NCBI GenBank assembly: GCA_007050995.1
Contig: VJOU01000008.1
Span: 62,001-126,000 of the forward strand
Origin: Glycocaulis profundi
GTDB lineage: Bacteria > Pseudomonadota > Alphaproteobacteria > Caulobacterales > Maricaulaceae
DNA: 64,000 bases
Direction of reading: 5' to 3'
This document shows positions 1 through 64,000 of the stretch, piece after piece. Each line of letters opens with the position of its first letter. Positions within the stretch are counted from its first letter, which is position 1. The notes below the pieces were generated by a model. It was not told the DNA's origin and made no database searches. It was given only the letters and a program-made list of their open reading frames with translations. Both the position numbers and the translations under genes were made by a program.

Positions 1-962
1 TAGGCGAAGCGCGGCTCGGAAGGCGCACTGAACGGACCCACGTCGACGTCGCCCGGCGCGTCGGCGGGCTGCTCCCAGGTGGAGAAGCCCTCGACCTGGC
101 TCACTTCGAGGCCGGGAATCTCGATCTCGAACCCGTCGCGGATCATCGCCTCGACTTCATCGGCGTCGAAATCGCCCACCGCGACCAGGGTGGCCCGCTC
201 CGGCACGTACCAGTCGCGGTAATAGGCCAGGAACTCCTCGCGCTGGACGTTGTCGATCACCTCGATCGTGCCGATGGGGCTGCGCTCGGGGATCAGGGTG
301 CCGGGGTAGAGGAAGTTCATGTATTCCAGCCAGTAGCGCTGGATGGGCGTGTCGCGGAAGCGCATCTCGCCGCGGATGACGCCGCGCTCGCTGTCGATGG
401 ACTCCTGAGCGGAGATGATCTCGGTGGCCGTCTCGCGCATCAGGAACAGGCCGGTCTTGAGGATCTGCTCCTCGGCGCTGGGCAGATCGAGCTGATAGCC
501 GACCACCTCGTGGCCGGTGAAGGCGTTGGTGTCCGGGCCGAAGGCCAGGCCGTAACGCTCCAGAAGGCGGATCATCTCGCCTTCGGGCACGTTGGTGGTC
601 CCGTTGAAGGCCATGTGCTCGAGGAAGTGGGCGACGCCCAGCTGATCCTCGGTCTCCACCATCGAGCCCGCGTTCAGCACCAGCCGCAGCGAGGCCGTGC
701 CCGACGGGGTCGCGTTGGGCATGATCGCGTAGCGCATGCCGTTGTCCAGCACCCCGAAGCGGACGTTCTCGTCGGCGGGCACGTCGCTGGCGTCATGAGG
801 CCATCCCTGGCCGTCCCAGACCGGTGCCTCGGCGCGGACGTCCTCGCCCGTGTCGGCGGGCGGAACGGGCTCGCTCTCAGGGCCGCACGACCACAGGGCG
901 AGGGCGGATGCCCCCGCGGCAGCCGCCATCAAGAAGTGTCTGTTTGAAAAAAGCACGGCCAT
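1..962 (-). CDS. M16 (insulinase-like) zinc peptidase lipoprotein, C-terminus cut by window edge
   Basis: The gene reads leftward from ATG at 962 and is open to base 1, so only about 320 N-terminal residues are present. The start is followed by a hydrophobic stretch ending in a lipobox (LWSC, Cys26), suggesting an outer- or inner-membrane lipoprotein facing the periplasm. The inverted zinc motif HxxEH is visible as HFLEH at residues 112-116, in the usual M16 context (LVLNAGSM upstream, FNGT downstream). M16 proteins are metallopeptidases acting on short peptides, often as two-domain repeats of 900 or more residues, so most of the gene is missing here. It lies downstream of the peptide-transporter ATPase gene on the same strand, about 100 bp away. 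Family assignment is firm; substrate is unknown. Confidence 0.9.
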   Translation of the reverse strand, partial: MAVLFSNRHFLMAAAAGASALALWSCGPESEPVPPADTGEDVRAEAPVWDGQGWPHDASDVPADENVRFGVLDNGMRYAIMPNATPSGTASLRLVLNAGSMVETEDQLGVAHFLEHMAFNGTTNVPEGEMIRLLERYGLAFGPDTNAFTGHEVVGYQLDLPSAEEQILKTGLFLMRETATEIISAQESIDSERGVIRGEMRFRDTPIQRYWLEYMNFLYPGTLIPERSPIGTIEVIDNVQREEFLAYYRDWYVPERATLVAVGDFDADEVEAMIRDGFEIEIPGLEVSQVEGFSTWEQPADAPGDVDVGPFSAPSEPRFA

Positions 963-1063
963 GTCTCCACCCCCCATAAACCTGTGAGGCGAAACTAAGG
1001 CAACCCCGCCTCAGGGCAAATGAATTCGCGGTCAGGCTGCTTTCCGGCAGGCGCAAGCCTTTG

Positions 1064-2923
1064 TCAGGCCGTCTCTTTCTCGACTTCGGCCAGCGCCTCG
1101 ATGGGGTCGTGCTCGGCGACCCAGTGCCCGGGCGAGACCTCTTCGAGCGCGGGACGGTGCTGCTCAGCTTCAGGATCGTCGACGACCTTCGATTTCAGGA
1201 AGCGCAGGGGCGCGCGGGTGTCGAGCGGGCTGGGCAGGTCCCCGGCCAGCTTGACCCGCTCGCGGGCCTTTTCCACCGCCGGGTCGGGGATCGGCACCGC
1301 GCTGATCAGCGCGCGGGTGTAGGGGTGGCGCGGGTCGGCGCAGATCGCGTCCCGGTCGGCCATCTCCACCACCCGGCCCAGATACAGCACCATCACCCGG
1401 TGGGAGATTTCGCGCACCACCGACAGGTCGTGGCTGATGAACAGCATCGACATGCCGAAATCGCGCTGCAGCTCGATCAGAAGGTCGATGATCTGGGCCT
1501 GGATGGACACGTCCAGCGCGCTGACCGCCTCGTCGCAGATCACCAGCCGGGGCTTGAGGATCATCGCCCGCGCGATGCCCACCCGCTGGTTCTGCCCGCC
1601 CGACAGCTCGTGGGGGTAGCGGTTGATCATGTCCGGGTCGAGCCCGACCCGTTCCATCATCTCGCGAACCGTCTTCTCGCGCTCTTTCGATTTCATCGAG
1701 CGGCGGAAAGTCAGCAGCGGCTCGGCGATGGACGCGCCGATGGTCATGCGCGGGTTGAGCGAGGCGAGCGGGTCCTGGAAGACGATCTGAAGGTCCTCGC
1801 GCGCGGCGCGCATCTCGCCGGGCTTCAGGCTGAGAAGGTCCTTGCCGATCCAGCTCACCGCCCCGGCGCTGGCCGGGACCAGTCGCAGCACGGCGCGCGC
1901 CAGGGTGGACTTGCCGCAGCCGGACTCGCCCACGATGCCCACGGTCTCGCCCGCCTTCAGGTCGAAGCTGACCCCGTCCACGGCCTTGAGCGGTTTCGTT
2001 TTCGGGATCAGCCCGCCACCCGCGCTGACCGGGAACCAGACCTTCACGTCCTTCGCTTCCAGCAGCGGCGGGTCACCCGGCGCCGCCTTGCAGGGCGGAA
2101 GAACGGGGTGGCCGTCGCGGTCGGGCTGGTCGATGCGCGGCATCGCGTCCAGAAGCATGCGGGTGTAGGGGTGGGACGGAGCGGAGAAGATGCGGTCGAC
2201 CGGACCGGTCTCGACATACTCGCCATGGCGCATGACCTGCACCCGGTCGGCCATGCGCGCGACCACGCCCATGTCATGGGTGATCAGCGCGATGGCCGCG
2301 CCGATCTCCGCCTTCAGCTCGTCCATGATGTCCAGCACCTGGGCCTGCACGGTCACGTCCAGCGCCGTGGTGGGCTCGTCGGCGATCAGCAGGTCAGGCT
2401 CGCACAGCATGGCCATGGCGATCATCACCCGCTGGCGCATGCCGCCCGACAGCTCGTGGGGGAACTGCTTCAGGCGGCGGCGGGCCTCGGGGATGCGCAC
2501 CCGTTCCAGCCAGTCCACGCAGCGCTTCGTGGCCGCCTCGCCTTTCAGCTTCATGTGGGTGTCCAGCACCTCGCGGAGCTGATCGCCCACGCGCATGTGC
2601 GGGGTCAGGCTGGTCAGCGGATCCTGGAAGATCATGGTCATGGACCGGCCGCGGACCGTGTTCAGCTTGGAGGCGGGCAGGCCCAGTATCTCCTGCCCCT
2701 TGTACAGGATCGAGCCCTCCGCACGGCCGTTCGAAGCCAGAAGCCCCATGGCGGCGAGGAAGGTCTGGCTCTTGCCTGAACCGGATTCCCCCACCACCGC
2801 CAGGCACTCGCCCGGCTGGATGTCCAGATCGATGCCGCGCACCGCGTCGACCTGCCCGTCGGGAGTGTCGAAGCGCACGCTCAGGCCGCGGACCTGCAGG
2901 ATGGGGGATCGGGCGTCGGTCAA
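1064..2923 (-). CDS. Fused dipeptide/oligopeptide-type ABC transporter ATPase (two nucleotide-binding domains)
   Basis: About 619 residues with two complete ABC ATPase domains in tandem, like GsiA/YejF or fused DppD-DppF. Domain 1 has Walker A GESGSGKS near residue 45, signature LSGGMRQRV near 157 and Walker B LLIADEP near 172. Domain 2 has GESGCGKST near 329, LSGGQNQRV near 440 and [12 protein letters not shown] near 458. It would power import of peptides or similar solutes, but no permease or binding-protein genes are in view. I chose a TTG start at 2923, preceded by GGGAG seven bases upstream. An in-frame ATG at 2989 would add 22 residues that do not resemble the family. The open frame continues far upstream through the opposite-strand kinase gene, which is not coding on this strand. 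Confidence 0.88.
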
Positions 2924-3034
2924 GCTCTGGCTCCCATGGTCGGAAGGGTTGGTTTGGACAATACCCGTTAACCCGGACCACGCCACCATGGGGGGCGCCT
3001 GAGGCTGGGGCCTCGGGCGGGGAGGATCTGAACG

Positions 3035-5332
3035 GTGATGAGCGGGACGGTCATGGAGGAGCTCAGCGAGGAGAGCGTCCGCATCGTCGCGGCGGCCGTC
3101 TCCGCGGCGTCGCTGGGCGTCTGGCGGGTGGACCCCGAGCGCGACGGACTGTGGATCAAGGGTCCGGCCGCGGCCCTCATGGGCATGAGCGCGGATGAAG
3201 ACTTCATAGACGGCAGGCGGTGGCTGTCCGCGGTGCATGCCGACGACTGGGACACGCTCGTGAGCGCCGTCGCCACGGTGAGCGCGGCGCTGCCCGGACA
3301 GCCTGCGCGGACCACCTTCCGCCTCGCCGCCCCGCCCCCTGACGGGCCTGTCTGGATCGAGGCCATCGGCAGTCTCGCCCGCCAGACGGACGGCACGGTT
3401 CTGCTTGCGGGTATTTTCGTGGACGCCACCGAGCGCAAGACGCTCGAACACGAGCTGGCCGAACGCGAACGGCGCATTTCCGAAGCCGCCGACGCGGGCC
3501 TCGCCGCGATATGGGTGAACGATCACGCGGCGGGGCTGCAGCATCTGGAAGGCGCCATCACAGAGCATTTCGGAGGACGCAACGGGCGGGTCACCCTCGC
3601 CATGGAGGACTGGCCGCCCCTGGTTCATCCCGACGACCTCGACAACATCAGCTCCGAGTACATGCGGATTCAGGAAGGCGAGACGATCAGTCCGGTCGAT
3701 TACCGAATTCGCACGCCCGAAGGCTGGCGCTGGATGCGCTCGGCGGGGCGGGTGACGCGCCGGGACGGCGAGGGGCGGGTGCTGGGTTCCGCCGGGGTGA
3801 TCACCGACGTCACAGCCGAACGCGAATACGCCGCCGCTCTGGACACCGAGCGCCGCCGCCTCAGGGACGCGCTGGAGAGCGCGCGCCAGGGCGCTTGGCG
3901 GCTCGATTACGACAGCGAGACCGTGTCCTTCACCGAGTTCGGGGCCGCGCTTGTCGGCCTGCCCTCCGGCCAACTGACCTGCCCGCTCGATCGCTGGCGC
4001 GCGCACATCCATCCCGACGACCGCCATCTGTGCGTGACCGGCGTGGCGGCCATGGCCGAGGGCGCGGACCTGCTCGAGGTCTATCGGGTCAGGCATCCTG
4101 AAAAGGGTTGGCGCTGGATCGAGGACCGCGGCTCGGTTGTCAGGCGCGCGTCTGACGGCCAGGCACTGGTTGCCGCGGGCACCATGGTGGACGTCACCGA
4201 ACGCCGGGAGCTGGAGCTGCGGCTCGCCGAGCGCGAAAAGCGCCTTTCCCTGGCCGCTTCGGCGGGGCTGGCCGGGGTATGGGAGAACGACCACGTCAAG
4301 GGCGTGCAGGTTGTCTCCGGCCGGGCGCGCGAGTGGCTTGGCCTGGCGCCGGGCGAGACCCTGACCATCGAGCACTGGCGCAAGGTGGTTCATCCCGACG
4401 ATTTCGATCACCTGATGGACGGCCATCTGTCCATGGCGCGCGGCGAGCCGGGCGGCGCGCTGGAATGCCGGCTGTGGACGGGCACGGGCTGGCGCTGGGT
4501 GCGCGTGCTGGGCGGCGCGACCGAAAGCGCCCCGGACGGACGCGCCACCCGCTCGTCCGGCGTGGCGGTGGACATCACCGACGAGAAGGCCCAGCAGGCC
4601 GAGCTGGCCTGCTACGCCGAGCGGCTGGAGCGCACCAACCGCGAGCTGGACCGCTTCGCCACCGTGGCCTCCCACGACCTGCAGGAGCCGCTCAGAAAGA
4701 TCGCCGCCTTCGCCAGCCTGCTCAAGCGCCGCTACACGGGCAGGCTGGACGCGGACGCCGATGCCAGCCTGGATTTCCTGATCGACGCGGCGGGCCGGAT
4801 GCGCCGGCTGATCGACGACCTGCTGGGGTATTCGAAGGCCTCCAGCCGTGATCTGGAGACCCGTCCGGTGGACATGGAGGTGCTGGCGCGCGACGTGGCC
4901 GAGGAGCTCGACTGGGCGATCGCCGAGGCGGGCGCCCGGGTGCAGATCGACCCCCTGCCGGTGATCGACGGCGATCCGACCCTGCTGCGGCTTCTGCTGA
5001 CCAACCTCGTCTCGAACGGGGTGAAGTACCGGCGCGGCAAGGGGCCGGTCATCCTGATCAGCGCCGAGCGGCAGGGCGAGGTCTGGCGCTTCTGCGTCGC
5101 CGATGACGGCATCGGCATCGAGCCGCGCTTCCATGAGGCGGTGTTCGCGCCCTTCCGCCGCCTGCACGGGCGCGGCGAGGGCTATGAAGGCAGCGGGATC
5201 GGGCTGGCGATCTGCCAGCAGGCGGTCGAGCGCCATGGCGGACGGATCTGGGTGAAGTCCCAGCCCGGACACGGCTCGGCCTTCTTCTTCACCCTGCCCG
5301 CCCGCAAGAGCGCAAGCGCCGCGGCCGAATAG
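3035..5332 (+). CDS. Multi-PAS cytoplasmic sensor histidine kinase
   Basis: A 765-residue kinase without membrane segments, so probably a soluble sensor. Four PAS-like units with GWRW-type PAC ends can be seen at roughly residues 12-135, 148-265, 282-398 and 405-525. A HisKA domain follows, with phospho-acceptor His547 in [11 protein letters not shown]. The ATPase domain has the N box around [10 protein letters not shown], the G1 box DDGIGIE and the G2 box GSGIGLAI. The SHDLQEPL form of the H box is typical of phytochrome-like and multi-PAS kinases. No response regulator gene is adjacent. It diverges from the ABC ATPase gene and ends one base before the stop of the convergent protease gene. 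An alternative ATG lies five codons downstream at 3050. The signal sensed cannot be inferred. Confidence 0.9.
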
Positions 5333-5333
5333 G

Positions 5334-8300
5334 CTACTGGCCCGGCGTGGCTGGCGGTTCGGGCGCCTCGACCGGCGCCGCGGGGCCCTCGAACTCGGAC
5401 AGCATGGAGCGGATCTCGGCGATGGCCGCCTCGAGCTGGCTGTCCCGGCCCTGATTGGTCAGGACGGGATCGAGCGCCACGTCGATGTCCGGCGCCACGC
5501 CCTCGTTCTCGATCTCCCACTCCCCTTCGGGGGTGTAGAAGCGGAAGAAGGGCACGGCCATGAAGCCGCCGTCCATCAGGGGCGGATTGGCCGCGATGCC
5601 GATCAGCCCGCCCCAGGTGCGCGTGCCCAGAAGCGGGCCGATCTCCATGCGGCGGAAGGCGTAGGGCAGGAAGTCTCCGCCCGAGCCCGCGTCTTGGTCG
5701 ATCATCATCAGCTTGGGCCCGTAATGGCCCGCGTTCGGCGTGTTGTAGGGCAGCCCGTCGCGGTCCAGCCAGCCGCCCAGCCAGGTGGGGGCCAGCAGGT
5801 CCGCGATGTAGTTGGCCGCCTGTCCGCCCCCGTTCGAGCGCTCGTCGATGATCAGCGCGTCGCGGTCGAACTGGGCGTAGTACATGCGGTTGAAGAAGGC
5901 GAAGCCGCGCCCGCCCGTGTCAGGCAGGTAGACGTATCCCGCCCGGCCGTCGGTGGCCTCCTCGACCGCGCGCCGGTTCTCCTCGATCCAGCCCCAGAGC
6001 CGCAGATTGGATTCACTGTCGACGGGCTGGACGACGATCTCGCGCGCGCCGGACATGCGCGGCGCGGAATTGACCAGCAGGGTGACCTGCTGGTCGGCGG
6101 AGCCCAGCAGCGCCTCCCAGATATTGTCCGCGTCCGACAGCTCGCGCCCGTTGACCGACAGGATGTAGTCGCCTTCGGCCACCCCCAGCCCCGGCGCGGC
6201 CAGCGGTGCGCGCAGATAAGGATTCCAGCGCTCGCCTGAATAGATGCGCGCGATGCGATAGCGCCCCGCCTCGATCTCCAGATCCGCGCCCAGAAGGCCG
6301 GCCCTCACGCCGTTGGACGAATTGGTGTCGCCCCCGCCCACCCGGTTGTGGCCGGCCTGAAGCTCACCGATCATCTCGGCCATCAGCGCGTTCAGGTCCT
6401 CGCGCCGGGCGACATGCTCCAGCAGCGGCTCGTAGCGGTCGCGCACGCCCTGCCAGTCCAGCCCCTGCAGCTGGGCGTCATAGAAATACGCCGCCTGCAT
6501 GCGCCAGCCCTCGTCGAAGATGTGCGCCCATTCCGTGCGCGGATCGATCCGCACCCGCACGCCGGACATGTCGATGCGTTCGGGCTCGATGGAGCTGCGG
6601 ATCTCCGCGGTCGACCAGTTGCGGCCCTGACGGGTCAGCAGAGTGCGTCCGTCCTCGCTCATCTTCGCCTCGGCGACGCCCGACCGCGCGATCGTGAGGC
6701 GCTGGCTGGCCAGATTATAGCGGCGCAGCCGGGTGGTGGTGGGCGACGAGCCCGGCGGCTCGTTGCTGGCGCCGGGCTGGTCGCGTTCGATGAAGAACAG
6801 GTCGCCGTTGCGCGCCACCATCAGGGTGTCATAGGCCCGCTCGGCGATGGGCAGAGGCACGATCCGCTCGGAAATGCCCTCCAGCGCGATGCCGTCCGAT
6901 GCCGGTTCCGGGCCGTTCTCGCCTGACGCCGCCTCGTCCTCGCCCTCGGGCTCGTCGCCCGCGACCGTGGACCGCCCCGGCTCGTCGCCCCGTCCCGGCA
7001 GGAGGGGCGAGCGCCCGTCCTCTTTGAGCACCGCGGCGTAGATGCCGAAGCGCGCGGGCCGCTCGTTGGTGGACATGTTCAGGCCCACCTGGCGCGGGCC
7101 GGTGTTGGTGGAGGCGGCGAAGAACAGATACTCCCCGTCGCGGGAGAAGGCCGGGCTGATCGCGTCGGCCATCCCGTCGGTGACCACGGTGGTCTCGCCG
7201 CTGTCGAAATCATAAAGCGCGATGTCGGACAGGAAGTTCGGCCCCTGTATCGTGAAGGCCAGCCAGCGGCTGTCCCGGCTGATGCTGACATCGGGATTGA
7301 TCCGCCGCGCCTGGGTGGCGATCAGCGTGTTCTCGCCGCTCTCCAGATCGATGGCGTACAGGTTCAGGTGATTGTCCGTGTAGACGATCCGCCGCCCGTC
7401 CGGGGTCCAGGCCCTGAGCTCGAAAAAGGCCAGCGGGTCGTCCCCGCCCAGCTCCAGCTCGCGCGGCTCGGCATAGCCGCGCTGGTCGGACAGGCGCAGA
7501 TGCTGGCGTCCACCCGCGTCGGAGACATAGGCGATGTCGCCCCCGCGCGGCGACCACAGGGCGGTGTATTCGCGCGCGCCGGGCGTGTTGGTGACGTTGC
7601 GCGCCGAGCCGTCGCCCAGCGGCACGGTGAACACCTCGCCGCGCGCCGTGACCAGCGCGCGCTGGGCGGTGGGGGAGATGGCGATGTGCTGGATGGTGCG
7701 CGAGGCGTCAGCCCAGCGTCGGCCCAGCTGGGGCAGGTCGGCATTGAGCCGGACCACGATCTCCTCGCTCTCCCCCTCCGCGGTGTCATGGCGATACAGC
7801 CGCCCCCCGGCCTCATAGACGATCACGCCCTCATGGGCGCTGGCCCAGCGGATGTCCCACGGCGCGGCGTCGGCGATTTTCTCCGGCTCGCCCGTTCCGC
7901 CTGCCGAGCGCCACAGCGCCAGCGAGACGTCGTCGCGGTCGGACAGGAAGTAGAGGTCCTCGCCCACCCAGATCGGGCTGATGTCGTTGACCCGCTCGCC
8001 CTCGATGGTTTCCGCGCTGTCCGCGTCGAAATCATAGACGATGATCGAGGGCGTGGTGCCCCCCCGGTGCTGGCGCCAGCCCGACGTGCCGCCATACAGC
8101 GCGTTGTAGGCCGGGCCGAAGGCGATGTAGGCCAGCCGGTCCCCGTCCGGGCTCATCTCGCCGCGGAAGAAGCGCGCGTCCATGACCGTCTCGGGATAGC
8201 CGTCCTCCAGTCCGATGGACCAGAGCTGGGCCGAGCGGCCGTGATTGACCTGCCGGTCGGAGCTGAACAGCACCCGCCCGTCCGCCGTCCAGCCGGTGAC

Positions 8301-8645
8301 CAGATCCGAGCCGGGATGGTAGGTCAGCCGCCGCGGCTGCCCGCCATCGATGGAGATCACATAGACGTCGTCCCCGCCCGCATAGTCCGCGGTGTAGGCG
8401 ACATGCCGCCCGTCCGGCGACAGGAAGGGAAAGCGCTCCTCGCCCGGGTCGGAGGTCAGCCGCCGCGGCTCGGTCCCGTCAGGCGCGGACACCCAGATGT
8501 CGCCCGCATAAGTGAAGGCCAGATGATCGGCGCCCAGGTCGGGCTGGCGCAGCAGCAGGGTCTGGTCCGCCTCGTCCTGCGCCCCGGCGGCGGCGCAGAA
8601 GATCAGGGCGGCCGCGAGCGCGGCCCCGGAAAGACGCTCGATCAT
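5334..8645 (-). CDS. Tricorn-like periplasmic protease (beta-propeller, PDZ and S41-type domains)
   Basis: About 1103 residues starting at ATG 8645, preceded by ACGGAGC. A Sec signal peptide runs to about residue 22 (hydrophobic, AGAQDE cleavage region). The first half consists of TolB/WD-like propeller repeats with recurring SPDGR and DG motifs. A PDZ-like segment around [14 protein letters not shown] comes next, then an S41/Tricorn core with DERSNGGGQ and the likely nucleophile Ser988 in DAGSGGD. Tricorn-family enzymes cut peptides released by other proteases. The expected Ser-His pair before the PDZ domain reads Gly765-His766 here. Export to the periplasm distinguishes it from the cytoplasmic archaeal enzyme. 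An Asp/Glu-rich insert (around residues 560-590) looks disordered. It converges with the histidine kinase gene with one base between the stops. Confidence 0.9.
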
Positions 8646-8743
8646 GAAAAGCTCCGTCTGGTTTTCGCCGCGGAGCATCGGACGCCGACGCCTGCCGGGC
8701 AAGGCCCGGTCGCGGTTAATTCTCCGTCAGGAAAGTTCTTCTC

Positions 8744-8897
8744 TGTCCTCCCGCGCTCCGCTCGGGCGGTTCCGCGCACGAGCGCGGGCGGCCGGTCGGC
8801 CTTGCGGGCCTGCGGCCCGTTTCGACGCGCAGCGTCACCAGCGCGAACGCGCGCCCGCAGCGGAGCGAGGACCGACTGACCGGAGGGAAGGAGGACA
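8744..8897. repeat. Imperfect intergenic palindrome between valS and the Tricorn-like gene
   Basis: Two nested inverted pairs bracket this 154-bp stretch: an outer 8-bp pair (TGTCCTCC at 8744-8751 with GGAGGACA at 8890-8897) and an inner 9-bp pair (CGCTCCGCT at 8754-8762 with AGCGGAGCG at 8859-8867). A small hairpin sits at the centre (CGGGCC at 8805-8810 with GGCCCG at 8814-8819). It lies downstream of valS and upstream of the protease gene, both leftward. It could be an intergenic repeat element or an RNA processing/termination structure. There is no poly-T run, and no second copy was seen in the window. Confidence 0.45.
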
Positions 8898-8917
8898 AGG
8901 AGAAGGGAGAAAAACCC

Positions 8918-11491
8918 TCACTCCTCTTGGGAGGGAGGCGCCATGACCAGCGCGACCCGGTGCTTCTCGTCCGCGGAAGACGCCGAGGGCGCGCCGTCGG
9001 GCAGGTCGCCGGTGGCCACGGCCGCGGCGTTGGTCACGGCCTTCAGATCCGCCTCGGTGTCCCCGATCAGATCGGCCAGCGCACCCGCGCCCTGCACCGT
9101 CAGGGTCTCGACCTCGGCCCGCATGGAGACCTGAAGCTCGCTTTTGACCTTGCGCGCCGCGCCCAGGATGGACACGAAGGCGTCGCCTTCGGTCCGGAAC
9201 CCGTCCGCGTCGGCCTGATCGTCCGCCTTCGGCCACATGCCCCGGGCGTGGACGGTTTTCGCGTCCGCGCCCTCCGCGCCGTTCAGCAGGTCGAACAGCG
9301 TGTCGGTGACATAGGGGATGAAGGGCGCGTAGAGCCGGACCACCGTGTCGGAGACGTGGTGCAGTGTATGCAGCGCGGAGAGCTGGCCCGCGTCGGGCTC
9401 GCCCTCGAACCGGGTGCGGGCTTTGACGATCTCCAGATAGTTGTCGCAGTGGATGCGCCAGAAGAAGTCCTCGATGGCCCTGAGCGCCGCGGCGTATTCA
9501 TAGGCCTCGAAGCTGTCGGTCGCCTTCTTCACAGTCTCGGCCAGACGCCCCAGAACCCAGCGGTCCATGGGATGGCTGATCGCTCCGCTCTCGATGTCGG
9601 CCCTGGGCGAGACCGGCGTGATCCCGGCCTGCTCCAGCGCCATGTGCGCCAGCTTGACTGCGTTCCACAGCTTGGTGACCAGCCGCTTGCCCTGATTGAG
9701 CGTGTTGGGCGACAGCGCCGTGTCGTGGCCCAGACGCGAGGTGCCGGTCCAGTAGCGCACCGGGTCCGCGCCGTATTCGTCCAGCAGCTTGACCGGGTCG
9801 ATCACATTGCCCTTGGACTTGCTCATCTTCGAGCCGTCGCTGGCCAGGCACCATCCCGAGATCGCGATGGTCTTCCACGGGATGGTCTGCTGGTGATGGA
9901 GGGCTTTGACGATGGTGTAAAAGGCCCAGGTGCGGATGATCTCATGGGCCTGCGGACGCAGGCTCATGGGGAAGAGCCGCTGATGGGTCTGCCAGTCCAG
10001 CGCCAGCTCCTCGGTGATCGAGCGGGTGTTCAGCTGGGGCGAGACCGAGCTGGTCGCCCAGGTGTCCATCACGTCGCGCTCGCCCTCCACCTCGTCGGGC
10101 TGATAGCCCTTGGGCGTGTCCACGGTGGGATCGACGGGCAGCTCGGAGGCTTCGGGCACGATCACCTTGCCCTCCTCGCCCGGACGGCGCGAATACCAGA
10201 CCGGCAGGGCCACGCCGAAATGGCGCTGGCGGGAGATCGACCAGTCCCATTTCAGCCCTTCCACCCAGCTTTCGAAGCGCTGGCGCATGTATTCGGGCTT
10301 CCACTCGATCTCCCGGCCCTTGGCCAGGATCGCGTCCTTGAAGTCCAGCGTGCGGATGAACCACTGGGGCGTGACGATGATCTCCAGCGGCGCGCCCGAG
10401 CGCTCGGCCACGGGCACGACCTGCCGCGTGGTCTCCTGCTTCTCGATCAGTCCGCGTTCGGACAGCATCTCGAGAATGGCCTGCTTGGCCTTCTCCGCCT
10501 TCAGCCCAGCCAGCGCGGCGATGGTCGCCTTCGCGCCGTCCACGTCCAGGCTGGGCCAGTCGTCCGTGCCGATGGGCAGGTCCTGGGCCATCTTTCCGGC
10601 CTGGTCGATGACCACGCGCAGGGGCAGTTTGTGGGTGCGGTACCACTGGATGTCGGTGACGTCGCCGAAGGTGCAGCACATCACCATCCCGGTGCCCTTC
10701 TCAGGGTCGACCGTGTCGTCCGCCACGACGGGCACGGGCACCGCGTAGAGCGGGGTGATCGCGCGCTTGCCGACCAGCTCCTTCGCGCGCGGGTGCTCGG
10801 GATGGATGATCAGCGCGCCGCAGGCCGCGATCAGCTCAGGCCGGGTGGTCGCGATCAGCGCGGGGTCGCCGCCGCCTTCGATCTGGAAGGGGATGTAGTT
10901 CAGACGGCCCTCGCGCTCGATCTCCTCGACCTCGGCCTGGGCGATGGCGGTGCGGTCGGCGGGGTCCCACAAGGTGGGCTCCATGCGCCGCTCCAGCAGG
11001 CCCTTGCGGTACAGGTCCAGGAAGGACATCTGCGAGACCGTCCGGCTTTCGTCCGAGATGGTCTGGTATTCCCGGCTCCAGTCCACCGACAGGGCGAGGC
11101 GGGTGAACAGGTCGCGGAACTGCTGCTCGTATTCGGGGATGACCTCGCGGCACAGGGCGACGAACTCCTCGCGCGCCATGGTCCCGCCGCGGACCTTCTT
11201 GACCTTCTCAACCAGCCGCTCGGTGGGCAGGCCGTTGTCGTCCCAGCCGATGGGGTAGAGCACGTTGCGCCCGCTCATTCTGAAGTAGCGCGCGACGATG
11301 TCCGCCTGGGTGTAGGAATACACGTGCCCCACATGCAGCGTGCCCGACACGGTCGGGGGCGGGGTGTCGATGACGTAATCGGTCTCGGGCGGCGCGGCCT
11401 CGTCCCACTTGAACGCCTCGTCCTTCAGCCAGCGCTCGTTGCAGGCGGCCTCGGCCGTGGCGGGCTTGTACTTGTTGGGGAAGGCTTTCAT
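8918..11491 (-). CDS. valS: Valyl-tRNA synthetase, type-2 (archaeal-like) form
   Basis: An 857-residue class I synthetase that charges tRNA-Val in the cytoplasm. The HIGH-type motif is HVGH at residues 53-56, within PPPTVSGTLHVGHVYSYTQ. KMSKS is intact near residue 555 (GSKMSKSKGN). The CP1 editing domain is recognisable from ATTRPE and GTGMVMCCTFGD. The N-terminal signature (SYTQAD, GWDDNGLPTER) matches the archaeal/Rickettsia-type ValRS rather than the usual bacterial PPPNVTGSLHMGH form. The short C-terminus lacks the long coiled-coil arm of standard bacterial ValRS. It ends just after a palindromic intergenic element and starts about 90 bp from the FzlA-like gene, which is also leftward. 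Identity is firm; the subtype is from memory of the family signatures. Confidence 0.95.
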   Translation of the reverse strand: MKAFPNKYKPATAEAACNERWLKDEAFKWDEAAPPETDYVIDTPPPTVSGTLHVGHVYSYTQADIVARYFRMSGRNVLYPIGWDDNGLPTERLVEKVKKVRGGTMAREEFVALCREVIPEYEQQFRDLFTRLALSVDWSREYQTISDESRTVSQMSFLDLYRKGLLERRMEPTLWDPADRTAIAQAEVEEIEREGRLNYIPFQIEGGGDPALIATTRPELIAACGALIIHPEHPRAKELVGKRAITPLYAVPVPVVADDTVDPEKGTGMVMCCTFGDVTDIQWYRTHKLPLRVVIDQAGKMAQDLPIGTDDWPSLDVDGAKATIAALAGLKAEKAKQAILEMLSERGLIEKQETTRQVVPVAERSGAPLEIIVTPQWFIRTLDFKDAILAKGREIEWKPEYMRQRFESWVEGLKWDWSISRQRHFGVALPVWYSRRPGEEGKVIVPEASELPVDPTVDTPKGYQPDEVEGERDVMDTWATSSVSPQLNTRSITEELALDWQTHQRLFPMSLRPQAHEIIRTWAFYTIVKALHHQQTIPWKTIAISGWCLASDGSKMSKSKGNVIDPVKLLDEYGADPVRYWTGTSRLGHDTALSPNTLNQGKRLVTKLWNAVKLAHMALEQAGITPVSPRADIESGAISHPMDRWVLGRLAETVKKATDSFEAYEYAAALRAIEDFFWRIHCDNYLEIVKARTRFEGEPDAGQLSALHTLHHVSDTVVRLYAPFIPYVTDTLFDLLNGAEGADAKTVHARGMWPKADDQADADGFRTEGDAFVSILGAARKVKSELQVSMRAEVETLTVQGAGALADLIGDTEADLKAVTNAAAVATGDLPDGAPSASSADEKHRVALVMAPPSQEE

Positions 11492-11580
11492 GGAGGCTCC
11501 GGCGCTCTCGACCTGTCGGGAAGGAGCGCCGGTTTAGACCATTTCCGCAATGCGCAAAAGACGGGCGGGGAGGCGGGTCC

Positions 11581-12258
11581 TCAGAAGTCCAGCTCGGCAT
11601 ACCATTGCGGCGGCGTCAGGCCGCGCACGCGGTCCTCCAGCAGGGGCCGGAAGGCGGGCCGGCACTTGATGCGCTCATACCAGGCGCGGGCGGGCGGGAA
11701 GTCGTCCCACGGCGCCTCGCCCAGATAGTCGATGCACGACAGATGCGCCGCCGCGGCCAGATCGGCCAGCGTCAGGCGCGGCCCCGCCAGACCGTCGCGG
11801 TCTTCGAGCAGCTCGCAGATGTAATTGAGGTGCCAGCGCAGCCAGGCCTTGCCGCCGCGGATCACGTCCATGTCCGGCGCGCCCAGCCCCTGGATGCGCT
11901 TTTCCAGCTTCTCGTGCAGCAGGCTGGCGTTCACGTCGGCGTCGAAGCGCCGGTCGAACCAGGCCACCAGCCGCCGGATTTCCGCGCGCTCGACCGCATT
12001 GCCCGGCAGCAGGGACGGCTCGGGCCGGATCTCCTCGAGATATTCCAGGATCGGCCCCGCCCCGGCGATCACCACCGGCTCGCCCGAGACCGTGTCGACC
12101 AGAACGGGGGGCAGACCGGCGGGGTTGAGCGCCAGGAACGCGTCGGAGCCTTCCCAGAACTTCACTTCGGCCAGCTCGAACTCCATGCCCTTCTCGGCGA
12201 GCGCCAGCCGGACCATCCGGGACCAGGGATCGAGGGGCCAGTGATGAAGGGTGCGCAT
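11581..12258 (-). CDS. fzlA: Glutathione S-transferase-fold protein, FzlA-like
   Basis: 225 residues with a thioredoxin-like N-terminal half (LALNPAGLPPVL) and an all-helical C-terminal half, so a GST fold. The sequence ends in PPQWYAELDF, closely resembling the conserved C-terminal tail of alphaproteobacterial FzlA. FzlA binds and curves FtsZ filaments and is needed for constriction in Caulobacter. Neither enzyme activity nor glutathione binding can be read from the sequence. It sits upstream of valS on the same strand. If the FzlA call is wrong, a generic GST is the alternative. The start at 12258 gives a normal N-terminal beta strand (MRTLHHWPLDPWSRMVRLAL). Confidence 0.8.
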   Translation of the reverse strand: MRTLHHWPLDPWSRMVRLALAEKGMEFELAEVKFWEGSDAFLALNPAGLPPVLVDTVSGEPVVIAGAGPILEYLEEIRPEPSLLPGNAVERAEIRRLVAWFDRRFDADVNASLLHEKLEKRIQGLGAPDMDVIRGGKAWLRWHLNYICELLEDRDGLAGPRLTLADLAAAAHLSCIDYLGEAPWDDFPPARAWYERIKCRPAFRPLLEDRVRGLTPPQWYAELDF

Positions 12259-12375
12259 GGACGACGGCCTGAAATGCGAAAAACGGCGGACGCGCGAATC
12301 GCGCGCCTGTCACGGATCGGCTCAGAAGACCCCGTTTGCCTTAAGGATGTCTTTGCCCTGACGGAAGCCCCGCCG

Positions 12376-13410
12376 TCAGCGCGGCTTGCCCGCGGGCGCG
12401 TGATGCTCGCGCTCGGGCTCGGTCACGAGATCGGTGTCGAAGAAGCCGTGCCCGTGCTCCTCGGCGTGCCCGCGCGGGTCGGCGTGGATCAGCACGTCCG
12501 CGGCCGGGAAGCGTTTGAGGATGCGACGCTCGGCGCGCACCACGATTTCATGGGCCCGGATCAGGCTCTGATGGGGCTCCAGATCCATGTGAAGCTGGAT
12601 GTGCAGCAGCGGCCCCGAGGCGCGGGTCCTCAGCTCGTGGATGCCCAGCACTTCAGGATCGTCGGTGACCAGCGCCTCGATCTCGGCGCGCTCGGCGTCG
12701 GACAGTTCCCGGTCGAGAAGCTGGTTGACCGCCTCGCGGCCCACGGTGAAGGCGGTCCACAGCAGCCAGCCGCCCACGAAGATGGCCAGGATCGGGTCGG
12801 CGCGCTCCAGCCCCGCGAACCAGGCCAGCCCGATGCCCAGCGCGACCGCGGCGTTGGTCACCAGATCCGCCGCATAGTGCGCCCGGTCGCCCTTGACGGC
12901 CACCGAACCGGTCCGCCGGATCGCGCGGGTCTGCACCCGGATCAGGCCCACCGTCAGGATCATCGACAGCGCCATCACGCCAAGCGCCAGGCCCCCCGCC
13001 GCGATGGGCTCGGGCGCGAGGATGCGCTGGCCCGCCTCCCAGAACAGGTAGAGCGCGGACGCCCCGATCAGCGCGGACTGGAGGAAGGAGGAGAAGGCCT
13101 CCGCCTTGCCATGGCCGAAGCGGTGCTCCTGATCGGCGGGCTTGGCCGCGTAGCGCACCGCGAAGAAGGCCGTCAGGGAGGCGAACAGGTCGAGCGCGGA
13201 ATCGATCAGGCTCGCCAGCATCGCCACCGAGCCCGACACGATGAACGCCGCCAGCTTGGCGATCACCAGCACCGCCGCGACGCTCACCGAGGCGGTGGTC
13301 GCCCCGCCCGCAATGCGCCGGGCATGGGCCGGGTTCACGCGCCCCGGCCCCGCCATGGCGTCGGGCGGAGCGGCGGACGGGATGGGATCGCGCGGGCTCA
13401 TGGGCGGCAC
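12376..13410 (-). CDS. Cation diffusion facilitator (FieF-like metal efflux pump)
   Basis: 344 residues with about six membrane helices between residues 35 and 225, followed by a cytoplasmic metal-binding domain. The metal-site motifs of the CDF family are present: SLIDSALD in helix 2 and HYAADL in helix 5, which match the D-D/H-D tetrad of FieF. The C-terminal domain carries the conserved His and Asp pattern (HIQLHMDLEPH, DVLIHADP) and then a His-rich tail (HAEEHGHGF). It would export Zn(II) or Fe(II) in exchange for protons. The GTG at 13410 has GGGGCGG just upstream; the ATG at 13401 is an alternative start. No metal regulator is adjacent. Confidence 0.88.
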   Translation of the reverse strand: MPPMSPRDPIPSAAPPDAMAGPGRVNPAHARRIAGGATTASVSVAAVLVIAKLAAFIVSGSVAMLASLIDSALDLFASLTAFFAVRYAAKPADQEHRFGHGKAEAFSSFLQSALIGASALYLFWEAGQRILAPEPIAAGGLALGVMALSMILTVGLIRVQTRAIRRTGSVAVKGDRAHYAADLVTNAAVALGIGLAWFAGLERADPILAIFVGGWLLWTAFTVGREAVNQLLDRELSDAERAEIEALVTDDPEVLGIHELRTRASGPLLHIQLHMDLEPHQSLIRAHEIVVRAERRILKRFPAADVLIHADPRGHAEEHGHGFFDTDLVTEPEREHHAPAGKPR

Positions 13411-13531
13411 TTAAGCCGCCCCGAGCGAACGGTCAATGCGAACGGGGCGCCTTATGGAAGGCGCAACTCATTGATATTGCACAGGATCACAAATTCAGCC
13501 GAGGCTTAACCCGCCGTGGCGGAAGGGCAAA

Positions 13532-15031
13532 TCACTCCGCCCCGTCCTCCCGGTCCCAGCCATAGGCGTGGGTCATGATGTGGAAAAGCGTGTGCTGCTC
13601 CATCACCCCGTCGACCAGATGCGCCCACGGGCCCAGCGCGTAGGCGATCACGTCCTCCCCGCCATGGGGCTCGACCGCGAGGGGGATGGCGGCCTCCTGC
13701 CGGTAGTCGGGATCCTGCACCTGTTCGTCGGTCAGGGGCGCGGCGTCCTCCGAGCGGGGGCGCTGCACCGGCCCGGCGTAATAGCCCACGGTGGTGTAGG
13801 GGCGGCCGTCCTGGGCGGGGCTGGGCGGGGTGGGGTCGTCGCCCAGATTGGGCGCGGGCGGGCGCATCAGGCCCAGCAGCGGATTGCCGCGCCGGGGGTA
13901 GCCCGCGATGGTGAAGACATGGCTGTGATCGGCGGTGACGATCATCAGCGTCTCGTCGGGATCGGTCATCTCCTCGGCGGCCCGCACCGCGTCGGCCAGC
14001 GCGACCATGTCGGTCATGGCGCGATAGGCGTTCACGCCATGGTGGGCATGGTCCACCCGGCCGGCCTCGACCATCAGGTAATAGCCGTTCTCGTTGGTCG
14101 ACAGGTTCTCGATCGCGAACCGGGTCATCTCCGCCAGCGACGGCTCCTCGGCGTCGTCCCGGTCATGCTCGAAGGCCAGATGGGACCGGTTCAGCAGGCC
14201 CAGCACCCGTTCACCCGAGGACGGGTCCAGCGCGCGCAGCTCCTCGGCGTTCGAGACGAACACGCCCCCCGCCTCGACCCATTCGGCGGTCAGGTCCCGG
14301 CCGTCGGTCCGGTTCCCGCCCTGATCCTCGGGGGTGAAGGCGGCCAGCCCGCCGCCGATGGCGACGTCCACCCCGTCGCCATGGCTGAACTCGACCAGCT
14401 GACGCGCGATGTCCCGGCACCCGGCCTCGACCGCCTCGGCGGGCAGGTCCGCGTCGCTCTCCCAGCCGCGATGGGGCACGTGAGCGAAGCCCGCCGCGGG
14501 TGTGGCGTGGGTCAGGCGGGCGGTGACGACCGTGCCGGTGGACATGCCGCGCTCTTCGGCGAGCTGCATGATGGTGGCGGGCAGGGCGGCGTCCGGCGCG
14601 CAGCTTTCCAGCGTCTGGCGCGGATAGACCGAGATCGCGCCGTTATGGGACTTGATCCCGGCCTGCAGCGCGGTGGCCGTCGCGGCGCTGTCGGCGACCT
14701 GGGCGTTGTCCGTGTACGTTTTGACCGTCGCGGAGTGGCCCCAGCGCTCGAAGGGCAGGTAGTGGTCCTCGCCCATCCCGCCCTGCATCTGGCCTTCGAA
14801 GATGCGGCCCGCCGTGACCGTGGACAGGCCCATGCCGTCGACCACGAACAGGATGACGTTGCGCGCCCGGCCTTCGCGGCGGGGGCGCTCCAGCCGCTCG
14901 GCCAGCTCCGCCCGGCCGATCTCGCGCCACTCCTCCCCGCGCTCGGGCCCCTGCTCTGCGAGGCTCTGGGCGGAGGCGGTCCCGGCCAGCAGGGCCAGGG
15001 CGGAGACGGCGGACAGGATGCGGACGGTCAT
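13532..15031 (-). CDS. Periplasmic alkaline phosphatase (PhoA family)
   Basis: 499 residues starting at ATG 15031, with a GAGGA ribosome site and a signal peptide ending near ASAQ (residue 22). It hydrolyses phosphomonoesters in the periplasm using two zinc ions and one magnesium. The metal ligand Asp lies in LFVVDGMG, and the nucleophile is Ser115 in VADSAATATA. Later metal sites are seen in GRVDHAHHG and TADHSH. Length and motif order fit bacterial PhoA-type enzymes. The gene diverges from uppP with 135 bp between the starts. I could not identify a clear Pho box there, so phosphate regulation is only an expectation from the family. Confidence 0.92.
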   Translation of the reverse strand: MTVRILSAVSALALLAGTASAQSLAEQGPERGEEWREIGRAELAERLERPRREGRARNVILFVVDGMGLSTVTAGRIFEGQMQGGMGEDHYLPFERWGHSATVKTYTDNAQVADSAATATALQAGIKSHNGAISVYPRQTLESCAPDAALPATIMQLAEERGMSTGTVVTARLTHATPAAGFAHVPHRGWESDADLPAEAVEAGCRDIARQLVEFSHGDGVDVAIGGGLAAFTPEDQGGNRTDGRDLTAEWVEAGGVFVSNAEELRALDPSSGERVLGLLNRSHLAFEHDRDDAEEPSLAEMTRFAIENLSTNENGYYLMVEAGRVDHAHHGVNAYRAMTDMVALADAVRAAEEMTDPDETLMIVTADHSHVFTIAGYPRRGNPLLGLMRPPAPNLGDDPTPPSPAQDGRPYTTVGYYAGPVQRPRSEDAAPLTDEQVQDPDYRQEAAIPLAVEPHGGEDVIAYALGPWAHLVDGVMEQHTLFHIMTHAYGWDREDGAE

Positions 15032-15166
15032 GAAAATTTCCTCGGGCCGGGGATCGGGATCGCCATCGGTGATAGCGGACGGTCGTGACGAGGGGAACAC
15101 ATCAGCCGCCTTCCGCCCGGCCCCGCATCGGTCTATCGAGGGAAACGCGCTGCGGAGCCGCCTCCC

Positions 15167-15973
15167 ATGACCCTGACCCTTCTCATCATCATCGCCATCG
15201 TCCAGGGCCTGACCGAGTATCTGCCGGTCTCCTCCTCGGCTCACCTCATCCTCGCGCCGCTGGTCTTCGGCCAGGAGCCCCAGAGCGTCCTGATCGACGT
15301 GATGGCCCATATCGGCTCGCTGCTGGCGGTGATCCTGTATTTCCGCGCCGAGATCGGATCGGTCATCGCAGGCGTGTTCGGTTGGTTTCAGGGCAAGATG
15401 ACGCCGGGCGGGCGGCTGGCCCTGCTGGTGGTGATCGCCACCCCGCCGGTGCTGGTGTTCGGCGCCGTGCTGTACTTCACCGGCCTGCTCGACCTGATCC
15501 GCAGCCCGGCTGTGATCGCCGCGGCTACCCTGATCTTCGCCCTGCCGCTCTGGCTGGCCGACCGCTACGCGCCGCGCCTGAAGGGCGTGGACGCCCTGAC
15601 GGTCAGGGACGCGGTGGTGATCGGGCTGGCCCAGGCGGTCGCCCTGATCCCGGGATCCTCGCGCTCGGGCCTGATGATGACCGCGGCCCGGGCGATGGGT
15701 GCGACCCGGCAGGGGGCGGCCAAGTTCGCCATGCTCAGCTCCATCCCCGTGATCGCCGCCTTCGGGCTCCAGTCCGGTCTCGACCTCGCCCGCGGCGAGG
15801 CGCCCGGCGCGTCTCTGACCGACGGCCTGATCGCGGTGGGCCTGTCCTTCGCGGCGAGCCTTCTGGCCATCCACCTGATGATGAAGCTGGTCGAGAAGCT
15901 CGGCTTCCTGCCCTTCGTGATCTACCGGATCGTGCTGGGGCTCGGCATCATCGCGGTGCTCGTGCTGATCTGA
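15167..15973 (+). CDS. uppP: Undecaprenyl-diphosphate phosphatase
   Basis: 268 residues, strongly hydrophobic, with about eight membrane helices. It recycles the C55 lipid carrier of cell-wall synthesis by removing one phosphate from undecaprenyl diphosphate, and confers bacitracin tolerance when abundant. The family motifs are intact: QGLTEYLPVSSSAHL near residues 14-28 and PGSSRSG near 163-169, which together form the active site. Length matches the usual 265-275 residues. It is divergent from the phosphatase gene and followed 46 bp later by the ABC-F gene uup, so the two may be co-transcribed. Confidence 0.96.
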   Translation: MTLTLLIIIAIVQGLTEYLPVSSSAHLILAPLVFGQEPQSVLIDVMAHIGSLLAVILYFRAEIGSVIAGVFGWFQGKMTPGGRLALLVVIATPPVLVFGAVLYFTGLLDLIRSPAVIAAATLIFALPLWLADRYAPRLKGVDALTVRDAVVIGLAQAVALIPGSSRSGLMMTAARAMGATRQGAAKFAMLSSIPVIAAFGLQSGLDLARGEAPGASLTDGLIAVGLSFAASLLAIHLMMKLVEKLGFLPFVIYRIVLGLGIIAVLVLI

Positions 15974-16019
15974 TCGCGGGCTTTGGCGCACGGGCCGATC
16001 TGCGCTAATCACGCGGCCC

Positions 16020-17831
16020 ATGGCCCCGCCCCTTCTCACCCTGCGCGACATCCACCTGACCTTCGGCGCGACGCCCCTGCTGGAGGGCGCGGAGATGATG
16101 GTGGGCGAGGGCGAGCGGATCGGGCTGGTGGGCCGGAACGGCTCGGGAAAGTCCTCGCTGCTCAAGATCGCCGCGGGCATCATCGAGGCGGACAGGGGCG
16201 AGCGCTTCATCCATCCCGGCGCCACCGTGCGCTATCTCGAACAGGATCCCGATCTGAGCGCCCACGCCACCGTGCGCGACTTCGTGCAGGCGGGCCTGGC
16301 GCCCGGCGACGACGCCTACCGGGCGGACTATCTGCTCGAAAGCCTTGGCCTGACCGGTGATGAATCCCCAGGGCGGCTGTCGGGCGGGGAGGCGCGCCGC
16401 GCCGCCTTGGCTCGTTCGCTGGCGCCCGATCCCGACATCCTGCTGCTGGACGAGCCGACCAACCATCTCGACCTGCCCGCCATCGAATGGCTCGAAGGCG
16501 AGCTGAAGGGGCGCAGGGGCGCGCTGGTGCTGATCAGCCACGACCGGCGCTTCCTCGAGAACCTGACCCGCGCCACGGTCTGGCTGGACCGGGGGACCGC
16601 CCGGCGGCTGGAGAAGGGCTTCGCCCATTTCGAGGACTGGCGCGACACGGTCTTCGAGGCCGAGGAGCTCGAGCGCCACAAACTGGACCGCCAGATCGCC
16701 CGCGAGGAAGACTGGATGCGCTACGGCGTCACCGCCCGGCGCAAGCGCAACATGCGCCGCGTGGGCGAGCTGCAGGCGCTCAAGCACAAGGCCCGCACCC
16801 ATCGCGGCCCGCAGGGCTCGGCCAATCTGGAGGTCAGCGAGGCGGAGCTGTCGGGCAAGCTGGTCAGCGAAGCGAAATCCATCACGAAATCCTTTGGCGA
16901 CCGAACGGTCGTTCACCCCTTCTCCACCCGCATAATGCGCGGCGACCGGCTGGGCCTGATCGGGCCGAACGGCGCGGGCAAGACCACGCTTCTCAAAATG
17001 CTGATCGGCGAGCTGGCGCCTGACGCGGGCTCGGTCCGGCTGGGCGTCAATCTGGAGATCGCGAGCCTCGACCAGCGCCGCGCCGCGCTCAAGCCGGGCT
17101 GGACGCTGGCCGACGCGCTGACCCAGGGCGGCGGCGACCGGGTGGAGGTCGCGGGCAGGACCAAGCATGTCATCGCCTACATGAAGGACTTCCTGTTCCA
17201 GCCCGAACAGGCGCGCACCCCCGTCGAGGTGCTGTCGGGCGGGGAGAAGGCGCGGGTGATGCTGGCGCGCGCGCTGGCCCTGCCGTCCAACGTGCTGGTG
17301 CTGGACGAGCCGACCAACGATCTCGATCTGGAGACGCTGGACCTGCTCGAAGACCTGATCGCGGATTATCCCGGCACGGTCATCCTGGTCAGCCACGACC
17401 GCGATTTCCTCGACCGCACGGTGAGCCGCACCATCGCCTATGAGGGCGACGGGCACTGGATGGAGTATGCGGGCGGGTATTCGGACATGATCGTCCAGCG
17501 CGGCCAGGGCGTGACCGCACGGCAGGACGCGCCTGCTGCGGCGGAAAAGACGAAGAAGGCCGCCCCCGCGCCCACGGAGAAGTCCGCGAGCCGCCGCAAG
17601 CTGAGCTTCAAGGACAAGCACGCGCTCGACACCCTGCCCGGCGATATTGAAAAGACCGAGGCGAGGATCGCCGCGCTGGAGGCCGAGATGGCCGACCCGG
17701 CCCTGTTCTCGAAAAACCCCGACCGCTTCACCGCCGCCAGCGAGGAGTTGGCCAAGCTGACGGCCGCGAAATCGGAGATGGAGGACCGCTGGCTGGAACT
17801 CGAGGCCCTGCGCGAGGAGATCGAGGGCTAG
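16020..17831 (+). CDS. uup: ABC-F family ATPase, Uup-like
   Basis: 603 residues with two ABC ATPase domains and no membrane helices. Walker A motifs are GRNGSGKS at residues 38-45 and GPNGAGKT in the second half. Both signature sequences (RLSGGEARR and VLSGGEKAR) and both DEPTN Walker B extensions are present. The C-terminal 80 residues form a charged coiled coil starting [14 protein letters not shown], which is the Uup type rather than EttA. ABC-F proteins act on the ribosome or, for Uup, are also tied to precise excision and DNA structure. The stop codon overlaps the hslV stop by three bases within the palindrome CTAG at 17828-17831. Confidence 0.92.
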
Positions 17832-18379
17832 CCCAGCGTCTCCACCGTCAGGTTGGCGTTGGAGAACACGCAGATCTCCGCGGCAACGGCCATGGCCTTG
17901 CGGGCGATGGTCTCCGAGTCGTCCTCGTATTCGATCAGGGCGCGGGCCGCGGACAGGGCGAAATTGCCGCCCGAGCCGATGGCCGCGATGCCGTGTTCAG
18001 GCTCCAGCACGTCGCCCGCCCCGGTCAGCAGGAAGGTCTGCTCGGCGTCGGTGACGATCAGCATGGCTTCCAGCCGCCGCATGTAGCGGTCGGTGCGCCA
18101 GTCCTTGGCCAGTTCCACGCAGGCGCGGGCGAGCTGTCCGGGATGGCTTTCGAGCTTGGCTTCGAGCCGTTCGAACAGGGCGAAGGCGTCCGCGGTGGAG
18201 CCCGCGAAGCCCGCGATCACCTTGCCGCCCGCCAGGGGACGCACCTTGCGGGCGCTCGCCTTGACCACCGTGTTGCCGATGGAGACCTGTCCGTCGCCGG
18301 CCAGGGCGACCTTGCCGTTCTTCCTCACGCACAGAATGGTGGTGCCCCGCCAGCCGGGAAAGGCGCGCTCTTCGCTCAT
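17828..18379 (-). CDS. hslV: ATP-dependent protease peptidase subunit HslV
   Basis: 183 residues from ATG 18379, which has AGGAG eight bases upstream; an ATG at 18400 is a weaker alternative. HslV is the Ntn-hydrolase chamber that degrades proteins unfolded by HslU. The catalytic threonine is expected at Thr13 in WRGTTIL, after a 12-residue pro-segment; this extension is common in alphaproteobacteria, while E. coli HslV starts directly at Thr. Gly-Ser loop and AGDGQVS motifs match the family. The partner hslU, usually adjacent in related genomes, is not in this window. It converges with uup. Confidence 0.95.
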
Positions 18380-18463
18380 GAACGGCTCCTCTTGGGTCAT
18401 GCCTGATCGAGGGGCAGACTTGGGCCGGATCGGCGCGGGGCGCAAGTCCGGCCCCTGAAAGTC

Positions 18464-18491
18464 CAAGCCCCGGCGCGGGGGCCGGGGCTTG
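18464..18491 (-). terminator. Stem-loop downstream of the lolA-like gene
   Basis: Eleven perfect base pairs (18464-18474 with 18481-18491) enclose a 6-base loop, GC-rich, just past the stop at 18498 when read leftward. There is no uninterrupted T run afterwards (GGACTTTC on the minus strand), so it may end transcription inefficiently or protect the mRNA 3' end. Confidence 0.55.
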
Positions 18492-18497
18492 ATCCGT

Positions 18498-19325
18498 CTA
18501 GCGGCGTCCGCGGCGGGACGATCCGAACATGTCGTCGTCCAGCACGAACAGGCGCGGGTCCAGCCGTCCGTCTGTGCGGATGTGGCTGAGCGTGACCTGG
18601 GTGACCTGGCCGTAGCCGTCGATGGCGTACCAGCCCTCCAGCCGCATGTCGGACGGCGCGGCGTCGGGGTCGTCATCGGCGATCACCAGCGTCACCCGGC
18701 CTTCGGCCTCGCCGTCGGGATCCTCGGCGGTCACGTAGAGCGCGCCGTCATAGCGGCCCACCTCGGTGATCGCGCCCGACCCGGTGAGTTCGTCGGAGGA
18801 GGACAGCAGCCAGCGCAGCGGCGTGGAGCGGATGGGCGCGCGGTCCACCGTCTCCAGATCGCTGTCGGCGATGGCCACGGTCGCGCCGTCCGCCACCATG
18901 AGGATGGGGCTGGGATCATCATAGTCGAAACGCAGGCGCCCCGGCCGGGACAGGGCGAAATCGCCCTCGGCCACGCGGCCGTCGGGACCGACCTGCCGGA
19001 AGCGGGCGCTCATCACGCTCAGGGATTCGAAAAACTGCCCGGCGCGGGCGATCTCCTGCTCGGCGCTGCGGCCGGTGGCGGTCTCCAGCACCTGCGGGAC
19101 TTCCGGGCTCTCGCCCTCGTCGGCGAAGGGCTCGCCCACGCGCTCGCCCGGCTGGACCATGTCCGGCTCGGGCAGGGGCTCGGCCTCCTCGTCCTGCGCG
19201 GCGGCGAGGACGGCGGTGTCCGCCGCGATGAAGGCCGTGTCAGCGCTCGCCGCGGCGAGAGCGGCGGGGCTGGCGGACTGGAACAGGGCCGCCAGGGCAG
19301 AGGTGATGAAGGCGGTCAGGTTCAT
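18498..19325 (-). CDS. lolA: LolA-like outer-membrane lipoprotein carrier
   Basis: 275 residues beginning at ATG 19325, with GAAAGGA upstream and an alanine-rich signal sequence. An acidic, proline-containing linker (residues 45-75) leads into a LolA-fold domain from about residue 90: [36 protein letters not shown]. LolA ferries lipoproteins across the periplasm to LolB or the outer membrane. The LolA core is clear, but the N-terminal extension and acidic linker are longer than in E. coli LolA (about 200 residues). An alternative is a non-transport LolA-like periplasmic protein. It is followed by a strong stem-loop and then hslV on the same strand. Confidence 0.82.
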
Positions 19326-19461
19326 GCTCGTTTTCCTTTCGGCGCATCTGGCCAAGGTGTTCTGATTAAACGCCGAATGGGGCCTGAGAATGTCCGGTGC
19401 GTTCATCCGCCGCTCATCGGCGGCGTGGCCGGGAGCGCGGGCGCACGCTATCTTGAACGCC

Positions 19462-20040
19462 ATGGCCCGCCAACCCGCTCACGAGACCTGGCCCGCCGAC
19501 GCCCATGGCCGCGCGGCCGACGGCGAGCCCGAGCCTTTGGCGGACATGGTGTTCGACGCGCGCATCCGGCCCAACCGCTCGCTGGGCAGCGCGGGCTTCC
19601 TCATCCTGATGGGCGTGCTGATCGCGGTCAGCTTCACCGCCGGAATCGCCTTCGTCTCGGTGGGGGCGTGGCCGGTCTTCGGGTATTTCGGGCTGGACGT
19701 GATCCTGGTCTGGCTGCTGTTCCGGCTCAGCTATCGCGACGGGCGCAGGCTGGAGATCGTGCGCGTTACCCCCACCGACATCCACATCGCCCGGCGCTGG
19801 CCCAATGGCTGGGAGACCCGCTACCGCATGCCGTCCGCCTGGACGAAGGTGGAGCTGCGCGCCGCAGGCAAACCCGAGGTCCAGACCCGGCTGACGGCCA
19901 TGGGCAAGGCGCTGCATGTGGGCGCGATGCTGTCGCCGAAAGAGCGTGAAAGCCTGGCCGCCGCCCTCGAGGACGCGCTGGTCCGGGCGAAGGCGCTGCG
20001 CGGCCCGCAAGAAACGGGTGGCGAACCCTCCCCGGCCTGA
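19462..20040 (+). CDS. DUF2244 family membrane protein
   Basis: 192 residues from ATG 19462. Two membrane helices are evident at about residues 48-70 and 73-93 (LILMGVLIAVSFTAGIAFV, then FGYFGLDVILVWLLF), after an RPNRSLG motif typical of DUF2244. The C-terminal half is soluble, with a WTKVEL strand and a helix. The family is widespread in alphaproteobacteria, often near cytochrome oxidase or nucleic-acid genes, but has no settled function. The start at 19390 gives a longer, atypical N-terminus and was not used. The lolA-like gene diverges from it on the left; the MGMT gene follows 13 bp downstream. Confidence 0.8.
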   Translation: MARQPAHETWPADAHGRAADGEPEPLADMVFDARIRPNRSLGSAGFLILMGVLIAVSFTAGIAFVSVGAWPVFGYFGLDVILVWLLFRLSYRDGRRLEIVRVTPTDIHIARRWPNGWETRYRMPSAWTKVELRAAGKPEVQTRLTAMGKALHVGAMLSPKERESLAAALEDALVRAKALRGPQETGGEPSPA

Positions 20041-20053
20041 TCATTCTGCCCCC

Positions 20054-20929
20054 ATGCTCAGCGACACCCTCCCCCTGCCCGACGCCCCCGCCGACCTCAA
20101 TGAGAGGGCGCGGGACTATCCGCGGATCATCGCCGCGCTGGCCCATCTGGACGCGAACTGGCGCGACCAGCCCGATCTGGCCGAGCTGGCCGGGGCGGCG
20201 GGCCTGTCGCCCCATCATTTCCAGCGCGTCTTCACCCGCTGGACCGGGGCGAGCCCCAAGCGGATGCTCTCCGCCCTCACCCACGCCACCGCGCGCCGTC
20301 TACTGACCGACGGGGCGAGCGTGCTGGACGCGGCCTACGAGACCGGCCTGTCCGGCCCCTCGCGCCTGCATGACGTGTTCATCGCCGAAGAGGCCGTCAC
20401 ACCGGGCGAGGCCAAGCGGGCGGGCGAGGGCCTGTCCTTCACCTGGGGCGCGGCGCCGACCCCGTTCGGGACCGGGGTGCTGCTGGTCGCGCCGCGGGGC
20501 CTGTCCGCGCTGGCCTTCGTCGACGGGGACGGGGTGGACGCGGCCTTCGACGATCTGGCCGCCCGCTATCCCGCAGCGAGCTTCGCCCGCGACGACGCTG
20601 AGGCCGCGCGCTGGTCGGACCGGGTGTTCGCGCCCTCGCGCGATGACGGCCCCCTGCCGCTGGCGCTGTACGGCACGCCCTGGCGGCGGCAGGTCTGGCG
20701 GGCGCTGCTGGCCATCCCGCCGGGCCGCACGGTCAGCTATCGCGACATCGCGGCCCGGGTCTGCACCCCGAAGGCCAGCCGCGCGGTCGGCGCGGCGGTG
20801 GGGGCGAACCCGATCAGCTGGCTGATCCCCTGCCACCGGGTGCTGTCCAGCGACGGTCGGCTGACCGGCTATCACTGGGGCGTGGAGCGTAAGCGCGCCA
20901 TGCTCGCCTACGAGGCCGCGAGGCGCTAA
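20054..20929 (+). CDS. AraC-type HTH fused to methylated-DNA-protein cysteine methyltransferase
   Basis: 291 residues. Residues 20-105 form an AraC-like helix-turn-helix region (DLAELAGAAGLSPHHFQRVF), and residues 120-291 an O6-alkylguanine-DNA alkyltransferase. The suicide cysteine is Cys260 in PCHRVL, and the helix GRTVSYRDIA before it is conserved. The protein repairs O6-methylguanine by moving the methyl group to itself. It has the E. coli Ada architecture minus the N-terminal zinc-cysteine domain that senses phosphotriester damage, so methyl-dependent activation of transcription as in Ada is not expected by the same route. It is followed 9 bp later by a small membrane-protein gene. Confidence 0.9.
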   Translation: MLSDTLPLPDAPADLNERARDYPRIIAALAHLDANWRDQPDLAELAGAAGLSPHHFQRVFTRWTGASPKRMLSALTHATARRLLTDGASVLDAAYETGLSGPSRLHDVFIAEEAVTPGEAKRAGEGLSFTWGAAPTPFGTGVLLVAPRGLSALAFVDGDGVDAAFDDLAARYPAASFARDDAEAARWSDRVFAPSRDDGPLPLALYGTPWRRQVWRALLAIPPGRTVSYRDIAARVCTPKASRAVGAAVGANPISWLIPCHRVLSSDGRLTGYHWGVERKRAMLAYEAARR

Positions 20930-20938
20930 ACAGGGCCC

Positions 20939-21499
20939 ATGGTCCAGACCTCCATACAGATCATCGCCGCCTGCGTGCTCGTCTTCATCGCCGCCTGCCT
21001 CGTCCACTGGCGGCTGGCCGTCGCGCGCCTGAAGACGGACGCCAAGGCCGAGTACGCCGACCGGCAGGCCCACAAGCCGCGCACGATCACGGGCGTGGAC
21101 GAGGCCACCTTCGCCACGCTCTACGTGCGCAGCTTCCAGCCGCGTTGGGCGCCTTATGCCGCGCTTGCCGCGGTCGCGGCGCTGGTCCTCAGCCCCGTGG
21201 CGATGGTGGCCGTCCCTGCCCTGTACGACATGATCTGGCGCGCGGGCGGATCGCCCGACTGGGCCGGGCGGGGTGGATACGTGTTCATGTTCTCGCTGTT
21301 CTTCGGCATGGTCGCGGTCTGGGCGGGCGCCGCCGCCACGGTGGCCCGCTTCGCCCATCAGCGCGCGCCCGAGCCCTGGTCCTACGCCCTGGCCGCCGCC
21401 CGCGGCGAACCCATCCCCGAAGAGACCGGCTATCGCCGCCGCCCCAAATGGGCCCGCCGCGCCCGGCCCGATCCCAAGGACCGGCCCGAGGAGGCGTGA
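20939..21499 (+). CDS. Hypothetical membrane protein, three helices
   Basis: 186 residues, function not recognised. The first helix (QIIAACVLVFIAACLVHW) starts at once, then a charged loop, then two more helices (YAALAAVAALVLSPVAMVAV and FMFSLFFGMVAVWAGAAATV). The C-terminal 45 residues are Arg/Pro-rich and probably cytoplasmic. It starts 9 bp after the MGMT gene and is likely in the same transcript. It ends three bases before the stop of the convergent DUF4242 gene. Confidence 0.7.
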   Translation: MVQTSIQIIAACVLVFIAACLVHWRLAVARLKTDAKAEYADRQAHKPRTITGVDEATFATLYVRSFQPRWAPYAALAAVAALVLSPVAMVAVPALYDMIWRAGGSPDWAGRGGYVFMFSLFFGMVAVWAGAAATVARFAHQRAPEPWSYALAAARGEPIPEETGYRRRPKWARRARPDPKDRPEEA

Positions 21500-21502
21500 G
21501 GG

Positions 21503-21787
21503 TCAGGCCTGGGCCGTCACCGGATCGATGATGCGCGGGATCTCGGTGATCCGCGTCGCGGGAAAGCCGCTCAACTCGGCATGGCGCCGGATGGCGGCCT
21601 CGTCCTCGGCCAGATAGATGCAGAAGGTCTTGTCCCCGGCCACATAGCTGTGCTGCCACTGGACCGACGGTCCGATCTCGGCCAGCGCCTTGTTGGACGT
21701 CTCCGCCGCCTCGCGCAGACCTTCGGCCGGCGTCGCGCCGATGCCGGGAAGCTCGCGTTCGATGAGATAGCGTTTCAGACGGGCCAT
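21503..21787 (-). CDS. DUF4242 family small protein
   Basis: 94 residues with the pattern of DUF4242 (ferredoxin-like dimeric alpha-beta barrel): YLIERELPGIG, then QWQHSYVAGDKTFCIYLA, then HAELSGFPATRI and a terminal IDPVTA. A structurally studied relative in Streptomyces binds nickel; whether this one does is unknown. It is cytoplasmic, with no signal. The gene is monocistronic, convergent with the hypothetical membrane protein, and preceded upstream by the gene-less stretch. Confidence 0.8.
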   Translation of the reverse strand: MARLKRYLIERELPGIGATPAEGLREAAETSNKALAEIGPSVQWQHSYVAGDKTFCIYLAEDEAAIRRHAELSGFPATRITEIPRIIDPVTAQA

Positions 21788-22303
21788 GGGGACAGATTAC
21801 GCCTCGGGCATGACAGGCGCCCGCAGCGAGAATCCCCGGTGGAATTTCCGGCGCGAAGCGGTCCCGAGGCGCGCAGGCCGTCCGTGCCCGGTCAAGGCGG
21901 TCGGGGGACAGACGCAATCTTATCCACCCCCGCTTGGCGCGCCCGTATCATGCTCGGCGTCGATCCGATGGAAGGGCGTGTTCGCGGCAGGCTCTCACGA
22001 CGGATCGGCGCGGGGGATGGCCTCCCGCTCCGGGTGTCCCGCCCATGCGCGCGGGTTCACTGCTTCAGATGAAGCTCAATGGAGACACGGGCCGGACCAG
22101 ACCTCGCGTGCGGACGGCCCTTCCAGGCCACTGAACGCACCACCCGAAGACCCTGTCAGGCCCGAACGGGCCGTCCGCACCCCTTCCATCCCTCCGCGGG
22201 GAAACCCGGCGGAGATGTTGGCGTGCCTGTTAGATATGCAGTGTATAAATAAGCCCAGACGCAACTAGATAATGTCGAAAGCTTAAAATAAAGACTCAAT
22301 AAA
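21788..22303. other. 516-bp stretch without a convincing gene
   Basis: Open frames here (for example 21786-22268 on the plus strand) show no family motif, no plausible ribosome site and low-complexity Arg/Pro/Gly content, so I call none. The left two-thirds is GC-rich like the chromosome, while the last 80 bases turn sharply AT-rich (14 of 60 bases are G/C at 22261-22320). It holds a 13-bp inverted repeat (22108-22120 with 22168-22180) and an 8-of-9 match to the DnaA box TTATCCACA at 21920-21928. It may be decayed DNA at the edge of the acquired segment behind gyrB. Confidence 0.6.
22108..22180. repeat. Perfect 13-bp inverted repeat with 47-bp spacer
   Basis: GTGCGGACGGCCC at 22108-22120 is the exact reverse complement of 22168-22180. 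It lies in the gene-less stretch next to the AT-rich gene. It could be a mobile-element relic, a protein-binding site or a long stem-loop; no element ends or target duplications were seen. Confidence 0.5.
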
Positions 22304-23029
22304 TTATGAAAAGATAAAAATTAAGCCAACAGAAAATGACACGGAAGATGCTACCAGTATCGCATAGCTAGCATAAAAAGGGTAGTCGCCCCATTTATAA
22401 TTTTTATCGATTTTCTCCAACTTTTTCCGAGTTTCATTTAAAGAGGTCGCGCCATAATGATATATATGAGCCACATTGTATTCGTCTCTCACGGTTCCAA
22501 GATAATTCAGCAGAATAATTATCCCTAACCCCGTTAAGGACGCGCCGACAGCGCACAAAAACACCATCACGCTGAGCATTATCCCAAGTGCACCTTCCGG
22601 TCCTTGGGAGAGGGCGGCCACTCCGGCTATGGCTAACGAGCCGTGACCGAGCATCAATGTTTTAATTCCAAAATCGGATACTGCATTCCAGCGGAGGCCC
22701 GAATCTGACCCAAGTTGACCAAATGCCTTCAGCTCGCTGGCGCGGCGCTTCTGTCTTGCTGGGAAAAAGTCGCCCTTATAACTTGCATGGCCATATTCAG
22801 CCAGAAATAGATCTTGAGCGGAGGGTTTAATGCCGCCCTGAATATTTCCATTAAGTAAATCTTTTTCCGTTCTAAGTCTTAATTCAATAAGTAATATGTC
22901 CGAGTGAATTTCATAACCTTCGTCATACTTTTTAAAAGCGGCCTCCCAGCTATTTTTTACAAATTGCTGTAAAGGCCCACTCGGGATTGGATCTTCGCCG
23001 CCGTCGTTCTCGGTGACCTCTGGGTCCAT
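22304..23029 (-). CDS. AT-rich orphan membrane protein gene behind gyrB
   Basis: 241 residues, family not recognised. The N-terminal 120 residues are soluble and charged, with a predicted helical stretch (QQFVKNSWEAAFKKYDEGYE). Two or three membrane helices follow: LGHGSLAIAGVAAL, then GIMLSVMVFLCAVGASLTGLGIII, and a final C-terminal one (SYAILVASSVSFSVGLIFIF). The Lys-rich segment between the last two (ETRKKLEKIDKNY) is probably cytoplasmic. Base composition is far from its neighbours: 22801-22860 has 24 G/C in 60. The codons are AT-rich too, which suggests recent transfer. The start lies 3 bp after the gyrB stop, so translation may be coupled, using GAGGTGG inside the gyrB end. An effector-like 2TM protein is possible but unproven. 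Confidence 0.7.
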   Translation of the reverse strand: MDPEVTENDGGEDPIPSGPLQQFVKNSWEAAFKKYDEGYEIHSDILLIELRLRTEKDLLNGNIQGGIKPSAQDLFLAEYGHASYKGDFFPARQKRRASELKAFGQLGSDSGLRWNAVSDFGIKTLMLGHGSLAIAGVAALSQGPEGALGIMLSVMVFLCAVGASLTGLGIIILLNYLGTVRDEYNVAHIYHYGATSLNETRKKLEKIDKNYKWGDYPFYASYAILVASSVSFSVGLIFIFS

Positions 23030-23032
23030 ACC

Positions 23033-25474
<2,442 letters not shown>

Positions 25475-25506
25475 TTCCGCGGACATGCGCAAGTGACTGG
25501 AAACGA

Positions 25507-26694
25507 TCAGCTTTCCAGCCGCGCCGTCCCGTTCTCCACCGCCACGGTCTGCGCGCGGGCGCCGAAGGCGGAAAACAGCGCGGATTCCACCCCCGTCAGC
25601 CAGGCCTGCGCGCCCATGGCGAGGATGGCGTCGGCGAGGCCTTCGCGGCGGGCGGCGTCCAGATGGGCGCAGGCTTCGTCGAAGATCAGGACCGGGGCCG
25701 ATCCCTTCACCTTGGCCAGGGCCGCGCCCTGGGCCAGCGCCAGACCCAGCACCAGCGCCTTCTGCTCGCCGGTCGAGCAGTCGGACGCCGGCTGGTCCTT
25801 GCCCCGATGGCGGGCGGTCAGCTCGGTGCGGTGCGGTCCGGTCAGCGCCCGGCCCGCCGCGGCGTCCCGGCGCCGGGCGCTCTCCAGCGCCGACAGGAAA
25901 CGATCCTCGGCCTCCAGCGCAGGCAGGCCGTCGGCCAGATCCGCCTCCACCAACCCCTCCAGCGCCAGATCGGCCTTGGGGAAGGCGGTCTCGGGCCGGT
26001 CGTCGATCTCCGCCTGCAGCCTGACCAGCGCGTCCAGCCGGGCGGCGGCCATGGCCACGCCCGACGCGGCGATCTCGCGTTCGAGCGCGTCCAGCCAGGC
26101 CGGGTCGGGTCGCTGGCCGTCCTCCATCCGGTCGAGCAGGCGCTGGCGCTCGCGCAGGGCCTTGTCATAGCGGATGGCGGTCTGGGCGTGGGCGGGATCG
26201 CCCGCCAGCACCAGCCGGTCGAAAAAACGCATCCGGTCCGCCCGCGCCCCGGCCCACAGCCGGTCCTCGCGCGGGGTCAGCCACAACAGGGGCAGGATGC
26301 GGGCCAGCTCGGTCTGGGTGGCCGCCGCGCCCTCCAGCCTCGTGCGCCGCCGGGCGGGCTCGGCGGGGTCCGCGCCGGTGGCCAGCGTGACGGGACCTTC
26401 GCGGGTCTCCGCCTCGGCGTGGACGGCCCACAGCGGCGCGGGGCCCTCATCGGTCTTGCGGCGCACCGCGTCCGCCCCCGCCGCGCGCAGGCCCCGGCCC
26501 GGTCCGAGAAAGGACACGGCCTCGACCAGGTTGGTCTTGCCCGCACCGTTGGGGCCGACCAGGCAGACCGGGCGCGGATCGACCCTCAGATCGAGAAAGG
26601 CGTAATTGCGGAAATCGGTCAGCCTCAGACGCGTCACGGCCGCGCGTGGGGGCGCGGCCGTGGCTGAGGATGGCGATGAAGGCCGTCCGCTCAC
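25507..26694 (-). CDS. recF: DNA replication and repair protein RecF
   Basis: 395 residues of SMC-like ATPase that loads RecA at gaps with RecO and RecR. Walker A is GPNGAGKTN near residue 50, the RecF marker LRLTDFRNY precedes it, and the signature STGEQKALVLGLALAQ with Walker B VLIFDEACAHLD lies in the last third. The GTG start at 26694 overlaps the dnaN stop (GTGA), indicating translational coupling. A second in-frame GTG just before TRLRLTDF (20 codons in) is an alternative start that removes a poorly conserved Ser/Pro/Ala-rich leader. Confidence 0.96.
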   Translation of the reverse strand: MSGRPSSPSSATAAPPRAAVTRLRLTDFRNYAFLDLRVDPRPVCLVGPNGAGKTNLVEAVSFLGPGRGLRAAGADAVRRKTDEGPAPLWAVHAEAETREGPVTLATGADPAEPARRRTRLEGAAATQTELARILPLLWLTPREDRLWAGARADRMRFFDRLVLAGDPAHAQTAIRYDKALRERQRLLDRMEDGQRPDPAWLDALEREIAASGVAMAAARLDALVRLQAEIDDRPETAFPKADLALEGLVEADLADGLPALEAEDRFLSALESARRRDAAAGRALTGPHRTELTARHRGKDQPASDCSTGEQKALVLGLALAQGAALAKVKGSAPVLIFDEACAHLDAARREGLADAILAMGAQAWLTGVESALFSAFGARAQTVAVENGTARLES

Positions 26695-27809
26695 ACCCGC
26701 AGCGGCATCAGGACGTATTCAGCGTCCGGGTCGCCGGAATCGGTCACGCGGGTGGGCGAGGCCGCGTCGGCGAACTCGAACACCGCCTCGTCGCCGACGA
26801 TCTGGCCGGCCACGTCCAGCAGGTAGCGCGCGTTGAAGCCGATGGCGATCTCGTCCGAGCCGTAATCGGCCGACAGCTCCTCGCTCGCCGTGCCGCTCTC
26901 GGGGTTGTTGACCGCCAGCGTCAGGGCGGAGTCGCTGACCGTGAGCTTCACCGAGCGGGACTTCTCCTGGGAGATGGTCGCGACCCGGTCCACGGCCTGG
27001 GCGAAGGGGGCGCGGTCGACCTTCATGATCTTGTCGTTGCCGCGCGGGATCACCCGCTCATAGTCGGGGAAGGTGCCGTCGATGAGTTTCGAGGTCAGCA
27101 CCGCCGCGCCCAGACGGAAGCGGATCTTGCCCTCGGAGACGGACATCTCGATGTCGTCGTCCAGATCCTCGAGCAGACGCCGCAGCTCCTGGATCGGCTT
27201 GCGCGGAATGATGACCGCGGGCATCGCGCCCGCGCCGTCGGGCAGATCGGCCTCGGCCAGCGCCAGACGGTGGCCGTCCGTGGCGACCGCGCGCAGGGTC
27301 TTGCGGCCGTCGCGCTCGGCGGCGTGCATGTGGATGCCGTTCAGATAATAGCGCGTCTCCTCGGTGGAGATCGCGAAGCGGGTCTTGTCGATCAGCCGCG
27401 CCAGCGCGTCCGCCGCGATGGAGAAGCCCACCGCCAGATCCTCGGTCGGCATGACGGGGAAGTCGCCGGGCGGCAGGGAGGGCAGGGAGAATTTCGACCG
27501 GCCCGCGCTGAGCGAGAGCCGGGGATCGTCCCCGCCGATCTGCAGGGTCACGTCCGCGCCTTCGGGCAGCTTGCGGGCGATCTCGTAGAGCGTGTGGGCG
27601 GGGGCGGTGGCGATGCCCTCGCGCTCCACCCGGGCCTCGGCCTCCTCCACGATCTCCATGTCCAGATCGGTGGCGGTCAGGCGGACATGGCTGCCGCTGG
27701 CGCTGATCAGGACGTTGGACAGGATCGGGATGGTGTTGCGCCGCTCGACAACCGCCTGGACGTGGCCGAGGGCCTTCAGGAGCACCGCGCGCTCTATGGT
27801 GAGCTTCAT
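26691..27809 (-). CDS. dnaN: DNA polymerase III beta subunit (sliding clamp)
   Basis: 372 residues, normal length. It forms the ring that tethers replicative polymerase to DNA. N-terminal MKLTIERAVLLKALGHVQ and VERRNTIPILSNVL are conserved, and the C-terminus ends VLMPLRV, matching the peptide-binding clamp end. The gene overlaps recF by four bases. Upstream of it lie a TTGACG hexamer at 27855-27860 (minus strand) and two GANTC sites (27834-27838, 27848-27852), so its transcription could respond to methylation state. Confidence 0.97.
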   Translation of the reverse strand: MKLTIERAVLLKALGHVQAVVERRNTIPILSNVLISASGSHVRLTATDLDMEIVEEAEARVEREGIATAPAHTLYEIARKLPEGADVTLQIGGDDPRLSLSAGRSKFSLPSLPPGDFPVMPTEDLAVGFSIAADALARLIDKTRFAISTEETRYYLNGIHMHAAERDGRKTLRAVATDGHRLALAEADLPDGAGAMPAVIIPRKPIQELRRLLEDLDDDIEMSVSEGKIRFRLGAAVLTSKLIDGTFPDYERVIPRGNDKIMKVDRAPFAQAVDRVATISQEKSRSVKLTVSDSALTLAVNNPESGTASEELSADYGSDEIAIGFNARYLLDVAGQIVGDEAVFEFADAASPTRVTDSGDPDAEYVLMPLRV

Positions 27810-27891
27810 CGCTGTCGCCTCTGGCTGGGGGGCGAATCAAACCGTGTGAATCGCCGTCAATTGCGGGTGCGCACCATAGACCAAAAGAAAC

Positions 27892-27918
27892 GGCCGCAAG
27901 AAGGGGTCTCTTGCGGCC
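27892..27918 (-). terminator. Stem-loop terminator after dnaA
   Basis: A 10-bp perfect stem (27892-27901 with 27909-27918) and a 7-base loop stand 21 bp past the dnaA stop, followed leftward by GTTTCTTTTGG. On the plus strand the stem is followed by TTTT. It separates dnaA from dnaN, which then needs its own promoter. Confidence 0.7.
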
Positions 27919-27939
27919 TTTTCCCATTCTGATGAGACG

Positions 27940-29388
27940 TCAGCCCCTCAGCCGCCGCTTGACCGCCTCGACATCGTCCGCCAGCGCCGCGTCGGCGGGC
28001 AGCTGGTCGGTGATCTTGCGCACCGCGTGGATGACCGTGGAGTGGTCCCGGCCTCCGAAACGGCGGCCGATGTCGGGCAGCGAGCGGGTGGTCAGGGACT
28101 TGGCCAGATACATCGCGATGTGCCGGGGTCGGACCACGGCCTGGCTGCGGCGCTTGGAGACCAGATCGTCCACCGAGATGGAGAAATAGGCCGACACCGC
28201 CTTCTGGATGTCGTCCACGGTCACCCGGCGTTCCGACTTCACGGGCAGCTCGCCGAGCACCTCCTCGACGGTCTCCATGGTCACGGGCAGGTTCATGTAG
28301 GCGGTCCGCACGATGACGTTGTTCAGCACGCCCTCGAGCTCGCGCGCCGAAGTGGTCACCCGCGCGGCCAGGAAGTCGCGCACGGTCTCGGGCACTTCAA
28401 GGTCCGGGCAGTGGGTGCGCGCCTGGGCGATCTTGCAGTCCACGATCTTGCGGCGCAGGTCCAGATCCGGGCCGTGCAGCGGGCAGGCGAAGCCCCCGCG
28501 CAGAACCGAGCGCAGGCGCTCGTCGGCGATGCCCAGATCCTTGGGCGCGCAGTGGCTGGCCAGCACGACCTGCTTGTTGTCGTTCACCAGCGCCAGGATG
28601 GTGTGCAGGAATTCGTGCTCGGTCGCGGTCTTGCCCGCGATGAAGTGCACGTCGTCGATCAGCAGCATGTCCGCGGCGCGCACCTGGTCCTTGAAGGGCT
28701 GCACGTCGCGGGCCCGCAGCGCGGACTGGAAGCCGTTCAGGAATTCCTCGGCGGTCAGATACAGCGCCTTGCGCCCGCTCTCGCCGATGGAGACCGCGTG
28801 AGCGATGGCCGCCAGCAGGTGGGTTTTGCCCACGCCGTAGCCGCCATGGAAGAAGACCGGGTTGAAGGGCGGGGCGGAGGCGCCCGCGATGGCCTTGGCC
28901 GCGGTGGACGCCATCGCGTTCGCCGAGCCCACCATGAAGGTGTTGAAGGTGAAGCGCGCGTCGGCCCGGGCCGTGCGGATGGCGCGGTCGCCCGTGATGG
29001 CCTCGGGCGAGGCCGAGCCGCTCAGGGTCCGGGCGCGCGGCGCGGCCTCGGCCATGACTCTGGGGGCGGGCGCGGCGGCGCGGGCGGTTTCCGAGCAGAT
29101 GACCACGTCGCGCGGCTCGGAATCGAAGGCCGTCCACAGCGCGCGCAGACGCGCGCCCAGATTGTCCTCGGTCCATGCGCGGCCGAACTCGGTGGGGCAG
29201 ATCACGCGGATGCGCCCCGCCTCGTCCTCGGCCACCCGCAGGCGGGCGATCTCGGAGACGTAGATCACGTCGCCATACTCCTGGCGGAGACGGGCGCGGA
29301 CGTCGCGCCAGATGCCTGAAATGGTCGGCGCGTCAGCCATGTGCACAGGTCCGCGAGCCGCGTTGAGCGAAGAATTGTTCAGCCCCAT
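27940..29388 (-). CDS. dnaA: Chromosomal replication initiator protein DnaA
   Basis: 482 residues of AAA+ initiator that binds DnaA boxes and opens the origin. Walker A is GGYGVGKTHLL, Walker B is LLIDDVHFI, and the C-terminal HTH signature runs through RFGGRDHSTVIHAV. Domain I (IWRDVRARLRQEYGDVIY) is typical; the linker around residues 105-150 is Ala/Arg-rich. I used ATG 29388, which has GGGGA a few bases upstream; MADAP at 29340 is an alternative that removes 16 residues. It is preceded by a long leader rich in GANTC sites, as known for CcrM-controlled dnaA in Caulobacter. Confidence 0.97.
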   Translation of the reverse strand: MGLNNSSLNAARGPVHMADAPTISGIWRDVRARLRQEYGDVIYVSEIARLRVAEDEAGRIRVICPTEFGRAWTEDNLGARLRALWTAFDSEPRDVVICSETARAAAPAPRVMAEAAPRARTLSGSASPEAITGDRAIRTARADARFTFNTFMVGSANAMASTAAKAIAGASAPPFNPVFFHGGYGVGKTHLLAAIAHAVSIGESGRKALYLTAEEFLNGFQSALRARDVQPFKDQVRAADMLLIDDVHFIAGKTATEHEFLHTILALVNDNKQVVLASHCAPKDLGIADERLRSVLRGGFACPLHGPDLDLRRKIVDCKIAQARTHCPDLEVPETVRDFLAARVTTSARELEGVLNNVIVRTAYMNLPVTMETVEEVLGELPVKSERRVTVDDIQKAVSAYFSISVDDLVSKRRSQAVVRPRHIAMYLAKSLTTRSLPDIGRRFGGRDHSTVIHAVRKITDQLPADAALADDVEAVKRRLRG

Positions 29389-29860
29389 TGGTCCCCAACC
29401 TTGCCTCTCTCAGCCGCGGTGGTCCGCGGTCAACTCTTTGAATTCCGGGCGCAAATCTCCCGCCGTCGCGAAAGCGTGCGCTTTCGCTCCGTCCCCCGCT
29501 TCGGTCCGTGTGGAGAGGACTTGCGTCTGAGGCCCTAGGTTAGCCGGGCGGGGGATCGAATCAACTTCATTAACCCCCCTGATTCGCCGATTCACAGCTT
29601 GACAGCCGGATTCCCCTGACAGGCCGTAGCCTTGCGCGCTGAACTTTTTTTCAGCCCGTTTCGACGTTCTCAAGGCGTTCGATTTCGACCGCATCCGCAC
29701 AATCTGAGATGTCCCGTTCCGGCACGGGCGGGACATTCGTGCGGGCCTGCGCAGGCAGGCGTGCAGACCTTGGACGGACTCCGGAATCCGGACGTGAAAA
29801 AACGCCCGCGGCGGAGGCCGCGGACGTCTTTAGATTCATCCGGTTAAGGACGGTTTGTCG
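29389..29860. promoter_or_regulatory. 472-bp dnaA upstream region with GANTC cluster
   Basis: No gene is seen between dnaA and rpsT. Seven GANTC sites occur at 29558, 29581, 29589, 29609, 29777, 29784 and 29833, far denser than expected in high-GC DNA (roughly one per 340 bp at 68% GC). In Caulobacter, CcrM methylates GANTC and the methylation state of the dnaA promoter affects its expression. The rpsT terminator lies at the right end. No good DnaA box was found; CTCTCCACA at 29509-29517 (minus strand) matches 7 of 9. Whether the replication origin itself is here is uncertain. Confidence 0.6.
29797..29826 (-). terminator. Rho-independent terminator of rpsT
   Basis: On the minus strand a 10-bp GC-rich stem with one G-T pair (29817-29826 with 29803-29812), a 4-base loop and then six T residues (29797-29802) lie 34 bp past the rpsT stop. 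This is a textbook intrinsic terminator. Confidence 0.88.
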
Positions 29861-30127
29861 TCAGGCCGTCATCGCTTTGACGCGGGCGGCGAGGCGCGAG
29901 ACCTTGCGCGAGCCCGTGTTCTTGTGGACGACGCCCTTGGAGACGGCCCGCATCATTTCGGACTCGGCCGCGCGCAGGGCTTCCTGGGCCTTGGGCTGGT
30001 CGCCGGCGGCGACGGCCAGCTCGACCTTCTTGACGAAGGTGCGCATGCGCGAGCGGCGGGTCTTGTTGATGGCGGTGCGGCGCGCGATCTTGCGCACCAT
30101 CTTTTTCGCCGAGGTCGTATTGGCCAT
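29861..30127 (-). CDS. rpsT: 30S ribosomal protein S20
   Basis: 88 residues, the usual S20 length, starting [13 protein letters not shown] with GGAG upstream of ATG 30127. S20 binds 16S rRNA early in 30S assembly. The basic helical pattern ([22 protein letters not shown]) and the C-terminal [12 protein letters not shown] are conserved. It has its own promoter (TTGACG, 17 bp, TATACG) and an intrinsic terminator, so it is a single-gene unit. The rpsT-dnaA adjacency is common in alphaproteobacteria. Confidence 0.97.
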
Positions 30128-30202
30128 GGAGGCTCCGCAAAAACACGTGTTGGCGTCGGCGCGCGCCCAAGCAGCGGGCTCGCGAAATATCATGAGGCGC
30201 GG

Positions 30203-30231
30203 CGTATAGCTCCACCCCGCGCGGGCGTCAA
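30203..30231 (-). promoter_or_regulatory. rpsT promoter, sigma-70 type
   Basis: Minus-strand TTGACG (30226-30231) and TATACG (30203-30208) are separated by exactly 17 bp, about 75 bp before the rpsT start codon. Both hexamers are close to consensus and stand out in GC-rich surroundings. Confidence 0.65.
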
Positions 30232-30256
30232 CTGCGATGGCTGACTCAGAAGGGCT

Positions 30257-31033
30257 CTAGCGGTGCTTGAAATGCGCCGCCCGCTTGGCCGCGAACGCGG
30301 CCATGCCCTCGGCCTGGTCCTCGGTGGCGAACTGGGAGTGGAAGACCCGCCGCTCGAACCGGATGCCCTCGGTCAGGCCCATCTCATAGGCCATGTTGAT
30401 GGTCTCCTTGGTCATCATGGCGATGGGCAGGGATTTCGAGGCGATGGCCCCGGCGGCTTCCATCGCCACGTCCATCAGATCGTCCACGGGCACGATGCGG
30501 CTGACCAGCCCGGCGCGCTCGGCCTCGTCGGCGGTCATCATCCGGCCCGTCAGGCACAGGTCCATGGCCTTGGCCTTGCCCACCGCGCGGGGAAGGCGCT
30601 GGGTGCCGCCCGCGCCGGGCATGACGCCCAGATTGATTTCCGGCTGGCCGAACTTGGCGTTCTCGGCGGCGATGATGAAGTCGCACATCATCGCGATCTC
30701 GCAGCCGCCGCCCAGGGCATAGCCCGCCACCGCGGCGATGATCGGCTTGCGGAAGCGCGCCACGGACTCCCAGGTCTTCTCGAACGGATCGTTCAGATAG
30801 AGCCCGACGAAGTCCTTGTCCTGCAGCTCCTTGATGTCGGCGCCGGCCGCGAAGGCCTTCGCCGAGCCGGTCAGGACCACGCAGCCGATGGCATCGTCCG
30901 CCTCGAAGGCCGCCAGCGCGCCGGCAAGCTCGGTGGTCAGCTCGTCGGAGAGCGCGTTGAGCGCCTTGGGGCGGTCCAGGGTGATGACGCCCACCCGGCC
31001 GTCGGTCTTGGTCTGGATCGTCTTGTAGGCCAT
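30257..31033 (-). CDS. Enoyl-CoA hydratase
   Basis: 258 residues of crotonase fold that adds water to trans-2-enoyl-CoA in fatty-acid beta-oxidation. The oxyanion loop [10 protein letters not shown] and both catalytic glutamates are seen, in [12 protein letters not shown] and [20 protein letters not shown]. Length is normal. ATG 31033 has GGGAGG upstream; the longer frame to 31066 adds only Arg-rich residues. It lies between rpsT and the TraB/GumN gene, all leftward. Specific acyl chain length cannot be told. Confidence 0.94.
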
Positions 31034-31105
31034 CGGGCCCTCCCGCTTTCTGCGCGCCATTGGCATCGGCGCGACGGTGCAGATTCAGCGGCGGTGAATA
31101 CATCA

Positions 31106-31138
31106 AGCCCGCGCCGGGGTCGACACCCGGCGCGGGCT
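31106..31138 (-). terminator. Perfect 13-bp stem-loop after the TraB/GumN gene
   Basis: Positions 31106-31118 pair perfectly with 31126-31138 around the 7-base loop gtcgaca, 23 bp past the stop of the leftward TraB/GumN gene. There is no T run, so it may act in mRNA stability or bidirectional termination. Confidence 0.6.
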
Positions 31139-31161
31139 CATCATGCAGTCCGGGTATGCGT

Positions 31162-32082
31162 CTATTGGCGGACGGCCTCGAAGCCTTCGGCCTCCAGCAT
31201 GGCGATCACGCTGTCGTCTCCAACCAGATGGCCCGCGCCGACGGCCACGAAATGCGTGCCGCCTTCGGCGATCATGGCCTGGATGTCGGGGATCCAGGCG
31301 CGGTTGCGGTTGACGATGATGGCGTCATAGACCTCGGGCGCCTCGTCGCGCATGTCCGAGTTGATCGCCGCGTCCAGCGCGCTCAGATCGCCGGTGGCCC
31401 AGCCCTCGACCATCGTTTCGAGCTGGGCGGGCAGCTCGGCCATGTCGCGCAGGCCCTGGGCCAGCATCTCCACCTGCACGTCTTCAGGCAGGTCGGCGAA
31501 GAAGCCCAGCTGCTGCTCGGGGGTCTCGAAATAACGGAAATCCTTGCCCGCGGCCCGGGCCTCGGCGTTCAGCACCGCTTCCACGCCCGCGGTGGGGTCG
31601 AAGCCCAGCTGCTGGATCTGGCTCACCGCCAGCATGAGACCGGCCAGCCAGGGGCGCATGGGCTCCAGCGCGGCGGGCGAGGCGCCAACGGTGGGCGCGA
31701 CTTCGGCCAGCAGGGCGTTGGTCTCGTCATCGAGCAGCGAGGACAGCGTCACGCCCTGCGGGTTCAGACCCAGGCGCGGGATGAGCGCGCCCATCTCCTG
31801 CTGGGCTTCGGGGCTGTGCGCATCGACCTCGAACCAGACGGTGTCCGCGTCCGTCATCGCTTCGGTCACCGCATCGGTGCGCCAGTCCAGCTCGGGCGGC
31901 AGCAGGTGGAAGGTGCCGAACAGCCAGACGGTCGCACCGTCCTGCTCGACCTTCCACAAAGCCGGGTCGGCTTGAATCGCGGCATAGTCCTGGGCGTGGG
32001 CCTGCCCGGAGGGCGCCATGACGGGCGCGGCCAGGAAGGCGACCGCGAGCATCGCGGCGGAGGCGGCGAGTTTCTTCAGCAT
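31162..32082 (-). CDS. TraB/GumN family secreted protein
   Basis: 306 residues with a signal peptide (cleavage near GQAHAQ, residue 31). Family features are WLFGTFHLLPPE near the N-terminus, NRNRAWIPDI and the C-terminal HFVAVGAGHLVGDDSV, where two histidines and an Arg pair resemble Tiki/TraB metalloprotease sites. Members in bacteria are mostly unstudied; some relatives cut pheromones or Wnt proteins. The periplasmic location is inferred from the signal sequence. A candidate promoter and a repeated GCTTTACA motif lie in the 146 bp before the start. Confidence 0.85.
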   Translation of the reverse strand: MLKKLAASAAMLAVAFLAAPVMAPSGQAHAQDYAAIQADPALWKVEQDGATVWLFGTFHLLPPELDWRTDAVTEAMTDADTVWFEVDAHSPEAQQEMGALIPRLGLNPQGVTLSSLLDDETNALLAEVAPTVGASPAALEPMRPWLAGLMLAVSQIQQLGFDPTAGVEAVLNAEARAAGKDFRYFETPEQQLGFFADLPEDVQVEMLAQGLRDMAELPAQLETMVEGWATGDLSALDAAINSDMRDEAPEVYDAIIVNRNRAWIPDIQAMIAEGGTHFVAVGAGHLVGDDSVIAMLEAEGFEAVRQ

Positions 32083-32228
32083 GGCAGTCAGTGTCCTTGT
32101 CTGCGCCGCCCGGCGGGCGGCGGTGTCGGCGTCATCGGATCAGGCGGCCGCGCCGCCCAAGGTGTCAATGTCGCTTTACATAAACGCGCTGGGCCGAGGC
32201 GTCAAGCGAGCTTTACAAAACTTCCTCC

Positions 32229-33092
32229 TCACCGCTGGCAGCCGGGGCAGTGGAAGCTGGACCGCGCCTGCTGGACGGTTCGGATCACCGTTCCGCCGCA
32301 GTCCGGCGTCCGGCACGCCTCCCCCTCGCGGCCATAGACGTCGAACCGGTGCTGGAAATAACCCATCGCCCCGTCCGCGCCCGCATAGTCGCGCAAGGTC
32401 GAGCCCCCTGCTTCGATGGCCTCGGCGATCACCGCGCGGACCGCGTGGGCCAGCCGCTCGGCCCGCGCGCCGGGAATGGTGGCCGCGATCCGTTTCGGGC
32501 TGATCCGCGCCCGCCACAGCGCCTCGCAGACATAGATGTTGCCCAGCCCGGCGACGACCTTCTGGTCGAGCAGCGCGGCCTTGATCGAGCTGCGCCGGCC
32601 CTTCAGCGCCGCGTCCAGATGCGCGCCGGAGAACGCGTTCGAGCCCGGCTCAGGGCCGAGGCTGGCCAGGAAGGGCTGGGCGTCCTCGGCCTCGGTGGGG
32701 AAGAGCGTCATGAAGCCGAACCGGCGCGGATCGTTGTAGGTGACGGTGGCGCCGCCCTCCATCTCGAACACGGCGTGGTCGTGGGCCGGATTGGCGGCGG
32801 GGGCATAGACGAAATCGCCCGGCTGGCGGGACAGGTCGTCAGCCTCGATGGAGAACCGCCCGCTCATCCCCAGATGCATCAGCAGGGTCTCGCCAGAGCC
32901 CAGCCGCGCCAGCAGATATTTCGCCCGCCGGTCCAGCCGTTCCACCCGCGTGCCCGACAGGCGCTCGGCGAAACGCTCGGGAAAGGGAAAGCGCAGATCG
33001 GCCCGGTTGGCGCGGGCGGCCAGAATGCGGCGACCCTCCATGGCGGGGGTCAGCCCGCGGCGCACGGTCTCGACTTCAGGCAGCTCAGGCAT
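32229..33092 (-). CDS. mutM: Formamidopyrimidine-DNA glycosylase
   Basis: 287 residues. The N-terminal catalytic proline and glutamates ([14 protein letters not shown]) are intact after Met removal. The enzyme excises 8-oxoguanine and Fapy lesions and nicks the strand. Later motifs are [16 protein letters not shown] and the zinc finger C-X2-C...C-X2-C near the end ([14 protein letters not shown]). The start is ATG 33092, giving the obligatory PELPE terminus. It diverges from the lipoprotein gene, forming the boundary between the leftward replication side and the rightward ubi/coa side. Confidence 0.97.
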
Positions 33093-33246
33093 GACGGCTC
33101 CGGCGGGGCGGGAGGCTGGGCGTGAGACGGTGAGATAAGCCATCCCGCCGCCCCGCGCGAGGGGTTCGCGAACCGGCCGAGGCGCTGATACGTTATTCAT
33201 GCATCGCGAGGGAGCGTTCTCCTGCGCGCACCTGAAAGGCCCGCCC

Positions 33247-33915
33247 ATGATGATCCGCCCGTCCGCGCTCGCCATCGCCGCTTCGCTCCTCGCTCTGTCC
33301 GCCTGCGGGCCTGACGACGCGGACGCGCCGGTGGAAGTTCGCGGCGAGCTGGCTTTCGAGGCCGACGGGCTGGACACGGACGTGTTCGCGGTGGTCGAGC
33401 TGGCCGACGCCTCCGACCCCGAGGCGCCCCAGGCCGGGTTCGCCCGGATCGAGATCGCGGGCGCGGACAGCCCCGTCGCCTTCTCCTTCCAGGCCGACCC
33501 CGCGCAGATCGACCCCGACGCGTCCTACGCGGTGACCGCGGCGGCCTTTTCAGGCAGCGAGCCGGTGCTGCTGAGCGATCCCGTGCCCGTGGACGTCTCT
33601 CAACGCCCCATCGAGGCGGGCACGGTCGCGCTCGCGCCCCTCATCATAGAAGACGGGCTGGAGGGCGGCGGGCAGGAAGGCCCCGCCGACGCCGTCTATC
33701 AGTGCGGCGACATCCCCGTGATCGTGGAGTTTGACGGGCAGGGCGGCGCCACCCTGTATCATGCCGAGGACGAATTCGCCCTGAGGCGCACTGAAGAGAG
33801 CGGGGCGCGGTACGCGCTGGAAGACGACCCCTCCACCTTCCTTGAAGACCGCGGCGGCGAGGCCGTCATCGAGGTCGGCGGCGAGTCCCTGGGCCAGTGC
33901 CTGCGCTTCTTCTGA
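33247..33915 (+). CDS. Lipoprotein with YbaY-like and MliC-like domains
   Basis: 222 residues with a lipobox LSAC at about residue 20. Residues 30-130 resemble the YbaY/YscW beta-sandwich ([35 protein letters not shown]). Residues 155-222 resemble MliC, the lysozyme-inhibitor lipoprotein fold: [12 protein letters not shown], then SGARYAL and a final [14 protein letters not shown] cysteine. Such a protein could shield peptidoglycan from lysozyme at the outer membrane. The domain calls are by eye. The start is ATG 33247 (adjacent ATG at 33250). It lies divergent to mutM and upstream of ubiE. Confidence 0.75.
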
Positions 33916-34003
33916 GAGGGCCGCTGAGCGGCGTGCAGTCAAATCGCCGCGCCCGGCGCCGCGCCGCTTCCAGCCCGGCGCGCGCGCGTCTATGGTCCGC
34001 GCC

Positions 34004-34795
34004 ATGACCGGCACACGCTCCGATACCCGCCCAGAATCCCGCTTCGAGACGACCTCCTTCGGTTTCCGCGAGGTGGCCCGCGAAGACAAGCAGGGGCTTG
34101 TGCGCGACGTGTTCGACCGCTCCGCGCGGCGCTACGACCTGATGAACGATCTGATGAGCCTCGGCATCCACCGGGTCTGGAAAGACATCGTCATCACCCG
34201 CGCCAGTCCCCGGCCCGGAGAGCGTCTGATCGACGTGGCGGGCGGCACGGGCGATCTGGCCCGCGCCTTCCTCGACCGGGCGAAGACGCGCAGCCCCCGC
34301 GGGGGCGGCGCGCCCGCCGAAGCGGTCGTGGCCGACATCAACTATGAGATGATGCGCGCGGGCCGCAGACGCGGCGAGGCTCAGGGGCTGGACTGGGTGT
34401 GCGCGAACGCCGAACACCTGCCGTTCGCCGACGCCAGCGCGGACTGCGTCATCATCGGGTTCGGCATCCGCAACGTCACCGACCGCGCCGCGGCCCTGTC
34501 GGAGATGCGCCGGGTGCTCAAGCCGGGCGGGCGTTTCCTGTGCCTGGAGTTCTCCCGTCCCGTGAACCGGGCCATCGGGCGCGTCTATGACGCGTGGAGC
34601 TTCAACGCGATCCCCGAGCTGGGCCGCCTGATCGCGAAGGACCGCGACAGCTATCAGTATCTGGTGGAATCCATCCGCCGCTTCCCTCATCAGGAGGCCT
34701 TCGCCGCCGAGATGGAGGCCGCGGGCTTTTCGAACGTGAAGGTCCAGAACCTGTCGGGCGGCATCGCCGCGCTGCACACGGGCTGGACGCTGTGA
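34004..34795 (+). CDS. ubiE: Ubiquinone/menaquinone biosynthesis C-methyltransferase
   Basis: 263 residues, SAM-dependent. It C-methylates the ring in ubiquinone synthesis. Motif I VAGGTGDLARAF and the UbiE signatures YDLMNDLMSLGIHRVWK and FGIRNVTDR are conserved, and the end is GGIAALHTGWTL. I used ATG 34004; ATG 33992 is four codons earlier. In Caulobacter-type genomes mutM, ubiE, ubiB and coaBC lie in this order, as here. A small ORF follows at 34807. Confidence 0.96.
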   Translation: MTGTRSDTRPESRFETTSFGFREVAREDKQGLVRDVFDRSARRYDLMNDLMSLGIHRVWKDIVITRASPRPGERLIDVAGGTGDLARAFLDRAKTRSPRGGGAPAEAVVADINYEMMRAGRRRGEAQGLDWVCANAEHLPFADASADCVIIGFGIRNVTDRAAALSEMRRVLKPGGRFLCLEFSRPVNRAIGRVYDAWSFNAIPELGRLIAKDRDSYQYLVESIRRFPHQEAFAAEMEAAGFSNVKVQNLSGGIAALHTGWTL

Positions 34796-34806
34796 AGGGG
34801 GTCGCC

Positions 34807-34944
34807 ATGACCGGCTACGAACGCAGACTCTGGACGGCGCTCGGCGTGGTGGCGGTCCTGTTCGTGTGCGGCGCGGCCGCTTACCAGGCGGGCTATGGCG
34901 AAGGCCGTGAGCGCGCGCTCGCCGTCAACGTCTCCGCGCCCTGA
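34807..34944 (+). CDS. 45-residue single-helix membrane ORF between ubiE and ubiB
   Basis: The frame starts at ATG 34807, 11 bp after the ubiE stop, with AAGGGGG at ideal distance. The product has one hydrophobic helix (LWTALGVVAVLFVCGAAAYQAG, residues 8-29) and a short charged tail. It fits between ubiE and ubiB with no overlap, so co-expression in the ubiquinone operon is likely. No family was recognised. Small size and lack of comparison keep confidence moderate. Confidence 0.6.
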   Translation: MTGYERRLWTALGVVAVLFVCGAAAYQAGYGEGRERALAVNVSAP

Positions 34945-34955
34945 ATCTGCCAGCC

Positions 34956-36497
34956 ATGTTCAGGACACTCGCCTCCCTCGCCCGACTGGCGCGCGCCGCA
35001 TGGACGCTGGCGCGCCATGACGCGATCTTTCCGGCCGAATACCAGGCGGCCTTTCCCGCCTCGGCGCGGACGATGGGCCGGCTGGCGCGGCTGATCGCGA
35101 TCCGGGACCGGGCGAAAAATCCCGGCGAGCGGCTGGCCAACGCGCTGGAAAAGCTCGGCCCCTCCTATGTGAAGTTCGGACAGGTTCTGGCCACCCGCGC
35201 GGACGTGATCGGCGCGGATTTCGCCCGCGGCCTCGCCCGCCTGCAGGACAAGATGGCGCCCTTTCCCGACGCGCTGGCGCGCAAAACGCTGGAAGCGGAG
35301 CTGGGCGCGCCGGTGGAGGCGCATTTCTCCAGCTTCGGCGGGCCGGTGGCCGCCGCCTCCATCGCCCAGGTCCACCGCGCGACCACGCTGGACGGGCGCG
35401 AGGTGGCGGTGAAGATCCTGCGCCCGGACATCGACCGGCGCATCGCCAGGGACATCGACGCCCTGCGGCTCGGCGCGAAGATGGCCGAGGGCCTGTTCCC
35501 CACCTCGCGGCGGATGGAGCCCAAGGCCTTCGTGGAGACGGTGGCCCGCTCGCTCACGCTGGAGCTCGACCTGCGGCTGGAGGCGGCGTCCGCCAGCGAG
35601 CTGACCGAGGCGGCGGTGGCGGCGGAGAATTTCTTCATCCCCGAGATCGACTGGGTGCGCACCACACGCCGGGTGATGACCTCCCAGTGGATCGACGCGA
35701 TCCCGCTGAGCGACATGGCCGCCATCGACGCGGCGGGCATCGACAAGGTCAAGCTGGCCGGGGACCTGACCGACGCCTTCCTGACCACCGCGCTGGAACG
35801 CGGCGTGTTCCACGCCGACATGCATGCGGGCAATCTGTTCGTGGACAGCGACGGCAAGCTGTGGGCGGTCGATTTCGGCATCATGGGCCGGCTGGAAGCC
35901 GCCGAGCGGCGCTATCTGGCCGTCATCCTGCATGGCTTCCTGACCCGCGATTACGACCGCGCCGCCGAGGCGCATTTCGAGGCGGGCTATGTGCCGGGCC
36001 TTCATTCGAAGGCCGATTTCGCCAGCGCCCTGCGCGCGGTGGCCGAGCCCATCTTCGGCAAGACCGCCGATCAGGTGCCCATGAGCCGGGTCCTGCTGCA
36101 GCTGTTCGAGATCACCGACCTGTTCGACATGCGCCTGCAGCCCCAGCTCATACTGCTGCAGAAGACCATGGTGCAGGCCGAGGGCGTGTGCCGCTCGCTC
36201 TCGCCCCAGCACAACATGTGGAAGGCCGCCGCCCCCGCCGTCGAGCGCTTCATGCGCCGCGAGCTGGGACCGGAAGGCATCGCGCGCGACGTGCTGGAAG
36301 ACCTGGCCCGCCTGCGCGACGCGGTGCGCAACCTGCCCCGGACGCTGGACAATCTCGAAGCCGCCGCCGTCGCGATCCAGACCCGCGAGCTGGAGGGGGA
36401 CCGCCCCCGCCGCGCCCCCGGCGTGTGGACCGGCATCGCGCTGGTCCTGATCGCCGCCGCGGCGGGCGCTGGGGCGGCGTGGATGGTCGCGGGTTGA
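34956..36497 (+). CDS. ubiB: UbiB-type atypical kinase/ATPase for ubiquinone biosynthesis
   Basis: 513 residues, ABC1/ADCK family, needed for coenzyme Q synthesis. The KxGQ motif (KFGQVLATRAD), the Ala-rich loop AAASIAQVH, the catalytic lysine in VAVKIL and the HADMHAGNLFVD and DFGIMG motifs are all present. The C-terminal helix (IALVLIAAAAGAGAAWMV) anchors it in the inner membrane. The stop at 36495-36497 overlaps the -35 box of the toxin-antitoxin promoter that follows. The original order ubiB - coaBC is interrupted by that TA cassette. Confidence 0.96.
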   Translation: MFRTLASLARLARAAWTLARHDAIFPAEYQAAFPASARTMGRLARLIAIRDRAKNPGERLANALEKLGPSYVKFGQVLATRADVIGADFARGLARLQDKMAPFPDALARKTLEAELGAPVEAHFSSFGGPVAAASIAQVHRATTLDGREVAVKILRPDIDRRIARDIDALRLGAKMAEGLFPTSRRMEPKAFVETVARSLTLELDLRLEAASASELTEAAVAAENFFIPEIDWVRTTRRVMTSQWIDAIPLSDMAAIDAAGIDKVKLAGDLTDAFLTTALERGVFHADMHAGNLFVDSDGKLWAVDFGIMGRLEAAERRYLAVILHGFLTRDYDRAAEAHFEAGYVPGLHSKADFASALRAVAEPIFGKTADQVPMSRVLLQLFEITDLFDMRLQPQLILLQKTMVQAEGVCRSLSPQHNMWKAAAPAVERFMRRELGPEGIARDVLEDLARLRDAVRNLPRTLDNLEAAAVAIQTRELEGDRPRRAPGVWTGIALVLIAAAAGAGAAWMVAG

Positions 36498-36522
36498 TTG
36501 TAAGCACGTGAGTGCTTATATT
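36494..36522 (+). promoter_or_regulatory. Toxin-antitoxin promoter, sigma-70 type
   Basis: TTGATT at 36494-36499 and TATATT at 36517-36522, with a 17-bp spacer. The palindrome at 36501-36518 fills the spacer and touches the -10. The start of transcription would fall near 36529, just before the GGAGG site at 36531-36535. Confidence 0.68.
36501..36518. promoter_or_regulatory. Palindromic operator of the TA module
   Basis: TAAGCAC (36501-36507) and GTGCTTA (36512-36518) form a perfect 7-bp inverted repeat around GTGA. Its position between the -35 and -10 boxes suits autorepression by the AbrB-like antitoxin, a common TA feature. Binding is inferred, not shown. Confidence 0.6.
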
Positions 36523-36540
36523 GGCGGCCTGGAGGATGCC

Positions 36541-36792
36541 ATGCGCCACGATGACGCGAAGACATTCATGGAGAAGAAGCGCCTTCGCCGGACTGGCAAC
36601 AGCACGGGCGTGACCCTCACCCGCGGGGCCCTCGACGCTGCCGGTTTCTCCGAGGATGAAGCCGTCACGGTGACCGCCACCCGCGGCAAGGTGGTCATCA
36701 CTCCGGAGGGCGGCGCTTACGACCGCACCGTCGAAGCGGGCCGGGCTGCGCTTGAGCAGTATCGCTACGCGTTCGAAAAGCTGGGCGAGTGA
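36541..36792 (+). CDS. AbrB/MazE-like antitoxin
   Basis: 83 residues from ATG 36541, which has GGAGG five bases upstream; a GTG at 36508 lies inside the operator and is not used. Residues 12-55 form the SpoVT-AbrB swapped-hairpin DNA-binding domain (KKRLRRTGNSTGVTLTRGAL, then VTVTATRGKVVITP). The C-terminal helix (TVEAGRAALEQYRYAFEKL) probably covers the toxin. It ends with a GTGA overlap onto the toxin gene. The antitoxin would bind its own promoter palindrome and neutralise Doc. Confidence 0.85.
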   Translation: MRHDDAKTFMEKKRLRRTGNSTGVTLTRGALDAAGFSEDEAVTVTATRGKVVITPEGGAYDRTVEAGRAALEQYRYAFEKLGE

Positions 36793-37193
36793 GCGTCAGG
36801 CTGCCCGACTATGACGGCTTCCGTGATGCGGTCGCCCTGATTCTCGAAGACAGCACCGGAACGCGCTTCGCGTATCGCGACGAAGCCCTGATGCAGTCCG
36901 CTTTCGCGCGCCCGTCAAATCTGCTGGCCTATGACCCTCAAGCGGACGCCTTTGCCGCAGCGGCCTCGATGGCCTACGGCGTGGGTCGCAATCACGCTCT
37001 GGTGGACGGGAACAAGCGGGCGGCCGCAGCCGCGCTGATGATCACCTTGATGCTCAATGGCTGGCGGCTCGACGCCTCTCAGCGCTTGGTCATCGACACC
37101 TTCACGGCGCTGGCCGAGGGGGCTCTGGATGAGGCCGGTCTGGCGGAATGGGCGCGGGCCAATGCTGTATCCGACGCGCGGTTCACCCCTTAG
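36789..37193 (+). CDS. Doc/Fic family toxin (death-on-curing)
   Basis: 134 residues, GTG start coupled to the antitoxin stop. The Fic-core motif is HALVDGNKR at residues 69-77, the Doc-like ANKR form rather than the Fic GNGR form, preceded by a helix with SMAYGVGRN. Doc phosphorylates EF-Tu and stops translation; canonical Doc reads HxFxxANKR, so Leu and Gly at positions 3 and 6 are variants. The C-terminal half is helical, with a TFTALAEG turn. Downstream, coaC starts 69 bp later. Confidence 0.85.
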   Translation: MSVRLPDYDGFRDAVALILEDSTGTRFAYRDEALMQSAFARPSNLLAYDPQADAFAAAASMAYGVGRNHALVDGNKRAAAAALMITLMLNGWRLDASQRLVIDTFTALAEGALDEAGLAEWARANAVSDARFTP

Positions 37194-37262
37194 CGCCCGG
37201 TCTCGACCTGCCCCATATGACCCGCTAGGACTTCGTCCCGTGACAGCGCAAGGAACGCGCCC

Positions 37263-37802
37263 ATGACCGGCAAACGCATTCTCCTCATCATCGGCGGCGG
37301 CATCGCGGCCTATAAATCGCTCGAGCTGATCCGCGAGCTCAAGCGGCGCTCGGTCGGCACGCGGGCGATCCTGACCGAGGCGGGCAAGAAGTTCGTCACG
37401 CCCATGAGCGTGGCCGCGCTGTCTGGCGAAAAGGTTCATGACGACCTGTTCTCGCTGACCGACGAGGTGGAGATGGGCCATATCGAGCTGTCGCGCTCGG
37501 CGGACCTCGTGGTGGTCGCGCCCGCCACCGCAGACCTGATGGCGCGGCACGCCCACGGCATCTGCGACGACCTCGCCACCACCGCCCTGCTCGCCACCGA
37601 CAAGCCGGTCCTGATGGCGCCCGCCATGAACGTGCGCATGTGGCAGCACCCGGCGACCCAGGCCAATCTGGAGCTCCTCAGATCGCGCGGGGTCAGCTTC
37701 GTCGATCCCGATGATGGCGAGATGGCGTGCGGGGAGTTCGGACCCGGACGGCTGGCCGAGCCGGTCCGCATCGCGGACGCGATTGAGGCCGCGCTGACGT
37801 GA
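37263..37802 (+). CDS. coaC: Phosphopantothenoylcysteine decarboxylase domain as a separate protein
   Basis: 179 residues equal to the N-terminal half of CoaBC/Dfp. It decarboxylates phosphopantothenoylcysteine using FMN. Seen: GGGIAAYKS, active-site His in EMGHIELSRSADL, PAMNVRMW and the substrate clamp ACGEFGPGRLAEP. In most bacteria this is fused to CoaB in a protein of about 400 residues. Here it ends at TGA 37800-37802, overlapping the GTG of coaB in another frame. RBS AAGGA lies nine bases upstream of ATG 37263. Confidence 0.93.
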   Translation: MTGKRILLIIGGGIAAYKSLELIRELKRRSVGTRAILTEAGKKFVTPMSVAALSGEKVHDDLFSLTDEVEMGHIELSRSADLVVVAPATADLMARHAHGICDDLATTALLATDKPVLMAPAMNVRMWQHPATQANLELLRSRGVSFVDPDDGEMACGEFGPGRLAEPVRIADAIEAALT

Positions 37803-38443
37803 GGGGCCGCCGCGTCATCGTCACCTCTGGGCCGACCATCGAGCCCATCGACCCGGTGCGCTTCCTGTCCAACCGCTCCTCGGGGCGGCAGGGCCACGCC
37901 ATCGCGGCCGCCTTCGCCGCATTGGGCGCCGACGTGACGCTGGTCTCCGGCCCCGTGGCCATTCCCGATCCCGAGAGCGTGACGACCATCCATGTGGAGA
38001 CGGCGCTGGAGATGCTGGAGGCGGTGACCGCCGCCCTGCCCGCGGACGTGTTCGTGGGCGTGGCCGCGGTCGCCGACTGGCGGCCCGCCGAGGCCGCAGC
38101 GCAGAAGCTGAAAGGCGAGAAGGCGGCGATGGCCTCCCTGACGCTGACCGAGAACCCCGACATCCTGAAGACCGTGGCCAAGCTGGACCAGGGCCGCCCC
38201 GCGCTGGTGATCGGCTTCGCCGCCGAGACCCATGACGTGGAGCGCCACGCCCGGGAGAAGCTGGCGCGCAAAGGCTGCGACTGGATCGTGGCCAATGACG
38301 TGTCGGGCGACGCCATGGGCGGGGCTGACAATGCCGCCATGCTGATCGGACCGGACCGCGCCGAGCGCTGGCCGCGCGCGCCCAAGGCGGAGATCGCCCG
38401 GCGGCTGGCCGAGGCGGCGGACTTGGCGCTGGCCCGGTCCTGA
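37799..38443 (+). CDS. coaB: Phosphopantothenate-cysteine ligase domain as a separate protein
   Basis: 214 residues equal to the C-terminal half of CoaBC. It joins cysteine to phosphopantothenate with CTP. Seen: VTSGPTIEPIDPVRFLSNRSSGRQG, AAVADWRP and the catalytic lysine in KLKGEK. The GTG start overlaps the coaC stop (GTGA), in a frame shifted by -1 relative to coaC, so both proteins are probably made by coupled translation. The fused-protein linker of about ten residues is missing. A sequencing frameshift cannot be excluded but the neat stop-start overlap argues against it. Confidence 0.92.
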   Translation: MRGRRVIVTSGPTIEPIDPVRFLSNRSSGRQGHAIAAAFAALGADVTLVSGPVAIPDPESVTTIHVETALEMLEAVTAALPADVFVGVAAVADWRPAEAAAQKLKGEKAAMASLTLTENPDILKTVAKLDQGRPALVIGFAAETHDVERHAREKLARKGCDWIVANDVSGDAMGGADNAAMLIGPDRAERWPRAPKAEIARRLAEAADLALARS

Positions 38444-38490
38444 GGCTAGGCTCCCGGGCGTTGTTTCAAACCTTCCAAGGGAGCCTTGCA

Positions 38491-38940
38491 ATGAAAGCTG
38501 TTCTCGCCGCCGCCGGAGCGGCCCTGTTCGCCGCCGGCGCCGCCCAGGCCCAGTGCTACGCCGCTTTCGCCGAGGAGGGCCGCGCGCCTGAACTGGTCGA
38601 GGGCTACAGCCTGAGCGAGACCGCCGCCGCGCCGGGCCCCATCGCCCGCCCGCCCGTGCCCGAGGACGCCGCCGCCCTTCTGTGCGAGCGCGAGACGGTC
38701 GTGCCCGACGCGAACGACTTCAAGATCCTCCACCACGGCCTGCCGCTCTACATCCAGGACGACGACACGCTCGTGGCGCTGGGGTTCTCCGAGGGTCAGT
38801 ACACGGTCACCGTGCCGCAAGGGGCCATCAACGATGACGAGCGCGAGGCCATCTTCGACGCGCTGCGCGGCTTCAACGACGGCGAAGCGGAGCTGGCCCG
38901 CTGGATGGAAGAGAATCCCGACGCCGCGCCTCAGCGCTGA
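38491..38940 (+). CDS. Small secreted protein of unknown function
   Basis: 149 residues from ATG 38491 with AAGGGAG upstream. The signal peptide cleaves near AAQAQC (residue 21), leaving a mature acidic protein with two cysteines (CYAAF and LLCERE), possibly a disulphide. No recognised domain. The end (ARWMEENPDAAPQR) is charged. It lies between coaB and dut in the same direction, with 47 bp and 64 bp gaps. Confidence 0.75.
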   Translation: MKAVLAAAGAALFAAGAAQAQCYAAFAEEGRAPELVEGYSLSETAAAPGPIARPPVPEDAAALLCERETVVPDANDFKILHHGLPLYIQDDDTLVALGFSEGQYTVTVPQGAINDDEREAIFDALRGFNDGEAELARWMEENPDAAPQR

Positions 38941-39004
38941 CGCGCCCGACCGAAGCGCGCTATAGCCGGGCCTGGCGATTCATTTTCCAGGCAGGGAGGC
39001 GCGC

Positions 39005-39454
39005 ATGGTCGCGGTGAAGGTCAGACGGCTGGCGCATTTTCAGGGGCTCGAACTGCCCCGTTACCAGACCACGGGCTCGGCGGGCATGGACCTGCCCGCC
39101 GCCCTGCCCGAGGACGAGCCGGTCACGCTGCGGCACGGGGAATGGCAGCTCATCCCCACCGGACTGGCCATCGCCCTGCCCGAAGACCATGAAGCCCAGA
39201 TCCGGCCCCGCTCGGGGCTGGCGGCGAAGTTCGGCGTCTCGCTGGTCAACACGCCGGGCACGGTGGACGCGGACTATCGCGGCGAGATCAGGGTCAACGT
39301 GATCAATCACGGTCTGGACCCCTTCACCATCCGCCGCGGCGACCGCATCGCCCAGATGGTGATCGCCCCGGTCACCCAGGCGAGGTGGGAGGAGGTCGAC
39401 GACCTCGAAGCGACCGCCCGCGGCGAGGGCGGGTTCGGCTCCACGGGGCGCTGA
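39005..39454 (+). CDS. dut: Deoxyuridine 5'-triphosphate nucleotidohydrolase
   Basis: 149 residues, trimeric dUTPase family. It splits dUTP to dUMP and PPi, keeping uracil out of DNA and feeding dTMP synthesis. All five motifs are recognisable: [42 protein letters not shown] and the Gly-rich tail [11 protein letters not shown]. Length is standard. It closes the ubi-coa-dut group; the next genes belong to the rbfA-pnp cluster. Confidence 0.97.
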
Positions 39455-39561
39455 TCCGGGGCCGTCCTCCTCCCCTTGCGCGCGGACCCCGCAGGGCGTA
39501 GACCGGGCCGCCCAATGGCTCCCCCGGTTCGATCCCGGGCCCGCCGGAAGAGAGGCATCCC

Positions 39562-39942
39562 ATGAAGGCGCAAACCCAACGCCAGCTGCGCGCGGGCGAG
39601 CTCGTCCGCCGCGCCGTGGCCGACATCATCGCCGAAGGCCATCTGCACGACCCGCATCTGAAGGGCGTGTCGGTGACCATCACCGAGGCGCGCGTGTCGC
39701 CCGACCTGCGCCACGCCACCTGCTTCATCGCCGCGCTGGGCCGGGGCGACGTGGACAAGGTCGCCGACGCGCTCAATCACGCCTCGGGCTTCCTGCAGAA
39801 GGAGCTGGGCCGTCAGATCGAGATGAAGTTCACGCCGAAACTGCGCTTCACGCCCGATGACAGCTTCGACGCCGCCGCCAAGGTGGACGACGTGCTGGCC
39901 CGCCCCTCGGTCCGCCGCGATCTCGATCACGGAGACGACTAG
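39562..39942 (+). CDS. rbfA: 30S ribosome-binding factor A
   Basis: 126 residues with the KH-like RbfA fold, needed for 16S rRNA 5' end maturation and cold growth. [23 protein letters not shown] and [20 protein letters not shown] are conserved; so is [14 protein letters not shown] near the end. Start ATG 39562 has AGAGAGG upstream. The usual upstream partners nusA and infB are not present; dut precedes it instead. truB begins two bases after its stop. Confidence 0.95.
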
Positions 39943-39944
39943 GC

Positions 39945-40898
39945 ATGGGCCGCAGGAAGAAGGGCGAGAAGGTCCACGGCTGGATCATCCTCGACAAGCC
40001 CGCCGACATCACCTCCACGCAAGGCGTGGGCAAGGTGCGCTGGCTGTTCAACGCCCAGAAGGCGGGCCATGCGGGCACGCTCGACCCGCTGGCGACCGGC
40101 GTGCTGCCCATCGCTCTGGGGGAGGCGACCAAGACCGTGCCCTTCGCCCAGGACGGGGCGAAGACCTATCGCTTCACCATCCGCTGGGGCCAGTCCACCG
40201 CCACGCTGGACGCCGAAGGCGACGTGACCGGCGAGAGCGATGTCCGCCCCGCCCGGGAGGCCATCGAGGCGGCGCTGCCGGACTTCACCGGCGAGATCGA
40301 GCAGGTCCCGCCCGCCTTTTCCGCCATCAAGGTCGATGGCGAGCGCGCCTATGATCTGGCGCGCGCAGGCGAGACGGTGGAACTCAAGGCCCGGACCATC
40401 CGGGTCGATCACCTCAAACTCCTCGACACGCCCAGCCCCGATCTGGCCGTGCTGGAGATGGGCTGCGGCAAGGGCACCTATGTGCGCGCGGTCGCCCGGG
40501 ATCTGGCCGCCGCGCTGGGCGCGGAAGGCCATGTCGCCGCGCTCAGGCGCACGCGCGTCGGCCCGTTCACGGCGTCCGGCGCGATCACGCTCGATGCCCT
40601 CGAAGCGCTGGCCGAAGAGGGCCGCATTCACGAGGCGCTGCAGCCGGTCGAGGCGGCGCTGGCCGATCTGCCCGTGCATGATCTGGCCGGCGACGAGCCC
40701 GCCCAGATGCGTCAGGGCCGCGCGGTGATCGCCCTGCCCCGGGCGGTGGAGACCCTGCGCGCGCAGAGGCGGGAACGCGAGATCGCGGGGCGCGACTGCT
40801 CGCGCTCGGTGCTGGCCATGGACGAGGGCCGCCCGGTGGCCATCGCCGACCTGCAGGCGGGCAAGCTCGCGCCCTGGCGGGTGTTCAATTTCGACTGA
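39945..40898 (+). CDS. truB: tRNA pseudouridine-55 synthase
   Basis: 317 residues. It converts U55 of the T loop to pseudouridine. Catalytic Asp lies in [27 protein letters not shown] and [28 protein letters not shown] are TruB signatures, and a PUA-like C-terminus follows. ATG 39945 is only two bases after rbfA, so the two are co-translated. The tail ([21 protein letters not shown]) is a short PUA domain. Confidence 0.96.
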
Positions 40899-41043
40899 CG
40901 GGACGGGCCGGGAGCCCGCCCGCGGATTGCGGCCCCGGCTTGCTTTCGCCACGCTTTGCCGTCATAAGCGCGGCCACAACTGACACGACCCTGCTGGACG
41001 GCGTCCCGGCAGGGCCGTTATGGCCGACGCCGAGGAGATGAGA

Positions 41044-41313
41044 ATGTCCATCACTGCCGAGCGCAAAGCCGCGCTCATCAAGGAAAACGCCCGGGGCGAA
41101 GGCGACACCGGTTCTCCGGAAGTCCAGATCGCCGTTCTGACCGAGCGTATCGCCAACCTCACCGGCCACTTCAAGACCCACAAGAAGGACAACCATTCCC
41201 GCCGTGGGCTCCTGAAACTGGTCTCGCAGCGCCGCCGTCTTCTCGATTACCTGGCCAAGATCGACCGTGATCGCTACCAGGCCATCATCGCGAAGCTGGG
41301 GCTGCGCCGCTAG
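41044..41313 (+). CDS. rpsO: 30S ribosomal protein S15
   Basis: 89 residues, exact S15 length, from ATG 41044 with GAGGAG upstream; the frame could start at 41020 but that adds a non-conserved leader. S15 binds the 16S three-way junction and in many bacteria represses its own translation. The signature [21 protein letters not shown] and the end [12 protein letters not shown] are intact. It is followed by an intrinsic terminator and then pnp, the standard rpsO-pnp arrangement. Confidence 0.97.
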
Positions 41314-41323
41314 GCCTCCCAAG

Positions 41324-41350
41324 AACGCCGGCCATGATGGCCGGCGTTTT
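41324..41350 (+). terminator. Intrinsic terminator after rpsO
   Basis: A perfect 10-bp stem (41324-41333 with 41339-41348) around a 5-base loop, with four T residues counting the stem end, 10 bp past the rpsO stop. In E. coli a terminator here partly separates rpsO from pnp. Confidence 0.8.
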
Positions 41351-41397
41351 CCATTCAGGCCCCGATAGGCGGGGCCTGTACGCACGCACGAGAGAAC

Positions 41398-43518
41398 ATG
41401 TTCGATATTCAGAAAGTGACCATCGACTGGGCGGGACGTCCGCTCACCATCGAAACCGGGCGCATGGCGCGCCAAGCCGACGGGGCCGTCCTCGTCACCT
41501 ACGGCGAGACCACCGTTCTCGCCACCGCCGTCGCGGTGAAGCAGGCCAAGGAAGGCCAGGACTTCTTCCCGCTGACGGTCAACTACCAGGAAAAATACTT
41601 CGCGGCCGGCAAGATCCCCGGCGGCTTCTTCAAGCGCGAAGGCCGTCCCACCGAGAAAGAGACGCTGACCTCGCGCCTCATCGACCGGCCGATCCGCCCG
41701 CTCTTCCCCAAGGGCTTCAAGAATGAAGTCCAGGTGATGATCACCGTGCTGTCGCACGACATGGAGAACGATCCCGACGTCGTCGGCATGATCGGCGCCT
41801 CCGCCGCCCTGGTGCTGTCCGGCGCGCCCTTCCTGGGCCCGATCGGCGCGGCCCGCATCGGCTATATCGACGGCGAATACGTGGTGAACCCCACCGAGGT
41901 CGAGAAGGAAGACTCCGATCTCGACCTGGTCGTGGCGGGCACCGCGGACGCGGTCATGATGGTGGAATCGGAAGCCAAGGAGCTGTCCGAGGAGGTCATG
42001 CTGAACGCCGTGATGAAGGCGCACGAGGCGTTCCAGCCCGTGATCGACGCCATCATCGACCTGGCCGAGAAAGCCGCCAAGGAGCCCTGGGACTACGAGC
42101 CCGAGGACACCTCCGCCATCGAGAAGCAGGTCCGCGACCTGGTCGGCGCCGACATCGAGGCGGCCTACAAGATCCGTCAGAAGTCCGAGCGCTACGCTGC
42201 GGTCGACGCGGCCAAGCAGAAGGCCGTCGCGGCCTTCGCCCAGACCGAGGAGCGTCCTGACGGCGTGCCCGCCGCCAAGCTGAAAGGCGTCCTGAAGGAC
42301 GTCGAGGCTTCGGTGGTCCGTGGCGGCATCATCAAGACCGGCACCCGCATCGACGGGCGCAAGCTCGACGACGTGCGCGCCATCGTGTCTGAAGCCGGCG
42401 TCCTGCCGCGCACCCACGGCTCGGCCCTGTTCACCCGCGGCGAGACCCAGGCTCTGGTCGTCGCCACGCTGGGCACCGGCGAAGACGAGCAGATGATCGA
42501 CGACCTGACCGGGACGTACAAGGAGCGCTTCATGCTCCATTACAACTTCCCGCCCTACTCGGTCGGCGAGACCTCCTTCCGGCTGGCGCCGGGCCGCCGC
42601 GAGATCGGCCACGGCAAGCTGGCCTGGCGGGCCATGCGCGCCGTCCTGCCGACCGCCGAGGACTTCCCCTACACCGTGCGTCTGGTGTCGGAGATCACCG
42701 AGTCCAACGGCTCGTCCTCGATGGCGACCGTGTGCGGCGCCTCGCTGGCCCTGATGGACGCGGGCGTGCCGATCGCGCGCCCCGTCTCGGGCATCGCCAT
42801 GGGCCTGATCAAGGATCCTGAAGGCCTCGCCGTCCTGTCCGACATCCTGGGCGATGAAGATCACCTGGGCGACATGGACTTCAAGGTGGCCGGCACCGAG
42901 AAGGGGGTCACCTCCCTTCAGATGGACATCAAGATCGCCGGGATCACCAAGGACATCATGGAGACCGCGCTCGAGCAGGCCCATCGCGGCCGGGCGCACA
43001 TCCTGGCCGAGATGAACAAGGCCCTGACCGGCGCCCGCGAGGAAGTCGGCCAGTACGCCCCGCGCATCGAGACCATGAAGATCCCCACCGACAAGATCCG
43101 CGACGTGATCGGCACCGGCGGCAAGATCATCCGCGAGATCGTGGAGAAGACCGGCGCGAAGGTGAACGTGGAAGACGACGGCACCATCAAGATCGCCTCG
43201 TCGGACGCGGAGTCCATCAAGGCCGCCCGCGACTGGATCCACTCCCTGACGGCGGAGCCCGAAGAGGGGATGATCTACAAGGGCAAGGTCGTCAAAGTCA
43301 TGGACTTCGGCGCCTTCGTGAACTTCTTCGGTCCCAAGGACGGTCTGGTTCACGTCTCCCAGCTCAAGGCCGAGCGGGTCAACCACCCCGGCGACATCCT
43401 CAAGGAAGGCGACCAGGTCTGGGTCAAGCTCCTGGGCTTCGACGACCGCGGCAAGGTCCGCCTGTCGATGAAGGTCGTCGATCAGGAGACCGGCAAGGAG
43501 ATCGAGGAAGACGCGTAA
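41398..43518 (+). CDS. pnp: Polyribonucleotide nucleotidyltransferase (PNPase)
   Basis: 706 residues. It degrades RNA 3' to 5' with phosphate and is part of the degradosome. Two RNase PH domains flank an all-helical linker; the core [29 protein letters not shown] is intact, as is the second-domain [20 protein letters not shown] domain follows ([23 protein letters not shown]), then an S1 domain ([21 protein letters not shown]). The end is short and acidic. A strong terminator follows 30 bp later. Confidence 0.98.
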
Positions 43519-43548
43519 GCGTCCGCCTCCATCGCCTGACGTTCCGAG

Positions 43549-43578
43549 AAACCCCCGGCGGAAACGCCGGGGGTTTTT
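43549..43578 (+). terminator. Strong intrinsic terminator after pnp
   Basis: A 9-bp GC stem (43552-43560 with 43565-43573) capped by a GAAA tetraloop, flanked by AAA and followed by five T residues (43574-43578). Confidence 0.93.
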
Positions 43579-43690
43579 CTGTCCAAGGTTTCATCCGCCC
43601 GCCCTTGCCCGTCCCGCCCGCCGGGGCCATCGTGCTCCGATCAAAGAAGAATCGGGCCCGACGGGCCGCCGATGGACGGGGACGACAGCC

Positions 43691-45565
43691 ATGAAACTCA
43701 GCCCAAGCCTTCTCGCCGGGGCCGCCAGTCTCGCCCTTCTGGGCGCGCCCGCGCCCGCTCTCGCGCTTCAGGAGGAGCCGCCCGCGGTGGCCGCGGAGGC
43801 CGGTTCGGAAGCGCGTGCGGCGTTCGACGCCATGATCGACGAGATCACGATGCGCTTCTTCCGCGAGGCGCCCGAATTCGCCACCGCGCTGGGCCTGCCC
43901 GAAGAGATCGCGGGCGAGGGCTACAACGCCCGCCTGTCCGAAGCCGGACCCGAGGCGGACGCGCGCCATCGCCTGCAGGCGCGCGAGCTTCTGGCGGAGC
44001 TGGACGCGGTGGACGCCGAGGCGCTGGACCATCAGCGCCAGCTGACCCTGCGCATCCTGCGCGATCAGGTCGAGGCGGCGGTTCAGGCCGCCGACGCCGC
44101 GCCCTACGGCGCGGGCGCGCCCATCGGCTTCACGCCCTACCCGGTCACCCAGCTCTCCGGCCCGCACATCAGCCTGCCCAACCTGATGCAGGCCCAGCAG
44201 GACGTCACCGACGCCCAGAGCGCGGACGATTATCTGTCTCGCCTGGACCAGTACGGCCGCCTGTTCGACCAGACCATCGCCCACGTCCAGCGCGACGCCG
44301 AAGCGGGGGTGACGCCGCCCACCTTCGCCATCGAGAAGGCCATCGGGGTGATCGAGTCCTTCATCGAGCCCGCGCCCACCGAGAACGTGCTCTACACCAG
44401 CTTCGCCGAGAAGCTGGAGACGGCGGATGTGGAGGACGCCGAGGACTATCTCGCCCGCGCCGAAGAGGCGGTCTCCGGCACGGTCTATCCCGCCTATGAG
44501 CGTCTGGCCGAGGCCATGCGCGGCCTGCTGGACCAGTCCGAAGACGTCGCGGGCGTGCACCGCCTGCCGGACGGCGCGGCGCTGTACGAGGCGATGATCC
44601 GCATCAACGTGGACAATCCCGACTGGACCGCCGAACAGATTCATCAGACCGGGCTGGACGAGGTCGAGCGCATCCATGCGGAGATGGAACCGCTCTTCGC
44701 CGAGCTGGGCCTGACCGAGGGCACGATCGGCGAGCGCATCGCGCAGTTCTCCGCCGACGAGCAGTATCTGTATCCGAACACGGACGAGGGCCGGGAGCAG
44801 CTTCTGGCCGATCTGAACGACCAGATGGCGGAGATTGAGCCGCTCCTGCCCCAGTGGTTCGCCACCATCCCGCCCCAGCCGGTCGAGGTGCGCCGGGTGC
44901 CCGAATTCTCCGAAGCCAGCGCGCCGGGCGGGTATTACAACCTGCCCTCGCTCGATGGCTCGCGGCCGGGGATCTACTGGATCAATCTGCGCGACACGGC
45001 GATCTGGCCGTCCTGGTCGCTCAAGACCCTGACCTATCACGAGGCCAATCCGGGCCACCATTTCCAGCTCTCCATCAACCTGGCCAACGAGGACACGCCG
45101 CTGCTGCGCAAGCTGACGGCGTCCACCAACGCCTTTGCTGAGGGCTGGGCGCTCTATTCGGAACTGCTGGCCGAGGAGATGGGGCTGTATGAAGACGATC
45201 CGGCGGGCAATATCGGCCGTCTGCAGGCCGAGCTGTTCCGCGCGGTCCGGCTGGTGGTGGACACCGGCATGCACGCGATGGAATGGAGCCGCGAGGACGC
45301 CATCGAATACATGGTGGACAATGGCGGGGTGACCGACCGCTCCGACGCCGTGGTCGAGATCGAGCGCTATGCGGTCTGGCCGGGCCAGGCGCTGGGCTAC
45401 AAGATGGGCATGATCCAGATGGTGGCCCTGCGCGAGCGCGCCGAAGCCGAGCTGGGCGACGCCTTCGACATCCGCGAATTCCACGACGCTCTGCTGGTGG
45501 ACGGCGGGATGCCGATGACCGTCATGGACGTCGAGATCGAGCGCTGGATCGACGAGCGGCGGTAG
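43691..45565 (+). CDS. DUF885 family metallopeptidase-like secreted protein
   Basis: 624 residues with a signal peptide ending near ALALQEEP (residue 26). The family hallmark is a zinc-type HExxxGHH at residue 450 onwards (TYHEANPGHHFQLS) and EGWALYSE about 40 residues later, which supplies the third ligand as in gluzincins. The rest is helical, with an acidic surface. DUF885 proteins are presumed carboxypeptidase/oligopeptidase-like enzymes; substrate unknown. It follows pnp's terminator with 112 bp, so it has its own promoter. The start ATG 43691 has GGGGACGACAGCC before it, a weak site. Confidence 0.85.
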   Translation: MKLSPSLLAGAASLALLGAPAPALALQEEPPAVAAEAGSEARAAFDAMIDEITMRFFREAPEFATALGLPEEIAGEGYNARLSEAGPEADARHRLQARELLAELDAVDAEALDHQRQLTLRILRDQVEAAVQAADAAPYGAGAPIGFTPYPVTQLSGPHISLPNLMQAQQDVTDAQSADDYLSRLDQYGRLFDQTIAHVQRDAEAGVTPPTFAIEKAIGVIESFIEPAPTENVLYTSFAEKLETADVEDAEDYLARAEEAVSGTVYPAYERLAEAMRGLLDQSEDVAGVHRLPDGAALYEAMIRINVDNPDWTAEQIHQTGLDEVERIHAEMEPLFAELGLTEGTIGERIAQFSADEQYLYPNTDEGREQLLADLNDQMAEIEPLLPQWFATIPPQPVEVRRVPEFSEASAPGGYYNLPSLDGSRPGIYWINLRDTAIWPSWSLKTLTYHEANPGHHFQLSINLANEDTPLLRKLTASTNAFAEGWALYSELLAEEMGLYEDDPAGNIGRLQAELFRAVRLVVDTGMHAMEWSREDAIEYMVDNGGVTDRSDAVVEIERYAVWPGQALGYKMGMIQMVALRERAEAELGDAFDIREFHDALLVDGGMPMTVMDVEIERWIDERR

Positions 45566-45575
45566 GGTTTTTCAT

Positions 45576-45658
45576 CCGGGGTCCCCGTGAAAACGGGGAC
45601 CCAGAGTCCCGCCATCGCCCTTCGATCCCTGGATCCCCGGTCAAGCCGGGGACCCCGG
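45576..45658. repeat. Nested palindromic intergenic element
   Basis: A 12-bp inverted pair (45576-45587 with 45647-45658) encloses two hairpins: a 10-bp stem with GAAA loop (45579-45588 with 45593-45602), and a 6-bp stem (45635-45640 with 45646-45651) with loop TCAAG. Related CCCCGG-TCAAG-CCGGGG palindromes are frequent intergenic repeats in alphaproteobacteria. It lies between two convergent genes, where it could stop transcription from both sides. Confidence 0.7.
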
Positions 45659-45693
45659 AGAGGCCGTTAACATCTGACGCCATAGAGAGCCTC

Positions 45694-46662
45694 TCACTCC
45701 CCCGCCATCTCCGCGCGGATCCGCATCGCCGTGGCGGGGAAATCCGTGAACACGCCGTCCACGCCCAGCGCGTACAGATGGCGCAGCTCGTCGTCGGAGG
45801 TCTCTCCGGCGGCCGGTTCGCGGTCGTCGCGGTGGGTCCAGGCGTGGACCTCCAGCCCCAGCGCGTGGGCGGCCTCGACCACGCCGGTGCTCGATCCGTC
45901 CGGGTTCAGCAGCAGGCCCTTGTACGCGCCGTAGCCTGAGGCGAACCCGGCCACCTCATCAAGGCCCAGCCCGTTCATGTCCCCGCCCGGCTCGTCGCCA
46001 GAGTGCAGCATCACCGTCCTGACGGGGCTCGCCTCGGCGAGCCGCTGGAGGAAGGGGGCGTCGAAGGACTGGACGATGACCGGCGCCTCCGCCGCGTTCA
46101 GGCCGCGGGCGTCGAGGCTTTCGAGCAGGACCGGCAGGGGATCGAGACCGAAGGCGGCGTGCTCGGCGGGCAGCTTGATCTCCGGCTCGGTGGTGATGGC
46201 GCAGGCGCACTCGGCCTGAAGCTCGTCCACCAGATCGAGGAAGTCGTCGAAGGTCAGCACCGGATGGGCGTCGTCATGGCTGGAATCGCGGTCCTCGAAC
46301 ACCTGACGCGCCCTCAGGCTCTGCAGCTCTTCGGCGGTGAAGTCCATCACCCACCAGTCCTCCCGGCCCATCAGCGCGCGGCGGCGGTTGGCGAATTCGG
46401 GCCGGTGGGCGATGTCGGTGGAGGTGGACAGATACGGGTCGTGGCGCACGATCAGCGCGCCGTCAGAGGACATCATCAGATCGGGTTCGAGGATGTCTGC
46501 GCCCTGCTCGAAGGCGGCGCGGAAGGCGATTTCGGTGTGCTCGGGATAGGTCCCGCTCGCCCCGCGATGGGCGATGACCAGCGGCGGCTCTCCGCTCAGC
46601 GTGGGGAAGACCGCGTCCTGCGCGGCGAGCGACAGGGCGGCGGCGGACAGGATGGCGAGCAT
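45694..46662 (-). CDS. Glycerophosphodiester phosphodiesterase
   Basis: 322 residues with a signal peptide (cleavage near LSLAAQ). The GDPD domain motifs are HRGASGTYPEHT (catalytic His and Glu entrance) and the metal-binding EPDLMMSSDGALIVRHDP. The C-terminal HAWTHRDD and GVDGVFTDFP are typical of the TIM barrel. It frees glycerol-3-phosphate from phospholipid head groups in the periplasm, GlpQ-like. It converges with DUF885 across the palindromic element. Confidence 0.9.
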   Translation of the reverse strand: MLAILSAAALSLAAQDAVFPTLSGEPPLVIAHRGASGTYPEHTEIAFRAAFEQGADILEPDLMMSSDGALIVRHDPYLSTSTDIAHRPEFANRRRALMGREDWWVMDFTAEELQSLRARQVFEDRDSSHDDAHPVLTFDDFLDLVDELQAECACAITTEPEIKLPAEHAAFGLDPLPVLLESLDARGLNAAEAPVIVQSFDAPFLQRLAEASPVRTVMLHSGDEPGGDMNGLGLDEVAGFASGYGAYKGLLLNPDGSSTGVVEAAHALGLEVHAWTHRDDREPAAGETSDDELRHLYALGVDGVFTDFPATAMRIRAEMAGE

Positions 46663-46753
46663 GGCGGACCCTTCGGTGACGGCGTCCGCTTCAGGCTAGC
46701 GATGAAAGGCCAGTGATTTCAGTGAAATTTCAATGACGCGAGGCCACAGGCCC

Positions 46754-46906
46754 TCAGAGCATCATGGTGATGACGACCGCGGCGAGCATGGCGAACATCA
46801 GCGCCATGACCGACGCGGCGATGACGCCGGACCAGCTCAGCCCGGGCTCGACGTCCGCGTCCTCGATCAGGGCGATGGCCGCAGCCTCGTCGTCTTGGTA
46901 ACGCAT
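46754..46906 (-). CDS. 50-residue membrane protein
   Basis: A short leftward gene with a strong ribosome site (GGAGG seven bases before ATG 46906). The first 22 residues are acidic (RYQDDEAAAIALIEDADVEP), then one hydrophobic helix runs to the end (WSGVIAASVMALMFAMLAAVVITMML). The stop is TGA at 46754-46756. No family recognised. Its acidic leader followed by a terminal helix suggests a small inner-membrane accessory subunit, but no partner is visible. Confidence 0.65.
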   Translation of the reverse strand: MRYQDDEAAAIALIEDADVEPGLSWSGVIAASVMALMFAMLAAVVITMML

Positions 46907-46996
46907 TGTCCGCCTCCGGTGGAAATCCCCTGCCGGTTACAACACGCGCGACGCTGGATGGTTTCTCCCGCGGCAGGAGTTTCTCGCCGAACGCGA

Positions 46997-47203
46997 TCAG
47001 CCGCCGCGCGGGTTGATCCGGTCGTCGCGCCGCCCGCCCGGCTCGTTGGGCGCGCAGTGGGGCCAGCTCGCCTCCGCGGAGCTGCCGTCCGCGCAGATCG
47101 CGCTGCGCTGGGGCGTGGTCTCGCACGCGGCCAGGCCGAGCGCGGCGGCCAGGCTGGCGGCGGAGATGAGGGCGGCGGCGCGGCGGGACTCGAGACGGGG
47201 CAT
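46997..47203 (-). CDS. Small lipoprotein
   Basis: 68 residues with a convincing signal and lipobox (AALGLAAC, Cys27) and an AGGAG about 12 bases before ATG 47203. The mature part has two further cysteines and an Arg/Gly-rich end. It is likely an outer-membrane lipoprotein of unknown function. It lies leftward, divergent from the PBP gene, with 141 bp between. Confidence 0.65.
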   Translation of the reverse strand: MPRLESRRAAALISAASLAAALGLAACETTPQRSAICADGSSAEASWPHCAPNEPGGRRDDRINPRGG

Positions 47204-47344
47204 GGGGGCGAGCTCTCCTGATCGGGATCGGGGCCATGATCACAGCGCCCGCCTGCGGGCGCAACACCGGCCCGCTCATGGTTCACGAGGTCTTAACGCG
47301 GTCCGGGCCAGATGGGGGACCAGTTCTGATCACGGACCGATTCC

Positions 47345-49297
47345 ATGGCGGCCAGACGCCGGCGCGCGCCGGACCCGAAACCCCGCTTCTCCCTGCTCGG
47401 CGCGGCGATCCGCGGCGGGGCGGCGCTGTGCGTGCTGTTCATGCTGATCGGGGCCTTCCTGGTGATCGCCATCGCGCGCGACCTGCCCGACCCCCGCGCG
47501 ATCGAGCCCGCGCCGCGCACCGGCGCGATCACCCTGCTGGACCGCGAAGGCCGGGTCATCACCCATCGCGGCTCGGGCACGGTGGCCGCGGTCAGCGCGA
47601 ATGCGCTGCCCGACAATCTGGTCGATGCGGTGCTGGCGGTCGAGGACCGGCGGTTTTATTCCCACTGGGGCATCGACCTGATCGGCACCACGCGCGCGGC
47701 GCTGGCGAACGCGCGGGCGGGACGGGTGGTGCAGGGCGGCTCCACCATCACCCAGCAGCTGGCCAAGAACCTGTTCCTGACCCCTGAGCGCACCATGCGG
47801 CGCAAGGCCGAAGAGCTGATGCTCGCCTTCTGGTTGGAGCGTCATTATTCCAAGGACGAGATCCTCGCGCTGTATCTCAACCGGGTCTATTTCGGCGCGG
47901 GCGCCTGGGGGGCGGAGGACGCCTCGCGGCGCTATTTCGGCAAGGCGGCGGGGGAGCTGGAGATCGGCGAGGCCGCGCTGCTGGCGGGGCTGCTCAAGGC
48001 GCCCTCGCGCTATTCGCCGTCCAACGACGCCCAGCGCGCGGCGGTGCGCGCGACGGTGGTGCTCGACCTGATGCACGGCACGGGGCGGATCACCGAGGCC
48101 GAACGCATCGCGGCGGCGTCCGCGCCCATACGCGTCTCGCGCGGCGCTTCCAGCCCCGGCGCGGGCTGGTTCGCCGACTGGGTGCTGCCCGAGGTGCGCT
48201 CGCTGGCCCGGCTCTACGCGCCCGACTATCACGGCGATCTCGTCGTGCGCACCACGCTGGACGTCTCCGCCCAGAGGGCGGCGGAAAACGCTCTGCGCTG
48301 GGGGCTGTCCGAGCCTGAGGTGGCGCGCGGCGCGACCGCGGGCGCCATCGTGGCGCTGGACGGCTCGGGCGGAGTGGCGGCGATGGCGGGGGGCACGGAC
48401 TATGCCCGCTCGCCCTTCAACCGCGCGGCCAGCGCGACCCGTCAGCCGGGCTCGGCGTTCAAGGCCTTCGTCTATGCGTCCGCTTTCGAGGCGGGGTATT
48501 CGCCCGACCACCGCTTCATCGACCAGCCTGTGACCTACGGCAACTGGAGCCCGTCCAACTGGGAGGGCCGGTATGAGGGCGAGATGACGCTGGAGCGCGC
48601 CTTCGCTCGGTCGTCCAACTCCATCGCGGTCCAGCTCGCCGAGCAGAGCGGGCGGGGCCATGTCATCCAGCTCGCCCGGCGGCTGGGCATCGAAAGCCCG
48701 ATGCAGAACACCCATGCGCTGACGCTGGGCGCCTACGAGGTCACGCCGCTGGAGATGGCGGTCGCCTACACCCCGTTCATGAACGGCGGCTACCGGGTGG
48801 ACGCCCACGGCGTCGAGATGATCGCCAGCCCCGACGGGCGGGTGATGTACGAGCGCGAGGACGAGCGCGGCTACAAGGTGCTGGCCGACCGGGTGGTGGC
48901 GCAGATGGAGCGCGTGTTCGCGGCGGTCACCGGCTATGGCACGGGCCGGGCGGCGAATGTCGAGGGCCGCACGGTGCGCGGCAAGACCGGCACCACCAAC
49001 AGCTTCCGAGACGCCTGGTTCGCCGGCTGGGCGGACGGGATGAGCGCGGCGGTCTGGATCGGCCATGACGACAACCGCTCCACCAACGAGGGCTCGGGCG
49101 GGGCCGGTCCGGCGCGCATCTTCGCGCGCTTCATGGAGGCCGCGCCCGCCTATGAGCGGATCCGCGAGCCGGACGCCATCGGGCGCACGCTGGCGGAGAT
49201 CCTGCCCGAACTGGACGAGCCCGGACCCGCGCCGGAGCCCGCCGAGGCCGCGGACGCAGATCCCATCGCCTCGCTGCTGGGCCGGATCGACCGCTAG
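47345..49297 (+). CDS. Class A penicillin-binding protein (transglycosylase/transpeptidase)
   Basis: 650 residues, PBP1 family, with an N-terminal helix (LCVLFMLIGAFLVIAI) anchoring it to the inner membrane. The GT51 domain has catalytic Glu100 in VEDRRFYSHWG and GGSTITQQLAKN. The transpeptidase has SxxK at Ser370-Lys373 (GSAFK), SSN (RSSNS) and KTGTT. It polymerises and crosslinks peptidoglycan. The protein is shorter than PBP1a of E. coli (850) and lacks the OB insert, closer to PBP1C/Pbp of Caulobacter. It has no C-terminal fibronectin or PASTA region. The start ATG 47345 has no strong RBS; others upstream are not better. Confidence 0.93.
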   Translation: MAARRRRAPDPKPRFSLLGAAIRGGAALCVLFMLIGAFLVIAIARDLPDPRAIEPAPRTGAITLLDREGRVITHRGSGTVAAVSANALPDNLVDAVLAVEDRRFYSHWGIDLIGTTRAALANARAGRVVQGGSTITQQLAKNLFLTPERTMRRKAEELMLAFWLERHYSKDEILALYLNRVYFGAGAWGAEDASRRYFGKAAGELEIGEAALLAGLLKAPSRYSPSNDAQRAAVRATVVLDLMHGTGRITEAERIAAASAPIRVSRGASSPGAGWFADWVLPEVRSLARLYAPDYHGDLVVRTTLDVSAQRAAENALRWGLSEPEVARGATAGAIVALDGSGGVAAMAGGTDYARSPFNRAASATRQPGSAFKAFVYASAFEAGYSPDHRFIDQPVTYGNWSPSNWEGRYEGEMTLERAFARSSNSIAVQLAEQSGRGHVIQLARRLGIESPMQNTHALTLGAYEVTPLEMAVAYTPFMNGGYRVDAHGVEMIASPDGRVMYEREDERGYKVLADRVVAQMERVFAAVTGYGTGRAANVEGRTVRGKTGTTNSFRDAWFAGWADGMSAAVWIGHDDNRSTNEGSGGAGPARIFARFMEAAPAYERIREPDAIGRTLAEILPELDEPGPAPEPAEAADADPIASLLGRIDR

Positions 49298-49389
49298 GGG
49301 CTTTTTCGCGCTCGCAACAGGCCGGACCACGCGCTAGGCTTGCGCGGATTGATCCGGCTTGTCCGGGACCTGCCCTGAAGGACGCTTCC

Positions 49390-50916
49390 ATGAGATTTTC
49401 CGCCCTGTGCGCCGTGAGCGCGCTCGCCCTGTTCACCGCCGCCTGCGGGGAGCGCGACGTCGCCGACGAACCGCCCGTCACCCAGGTCACCGAGGCCGAG
49501 GCCCAGAGCGGCCTCGCCGCGCTGGGGCTGGAGGAGCCCGGCGTGGCGAACTGGGAAAGCCGCGAGTATGACGACGGGGTCTACACCTTCACCGGCTTCA
49601 CCCTGGACCGTGACGAGGGCGCCAGCCAGCAGGCCGACCGCCTGATCGTGGCCGCCCCGCGGGTCGAGGACGGCGGCCCGGCCTTCGACCGCATGGTGTT
49701 CGAGAACCTGCGCGGCTCGGCGGACGAGGACGGCGCGGTGACCGTGGGCGAAATCCGCGTCGAGCGGCCCGGCCCGGATCTGGCTCGCGCTGTGGCCGCC
49801 AGCTTCACCGGCGAGGACGAGGACTTCTCCGACCTGTCCGATCTGGCGCGCTACAGCTTCGCCGAATTCAGCGCGACCGACATCGCGTTCACCGAAGAGG
49901 GCGACAGCCAGTCACAGGGCGGAATCGCGTATTTCGGCGCCACCGGGTTCGACGGCGAGCGGCTGGAGAACGCCCGGATCGAAAATCTCTCGCTGGACGC
50001 GGTCGAAGACGGCCAGACCGTCCGGGTGCGCCTGTCCGAAGCCAGCATCGAGGGCGTGGGCTCGGCCTTCTTCCAGATGCTCGCCGCCAGCGCCGATGGC
50101 GGCGCGCCCGACATGAGTGCCTTCACCGGCCCGGTCACCCCCGCCGACGCTTGGGAGCGGTTCGCGGTGCGCGGGCTGGAGGTGGATGCCGACGGCCTGT
50201 CCGTGCGGATGCCTGAAATCACCGGCGAGACCGACGAGGAACGCGGCGGCGCCGTGCGCAGCGTCATGGTGATGGACGAGCTGACCGTGGAGGCCGCCCC
50301 CGAGGGCGAGACCGGCACGATGCTCGCCGGGGTGCTGCAGGGGCTGGGCTATGACAGCTTCCACGTCTCCATGCGCGGCGAGCAGGTCTATGACCCCGCC
50401 GCCGACCGCGTCCGCACGGACGGAGACAATTTCATCGAGCTGCGCGAAGGCTTCCGCATGACCTTCGAGCAGGATTTCAGCGGGGTGCAGGCCTATAGCG
50501 ACCGTCTGGCCGCCGCGGCCGCCGAAGGCCGGCTGGATGACGGCGAGCCGCCCGCGGACGTGTTCGAGCCGCTGATGCTGCACTCCATGGAGTTCCGGCT
50601 GGAGGACCAGTCCCTGCTCGAGCGCGCGCTGACCATGGCCGGCGCGGCCCAGGGCATGAGTGCCGAAGAGATGCGCGCCCAGTCCGCCGCTCTGATCGGC
50701 ATGGGCCTGATGATGGCCCCCGCCGAGCTGCCCCGGCCCTTCCTGGCGTCCCTGAGCGAGGCGCTGACCCGCTTCGTGGGCGAGGGCGGCACGCTGGTGA
50801 TCCGCATGGAGCCGGAGGAGCCCTACTCCTTCGCCAACTTCATGAACGCCGGGCCGTCAGGACCGGACCTGACCGCGCTGGGCCTGACCGTCCGCGCCGA
50901 GCCGCCTCAGGACTGA
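49390..50916 (+). CDS. Large lipoprotein of unknown family
   Basis: 508 residues with a lipobox (FTAAC, Cys19) and a very acidic mature part rich in beta-strand patterns. Repeating phrases such as DGVYTFTGFTL, ARIENLSLDAVED, GLEVDADGLSVRMPE and MVMDELTVEAAPEG suggest an AsmA- or DUF-like repeated beta domain. The C-terminal third is helical (AAQGMSAEEMRAQSAALIGMGL). I recognise no family. It follows the PBP gene by 92 bp and overlaps the convergent CitE-like gene by 10 bp at the 3' end. Confidence 0.75.
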   Translation: MRFSALCAVSALALFTAACGERDVADEPPVTQVTEAEAQSGLAALGLEEPGVANWESREYDDGVYTFTGFTLDRDEGASQQADRLIVAAPRVEDGGPAFDRMVFENLRGSADEDGAVTVGEIRVERPGPDLARAVAASFTGEDEDFSDLSDLARYSFAEFSATDIAFTEEGDSQSQGGIAYFGATGFDGERLENARIENLSLDAVEDGQTVRVRLSEASIEGVGSAFFQMLAASADGGAPDMSAFTGPVTPADAWERFAVRGLEVDADGLSVRMPEITGETDEERGGAVRSVMVMDELTVEAAPEGETGTMLAGVLQGLGYDSFHVSMRGEQVYDPAADRVRTDGDNFIELREGFRMTFEQDFSGVQAYSDRLAAAAAEGRLDDGEPPADVFEPLMLHSMEFRLEDQSLLERALTMAGAAQGMSAEEMRAQSAALIGMGLMMAPAELPRPFLASLSEALTRFVGEGGTLVIRMEPEEPYSFANFMNAGPSGPDLTALGLTVRAEPPQD

Positions 50917-51761
50917 GCGGCCTTCAGCATCGCCCGGGCGCGGTCGAGATGCAGCCGTTCGGCCATCTCGCCGCGCACGGGGATCGCGCCTTTTCCCGCA
51001 TTGGCCGGATCGGCGAACGCCGCCTGGACCGCCCGCGCCCAGTCCAGCTCGGCCTCGGTCGGCGCGAAGGCGGCGTTCGCCGGGCCGACCTGAGAGGGGT
51101 GGATCAGGGTCTTGCCGTCAAACCCCATGGCCCGGCCCGCCCGCGCCTCGGCGGCGAACCCGTCCGCGTCGGTGTGGGCGTTGAACACCCCGTCCAGCGC
51201 CGCCGCCCCGCAGGCCCGCGCCGCCAGCACGATGGCGGCCAGATGCGGCGCCATCGCCGCCCGCGCGCCCTCAGGGGGCAGCCGGAGCAGGGCGGACAGG
51301 TCGTTCGTGCCCGCGATCAAGGCCTGAAGGCGGGCGTCCTCGGCGGCGGCGGCGATCTCGGCCAGGCGCAGGACGGCGAGCGGGGTTTCGATCATCGCCC
51401 AGACCGGGCCGCGATAGCCGCCCTCGTCCAGCGCCTCGCGCGCCGCCATCAGTCCCGCCGCGCCCTCCACCTTGGGGATCACCACTGCGTCGGGCGCGAT
51501 GTCCGCGCAGGCCGCGGCGTCCGCCTCGAACCCGTCCGTGCCCAGAGCGTTGATCCGCACGGCCCGCACCGCGCCCGCGCCGCGCCAGCTTTCCAAGGCG
51601 CCGCGGGCCGCCTGCCGCGCGGCGGATTTGGCTTCAGGGGCGATGGCGTCCTCCAGATCGAGGATCAAGGCGTCCGCGCCCAGCCCGGCGGCTTTTTCAA
51701 TCGCCCGCGCCCGGTCGGCGGGCACGAACAGGACCGATCTCAGAGGGGCGTGGCCGGACAT
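50907..51761 (-). CDS. CitE/HpcH-type CoA ester lyase
   Basis: 284 residues from ATG 51761 (AAGGA upstream). TIM barrel lyase of the citrate lyase beta/malyl-CoA group: RSVLFVPADR, DLEDAIAPEAK (Mg ligand), KVEGAAGL, MIETPLAVL, GTNDLSAL and GFDGKTLIHPSQV. It probably cleaves or forms a malyl-CoA-type or citramalyl-CoA ester; no CitD/CitF genes are near, so it is not citrate lyase itself. It diverges from the pyridoxal kinase gene with 25 bp between start codons, so promoters must extend into coding DNA or be shared. Confidence 0.88.
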   Translation of the reverse strand: MSGHAPLRSVLFVPADRARAIEKAAGLGADALILDLEDAIAPEAKSAARQAARGALESWRGAGAVRAVRINALGTDGFEADAAACADIAPDAVVIPKVEGAAGLMAAREALDEGGYRGPVWAMIETPLAVLRLAEIAAAAEDARLQALIAGTNDLSALLRLPPEGARAAMAPHLAAIVLAARACGAAALDGVFNAHTDADGFAAEARAGRAMGFDGKTLIHPSQVGPANAAFAPTEAELDWARAVQAAFADPANAGKGAIPVRGEMAERLHLDRARAMLKAAQS

Positions 51762-51786
51762 GGATTTTCCTTCTAGACAGGGAGCC

Positions 51787-53346
51787 ATGACCCAGTCCGC
51801 CGCCGAACCCGCCGTCATCGTGCTGTCCTCGCTGGTCGCGGGCAGCCGTGTGGGCGGGGGCGTGGCGGCTTCGGTTCTGGCGCGCGCGGGCATCGTGCCC
51901 GAACACGTTCCCACCGTCACCTTCGGCCGCCACCCGGGACTGGGCGCGCCGGGCGGCGCGGCGGTGGCCGACGAAGCCTTCGCCGGGGCGCTGGACGGGC
52001 TGATCGCGAACGGTCGCCACCGGGCCGCGCGGGCGGTCCTGACGGGCTATTTCGCCAGCCCCGCGCAGGTGCGCGCCGCCGCGGACCTGATCGACCGGGC
52101 GCGGGCGGAGACCCCGGACATTCTCGTGCTGGTCGACCCCATTCTGGGCGACGGCGCGCCGGACGGGGGCGGCGCGGGGCTTTACCTGCGGCCAGAGACC
52201 GCCGCGGCGGTGGCCGAGCACCTGATCGCCCGCGCGGACGTCATCACCCCGAACGCCTTCGAGGCGGCCTTCCTGACCCGCCGGGCGATCACCGACGCTT
52301 CGGACGCGGCGGCAGCCGCCGCGGCGCTGGGCCGGTCCGCCATCATCACCTCGGTTCCGGCGGGCGAAGACCGGCTGGCGGTGGTCGCCTGTCAGGCTGG
52401 CGCGGTGCGCGTCGGGGAGACCGAGCGCCATGAAGGGGTGCCCCACGGCACGGGCGATCTGTTCGCCGCCCATGTGCTGACGGCGATGCTGGACGGCGCC
52501 GGGCTGGATGCAGCGGCGGGGATCGCGGCGGGCGCGGTGCGGGCCGCCATCGAGGCGGCGCTGGCCGCGGGGCTGGATGATCTGCCCGTGTTCGGTCCTG
52601 CGGGGCGGACCCTGTTCATGCGCGCGCCGGGCACGAAGCCGCCCGCCTGGGTGATGGGGCTGGACGGCTGTCCGGCGGGCTGGGCGGGGGTGATGATCGA
52701 CCTCAATGGAACCGAGCCGCCGCGCCTGCGGATATTCGACAGCTTCCAGGCCGCGCTGGACGCGCCCGAGCGCGCCCACGTCATCGCCGTGGACATGCCC
52801 ATCGGCTTCGAAGACGCCGCCAGCGGGTCAGGGCGGGCCTGCGAGCGGGAGGTCAGGAAATATATCGGACCGCGCCGGTCATCGGTCTTCGCCTCGCCCC
52901 TGCGCGGCGCTCTGTATGCGGAGGATTACCCCGCCGCGAACATCGCGAACCGGGCGGGCGGGGGAAAGGGGCTGTCCAAGCAGTGCTGGATGATCGCCCC
53001 GAAAATGCGCGAGATCGACGCAGCGATGACGCCTTCTCTGGAGGGCTGCGTGCATGAGGTGCATCCCGAGGCCAGCTTCACCGCCCTGTCCGGCGCGCCG
53101 ATGGCCTGGCCCAAGCGGACGGCTGAGGGCCGGGCCGAGCGGCTGGCCGTTCTGCGGCGGGCGGGGTTCGACGTGTCGCTGATCGATCCGCATGGTTTCC
53201 CGAAGTCGCAGGCCGCGCCGGACGATCTGGTGGATGCGGCGGTCTGCGCGCTCAGCGCGGCCCGGATCGCGGGGGGCGCGGCGGTCTGTTTTCCGCAAAA
53301 CCCGCCGCGGGACGGGCGGGGGCTGCGCATGGCGATCTTCGCCTGA
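51787..53346 (+). CDS. Pyridoxal kinase-like domain fused to DUF429 (RNase H-like) domain
   Basis: 519 residues in one unbroken frame from ATG 51787 (GGGAG upstream). Residues 8-270 resemble PdxY/PdxK of the ribokinase clan: VLVDPILGD, VITPNAFEAAFL and the anion hole PHGTGDLFAA. Residues 285-519 match DUF429: MGLDGCPAGWAGVMID, IAVDMPIGF, and a C-terminal APDDLVDAAVCALSAARI. DUF429 has an RNase H-like fold of uncertain activity. The link at residues 275-285 is short (RAPGTKPPAW). A function joining B6 salvage to a nuclease-like domain is not known to me; the fusion may be real or a recent gene joining. Confidence 0.8.
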   Translation: MTQSAAEPAVIVLSSLVAGSRVGGGVAASVLARAGIVPEHVPTVTFGRHPGLGAPGGAAVADEAFAGALDGLIANGRHRAARAVLTGYFASPAQVRAAADLIDRARAETPDILVLVDPILGDGAPDGGGAGLYLRPETAAAVAEHLIARADVITPNAFEAAFLTRRAITDASDAAAAAAALGRSAIITSVPAGEDRLAVVACQAGAVRVGETERHEGVPHGTGDLFAAHVLTAMLDGAGLDAAAGIAAGAVRAAIEAALAAGLDDLPVFGPAGRTLFMRAPGTKPPAWVMGLDGCPAGWAGVMIDLNGTEPPRLRIFDSFQAALDAPERAHVIAVDMPIGFEDAASGSGRACEREVRKYIGPRRSSVFASPLRGALYAEDYPAANIANRAGGGKGLSKQCWMIAPKMREIDAAMTPSLEGCVHEVHPEASFTALSGAPMAWPKRTAEGRAERLAVLRRAGFDVSLIDPHGFPKSQAAPDDLVDAAVCALSAARIAGGAAVCFPQNPPRDGRGLRMAIFA

Positions 53347-53385
53347 GCGCTTGCGCCCGCCCTTCAGCGCAGCTAGTCGGACACC

Positions 53386-54519
53386 ATGAGCATCGAGATC
53401 CACGGAAAAGTCGCGCCCGGCTTCGAGCCCGTCGCGGACGCCTTCGCCGAAAACTTCGCCGAGCGCGGCGAGATCGGCGCCGCCTTCGCCCTGCATCAGG
53501 ACGGCGAGACGCTGGTCGACATCCATGCCGGCCATGCCGACCGGAAGAAGAGCCGGGCGTGGCAGGCCGACACGCTGGTCCCGGTCTTCTCCACCGGCAA
53601 GGCGGTGACCGCCCTGGTCATGGCCTGGCTGGTCGATCAGGGCCGGATCGCGTACGGCACGCCGCTGGCCGAGGTCTGGCCGGAATTCGCGGCCCAGGGC
53701 AAGGACGCGGTGACGCTGGCTCAGGCGCTGTCCCATCAGGCGGGCCTGCCGGGCATTCCCGACGAGATGGAGCCCGCCGAGTGGTTCGACCGCGAGGCCA
53801 TCGAGGCGCGGCTGGCGGCCATGGCCCCGATGTGGCCTCTGGGCGAGGGCTCGGGCTATCACCCGATAACCTTCGGCTTCCTCGCCGACGCCGCGGCCCG
53901 GCGCGTGGACGAGAAGGGCCGCACCGTGGGCGGGATCCTGCGCGAGGAGATCGCGGGTCCGCGCGGGATCGACGTGTTCATCGGCACGCCCGAGAGCGAG
54001 CACGACCGCTGCGCCGAACACGCCCTGCCCCCGCGCGCGCCCAATCTGGGCACGATGAATCCGTACAAGGAGGCCGCCTTCCTCAAGCCCTGGTCCAGCC
54101 CCGGACGGCGCGGCGCGGCCGAGTGGCGCAAGGCGGAATTCCCCGCCGCGAACGCCCACGCCACCGCGCGCGGCATCACCGAGCTGATGGGCGTCTTCGC
54201 CAACAAAGGCCGTCTGCGCGATGAGAGACTGGTCTCCGAGGCGGTGATCGACGAGGCCATGGCCGAGCGCGTGTCGGGGCCGGACAAGGTGCTGCCCTTC
54301 GACCTGTCACTGGCGGCGGGCGTGATGATCAACCGCGGCAGCGGCCATTACGGGCCGGAGCCGGAGGCCGTGGGCCATTACGGCTTCGGCGGAAGCTGCG
54401 GCTTCGCCGATCCGGCGCGCGGGCTGTCGGGCTCATATGTGATGAACCGGCAGATGGACGTGCTGGTCGGCGACGCCCGCGCGGTGGCGCTGATCGAGGC
54501 GGCCTACGGGTGTCTGTGA
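53386..54519 (+). CDS. Serine hydrolase, class C beta-lactamase/EstB-like
   Basis: 377 residues without a signal peptide. Catalytic Ser69 and Lys72 in FSTGK, a Tyr in GSGYHPITFG and the late HYGFGGSCGF are consistent with the beta-lactamase-related esterase family, where HxG replaces KTG. It may hydrolyse esters; a true beta-lactamase would be exported. The stop at 54517-54519 and the pntB stop at 54520-54522 share the palindrome TGATCA with no gap. Confidence 0.87.
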   Translation: MSIEIHGKVAPGFEPVADAFAENFAERGEIGAAFALHQDGETLVDIHAGHADRKKSRAWQADTLVPVFSTGKAVTALVMAWLVDQGRIAYGTPLAEVWPEFAAQGKDAVTLAQALSHQAGLPGIPDEMEPAEWFDREAIEARLAAMAPMWPLGEGSGYHPITFGFLADAAARRVDEKGRTVGGILREEIAGPRGIDVFIGTPESEHDRCAEHALPPRAPNLGTMNPYKEAAFLKPWSSPGRRGAAEWRKAEFPAANAHATARGITELMGVFANKGRLRDERLVSEAVIDEAMAERVSGPDKVLPFDLSLAAGVMINRGSGHYGPEPEAVGHYGFGGSCGFADPARGLSGSYVMNRQMDVLVGDARAVALIEAAYGCL

Positions 54520-55922
<1,403 letters not shown>

Positions 55923-55926
<4 letters not shown>

Positions 55927-56264
55927 TGCTCCGTCTCCGGCTTCGGCGCGGCGGGTTTTTCTTTCTTCTTGTACATCGCCAGCATGCGCTGGGTGACGAG
56001 GAAGCCGCCGAAGATGTTCACGCTGGCCAGCATCACGGCCACGAAGCCCAGCCCCTGGGCGAAGCCCGCGCCGTCGCCCGCGCCCGCCGCCGCGGCGCCC
56101 ACCGCCAGCAGCGCGCCGACGATGATCACCGAGGAGATGGCGTTGGTCACGCTCATCAGCGGGGTGTGCAGGGCCGGGGTCACCGACCAGACCACGTAAT
56201 AGCCCACGAAGATCGCGAGCACGAAGATCGCCAGCCGGTAGATGTTCGGATCGACCGCTTCCAT
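55923..56264 (-). CDS. pntAB: NAD(P) transhydrogenase subunit alpha, part 2 (membrane)
   Basis: 113 residues with three to four membrane helices, matching the C-terminal membrane segment of E. coli PntA. The family motif [21 protein letters not shown] is seen as [20 protein letters not shown], and [20 protein letters not shown] closes the protein. It forms part of the proton channel with PntB. It starts 11 bp after pntAA and overlaps pntB. Confidence 0.95.
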
Positions 56265-56275
56265 CAGATGTCTCC

Positions 56276-57400
56276 TCAGTCCGCCAGGCTGGGATGGATC
56301 ACGGCGCCATCCCGGGTCAGGGCCATGCCCTTGATGATGTCGTCGTCCCAGTGGGGGGCGCGCGCGCCGTCCTCGCCCGCCAGCAGCGGGCTGAGATTGA
56401 CGAAGTTCTTGGCCAGAAGCTGGGAGGCGTCCGCGGCCAGCCGTCCGGGCAGGTTGGTGAAGCCCGCGATCTTCACCCCGCCATGCTGGATGATCTGGTC
56501 GGGCACGGTCAGCTCGCAGTTCCCGCCTGCGCCCGCGGCCAGATCGATGATCACCGCGCCGGGCTTCATGGTCTCCACCATCGCCTTTTTGATCAGGCGC
56601 GGGGCGGAGCGGCCGGGGATCAGGGCGGTGGTCACCACCACGTCCTGCTTTGCGATGTGGCTGGCGACCAGATCGGCCTGCTTGGCCTGATAGGCCTCGC
56701 TCATCGGCTTGGCGTAGCCGCCCGCCGTCTCGGCCTGCCGGAACTCCTCGTCCTCGACGGCGACGAATTTCGCGCCCAGCGAGGCGACCTGCTCCTTGGC
56801 GGCGGGGCGGACGTCGGTGGCCGACACGATGGCCCCCAGCCGCCGGGCGGTGGCGATGGCCTGAAGCCCCGCGACCCCGGCGCCCATCACGAAGGCCTTG
56901 GCCGCGGCCACGGTGCCCGCGGCGGTCATCATCATGGGGAAGGCCCGGCCATAGATCGAGGCGGCCTCGATCACGGCGCGATAGCCCGCGAGATTGGACT
57001 GGCTGGACAGCGCGTCCATGGACTGGGCGCGGGTGATGCGGGGGGTGAATTCCATCGACATGGCGTCGATGCCGCGGCGGGCGCAGTCCTGGGCGAAGGC
57101 CTTGTCGCCGTGAGGCTCGATCAGGCCGACCAGCGCGGTCCCGCGCGGCAGGGCGGACAGGGTCTCCTCGTCCGGTCTGCGCACGGTGAACAGCACCTCC
57201 GCCGCGCCCAGAACCGCCTCGCGGGCGGCCAGCGTGGCGCCGGCCTCCTCGTAGGCGGCGTCGGGATAGTTGGCGTGCCCGCCCGCGCCGCGCTCGACCG
57301 TGACCGCGTGACCGGCCGTGATCAGGGCCTTGGCCGCGTCCGGCGTTATGGCCACACGGCCTTCGCCTTCAAGGCGTTCGGCGACGACGGCTATGCGCAT
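56276..57400 (-). CDS. pntAA: NAD(P) transhydrogenase subunit alpha, part 1 (NAD-binding)
   Basis: 374 residues resembling alanine dehydrogenase. It binds NAD(H) on the cytoplasmic side and passes hydride to domain III of PntB. N-terminal [19 protein letters not shown] and the Rossmann [18 protein letters not shown] are conserved, as is the [20 protein letters not shown] loop. It is the first transhydrogenase gene of the operon and lies 98 bp after the subunit IV-like gene. Confidence 0.95.
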
Positions 57401-57498
57401 GGCGGAAAATCCCTCGAACCTCTGTCGAGGGGCACAATGCGCGAATCGCCACCGCCCGCAAAGCCCTCAGGGGGCGGGGCGGCAAGATTTCCGTAGGA

Positions 57499-57801
57499 TC
57501 AGGCTACAGGCCCGGAGAACAGCGAGACCAGCCCGCCCGCGATCACCGCGATGACCGCCATGACCACCAGCGAGGTCCAGTACAGGGTCTTCTGCTTGAG
57601 CGCGTAGCCCAGCGCGCCGCCGATCACGACGGTGCCGATCAGGGCTGCGAACCAGCCCGCCTGGGTGCCGAACACGACCGACAGGTAGAACACGATCAGG
57701 CCAGTGAGCAGGCCGGTCGTCATACCGGCCTTCATCACGCCGCTATAAACGCGCTTGTGGTCGGCCACGTCCATTTCGCCGCGGGTGTACTCGCTCGCCA
57801 T
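57499..57801 (-). CDS. aa3-type cytochrome c oxidase subunit IV-like protein, extended
   Basis: 100 residues. The N-terminus (ASEYTRGEMDVADHKRVYSGVMKAG) matches the small subunit IV of bacterial aa3 oxidases, usually about 50 residues with one helix. Here three helices follow (TGLLTGLIVFYLSVVF, FAALIGTVVIGGALGYAL and WTSLVVMAVIAVIAGGLVSL). It precedes pntAA on the same strand; this neighbourhood is common in alphaproteobacteria. No oxidase core genes are nearby, so the role in the oxidase is from family resemblance. Confidence 0.8.
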   Translation of the reverse strand: MASEYTRGEMDVADHKRVYSGVMKAGMTTGLLTGLIVFYLSVVFGTQAGWFAALIGTVVIGGALGYALKQKTLYWTSLVVMAVIAVIAGGLVSLFSGPVA

Positions 57802-57889
57802 CTCTGCTTCCCTGAACTCGTGGGTGTGTTCGTCAGAGGCGGATTATCATGCAGGGCCGCGGGGGGCAAGAAAGGGCGGCGCGCGCGGT

Positions 57890-58816
57890 TCAGCGCCTGC
57901 CCGCCCAGCCCTCGAAAAGCGTGTCGAGCACCGCGGCGCTGGCCAGCGGCTGATCCAGGATCAGGTGATGCTCGGCCTCGGGCACGGTGATGAATGGCGC
58001 GCCGGTGAACACCGCGCGCATGTGATCCCACACCTCCGCCTGCATCAGAGAAGAGCGCGCGCCGCGCACGAAGGCGAGCGGGCAGCCCGCCGCGGCGGCG
58101 ATGTTTTCAGGATCGCGCGGCTCGTAGCTCAGCTTGCCCCACAGATCGGGATCGAACAGCCAGGTGAACCCGGCCTCGGTCCGTTTGATCGAGCCGCGGG
58201 CGATGTGATCGACCAGCCACAGGTTTTCGCATTCCTGCTCGGGCAGGAGGCGGAAGCGCGCCAGAGCGGCGGTCAGGTCCGCATAGGTCTTCCCGCCCCG
58301 GCGCGGGGGCGGCGACGTGCGCTGGCGCTCCTGCCGCCGGATCGGACTGTCCAGAATGACCGCGCCCGCCAGATCGCCGCCGAAGCCCTGCGCGCACTGC
58401 AAGGTGACGAAGCCGCCGAAGGAATGGCCCGCGAAGACCGGCCGCCCGGCCTCGAACGCGCCTGCGTCCTCGGCGGCCGCGCGCATGTCCGCGGCGTGGC
58501 TGGCCATGTCATAGCTGTCGCGCCAGCCGCTCTCGCCCATCCCGGCGATGTCCGGCGCGATCACCCGGCGGCCCTGCCCGGCCAGGAAGGGCGCGATGGC
58601 GTCCCACCAGCCCTTGTGGGCGGTGCCGCCATGGATCAGCACGATGGCCGGATCGCCCCGGCGGCCCCAGGCCTTCCACGCGATCCCGATCCCCGCATGG
58701 TCGGTCGTGCCAGTCTCGACGGGCATTTTCAGCGCGCGCGCGAACCAGGCCGGAGCTTCGGGCGCGCGGCCTTCGAAACCGATCAGGGGCGCGGGCAGGC
58801 GGTCGGATTTCGGCAT
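57890..58816 (-). CDS. Alpha/beta hydrolase
   Basis: 308 residues from ATG 58816 (GAGGGG upstream). Oxyanion strand IVLIHGGTAH, nucleophile elbow GHSFGG and the C-terminal His in EAEHHLI give an intact catalytic set. A lid with Arg-rich sequence lies near residue 180 (RRQERQRTSPPPRRGG). Substrate unknown; ester or lactone hydrolysis is likely. It is cytoplasmic. It diverges from the sigma-54 regulator gene with about 276 bp between the starts. Confidence 0.85.
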   Translation of the reverse strand: MPKSDRLPAPLIGFEGRAPEAPAWFARALKMPVETGTTDHAGIGIAWKAWGRRGDPAIVLIHGGTAHKGWWDAIAPFLAGQGRRVIAPDIAGMGESGWRDSYDMASHAADMRAAAEDAGAFEAGRPVFAGHSFGGFVTLQCAQGFGGDLAGAVILDSPIRRQERQRTSPPPRRGGKTYADLTAALARFRLLPEQECENLWLVDHIARGSIKRTEAGFTWLFDPDLWGKLSYEPRDPENIAAAAGCPLAFVRGARSSLMQAEVWDHMRAVFTGAPFITVPEAEHHLILDQPLASAAVLDTLFEGWAGRR

Positions 58817-59092
58817 GGCGGCCCCTCTTCGGTGAACGCTGTTCAGACCTGCAGCGGTAGGCCGCGAGGGGAGCCGCGTCAATCGCGGCGGGCGCATGGC
58901 TGGTCCCGACCGTTATTCCTAACCGATTGTTTACCCTAACCAATCCTCACCACGCCTTAAACGCCGTTTTTACGGAGGGTGTCCCATAACGGCGCCATGA
59001 AGGGACGGGCCGAGGGACGTCGTCACGCGGAACACCGCGGACGCACGCCCCGCCGAAGCCCCGACCGGTGGGAACCGAAAAGGTATTGGGTG

Positions 59093-60559
<1,467 letters not shown>

Positions 60560-60619
60560 CGCCGCGCTTGCCATCGCCTGACGGACGCATCAGCCTCTTC
60601 CCATGACGGGGAGAGGCTG

Positions 60620-62290
60620 ATGCGCGTCCTGACGGTTGTTTTCGCCCTTGTGATCCTCGCCGCCTGCGGCGAGCGGGCGGCGCGCCCGGCGCCGGACACC
60701 GTGCGCACGATCAGCCAGGGCGAGATCGTCGGGATCGAACGCGGCGAGGCCCGCGCCTGGCTGGCCGTCCCCTATGCCGCCGCGCCCGAGGGCGCTTTGC
60801 GCTGGCGCGCGCCGCGGCCCGCCCCGCTGTTCGAGGGCCGGTTCGAGGCCACTGCGCACGGCGAGCGCTGCGCCCAGATCACCACCGGCTTCGACCGGGT
60901 CTCGGGCGAGCGGGCGGGCCGCATCGCGGGGTCGGAGGACTGCCTGACGCTGGACGTGTACGCGCCCGAGGGCGCGGGCCCGGACGATGCCGGCCGGCCG
61001 GTGATGGTGTGGATCCATGGCGGGGGCAATGTGTGGGGCCGGTCGGCGCGCTATGACGGGGCGAGCCTGGCCGCCGGTCAGGACGTGGTGGTCGTCGCCA
61101 TCCAGTACCGGCTCGGCCCGCTGGGCTTCTTCGCCCACGAGGCGCTGAGGGCGGACGCGGAGACCCGCGCCGACGCGGCGGCCAATTTCGCCCTGCTGGA
61201 CATGATCGCGGCGCTGGAATGGGTGCGCGAGGACATCGCCGCCTTCGGGGGCGATCCGGGGCGGGTGACGGTGTTCGGCGAGAGCGCAGGCGGGCACAAC
61301 GTGGCGGGCCTGCTGGCCTCGCCGCTGGCCGAGGGACTGTTTCACCGCGCCATCATCCAGTCGGGCAGCTTCGAATCGGTGTCCCTGCGCGAGGCCGAGC
61401 GCGGCGGGCGGGGGATCGCCAACCCGTCCGGCCCCGCCGCGGCGATGATCACGGGCGGGCAGCTCAGCGCCGAGGCCCTGCGCGCGGCGGATCTGGACGC
61501 CGTGTTCGGCGCCTATGAGCAGACCGGCGGCGCCTTCCTGAACCTGCCGCGCATGATCGCGGACGGGGTGACCCTGCCCGCCGAAGGCCTGCGCGCGGCG
61601 CTGGAGAACCCGGGCAGCTTCAACGACGTGCCGGTGATCACGGGCGTGAACCGCGACGAGATGAAGTTGTTCAACCTGTTCGACGACAACCTGACCCGTC
61701 GCCGCTTCGGCGTGCTCTACGAGGCGCGCGACCCGGACTTCTACGACGCGATCAGCGAGCATCAGAGCCGGGCCTGGCGGGTGGCGGCGGTCGATGGCCC
61801 GGCCACGGCGATGGTCCGGGGCGGACACCGGGACGTGTGGGCCTACCGGTTCGACTGGGACGAGGGCGGGAGCCTGCTGGGCATGGATATGTCGCGCCTG
61901 CTGGGGGCGGCCCACGCCATGGAGATCCCGTTCGTGTTCGACCATTTCCGCTATTTCGGCCCGCTCGACCGCCTGCTCTTCACCCGGGCCAACCGCGAGG
62001 GCCGCGAGGCGCTGTCAGCCGAGATGGGCGCGCGGTGGGCCGCGTTCGCGCGCGACGGCGAGCCGGGCGAGGGCTGGGCGCGCTGGACGCCTGACGGCGC
62101 GCTGATGCGGTTCGACAGCCCCGAGGGCGGCGGGCCGGAGATGATCGAAGGCGGGGACGGCTTCGAGGCGATGGCGATGGATCTGGCCGCGGATGAGCGC
62201 GTCAGCGAGGCGCAGCGCTGTCAGATCGTCCGGTCCGTCATGGCCTGGCGGTCCGGTGCGGAGGCGCTGGCGGCCGCCTGCCCGGACTGA
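60620..62290 (+). CDS. Type B carboxylesterase lipoprotein
   Basis: 556 residues with a lipobox (ILAAC, Cys15) near the N-terminus. COesterase fold: EDCLTLDVYAPEG, the HGGGNVWG oxyanion loop, nucleophile Ser222 in GESAGG and an acidic residue in NRDEMKLF. The late catalytic His is probably in AHAMEIPFVFDHF. It hydrolyses esters at the cell envelope; substrate unknown. Its last 70 bases overlap the convergent monooxygenase gene. Confidence 0.87.
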   Translation: MRVLTVVFALVILAACGERAARPAPDTVRTISQGEIVGIERGEARAWLAVPYAAAPEGALRWRAPRPAPLFEGRFEATAHGERCAQITTGFDRVSGERAGRIAGSEDCLTLDVYAPEGAGPDDAGRPVMVWIHGGGNVWGRSARYDGASLAAGQDVVVVAIQYRLGPLGFFAHEALRADAETRADAAANFALLDMIAALEWVREDIAAFGGDPGRVTVFGESAGGHNVAGLLASPLAEGLFHRAIIQSGSFESVSLREAERGGRGIANPSGPAAAMITGGQLSAEALRAADLDAVFGAYEQTGGAFLNLPRMIADGVTLPAEGLRAALENPGSFNDVPVITGVNRDEMKLFNLFDDNLTRRRFGVLYEARDPDFYDAISEHQSRAWRVAAVDGPATAMVRGGHRDVWAYRFDWDEGGSLLGMDMSRLLGAAHAMEIPFVFDHFRYFGPLDRLLFTRANREGREALSAEMGARWAAFARDGEPGEGWARWTPDGALMRFDSPEGGGPEMIEGGDGFEAMAMDLAADERVSEAQRCQIVRSVMAWRSGAEALAAACPD

Positions 62291-63765
62291 ACGACCGGTC
62301 GTTCGCTTCTCTCATATTCGTTTGGTGATGCGGATTTCAGCATGCGGCGGAAGTCCGCCGCGTTGCCCGGATACAGGGTCTCGATGCGGCCGTCGGGCCG
62401 CCGGTACCAGCTCTTGCACCCGCCTTTTGCCCAGACCGTGTCCTGCAGCCGGGCCTGAATGTCCGCGTTGTAGGCCGCCTGCGCCTCGGGGCGGGGGCTG
62501 AGCAGGCCGCGCTCGCCCGCGCCTTCGATGAGCGGGATGATGTAGTCCAGATGCGCCTCGATCATGAAGACCACCGAGGTCGTGCCCACGCCGGTGTTCG
62601 GGCCCGCGACCAGCCACAGATTGGGATAGCCGGCGACCGCCGCGCCGCGGTGCGCCTCGGCCATGTCCGCCCAGTCGTCCGACAGCCTGCGCCCGCCGGG
62701 GCCGGTCACGTCCAGCGAGCGCATGTGGCCCGCCAGATCATACCCCGTGGCGAACAGCACGATGTCGGCCTCGACATGCTCGCCGCTCGCCGCGACCACG
62801 CCGGTCTCGTCCAGCCGCGCGGCGGCGGACGGGATCAGGCGGACCGCGCCGCTCTCGATGGAGGCGTAGAAATCGTCCGAGATCAGGATGCGCTTGCAGC
62901 CCAGCTCGTAGGACGGGGCCATGGTGGCCTGCAGCGCGGGATCGCTGAGGGCGGCGTCCTTGCGCGTCATCAGCCGCCTGCGGAAGAAGCGTCCGATCTT
63001 CGAGCCCGGCTTGACGATCGGATAGACGACGGTGTCGAGCCGTTTATAGATCGCCCAGCGCCAGGCGCGGGCCAGACCGGGCACGCGGAAGACCGCCTGC
63101 AGGGCCTTGGAGTAGCGGTGGTTGCCGCGCGGGGCGATGTAGTTGGGCGTGCGCTGGAAGACGGTGACCTGAGCGCCCCGCCGGGCCAGTTCGGGGGCGG
63201 CCTGGATCGCGCTCGCCGCCGAGCCAATGATGGCGATCTTCCGGCCTGAGACGGGGGTGGATGCGGGCCAGCGGGCGGTGTGGAAGACCTCGCCGGTGAA
63301 CCGCGCCCGGCCCTCTATGGGCGGCTGGGCGGGCTCGTGCAGCCCGCCGATGGCGGCCACCACATGGCGCGCGGTCAGGCTCTCGCCGGTGGAGAGGGCG
63401 GCCCACCACAGGCCCGAGGCGTCGTCGAAGGCCAGCCGCTCCACCCCGGCGCCGAGCTTGAGCTTCGGTCTGAGCCCGAAGGCGTCCGCGCAGTCCTCGA
63501 GATAGGCGCGGATCTCCTCGCCGGGGGGATAGGCGCAGGACCAGTCGGGCTTGAGGCGGAAGGAATAGCTGTAGAAATGGGCCGGCACGTCGCTGGACGC
63601 GCCCGGATAGCGGTTCCACCACCACGTCCCGCCCACGCCTCCGGCGCGGTCGACCAGAACGATGTCCGTCAGCCCGGCCCGCATCAGCGCGCGCCCGGCG
63701 GCCAGCCCGCCGAATCCGGCGCCGATCACCAGTGCGTCGAGCGGGGGGCGGTCCGGGCGTGTCAT
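62221..63765 (-). CDS. FAD-dependent monooxygenase, Baeyer-Villiger type
   Basis: 514 residues from ATG 63765. First Rossmann GAGFGGLAAG (FAD), the BVMO fingerprint FTGEVFHTARWP (FxGxxxHxxxWP), second nucleotide site GSAASAIQAAPELA (NADPH) and the ATGYD motif in LFATGYD. It would insert oxygen next to a ketone or oxidise a heteroatom. The C-terminus runs on about 30 residues past the normal end (ASPNEYERSERPV and beyond) into the antisense of the esterase 3' end, because no stop occurs earlier. It is followed upstream by proB. Confidence 0.88.
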   Translation of the reverse strand: MTRPDRPPLDALVIGAGFGGLAAGRALMRAGLTDIVLVDRAGGVGGTWWWNRYPGASSDVPAHFYSYSFRLKPDWSCAYPPGEEIRAYLEDCADAFGLRPKLKLGAGVERLAFDDASGLWWAALSTGESLTARHVVAAIGGLHEPAQPPIEGRARFTGEVFHTARWPASTPVSGRKIAIIGSAASAIQAAPELARRGAQVTVFQRTPNYIAPRGNHRYSKALQAVFRVPGLARAWRWAIYKRLDTVVYPIVKPGSKIGRFFRRRLMTRKDAALSDPALQATMAPSYELGCKRILISDDFYASIESGAVRLIPSAAARLDETGVVAASGEHVEADIVLFATGYDLAGHMRSLDVTGPGGRRLSDDWADMAEAHRGAAVAGYPNLWLVAGPNTGVGTTSVVFMIEAHLDYIIPLIEGAGERGLLSPRPEAQAAYNADIQARLQDTVWAKGGCKSWYRRPDGRIETLYPGNAADFRRMLKSASPNEYERSERPVVQSGQAAASASAPDRQAMTDRTI

Positions 63766-63808
63766 GGCCCATCCTTTCCCGCCGCCGGGCCGGAAGGCAA
63801 GACCGGGC

Positions 63809-64000
63809 TCAGGCCGGGTCGAGAACCAGATCGGACGCATGGACCAGCGCCGCGCCCCGCCGCCAGCCCAGCGCGGCCTCGATCTGGCCCGACTGCAGCC
63901 CGGCGATGCGCGCCACCTCGTCGGACGCATAGCCGACGACGCCCTTGCCGACCGCCTCGCCGTCGGGTCCGAGCAGGCGCACGGCCTCCCCGCGCTGGAA
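63809..64000 (-). CDS. proB: Glutamate 5-kinase, C-terminal part (runs off window)
   Basis: Only the last 63 residues are present, in frame to base 64000. They match the ProB PUA domain: FQRGEAVRLLGPDGEAVGKGV, then YASDEVARIAG, QSGQIEAALGW and a final ALVHASDLVL. ProB starts proline synthesis by phosphorylating glutamate. It is leftward, 43 bp upstream of the monooxygenase gene. Confidence 0.85.
   Translation of the reverse strand, partial: FQRGEAVRLLGPDGEAVGKGVVGYASDEVARIAGLQSGQIEAALGWRRGAALVHASDLVLDPA

Follow-up and report, generated by a model that had tools for sequence, protein, structure and literature searches.

Organization of the locus

We analysed a 64,000-nucleotide stretch of contig VJOU01000008.1 from Glycocaulis profundi, hereafter the window, in which a cassette of two short overlapping genes lies between ubiB and coaC, preceded by a promoter-like region that holds a palindrome. 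The features, in order of position, are as follows.

34956-36497, + strand: ubiB, upstream neighbour (NCBIfam TIGR01982 UbiB, 529.1 bits, cut-off 487.55)
36494-36522, + strand: sigma-70-like promoter TTGATT-17-TATATT (consensus scan)
36501-36518, no strand: operator-like palindrome TAAGCAC-GTGA-GTGCTTA (read from the sequence, arms invariant in relatives)
36531-36535, + strand: ribosome-binding site GGAGG, 5 bases ahead of the ATG (read from the sequence)
36541-36792, + strand: AbrB/MazE-type antitoxin (TasA-like), 83 aa, GNS motif (profile matches)
36789-36792, + strand: GTGA shared by the antitoxin stop and the toxin start (sequence and open reading frames)
36789-37193, + strand: Doc toxin (TasB-like), 134 aa, motif H69-ALVDG-NKR77 (NCBIfam, Pfam, predicted fold)
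37263-37802, + strand: coaC, downstream neighbour, 69 bases past the toxin stop (TIGR00521 coaBC positions 2-178 of 392, 195.2 bits)
37799-38443, + strand: coaB, overlapping coaC by GTGA (TIGR00521 positions 184-389 of 392, 208 bits)

The promoter hexamers TTGATT (36494-36499) and TATATT (36517-36522) are separated by a 17-base spacer, and both sequence and scan confirm the promoter as it had been initially annotated; its -35 hexamer overlaps the ubiB stop codon (36495-36497). The palindrome is perfect over its 7+7 arms, as had been stated, but does not quite fill the spacer: it covers 16 of the 17 bases and extends over the first two bases of the -10 hexamer. In a simple consensus scan of positions 33800-38600, the cassette promoter was the sole promoter-like site on either strand (1 found versus 0.3 expected in shuffled sequences), and a terminator-like site at 36478-36491 remained at chance level (1 found versus 0.8 expected). 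The -10 element reads TATAT in 12 of the 14 cassettes known at this site, the window included.

The antitoxin frame opens with an ATG at 36541 and closes with the stop codon at 36790-36792, and the toxin frame starts with a GTG at 36789 and ends at 37193. The description of an AbrB-like antitoxin and a Doc gene overlapping by GTGA between ubiB and coaC thus stands, on sequence, open reading frames and family matches. The 13 relatives with a cassette here show an ATGA overlap at the same place as the GTGA of the window.

CoaC and CoaB are encoded by separate genes in the window (37263-38443), themselves overlapping by GTGA. Most bacteria have one fused coaBC. The coaC frame spans about 180-270 codons in the window's genus and several related genera (g1, g7, g12-g15) and about 400-450 codons in most others, with few exceptions; given these short frames, the split looks fixed in a clade.

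An AbrB/MazE-type antitoxin

The best NCBIfam match of the antitoxin is doc_partner (TIGR02609), aligned over positions 2-72 of 74 with 26.4 bits, below the cut-off of 55.9. Three antitoxins of relatives reached 33.1, 49.4 and 30.7 bits against the same model, and these proteins are hence related to it but fall outside its curated boundary. A profile built from 25 related antitoxins retrieved the Doc partner of Enterococcus faecalis, chain 9vzc_B, with an E-value of 2.3e-8, followed by MazE and other AbrB-family chains (E 0.0026-0.004); the window antitoxin on its own matched the E. faecalis structures weakly (E 0.13-0.24), significance being reached by the profile only. In an hhalign comparison, AbrB-type antitoxins that accompany Doc elsewhere were matched with a probability of 98.3%. 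The predicted fold (mean pLDDT 81.4) ranked mostly MazE and VapB at the top of a Foldseek search, with weak matches (best E 0.061, none under 0.001). Pfam returned a sub-threshold match to SymE, a protein described as homologous to MazE (PMC1891008). The Phd family was absent among the Pfam and NCBIfam matches up to E 0.1, and in place of the Phd/YefM-type antitoxin of Phd-Doc sensu stricto the gene thus encodes a protein with AbrB/MazE matches.

Residues GNS 19-21 and L81 are invariant in all 25 aligned antitoxins, 11 of which had been chosen for holding GNS. For the relatives, the first fitting in-frame ATG was taken as the antitoxin start, so that some N-termini are probably too long; these entered both the antitoxin alignment and its structure model, and the 11 further rows were cut nine residues before GNS. 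In E. faecalis, a K8 R10 N14 triple mutant was reported to have lost DNA binding (PMC13034048), and in the alignment with 9vyb these residues correspond to R14, R16 and N20 of the window protein.

A Doc toxin with a common motif variant

As judged from family score and predicted fold, the second protein is a Doc toxin. It scored 45.0 bits against NCBIfam DOC_P1 (cut-off 38.65), which places it in the Doc family as is TasB, and 37.2 bits against Pfam Fic (cut-off 24). A match to the Doc-like toxin family phrog_577 of PHROGs (E 3.4e-16) shows no more than that Doc is also found in phages. The AlphaFold2 model, computed from an alignment of 24 rows, has a mean pLDDT of 94.9. Foldseek returned five matches to it with E below 0.001, each of them a chain of P1 Doc, with TM-scores (query) of 0.78-0.81, the best being 3dd7 at 0.81.

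The motif HALVDGNKR had been read as departing from HxFxxANKR at two positions. The motif is present, but the consensus published in two papers, HxFx(D/N)(A/G)NKR (one of them PMC13034048), allows either A or G, leaving a single change, of F to L. Of the 13 relatives with a cassette here, 5 share the L of the window and 8 have F. Elsewhere, L occupies the position in 76 of 93 Doc loci, a share that may be inflated: 80 of the 96 loci collected are those listed out of 476 relatives found with six seed peptides, one of which contained that L. Three of the 96 loci gave no motif. An unusual toxin motif was therefore rejected, the consensus admitting G and L being frequent at the F position. The core residues H, D, G, N, K and R are invariant in all 24 aligned toxins. 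The title of structure 3kh2 names a P1 Doc F68S variant, which suggests that the F position may matter for toxicity.

Two side observations concern Doc-related genes elsewhere. A second Fic-domain gene (C332:32175-32492, within a 404-codon frame; L001) lies in the same genome, outside the window and roughly 66 kb upstream along its contig. Many Doc relatives, mostly from actinobacteria (L035-L112), follow another type of short open reading frame (MAMTLRL... or MAGLNLRF...), possibly encoding ribbon-helix-helix antitoxins; the frames come from a mechanical list, and many of the 83 upstream frames look spurious, so that this survey contributes no more than its motif counts and 11 loci in which a GNS antitoxin was recognised.

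Comparison with known AbrB/MazE-Doc and Phd-Doc systems

The initial annotation presented the AbrB-type partner of Doc as a mixed pairing. The pairing itself is real but is no oddity: it has been in print since 2006, is modelled in NCBIfam as doc_partner and has been solved structurally in E. faecalis, and we rejected any claim of a mixed or novel combination on these grounds. Fico and Mahillon (2006, PMC1626090) described TasA-TasB of Bacillus thuringiensis pGI1 as a composite mazE-doc system, with 55 homologous pairs in many phyla. As in the window, a MazE-type antitoxin with GNS precedes a Doc protein with H(x)5NKR; the 55 pairs are mostly chromosomal, and stop and start overlap in almost all of them. 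The window antitoxin shares with TasA the GNS motif, a conserved C-terminus, the position directly upstream and the stop/start overlap. The TasB motif continues as (x)8F(x)3N, of which the window toxin keeps the N but has T for F. TasB toxicity was deduced from cloning, in which only mutated toxin genes were recovered. In the same study, the antitoxin failed to rescue E. coli from the toxin, which counts against reading the present pair as a toxin-antitoxin module.

In the E. faecalis 'Phd'-Doc complex (PDB 9vzc, 9vyb, 9vx7), the antitoxin has an AbrB/MazE-like N-terminal half that binds a single palindrome near the TATA box and a C-terminal part whose helix lies on Doc (PMC13034048). Its operator is a perfect 10-bp palindrome, unlike the 7+7 arms of the window. 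The P1 Phd-Doc system (3k33, 3kh2, 3dd7) resembles the window pair in Doc fold and motif position, with TM-scores by query of 0.78-0.81, but differs in the DNA-binding fold of the antitoxin (PMC13034048) and in having, as described for P1, two operator palindromes between the -10 element and the phd start codon.

The ubiB-coaC junction in relatives

Among 137 genomes of the taxonomic family, 59 gave a Doc-like match and 127 a coaC match, leaving 10 without the latter. The cassette stands beside coaC in 14 of the 127, namely all 6 genomes of the window's genus and 8 of the 15 of its sister genus (G083-G097). By coordinates, a Doc gene directly beside coaC is absent from all of the remaining 113 with such a match. 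Upstream DNA was read at 50 of the 127 loci, a sample made of the 30 best coaC matches and 20 chosen ones rather than a random draw, and for the remaining 77 the lack of Doc beside coaC rests on the comparison of coordinates. These 50 loci comprise 14 with the cassette, 18 in which ubiB and coaC are direct neighbours (5-132 bases apart), 13 with other DNA or genes in between and 5 without ubiB beside coaC. The expected absence of the cassette from many relatives is thereby borne out, and such direct junctions suggest that the cassette was either inserted into an older ubiB-coaC junction or repeatedly lost. On a ubiB+coaC tree of 30 genomes, in which four rows are under half filled, 5 of the 27 internal branches stay open and G097 is long-branched, cassette presence requires at least four changes whose direction the tree does not give.

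The junction seems to accept insertions, to go by its sequence in relatives. In genus g12 (L132, L134, L139, L148, L150, L151), a different frame of about 180-190 codons lies between ubiB and coaC, and at L136, L138, L143, L145, L147 and L149 the interval is occupied by a frame on the opposite strand, about 136-152 codons long, whose product resembles a small membrane protein.

A recent arrival from a plasmid or a phage was also considered. A tblastn search of plasmids gave it no support: each of the 33 records returned had less than 60% identity, and in no record did a single place cover 80% of the toxin. For phages, PHROGs gave the Doc-like family noted above. By title, no paper from a literature search dealt with a toxin-antitoxin pair at the ubiB-coaBC locus.

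Two allele families and a hybrid at one site

The cassettes divide into family a (nine genomes including the window), family b (G009, G010, G011 and G092) and a hybrid, G097; both families occur in both genera. The window toxin shares 54-58% identity with family a and 37-39% with family b, and hence stands well apart from the rest of its own family, which counts against the interpretation proposed below. On the ubiB+coaC tree, the states a, b and hybrid require at least four changes, and starred branches place G008, which carries a family a cassette, among family b genomes. Between G008 and G010, DNA identity is 90% for ubiB, 87% for the 60 bases immediately preceding the palindrome, 54% for the cassette and 91% for coaC, with the break located behind the palindrome. 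Such a pattern would be expected if the pair had been replaced while the palindrome itself stayed where it was.

The antitoxin of G097 combines an N-terminal half with 63-82% identity to family a and 37-41% to family b with a C-terminal half for which the values are 14-27% and 59-82%, respectively. Its toxin is 40-45% identical to family a and 68-69% to family b, and the hybrid thus supports a C-terminal half of the antitoxin that goes with the toxin. Antitoxins are described as modular in general (PMC1626090), and a search of the literature by title found nothing on an antitoxin domain exchange in this case.

An operator-like palindrome

By itself, a palindrome of this kind is nothing unusual. 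The window contains 105 perfect ones with arms of at least 7 bases and a spacer of at most 8, or about 0.08 per 47-base promoter region; the cassette pattern with up to three mismatches is expected 0.34 times in the window and was found once, exactly, at the cassette. The arms TAAGCAC and GTGCTTA are identical in 14 of 14 cassettes around a 4-base centre that exists in 12 versions. In 398 genomes of the order, a sample without G090, whose palindrome was seen at the locus itself, the full pattern occurs in 13, once in each and always just upstream of the cassette antitoxin, while a reversed control pattern is present in 6. Even when the arms are shortened by one base and spacers of 2-7 bases are allowed, the pattern has one place in its own genome. 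In 11 of the 13 cassettes for which the ubiB end is available, ubiB stops at the TAA of the left arm; at the locus of G090 (L129), which ends at a contig end, the stop could not be placed. With arms conserved around varied centres and a pattern confined to the cassette throughout the order sample, the palindrome is very probably more than a chance repeat, and it can be regarded as operator-like and as a putative antitoxin site.

Alternatively, the palindrome could serve an unrelated regulator or be a repeat arisen by chance, and would then be left unbound by the antitoxin. Families a and b carry identical arms although their DNA-binding halves differ considerably (37-41% between the a-like half of G097 and family b), which departs from strict co-evolution of protein and operator, and other AbrB-Doc loci of the taxonomic family carry different arms. 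These same loci also weaken that explanation: among the 11 AbrB-Doc loci elsewhere that have a GNS antitoxin, 5 (L018-L021 and L023 of the family) bear palindromes of their own, of the GTTATAAC type, before the antitoxin. The confinement of the pattern to one cassette site per genome (all 13 matches among the 398 genomes) and the binding of one palindrome near the promoter by the E. faecalis antitoxin half (PMC13034048) likewise speak for a site read by the antitoxin, and we regard an unrelated or fortuitous palindrome as very improbable. The GTTATAAC arms show that those of the cassette are not common to all AbrB-Doc modules, and palindromes of this type would represent a second class of operator for such modules.

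Relation of the cassette to coaC-coaB

The toxin stop overlaps the coaC start as ATGA in 4 of the 14 cassettes, which are the four of family b; the gap between toxin and coaC is 44-69 bases in the nine cassettes of family a and 81 in the hybrid. In family b, the left arm of the palindrome also supplies the ubiB stop, and with both junctions thus closed only the cassette promoter region is left intergenic. The arrangement of the sequence makes it likely that coaC and coaB are co-transcribed from the cassette promoter. Both genes are essential.

This proximity opens an alternative reading, in which the module has been domesticated, its toxin having little or no toxicity and the pair being kept mainly as a self-regulated promoter and regulator of coaC-coaB. 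A precedent exists in the pneumococcal tvrAT, a chromosomal pair of a TIGR02609 antitoxin and a Doc-like toxin beside other genes: an experiment found no evidence of toxin-antitoxin function, and the pair is reported to suppress transcription of the neighbouring recombinase gene (PMC6265443). This result also counts against a simple toxin-antitoxin reading of the present cassette. tvrAT differs, in turn, in sitting in a recombining restriction locus (PMC6265443). Loss of toxicity would also agree with the L at the F position of the motif in the window and 5 of 13 relatives, and a regulatory role with the sole promoter-like site lying ahead of the cassette and with the ATGA overlaps of family b. 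Against this, L is common in other Doc proteins, within the limits given above for the seed peptides, the motif core is invariant in every aligned toxin, and coaC directly follows ubiB without any cassette in 18 of the 50 loci read. In seven chosen pairs of relatives, the antitoxin gave dN/dS values of 0.01-0.15, the toxin 0.06-0.40 and coaC 0.06-0.11, as computed by the counting method of Nei and Gojobori with dS high in some pairs (up to 1.26); such low values point to purifying selection on antitoxin and toxin alike and to cassette genes maintained as proteins. We therefore consider a domesticated, largely non-toxic pair unlikely.

Proposed function and significance

Judged by its sequence and its relatives, the cassette probably represents a TasAB-like (AbrB/MazE-Doc) type II toxin-antitoxin module on the chromosome, present as one allele at a fixed site. 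The sub-threshold doc_partner score of the antitoxin, its weak Foldseek matches and the change of F to L in the toxin motif count against this. In such a module, the AbrB-fold N-terminal half of the antitoxin would dimerise, bind the single promoter palindrome and repress its own operon, as conservation and the solved E. faecalis relative suggest, while its C-terminal helices would bind and neutralise Doc, as suggested by the same relative and by the natural hybrid. To judge from its family, Doc set free would slow translation, and the most likely route is phosphorylation of EF-Tu, as with P1 Doc. Trees and DNA identities suggest more than one replacement of the antitoxin-toxin pair, behind a palindrome that would have kept its position together with the flanking ubiB and coaC.

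More tentatively, the ubiB-coaC junction may be a docking site at which pairs or antitoxin halves are exchanged behind a fixed operator, the self-repressed promoter being thereby captured by coaC-coaB; we see this as a possibility with rather more against it than for it. If it were so, loss of the antitoxin under stress would raise the toxin along with CoA synthesis, and a clean loss of the cassette would be impossible.

As a toxin-antitoxin pair the module is ordinary; its value is comparative, and its putative operator footprint is unusually clear. One site at which the same operator-like palindrome precedes two divergent families and a hybrid provides a ready test of which half of the antitoxin reads the DNA and which the toxin, and also of whether such a module can take control of how a housekeeping operon is transcribed. 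Of most interest to specialists should be the swapping of pairs at a single site, together with the hybrid and the position next to coaBC.
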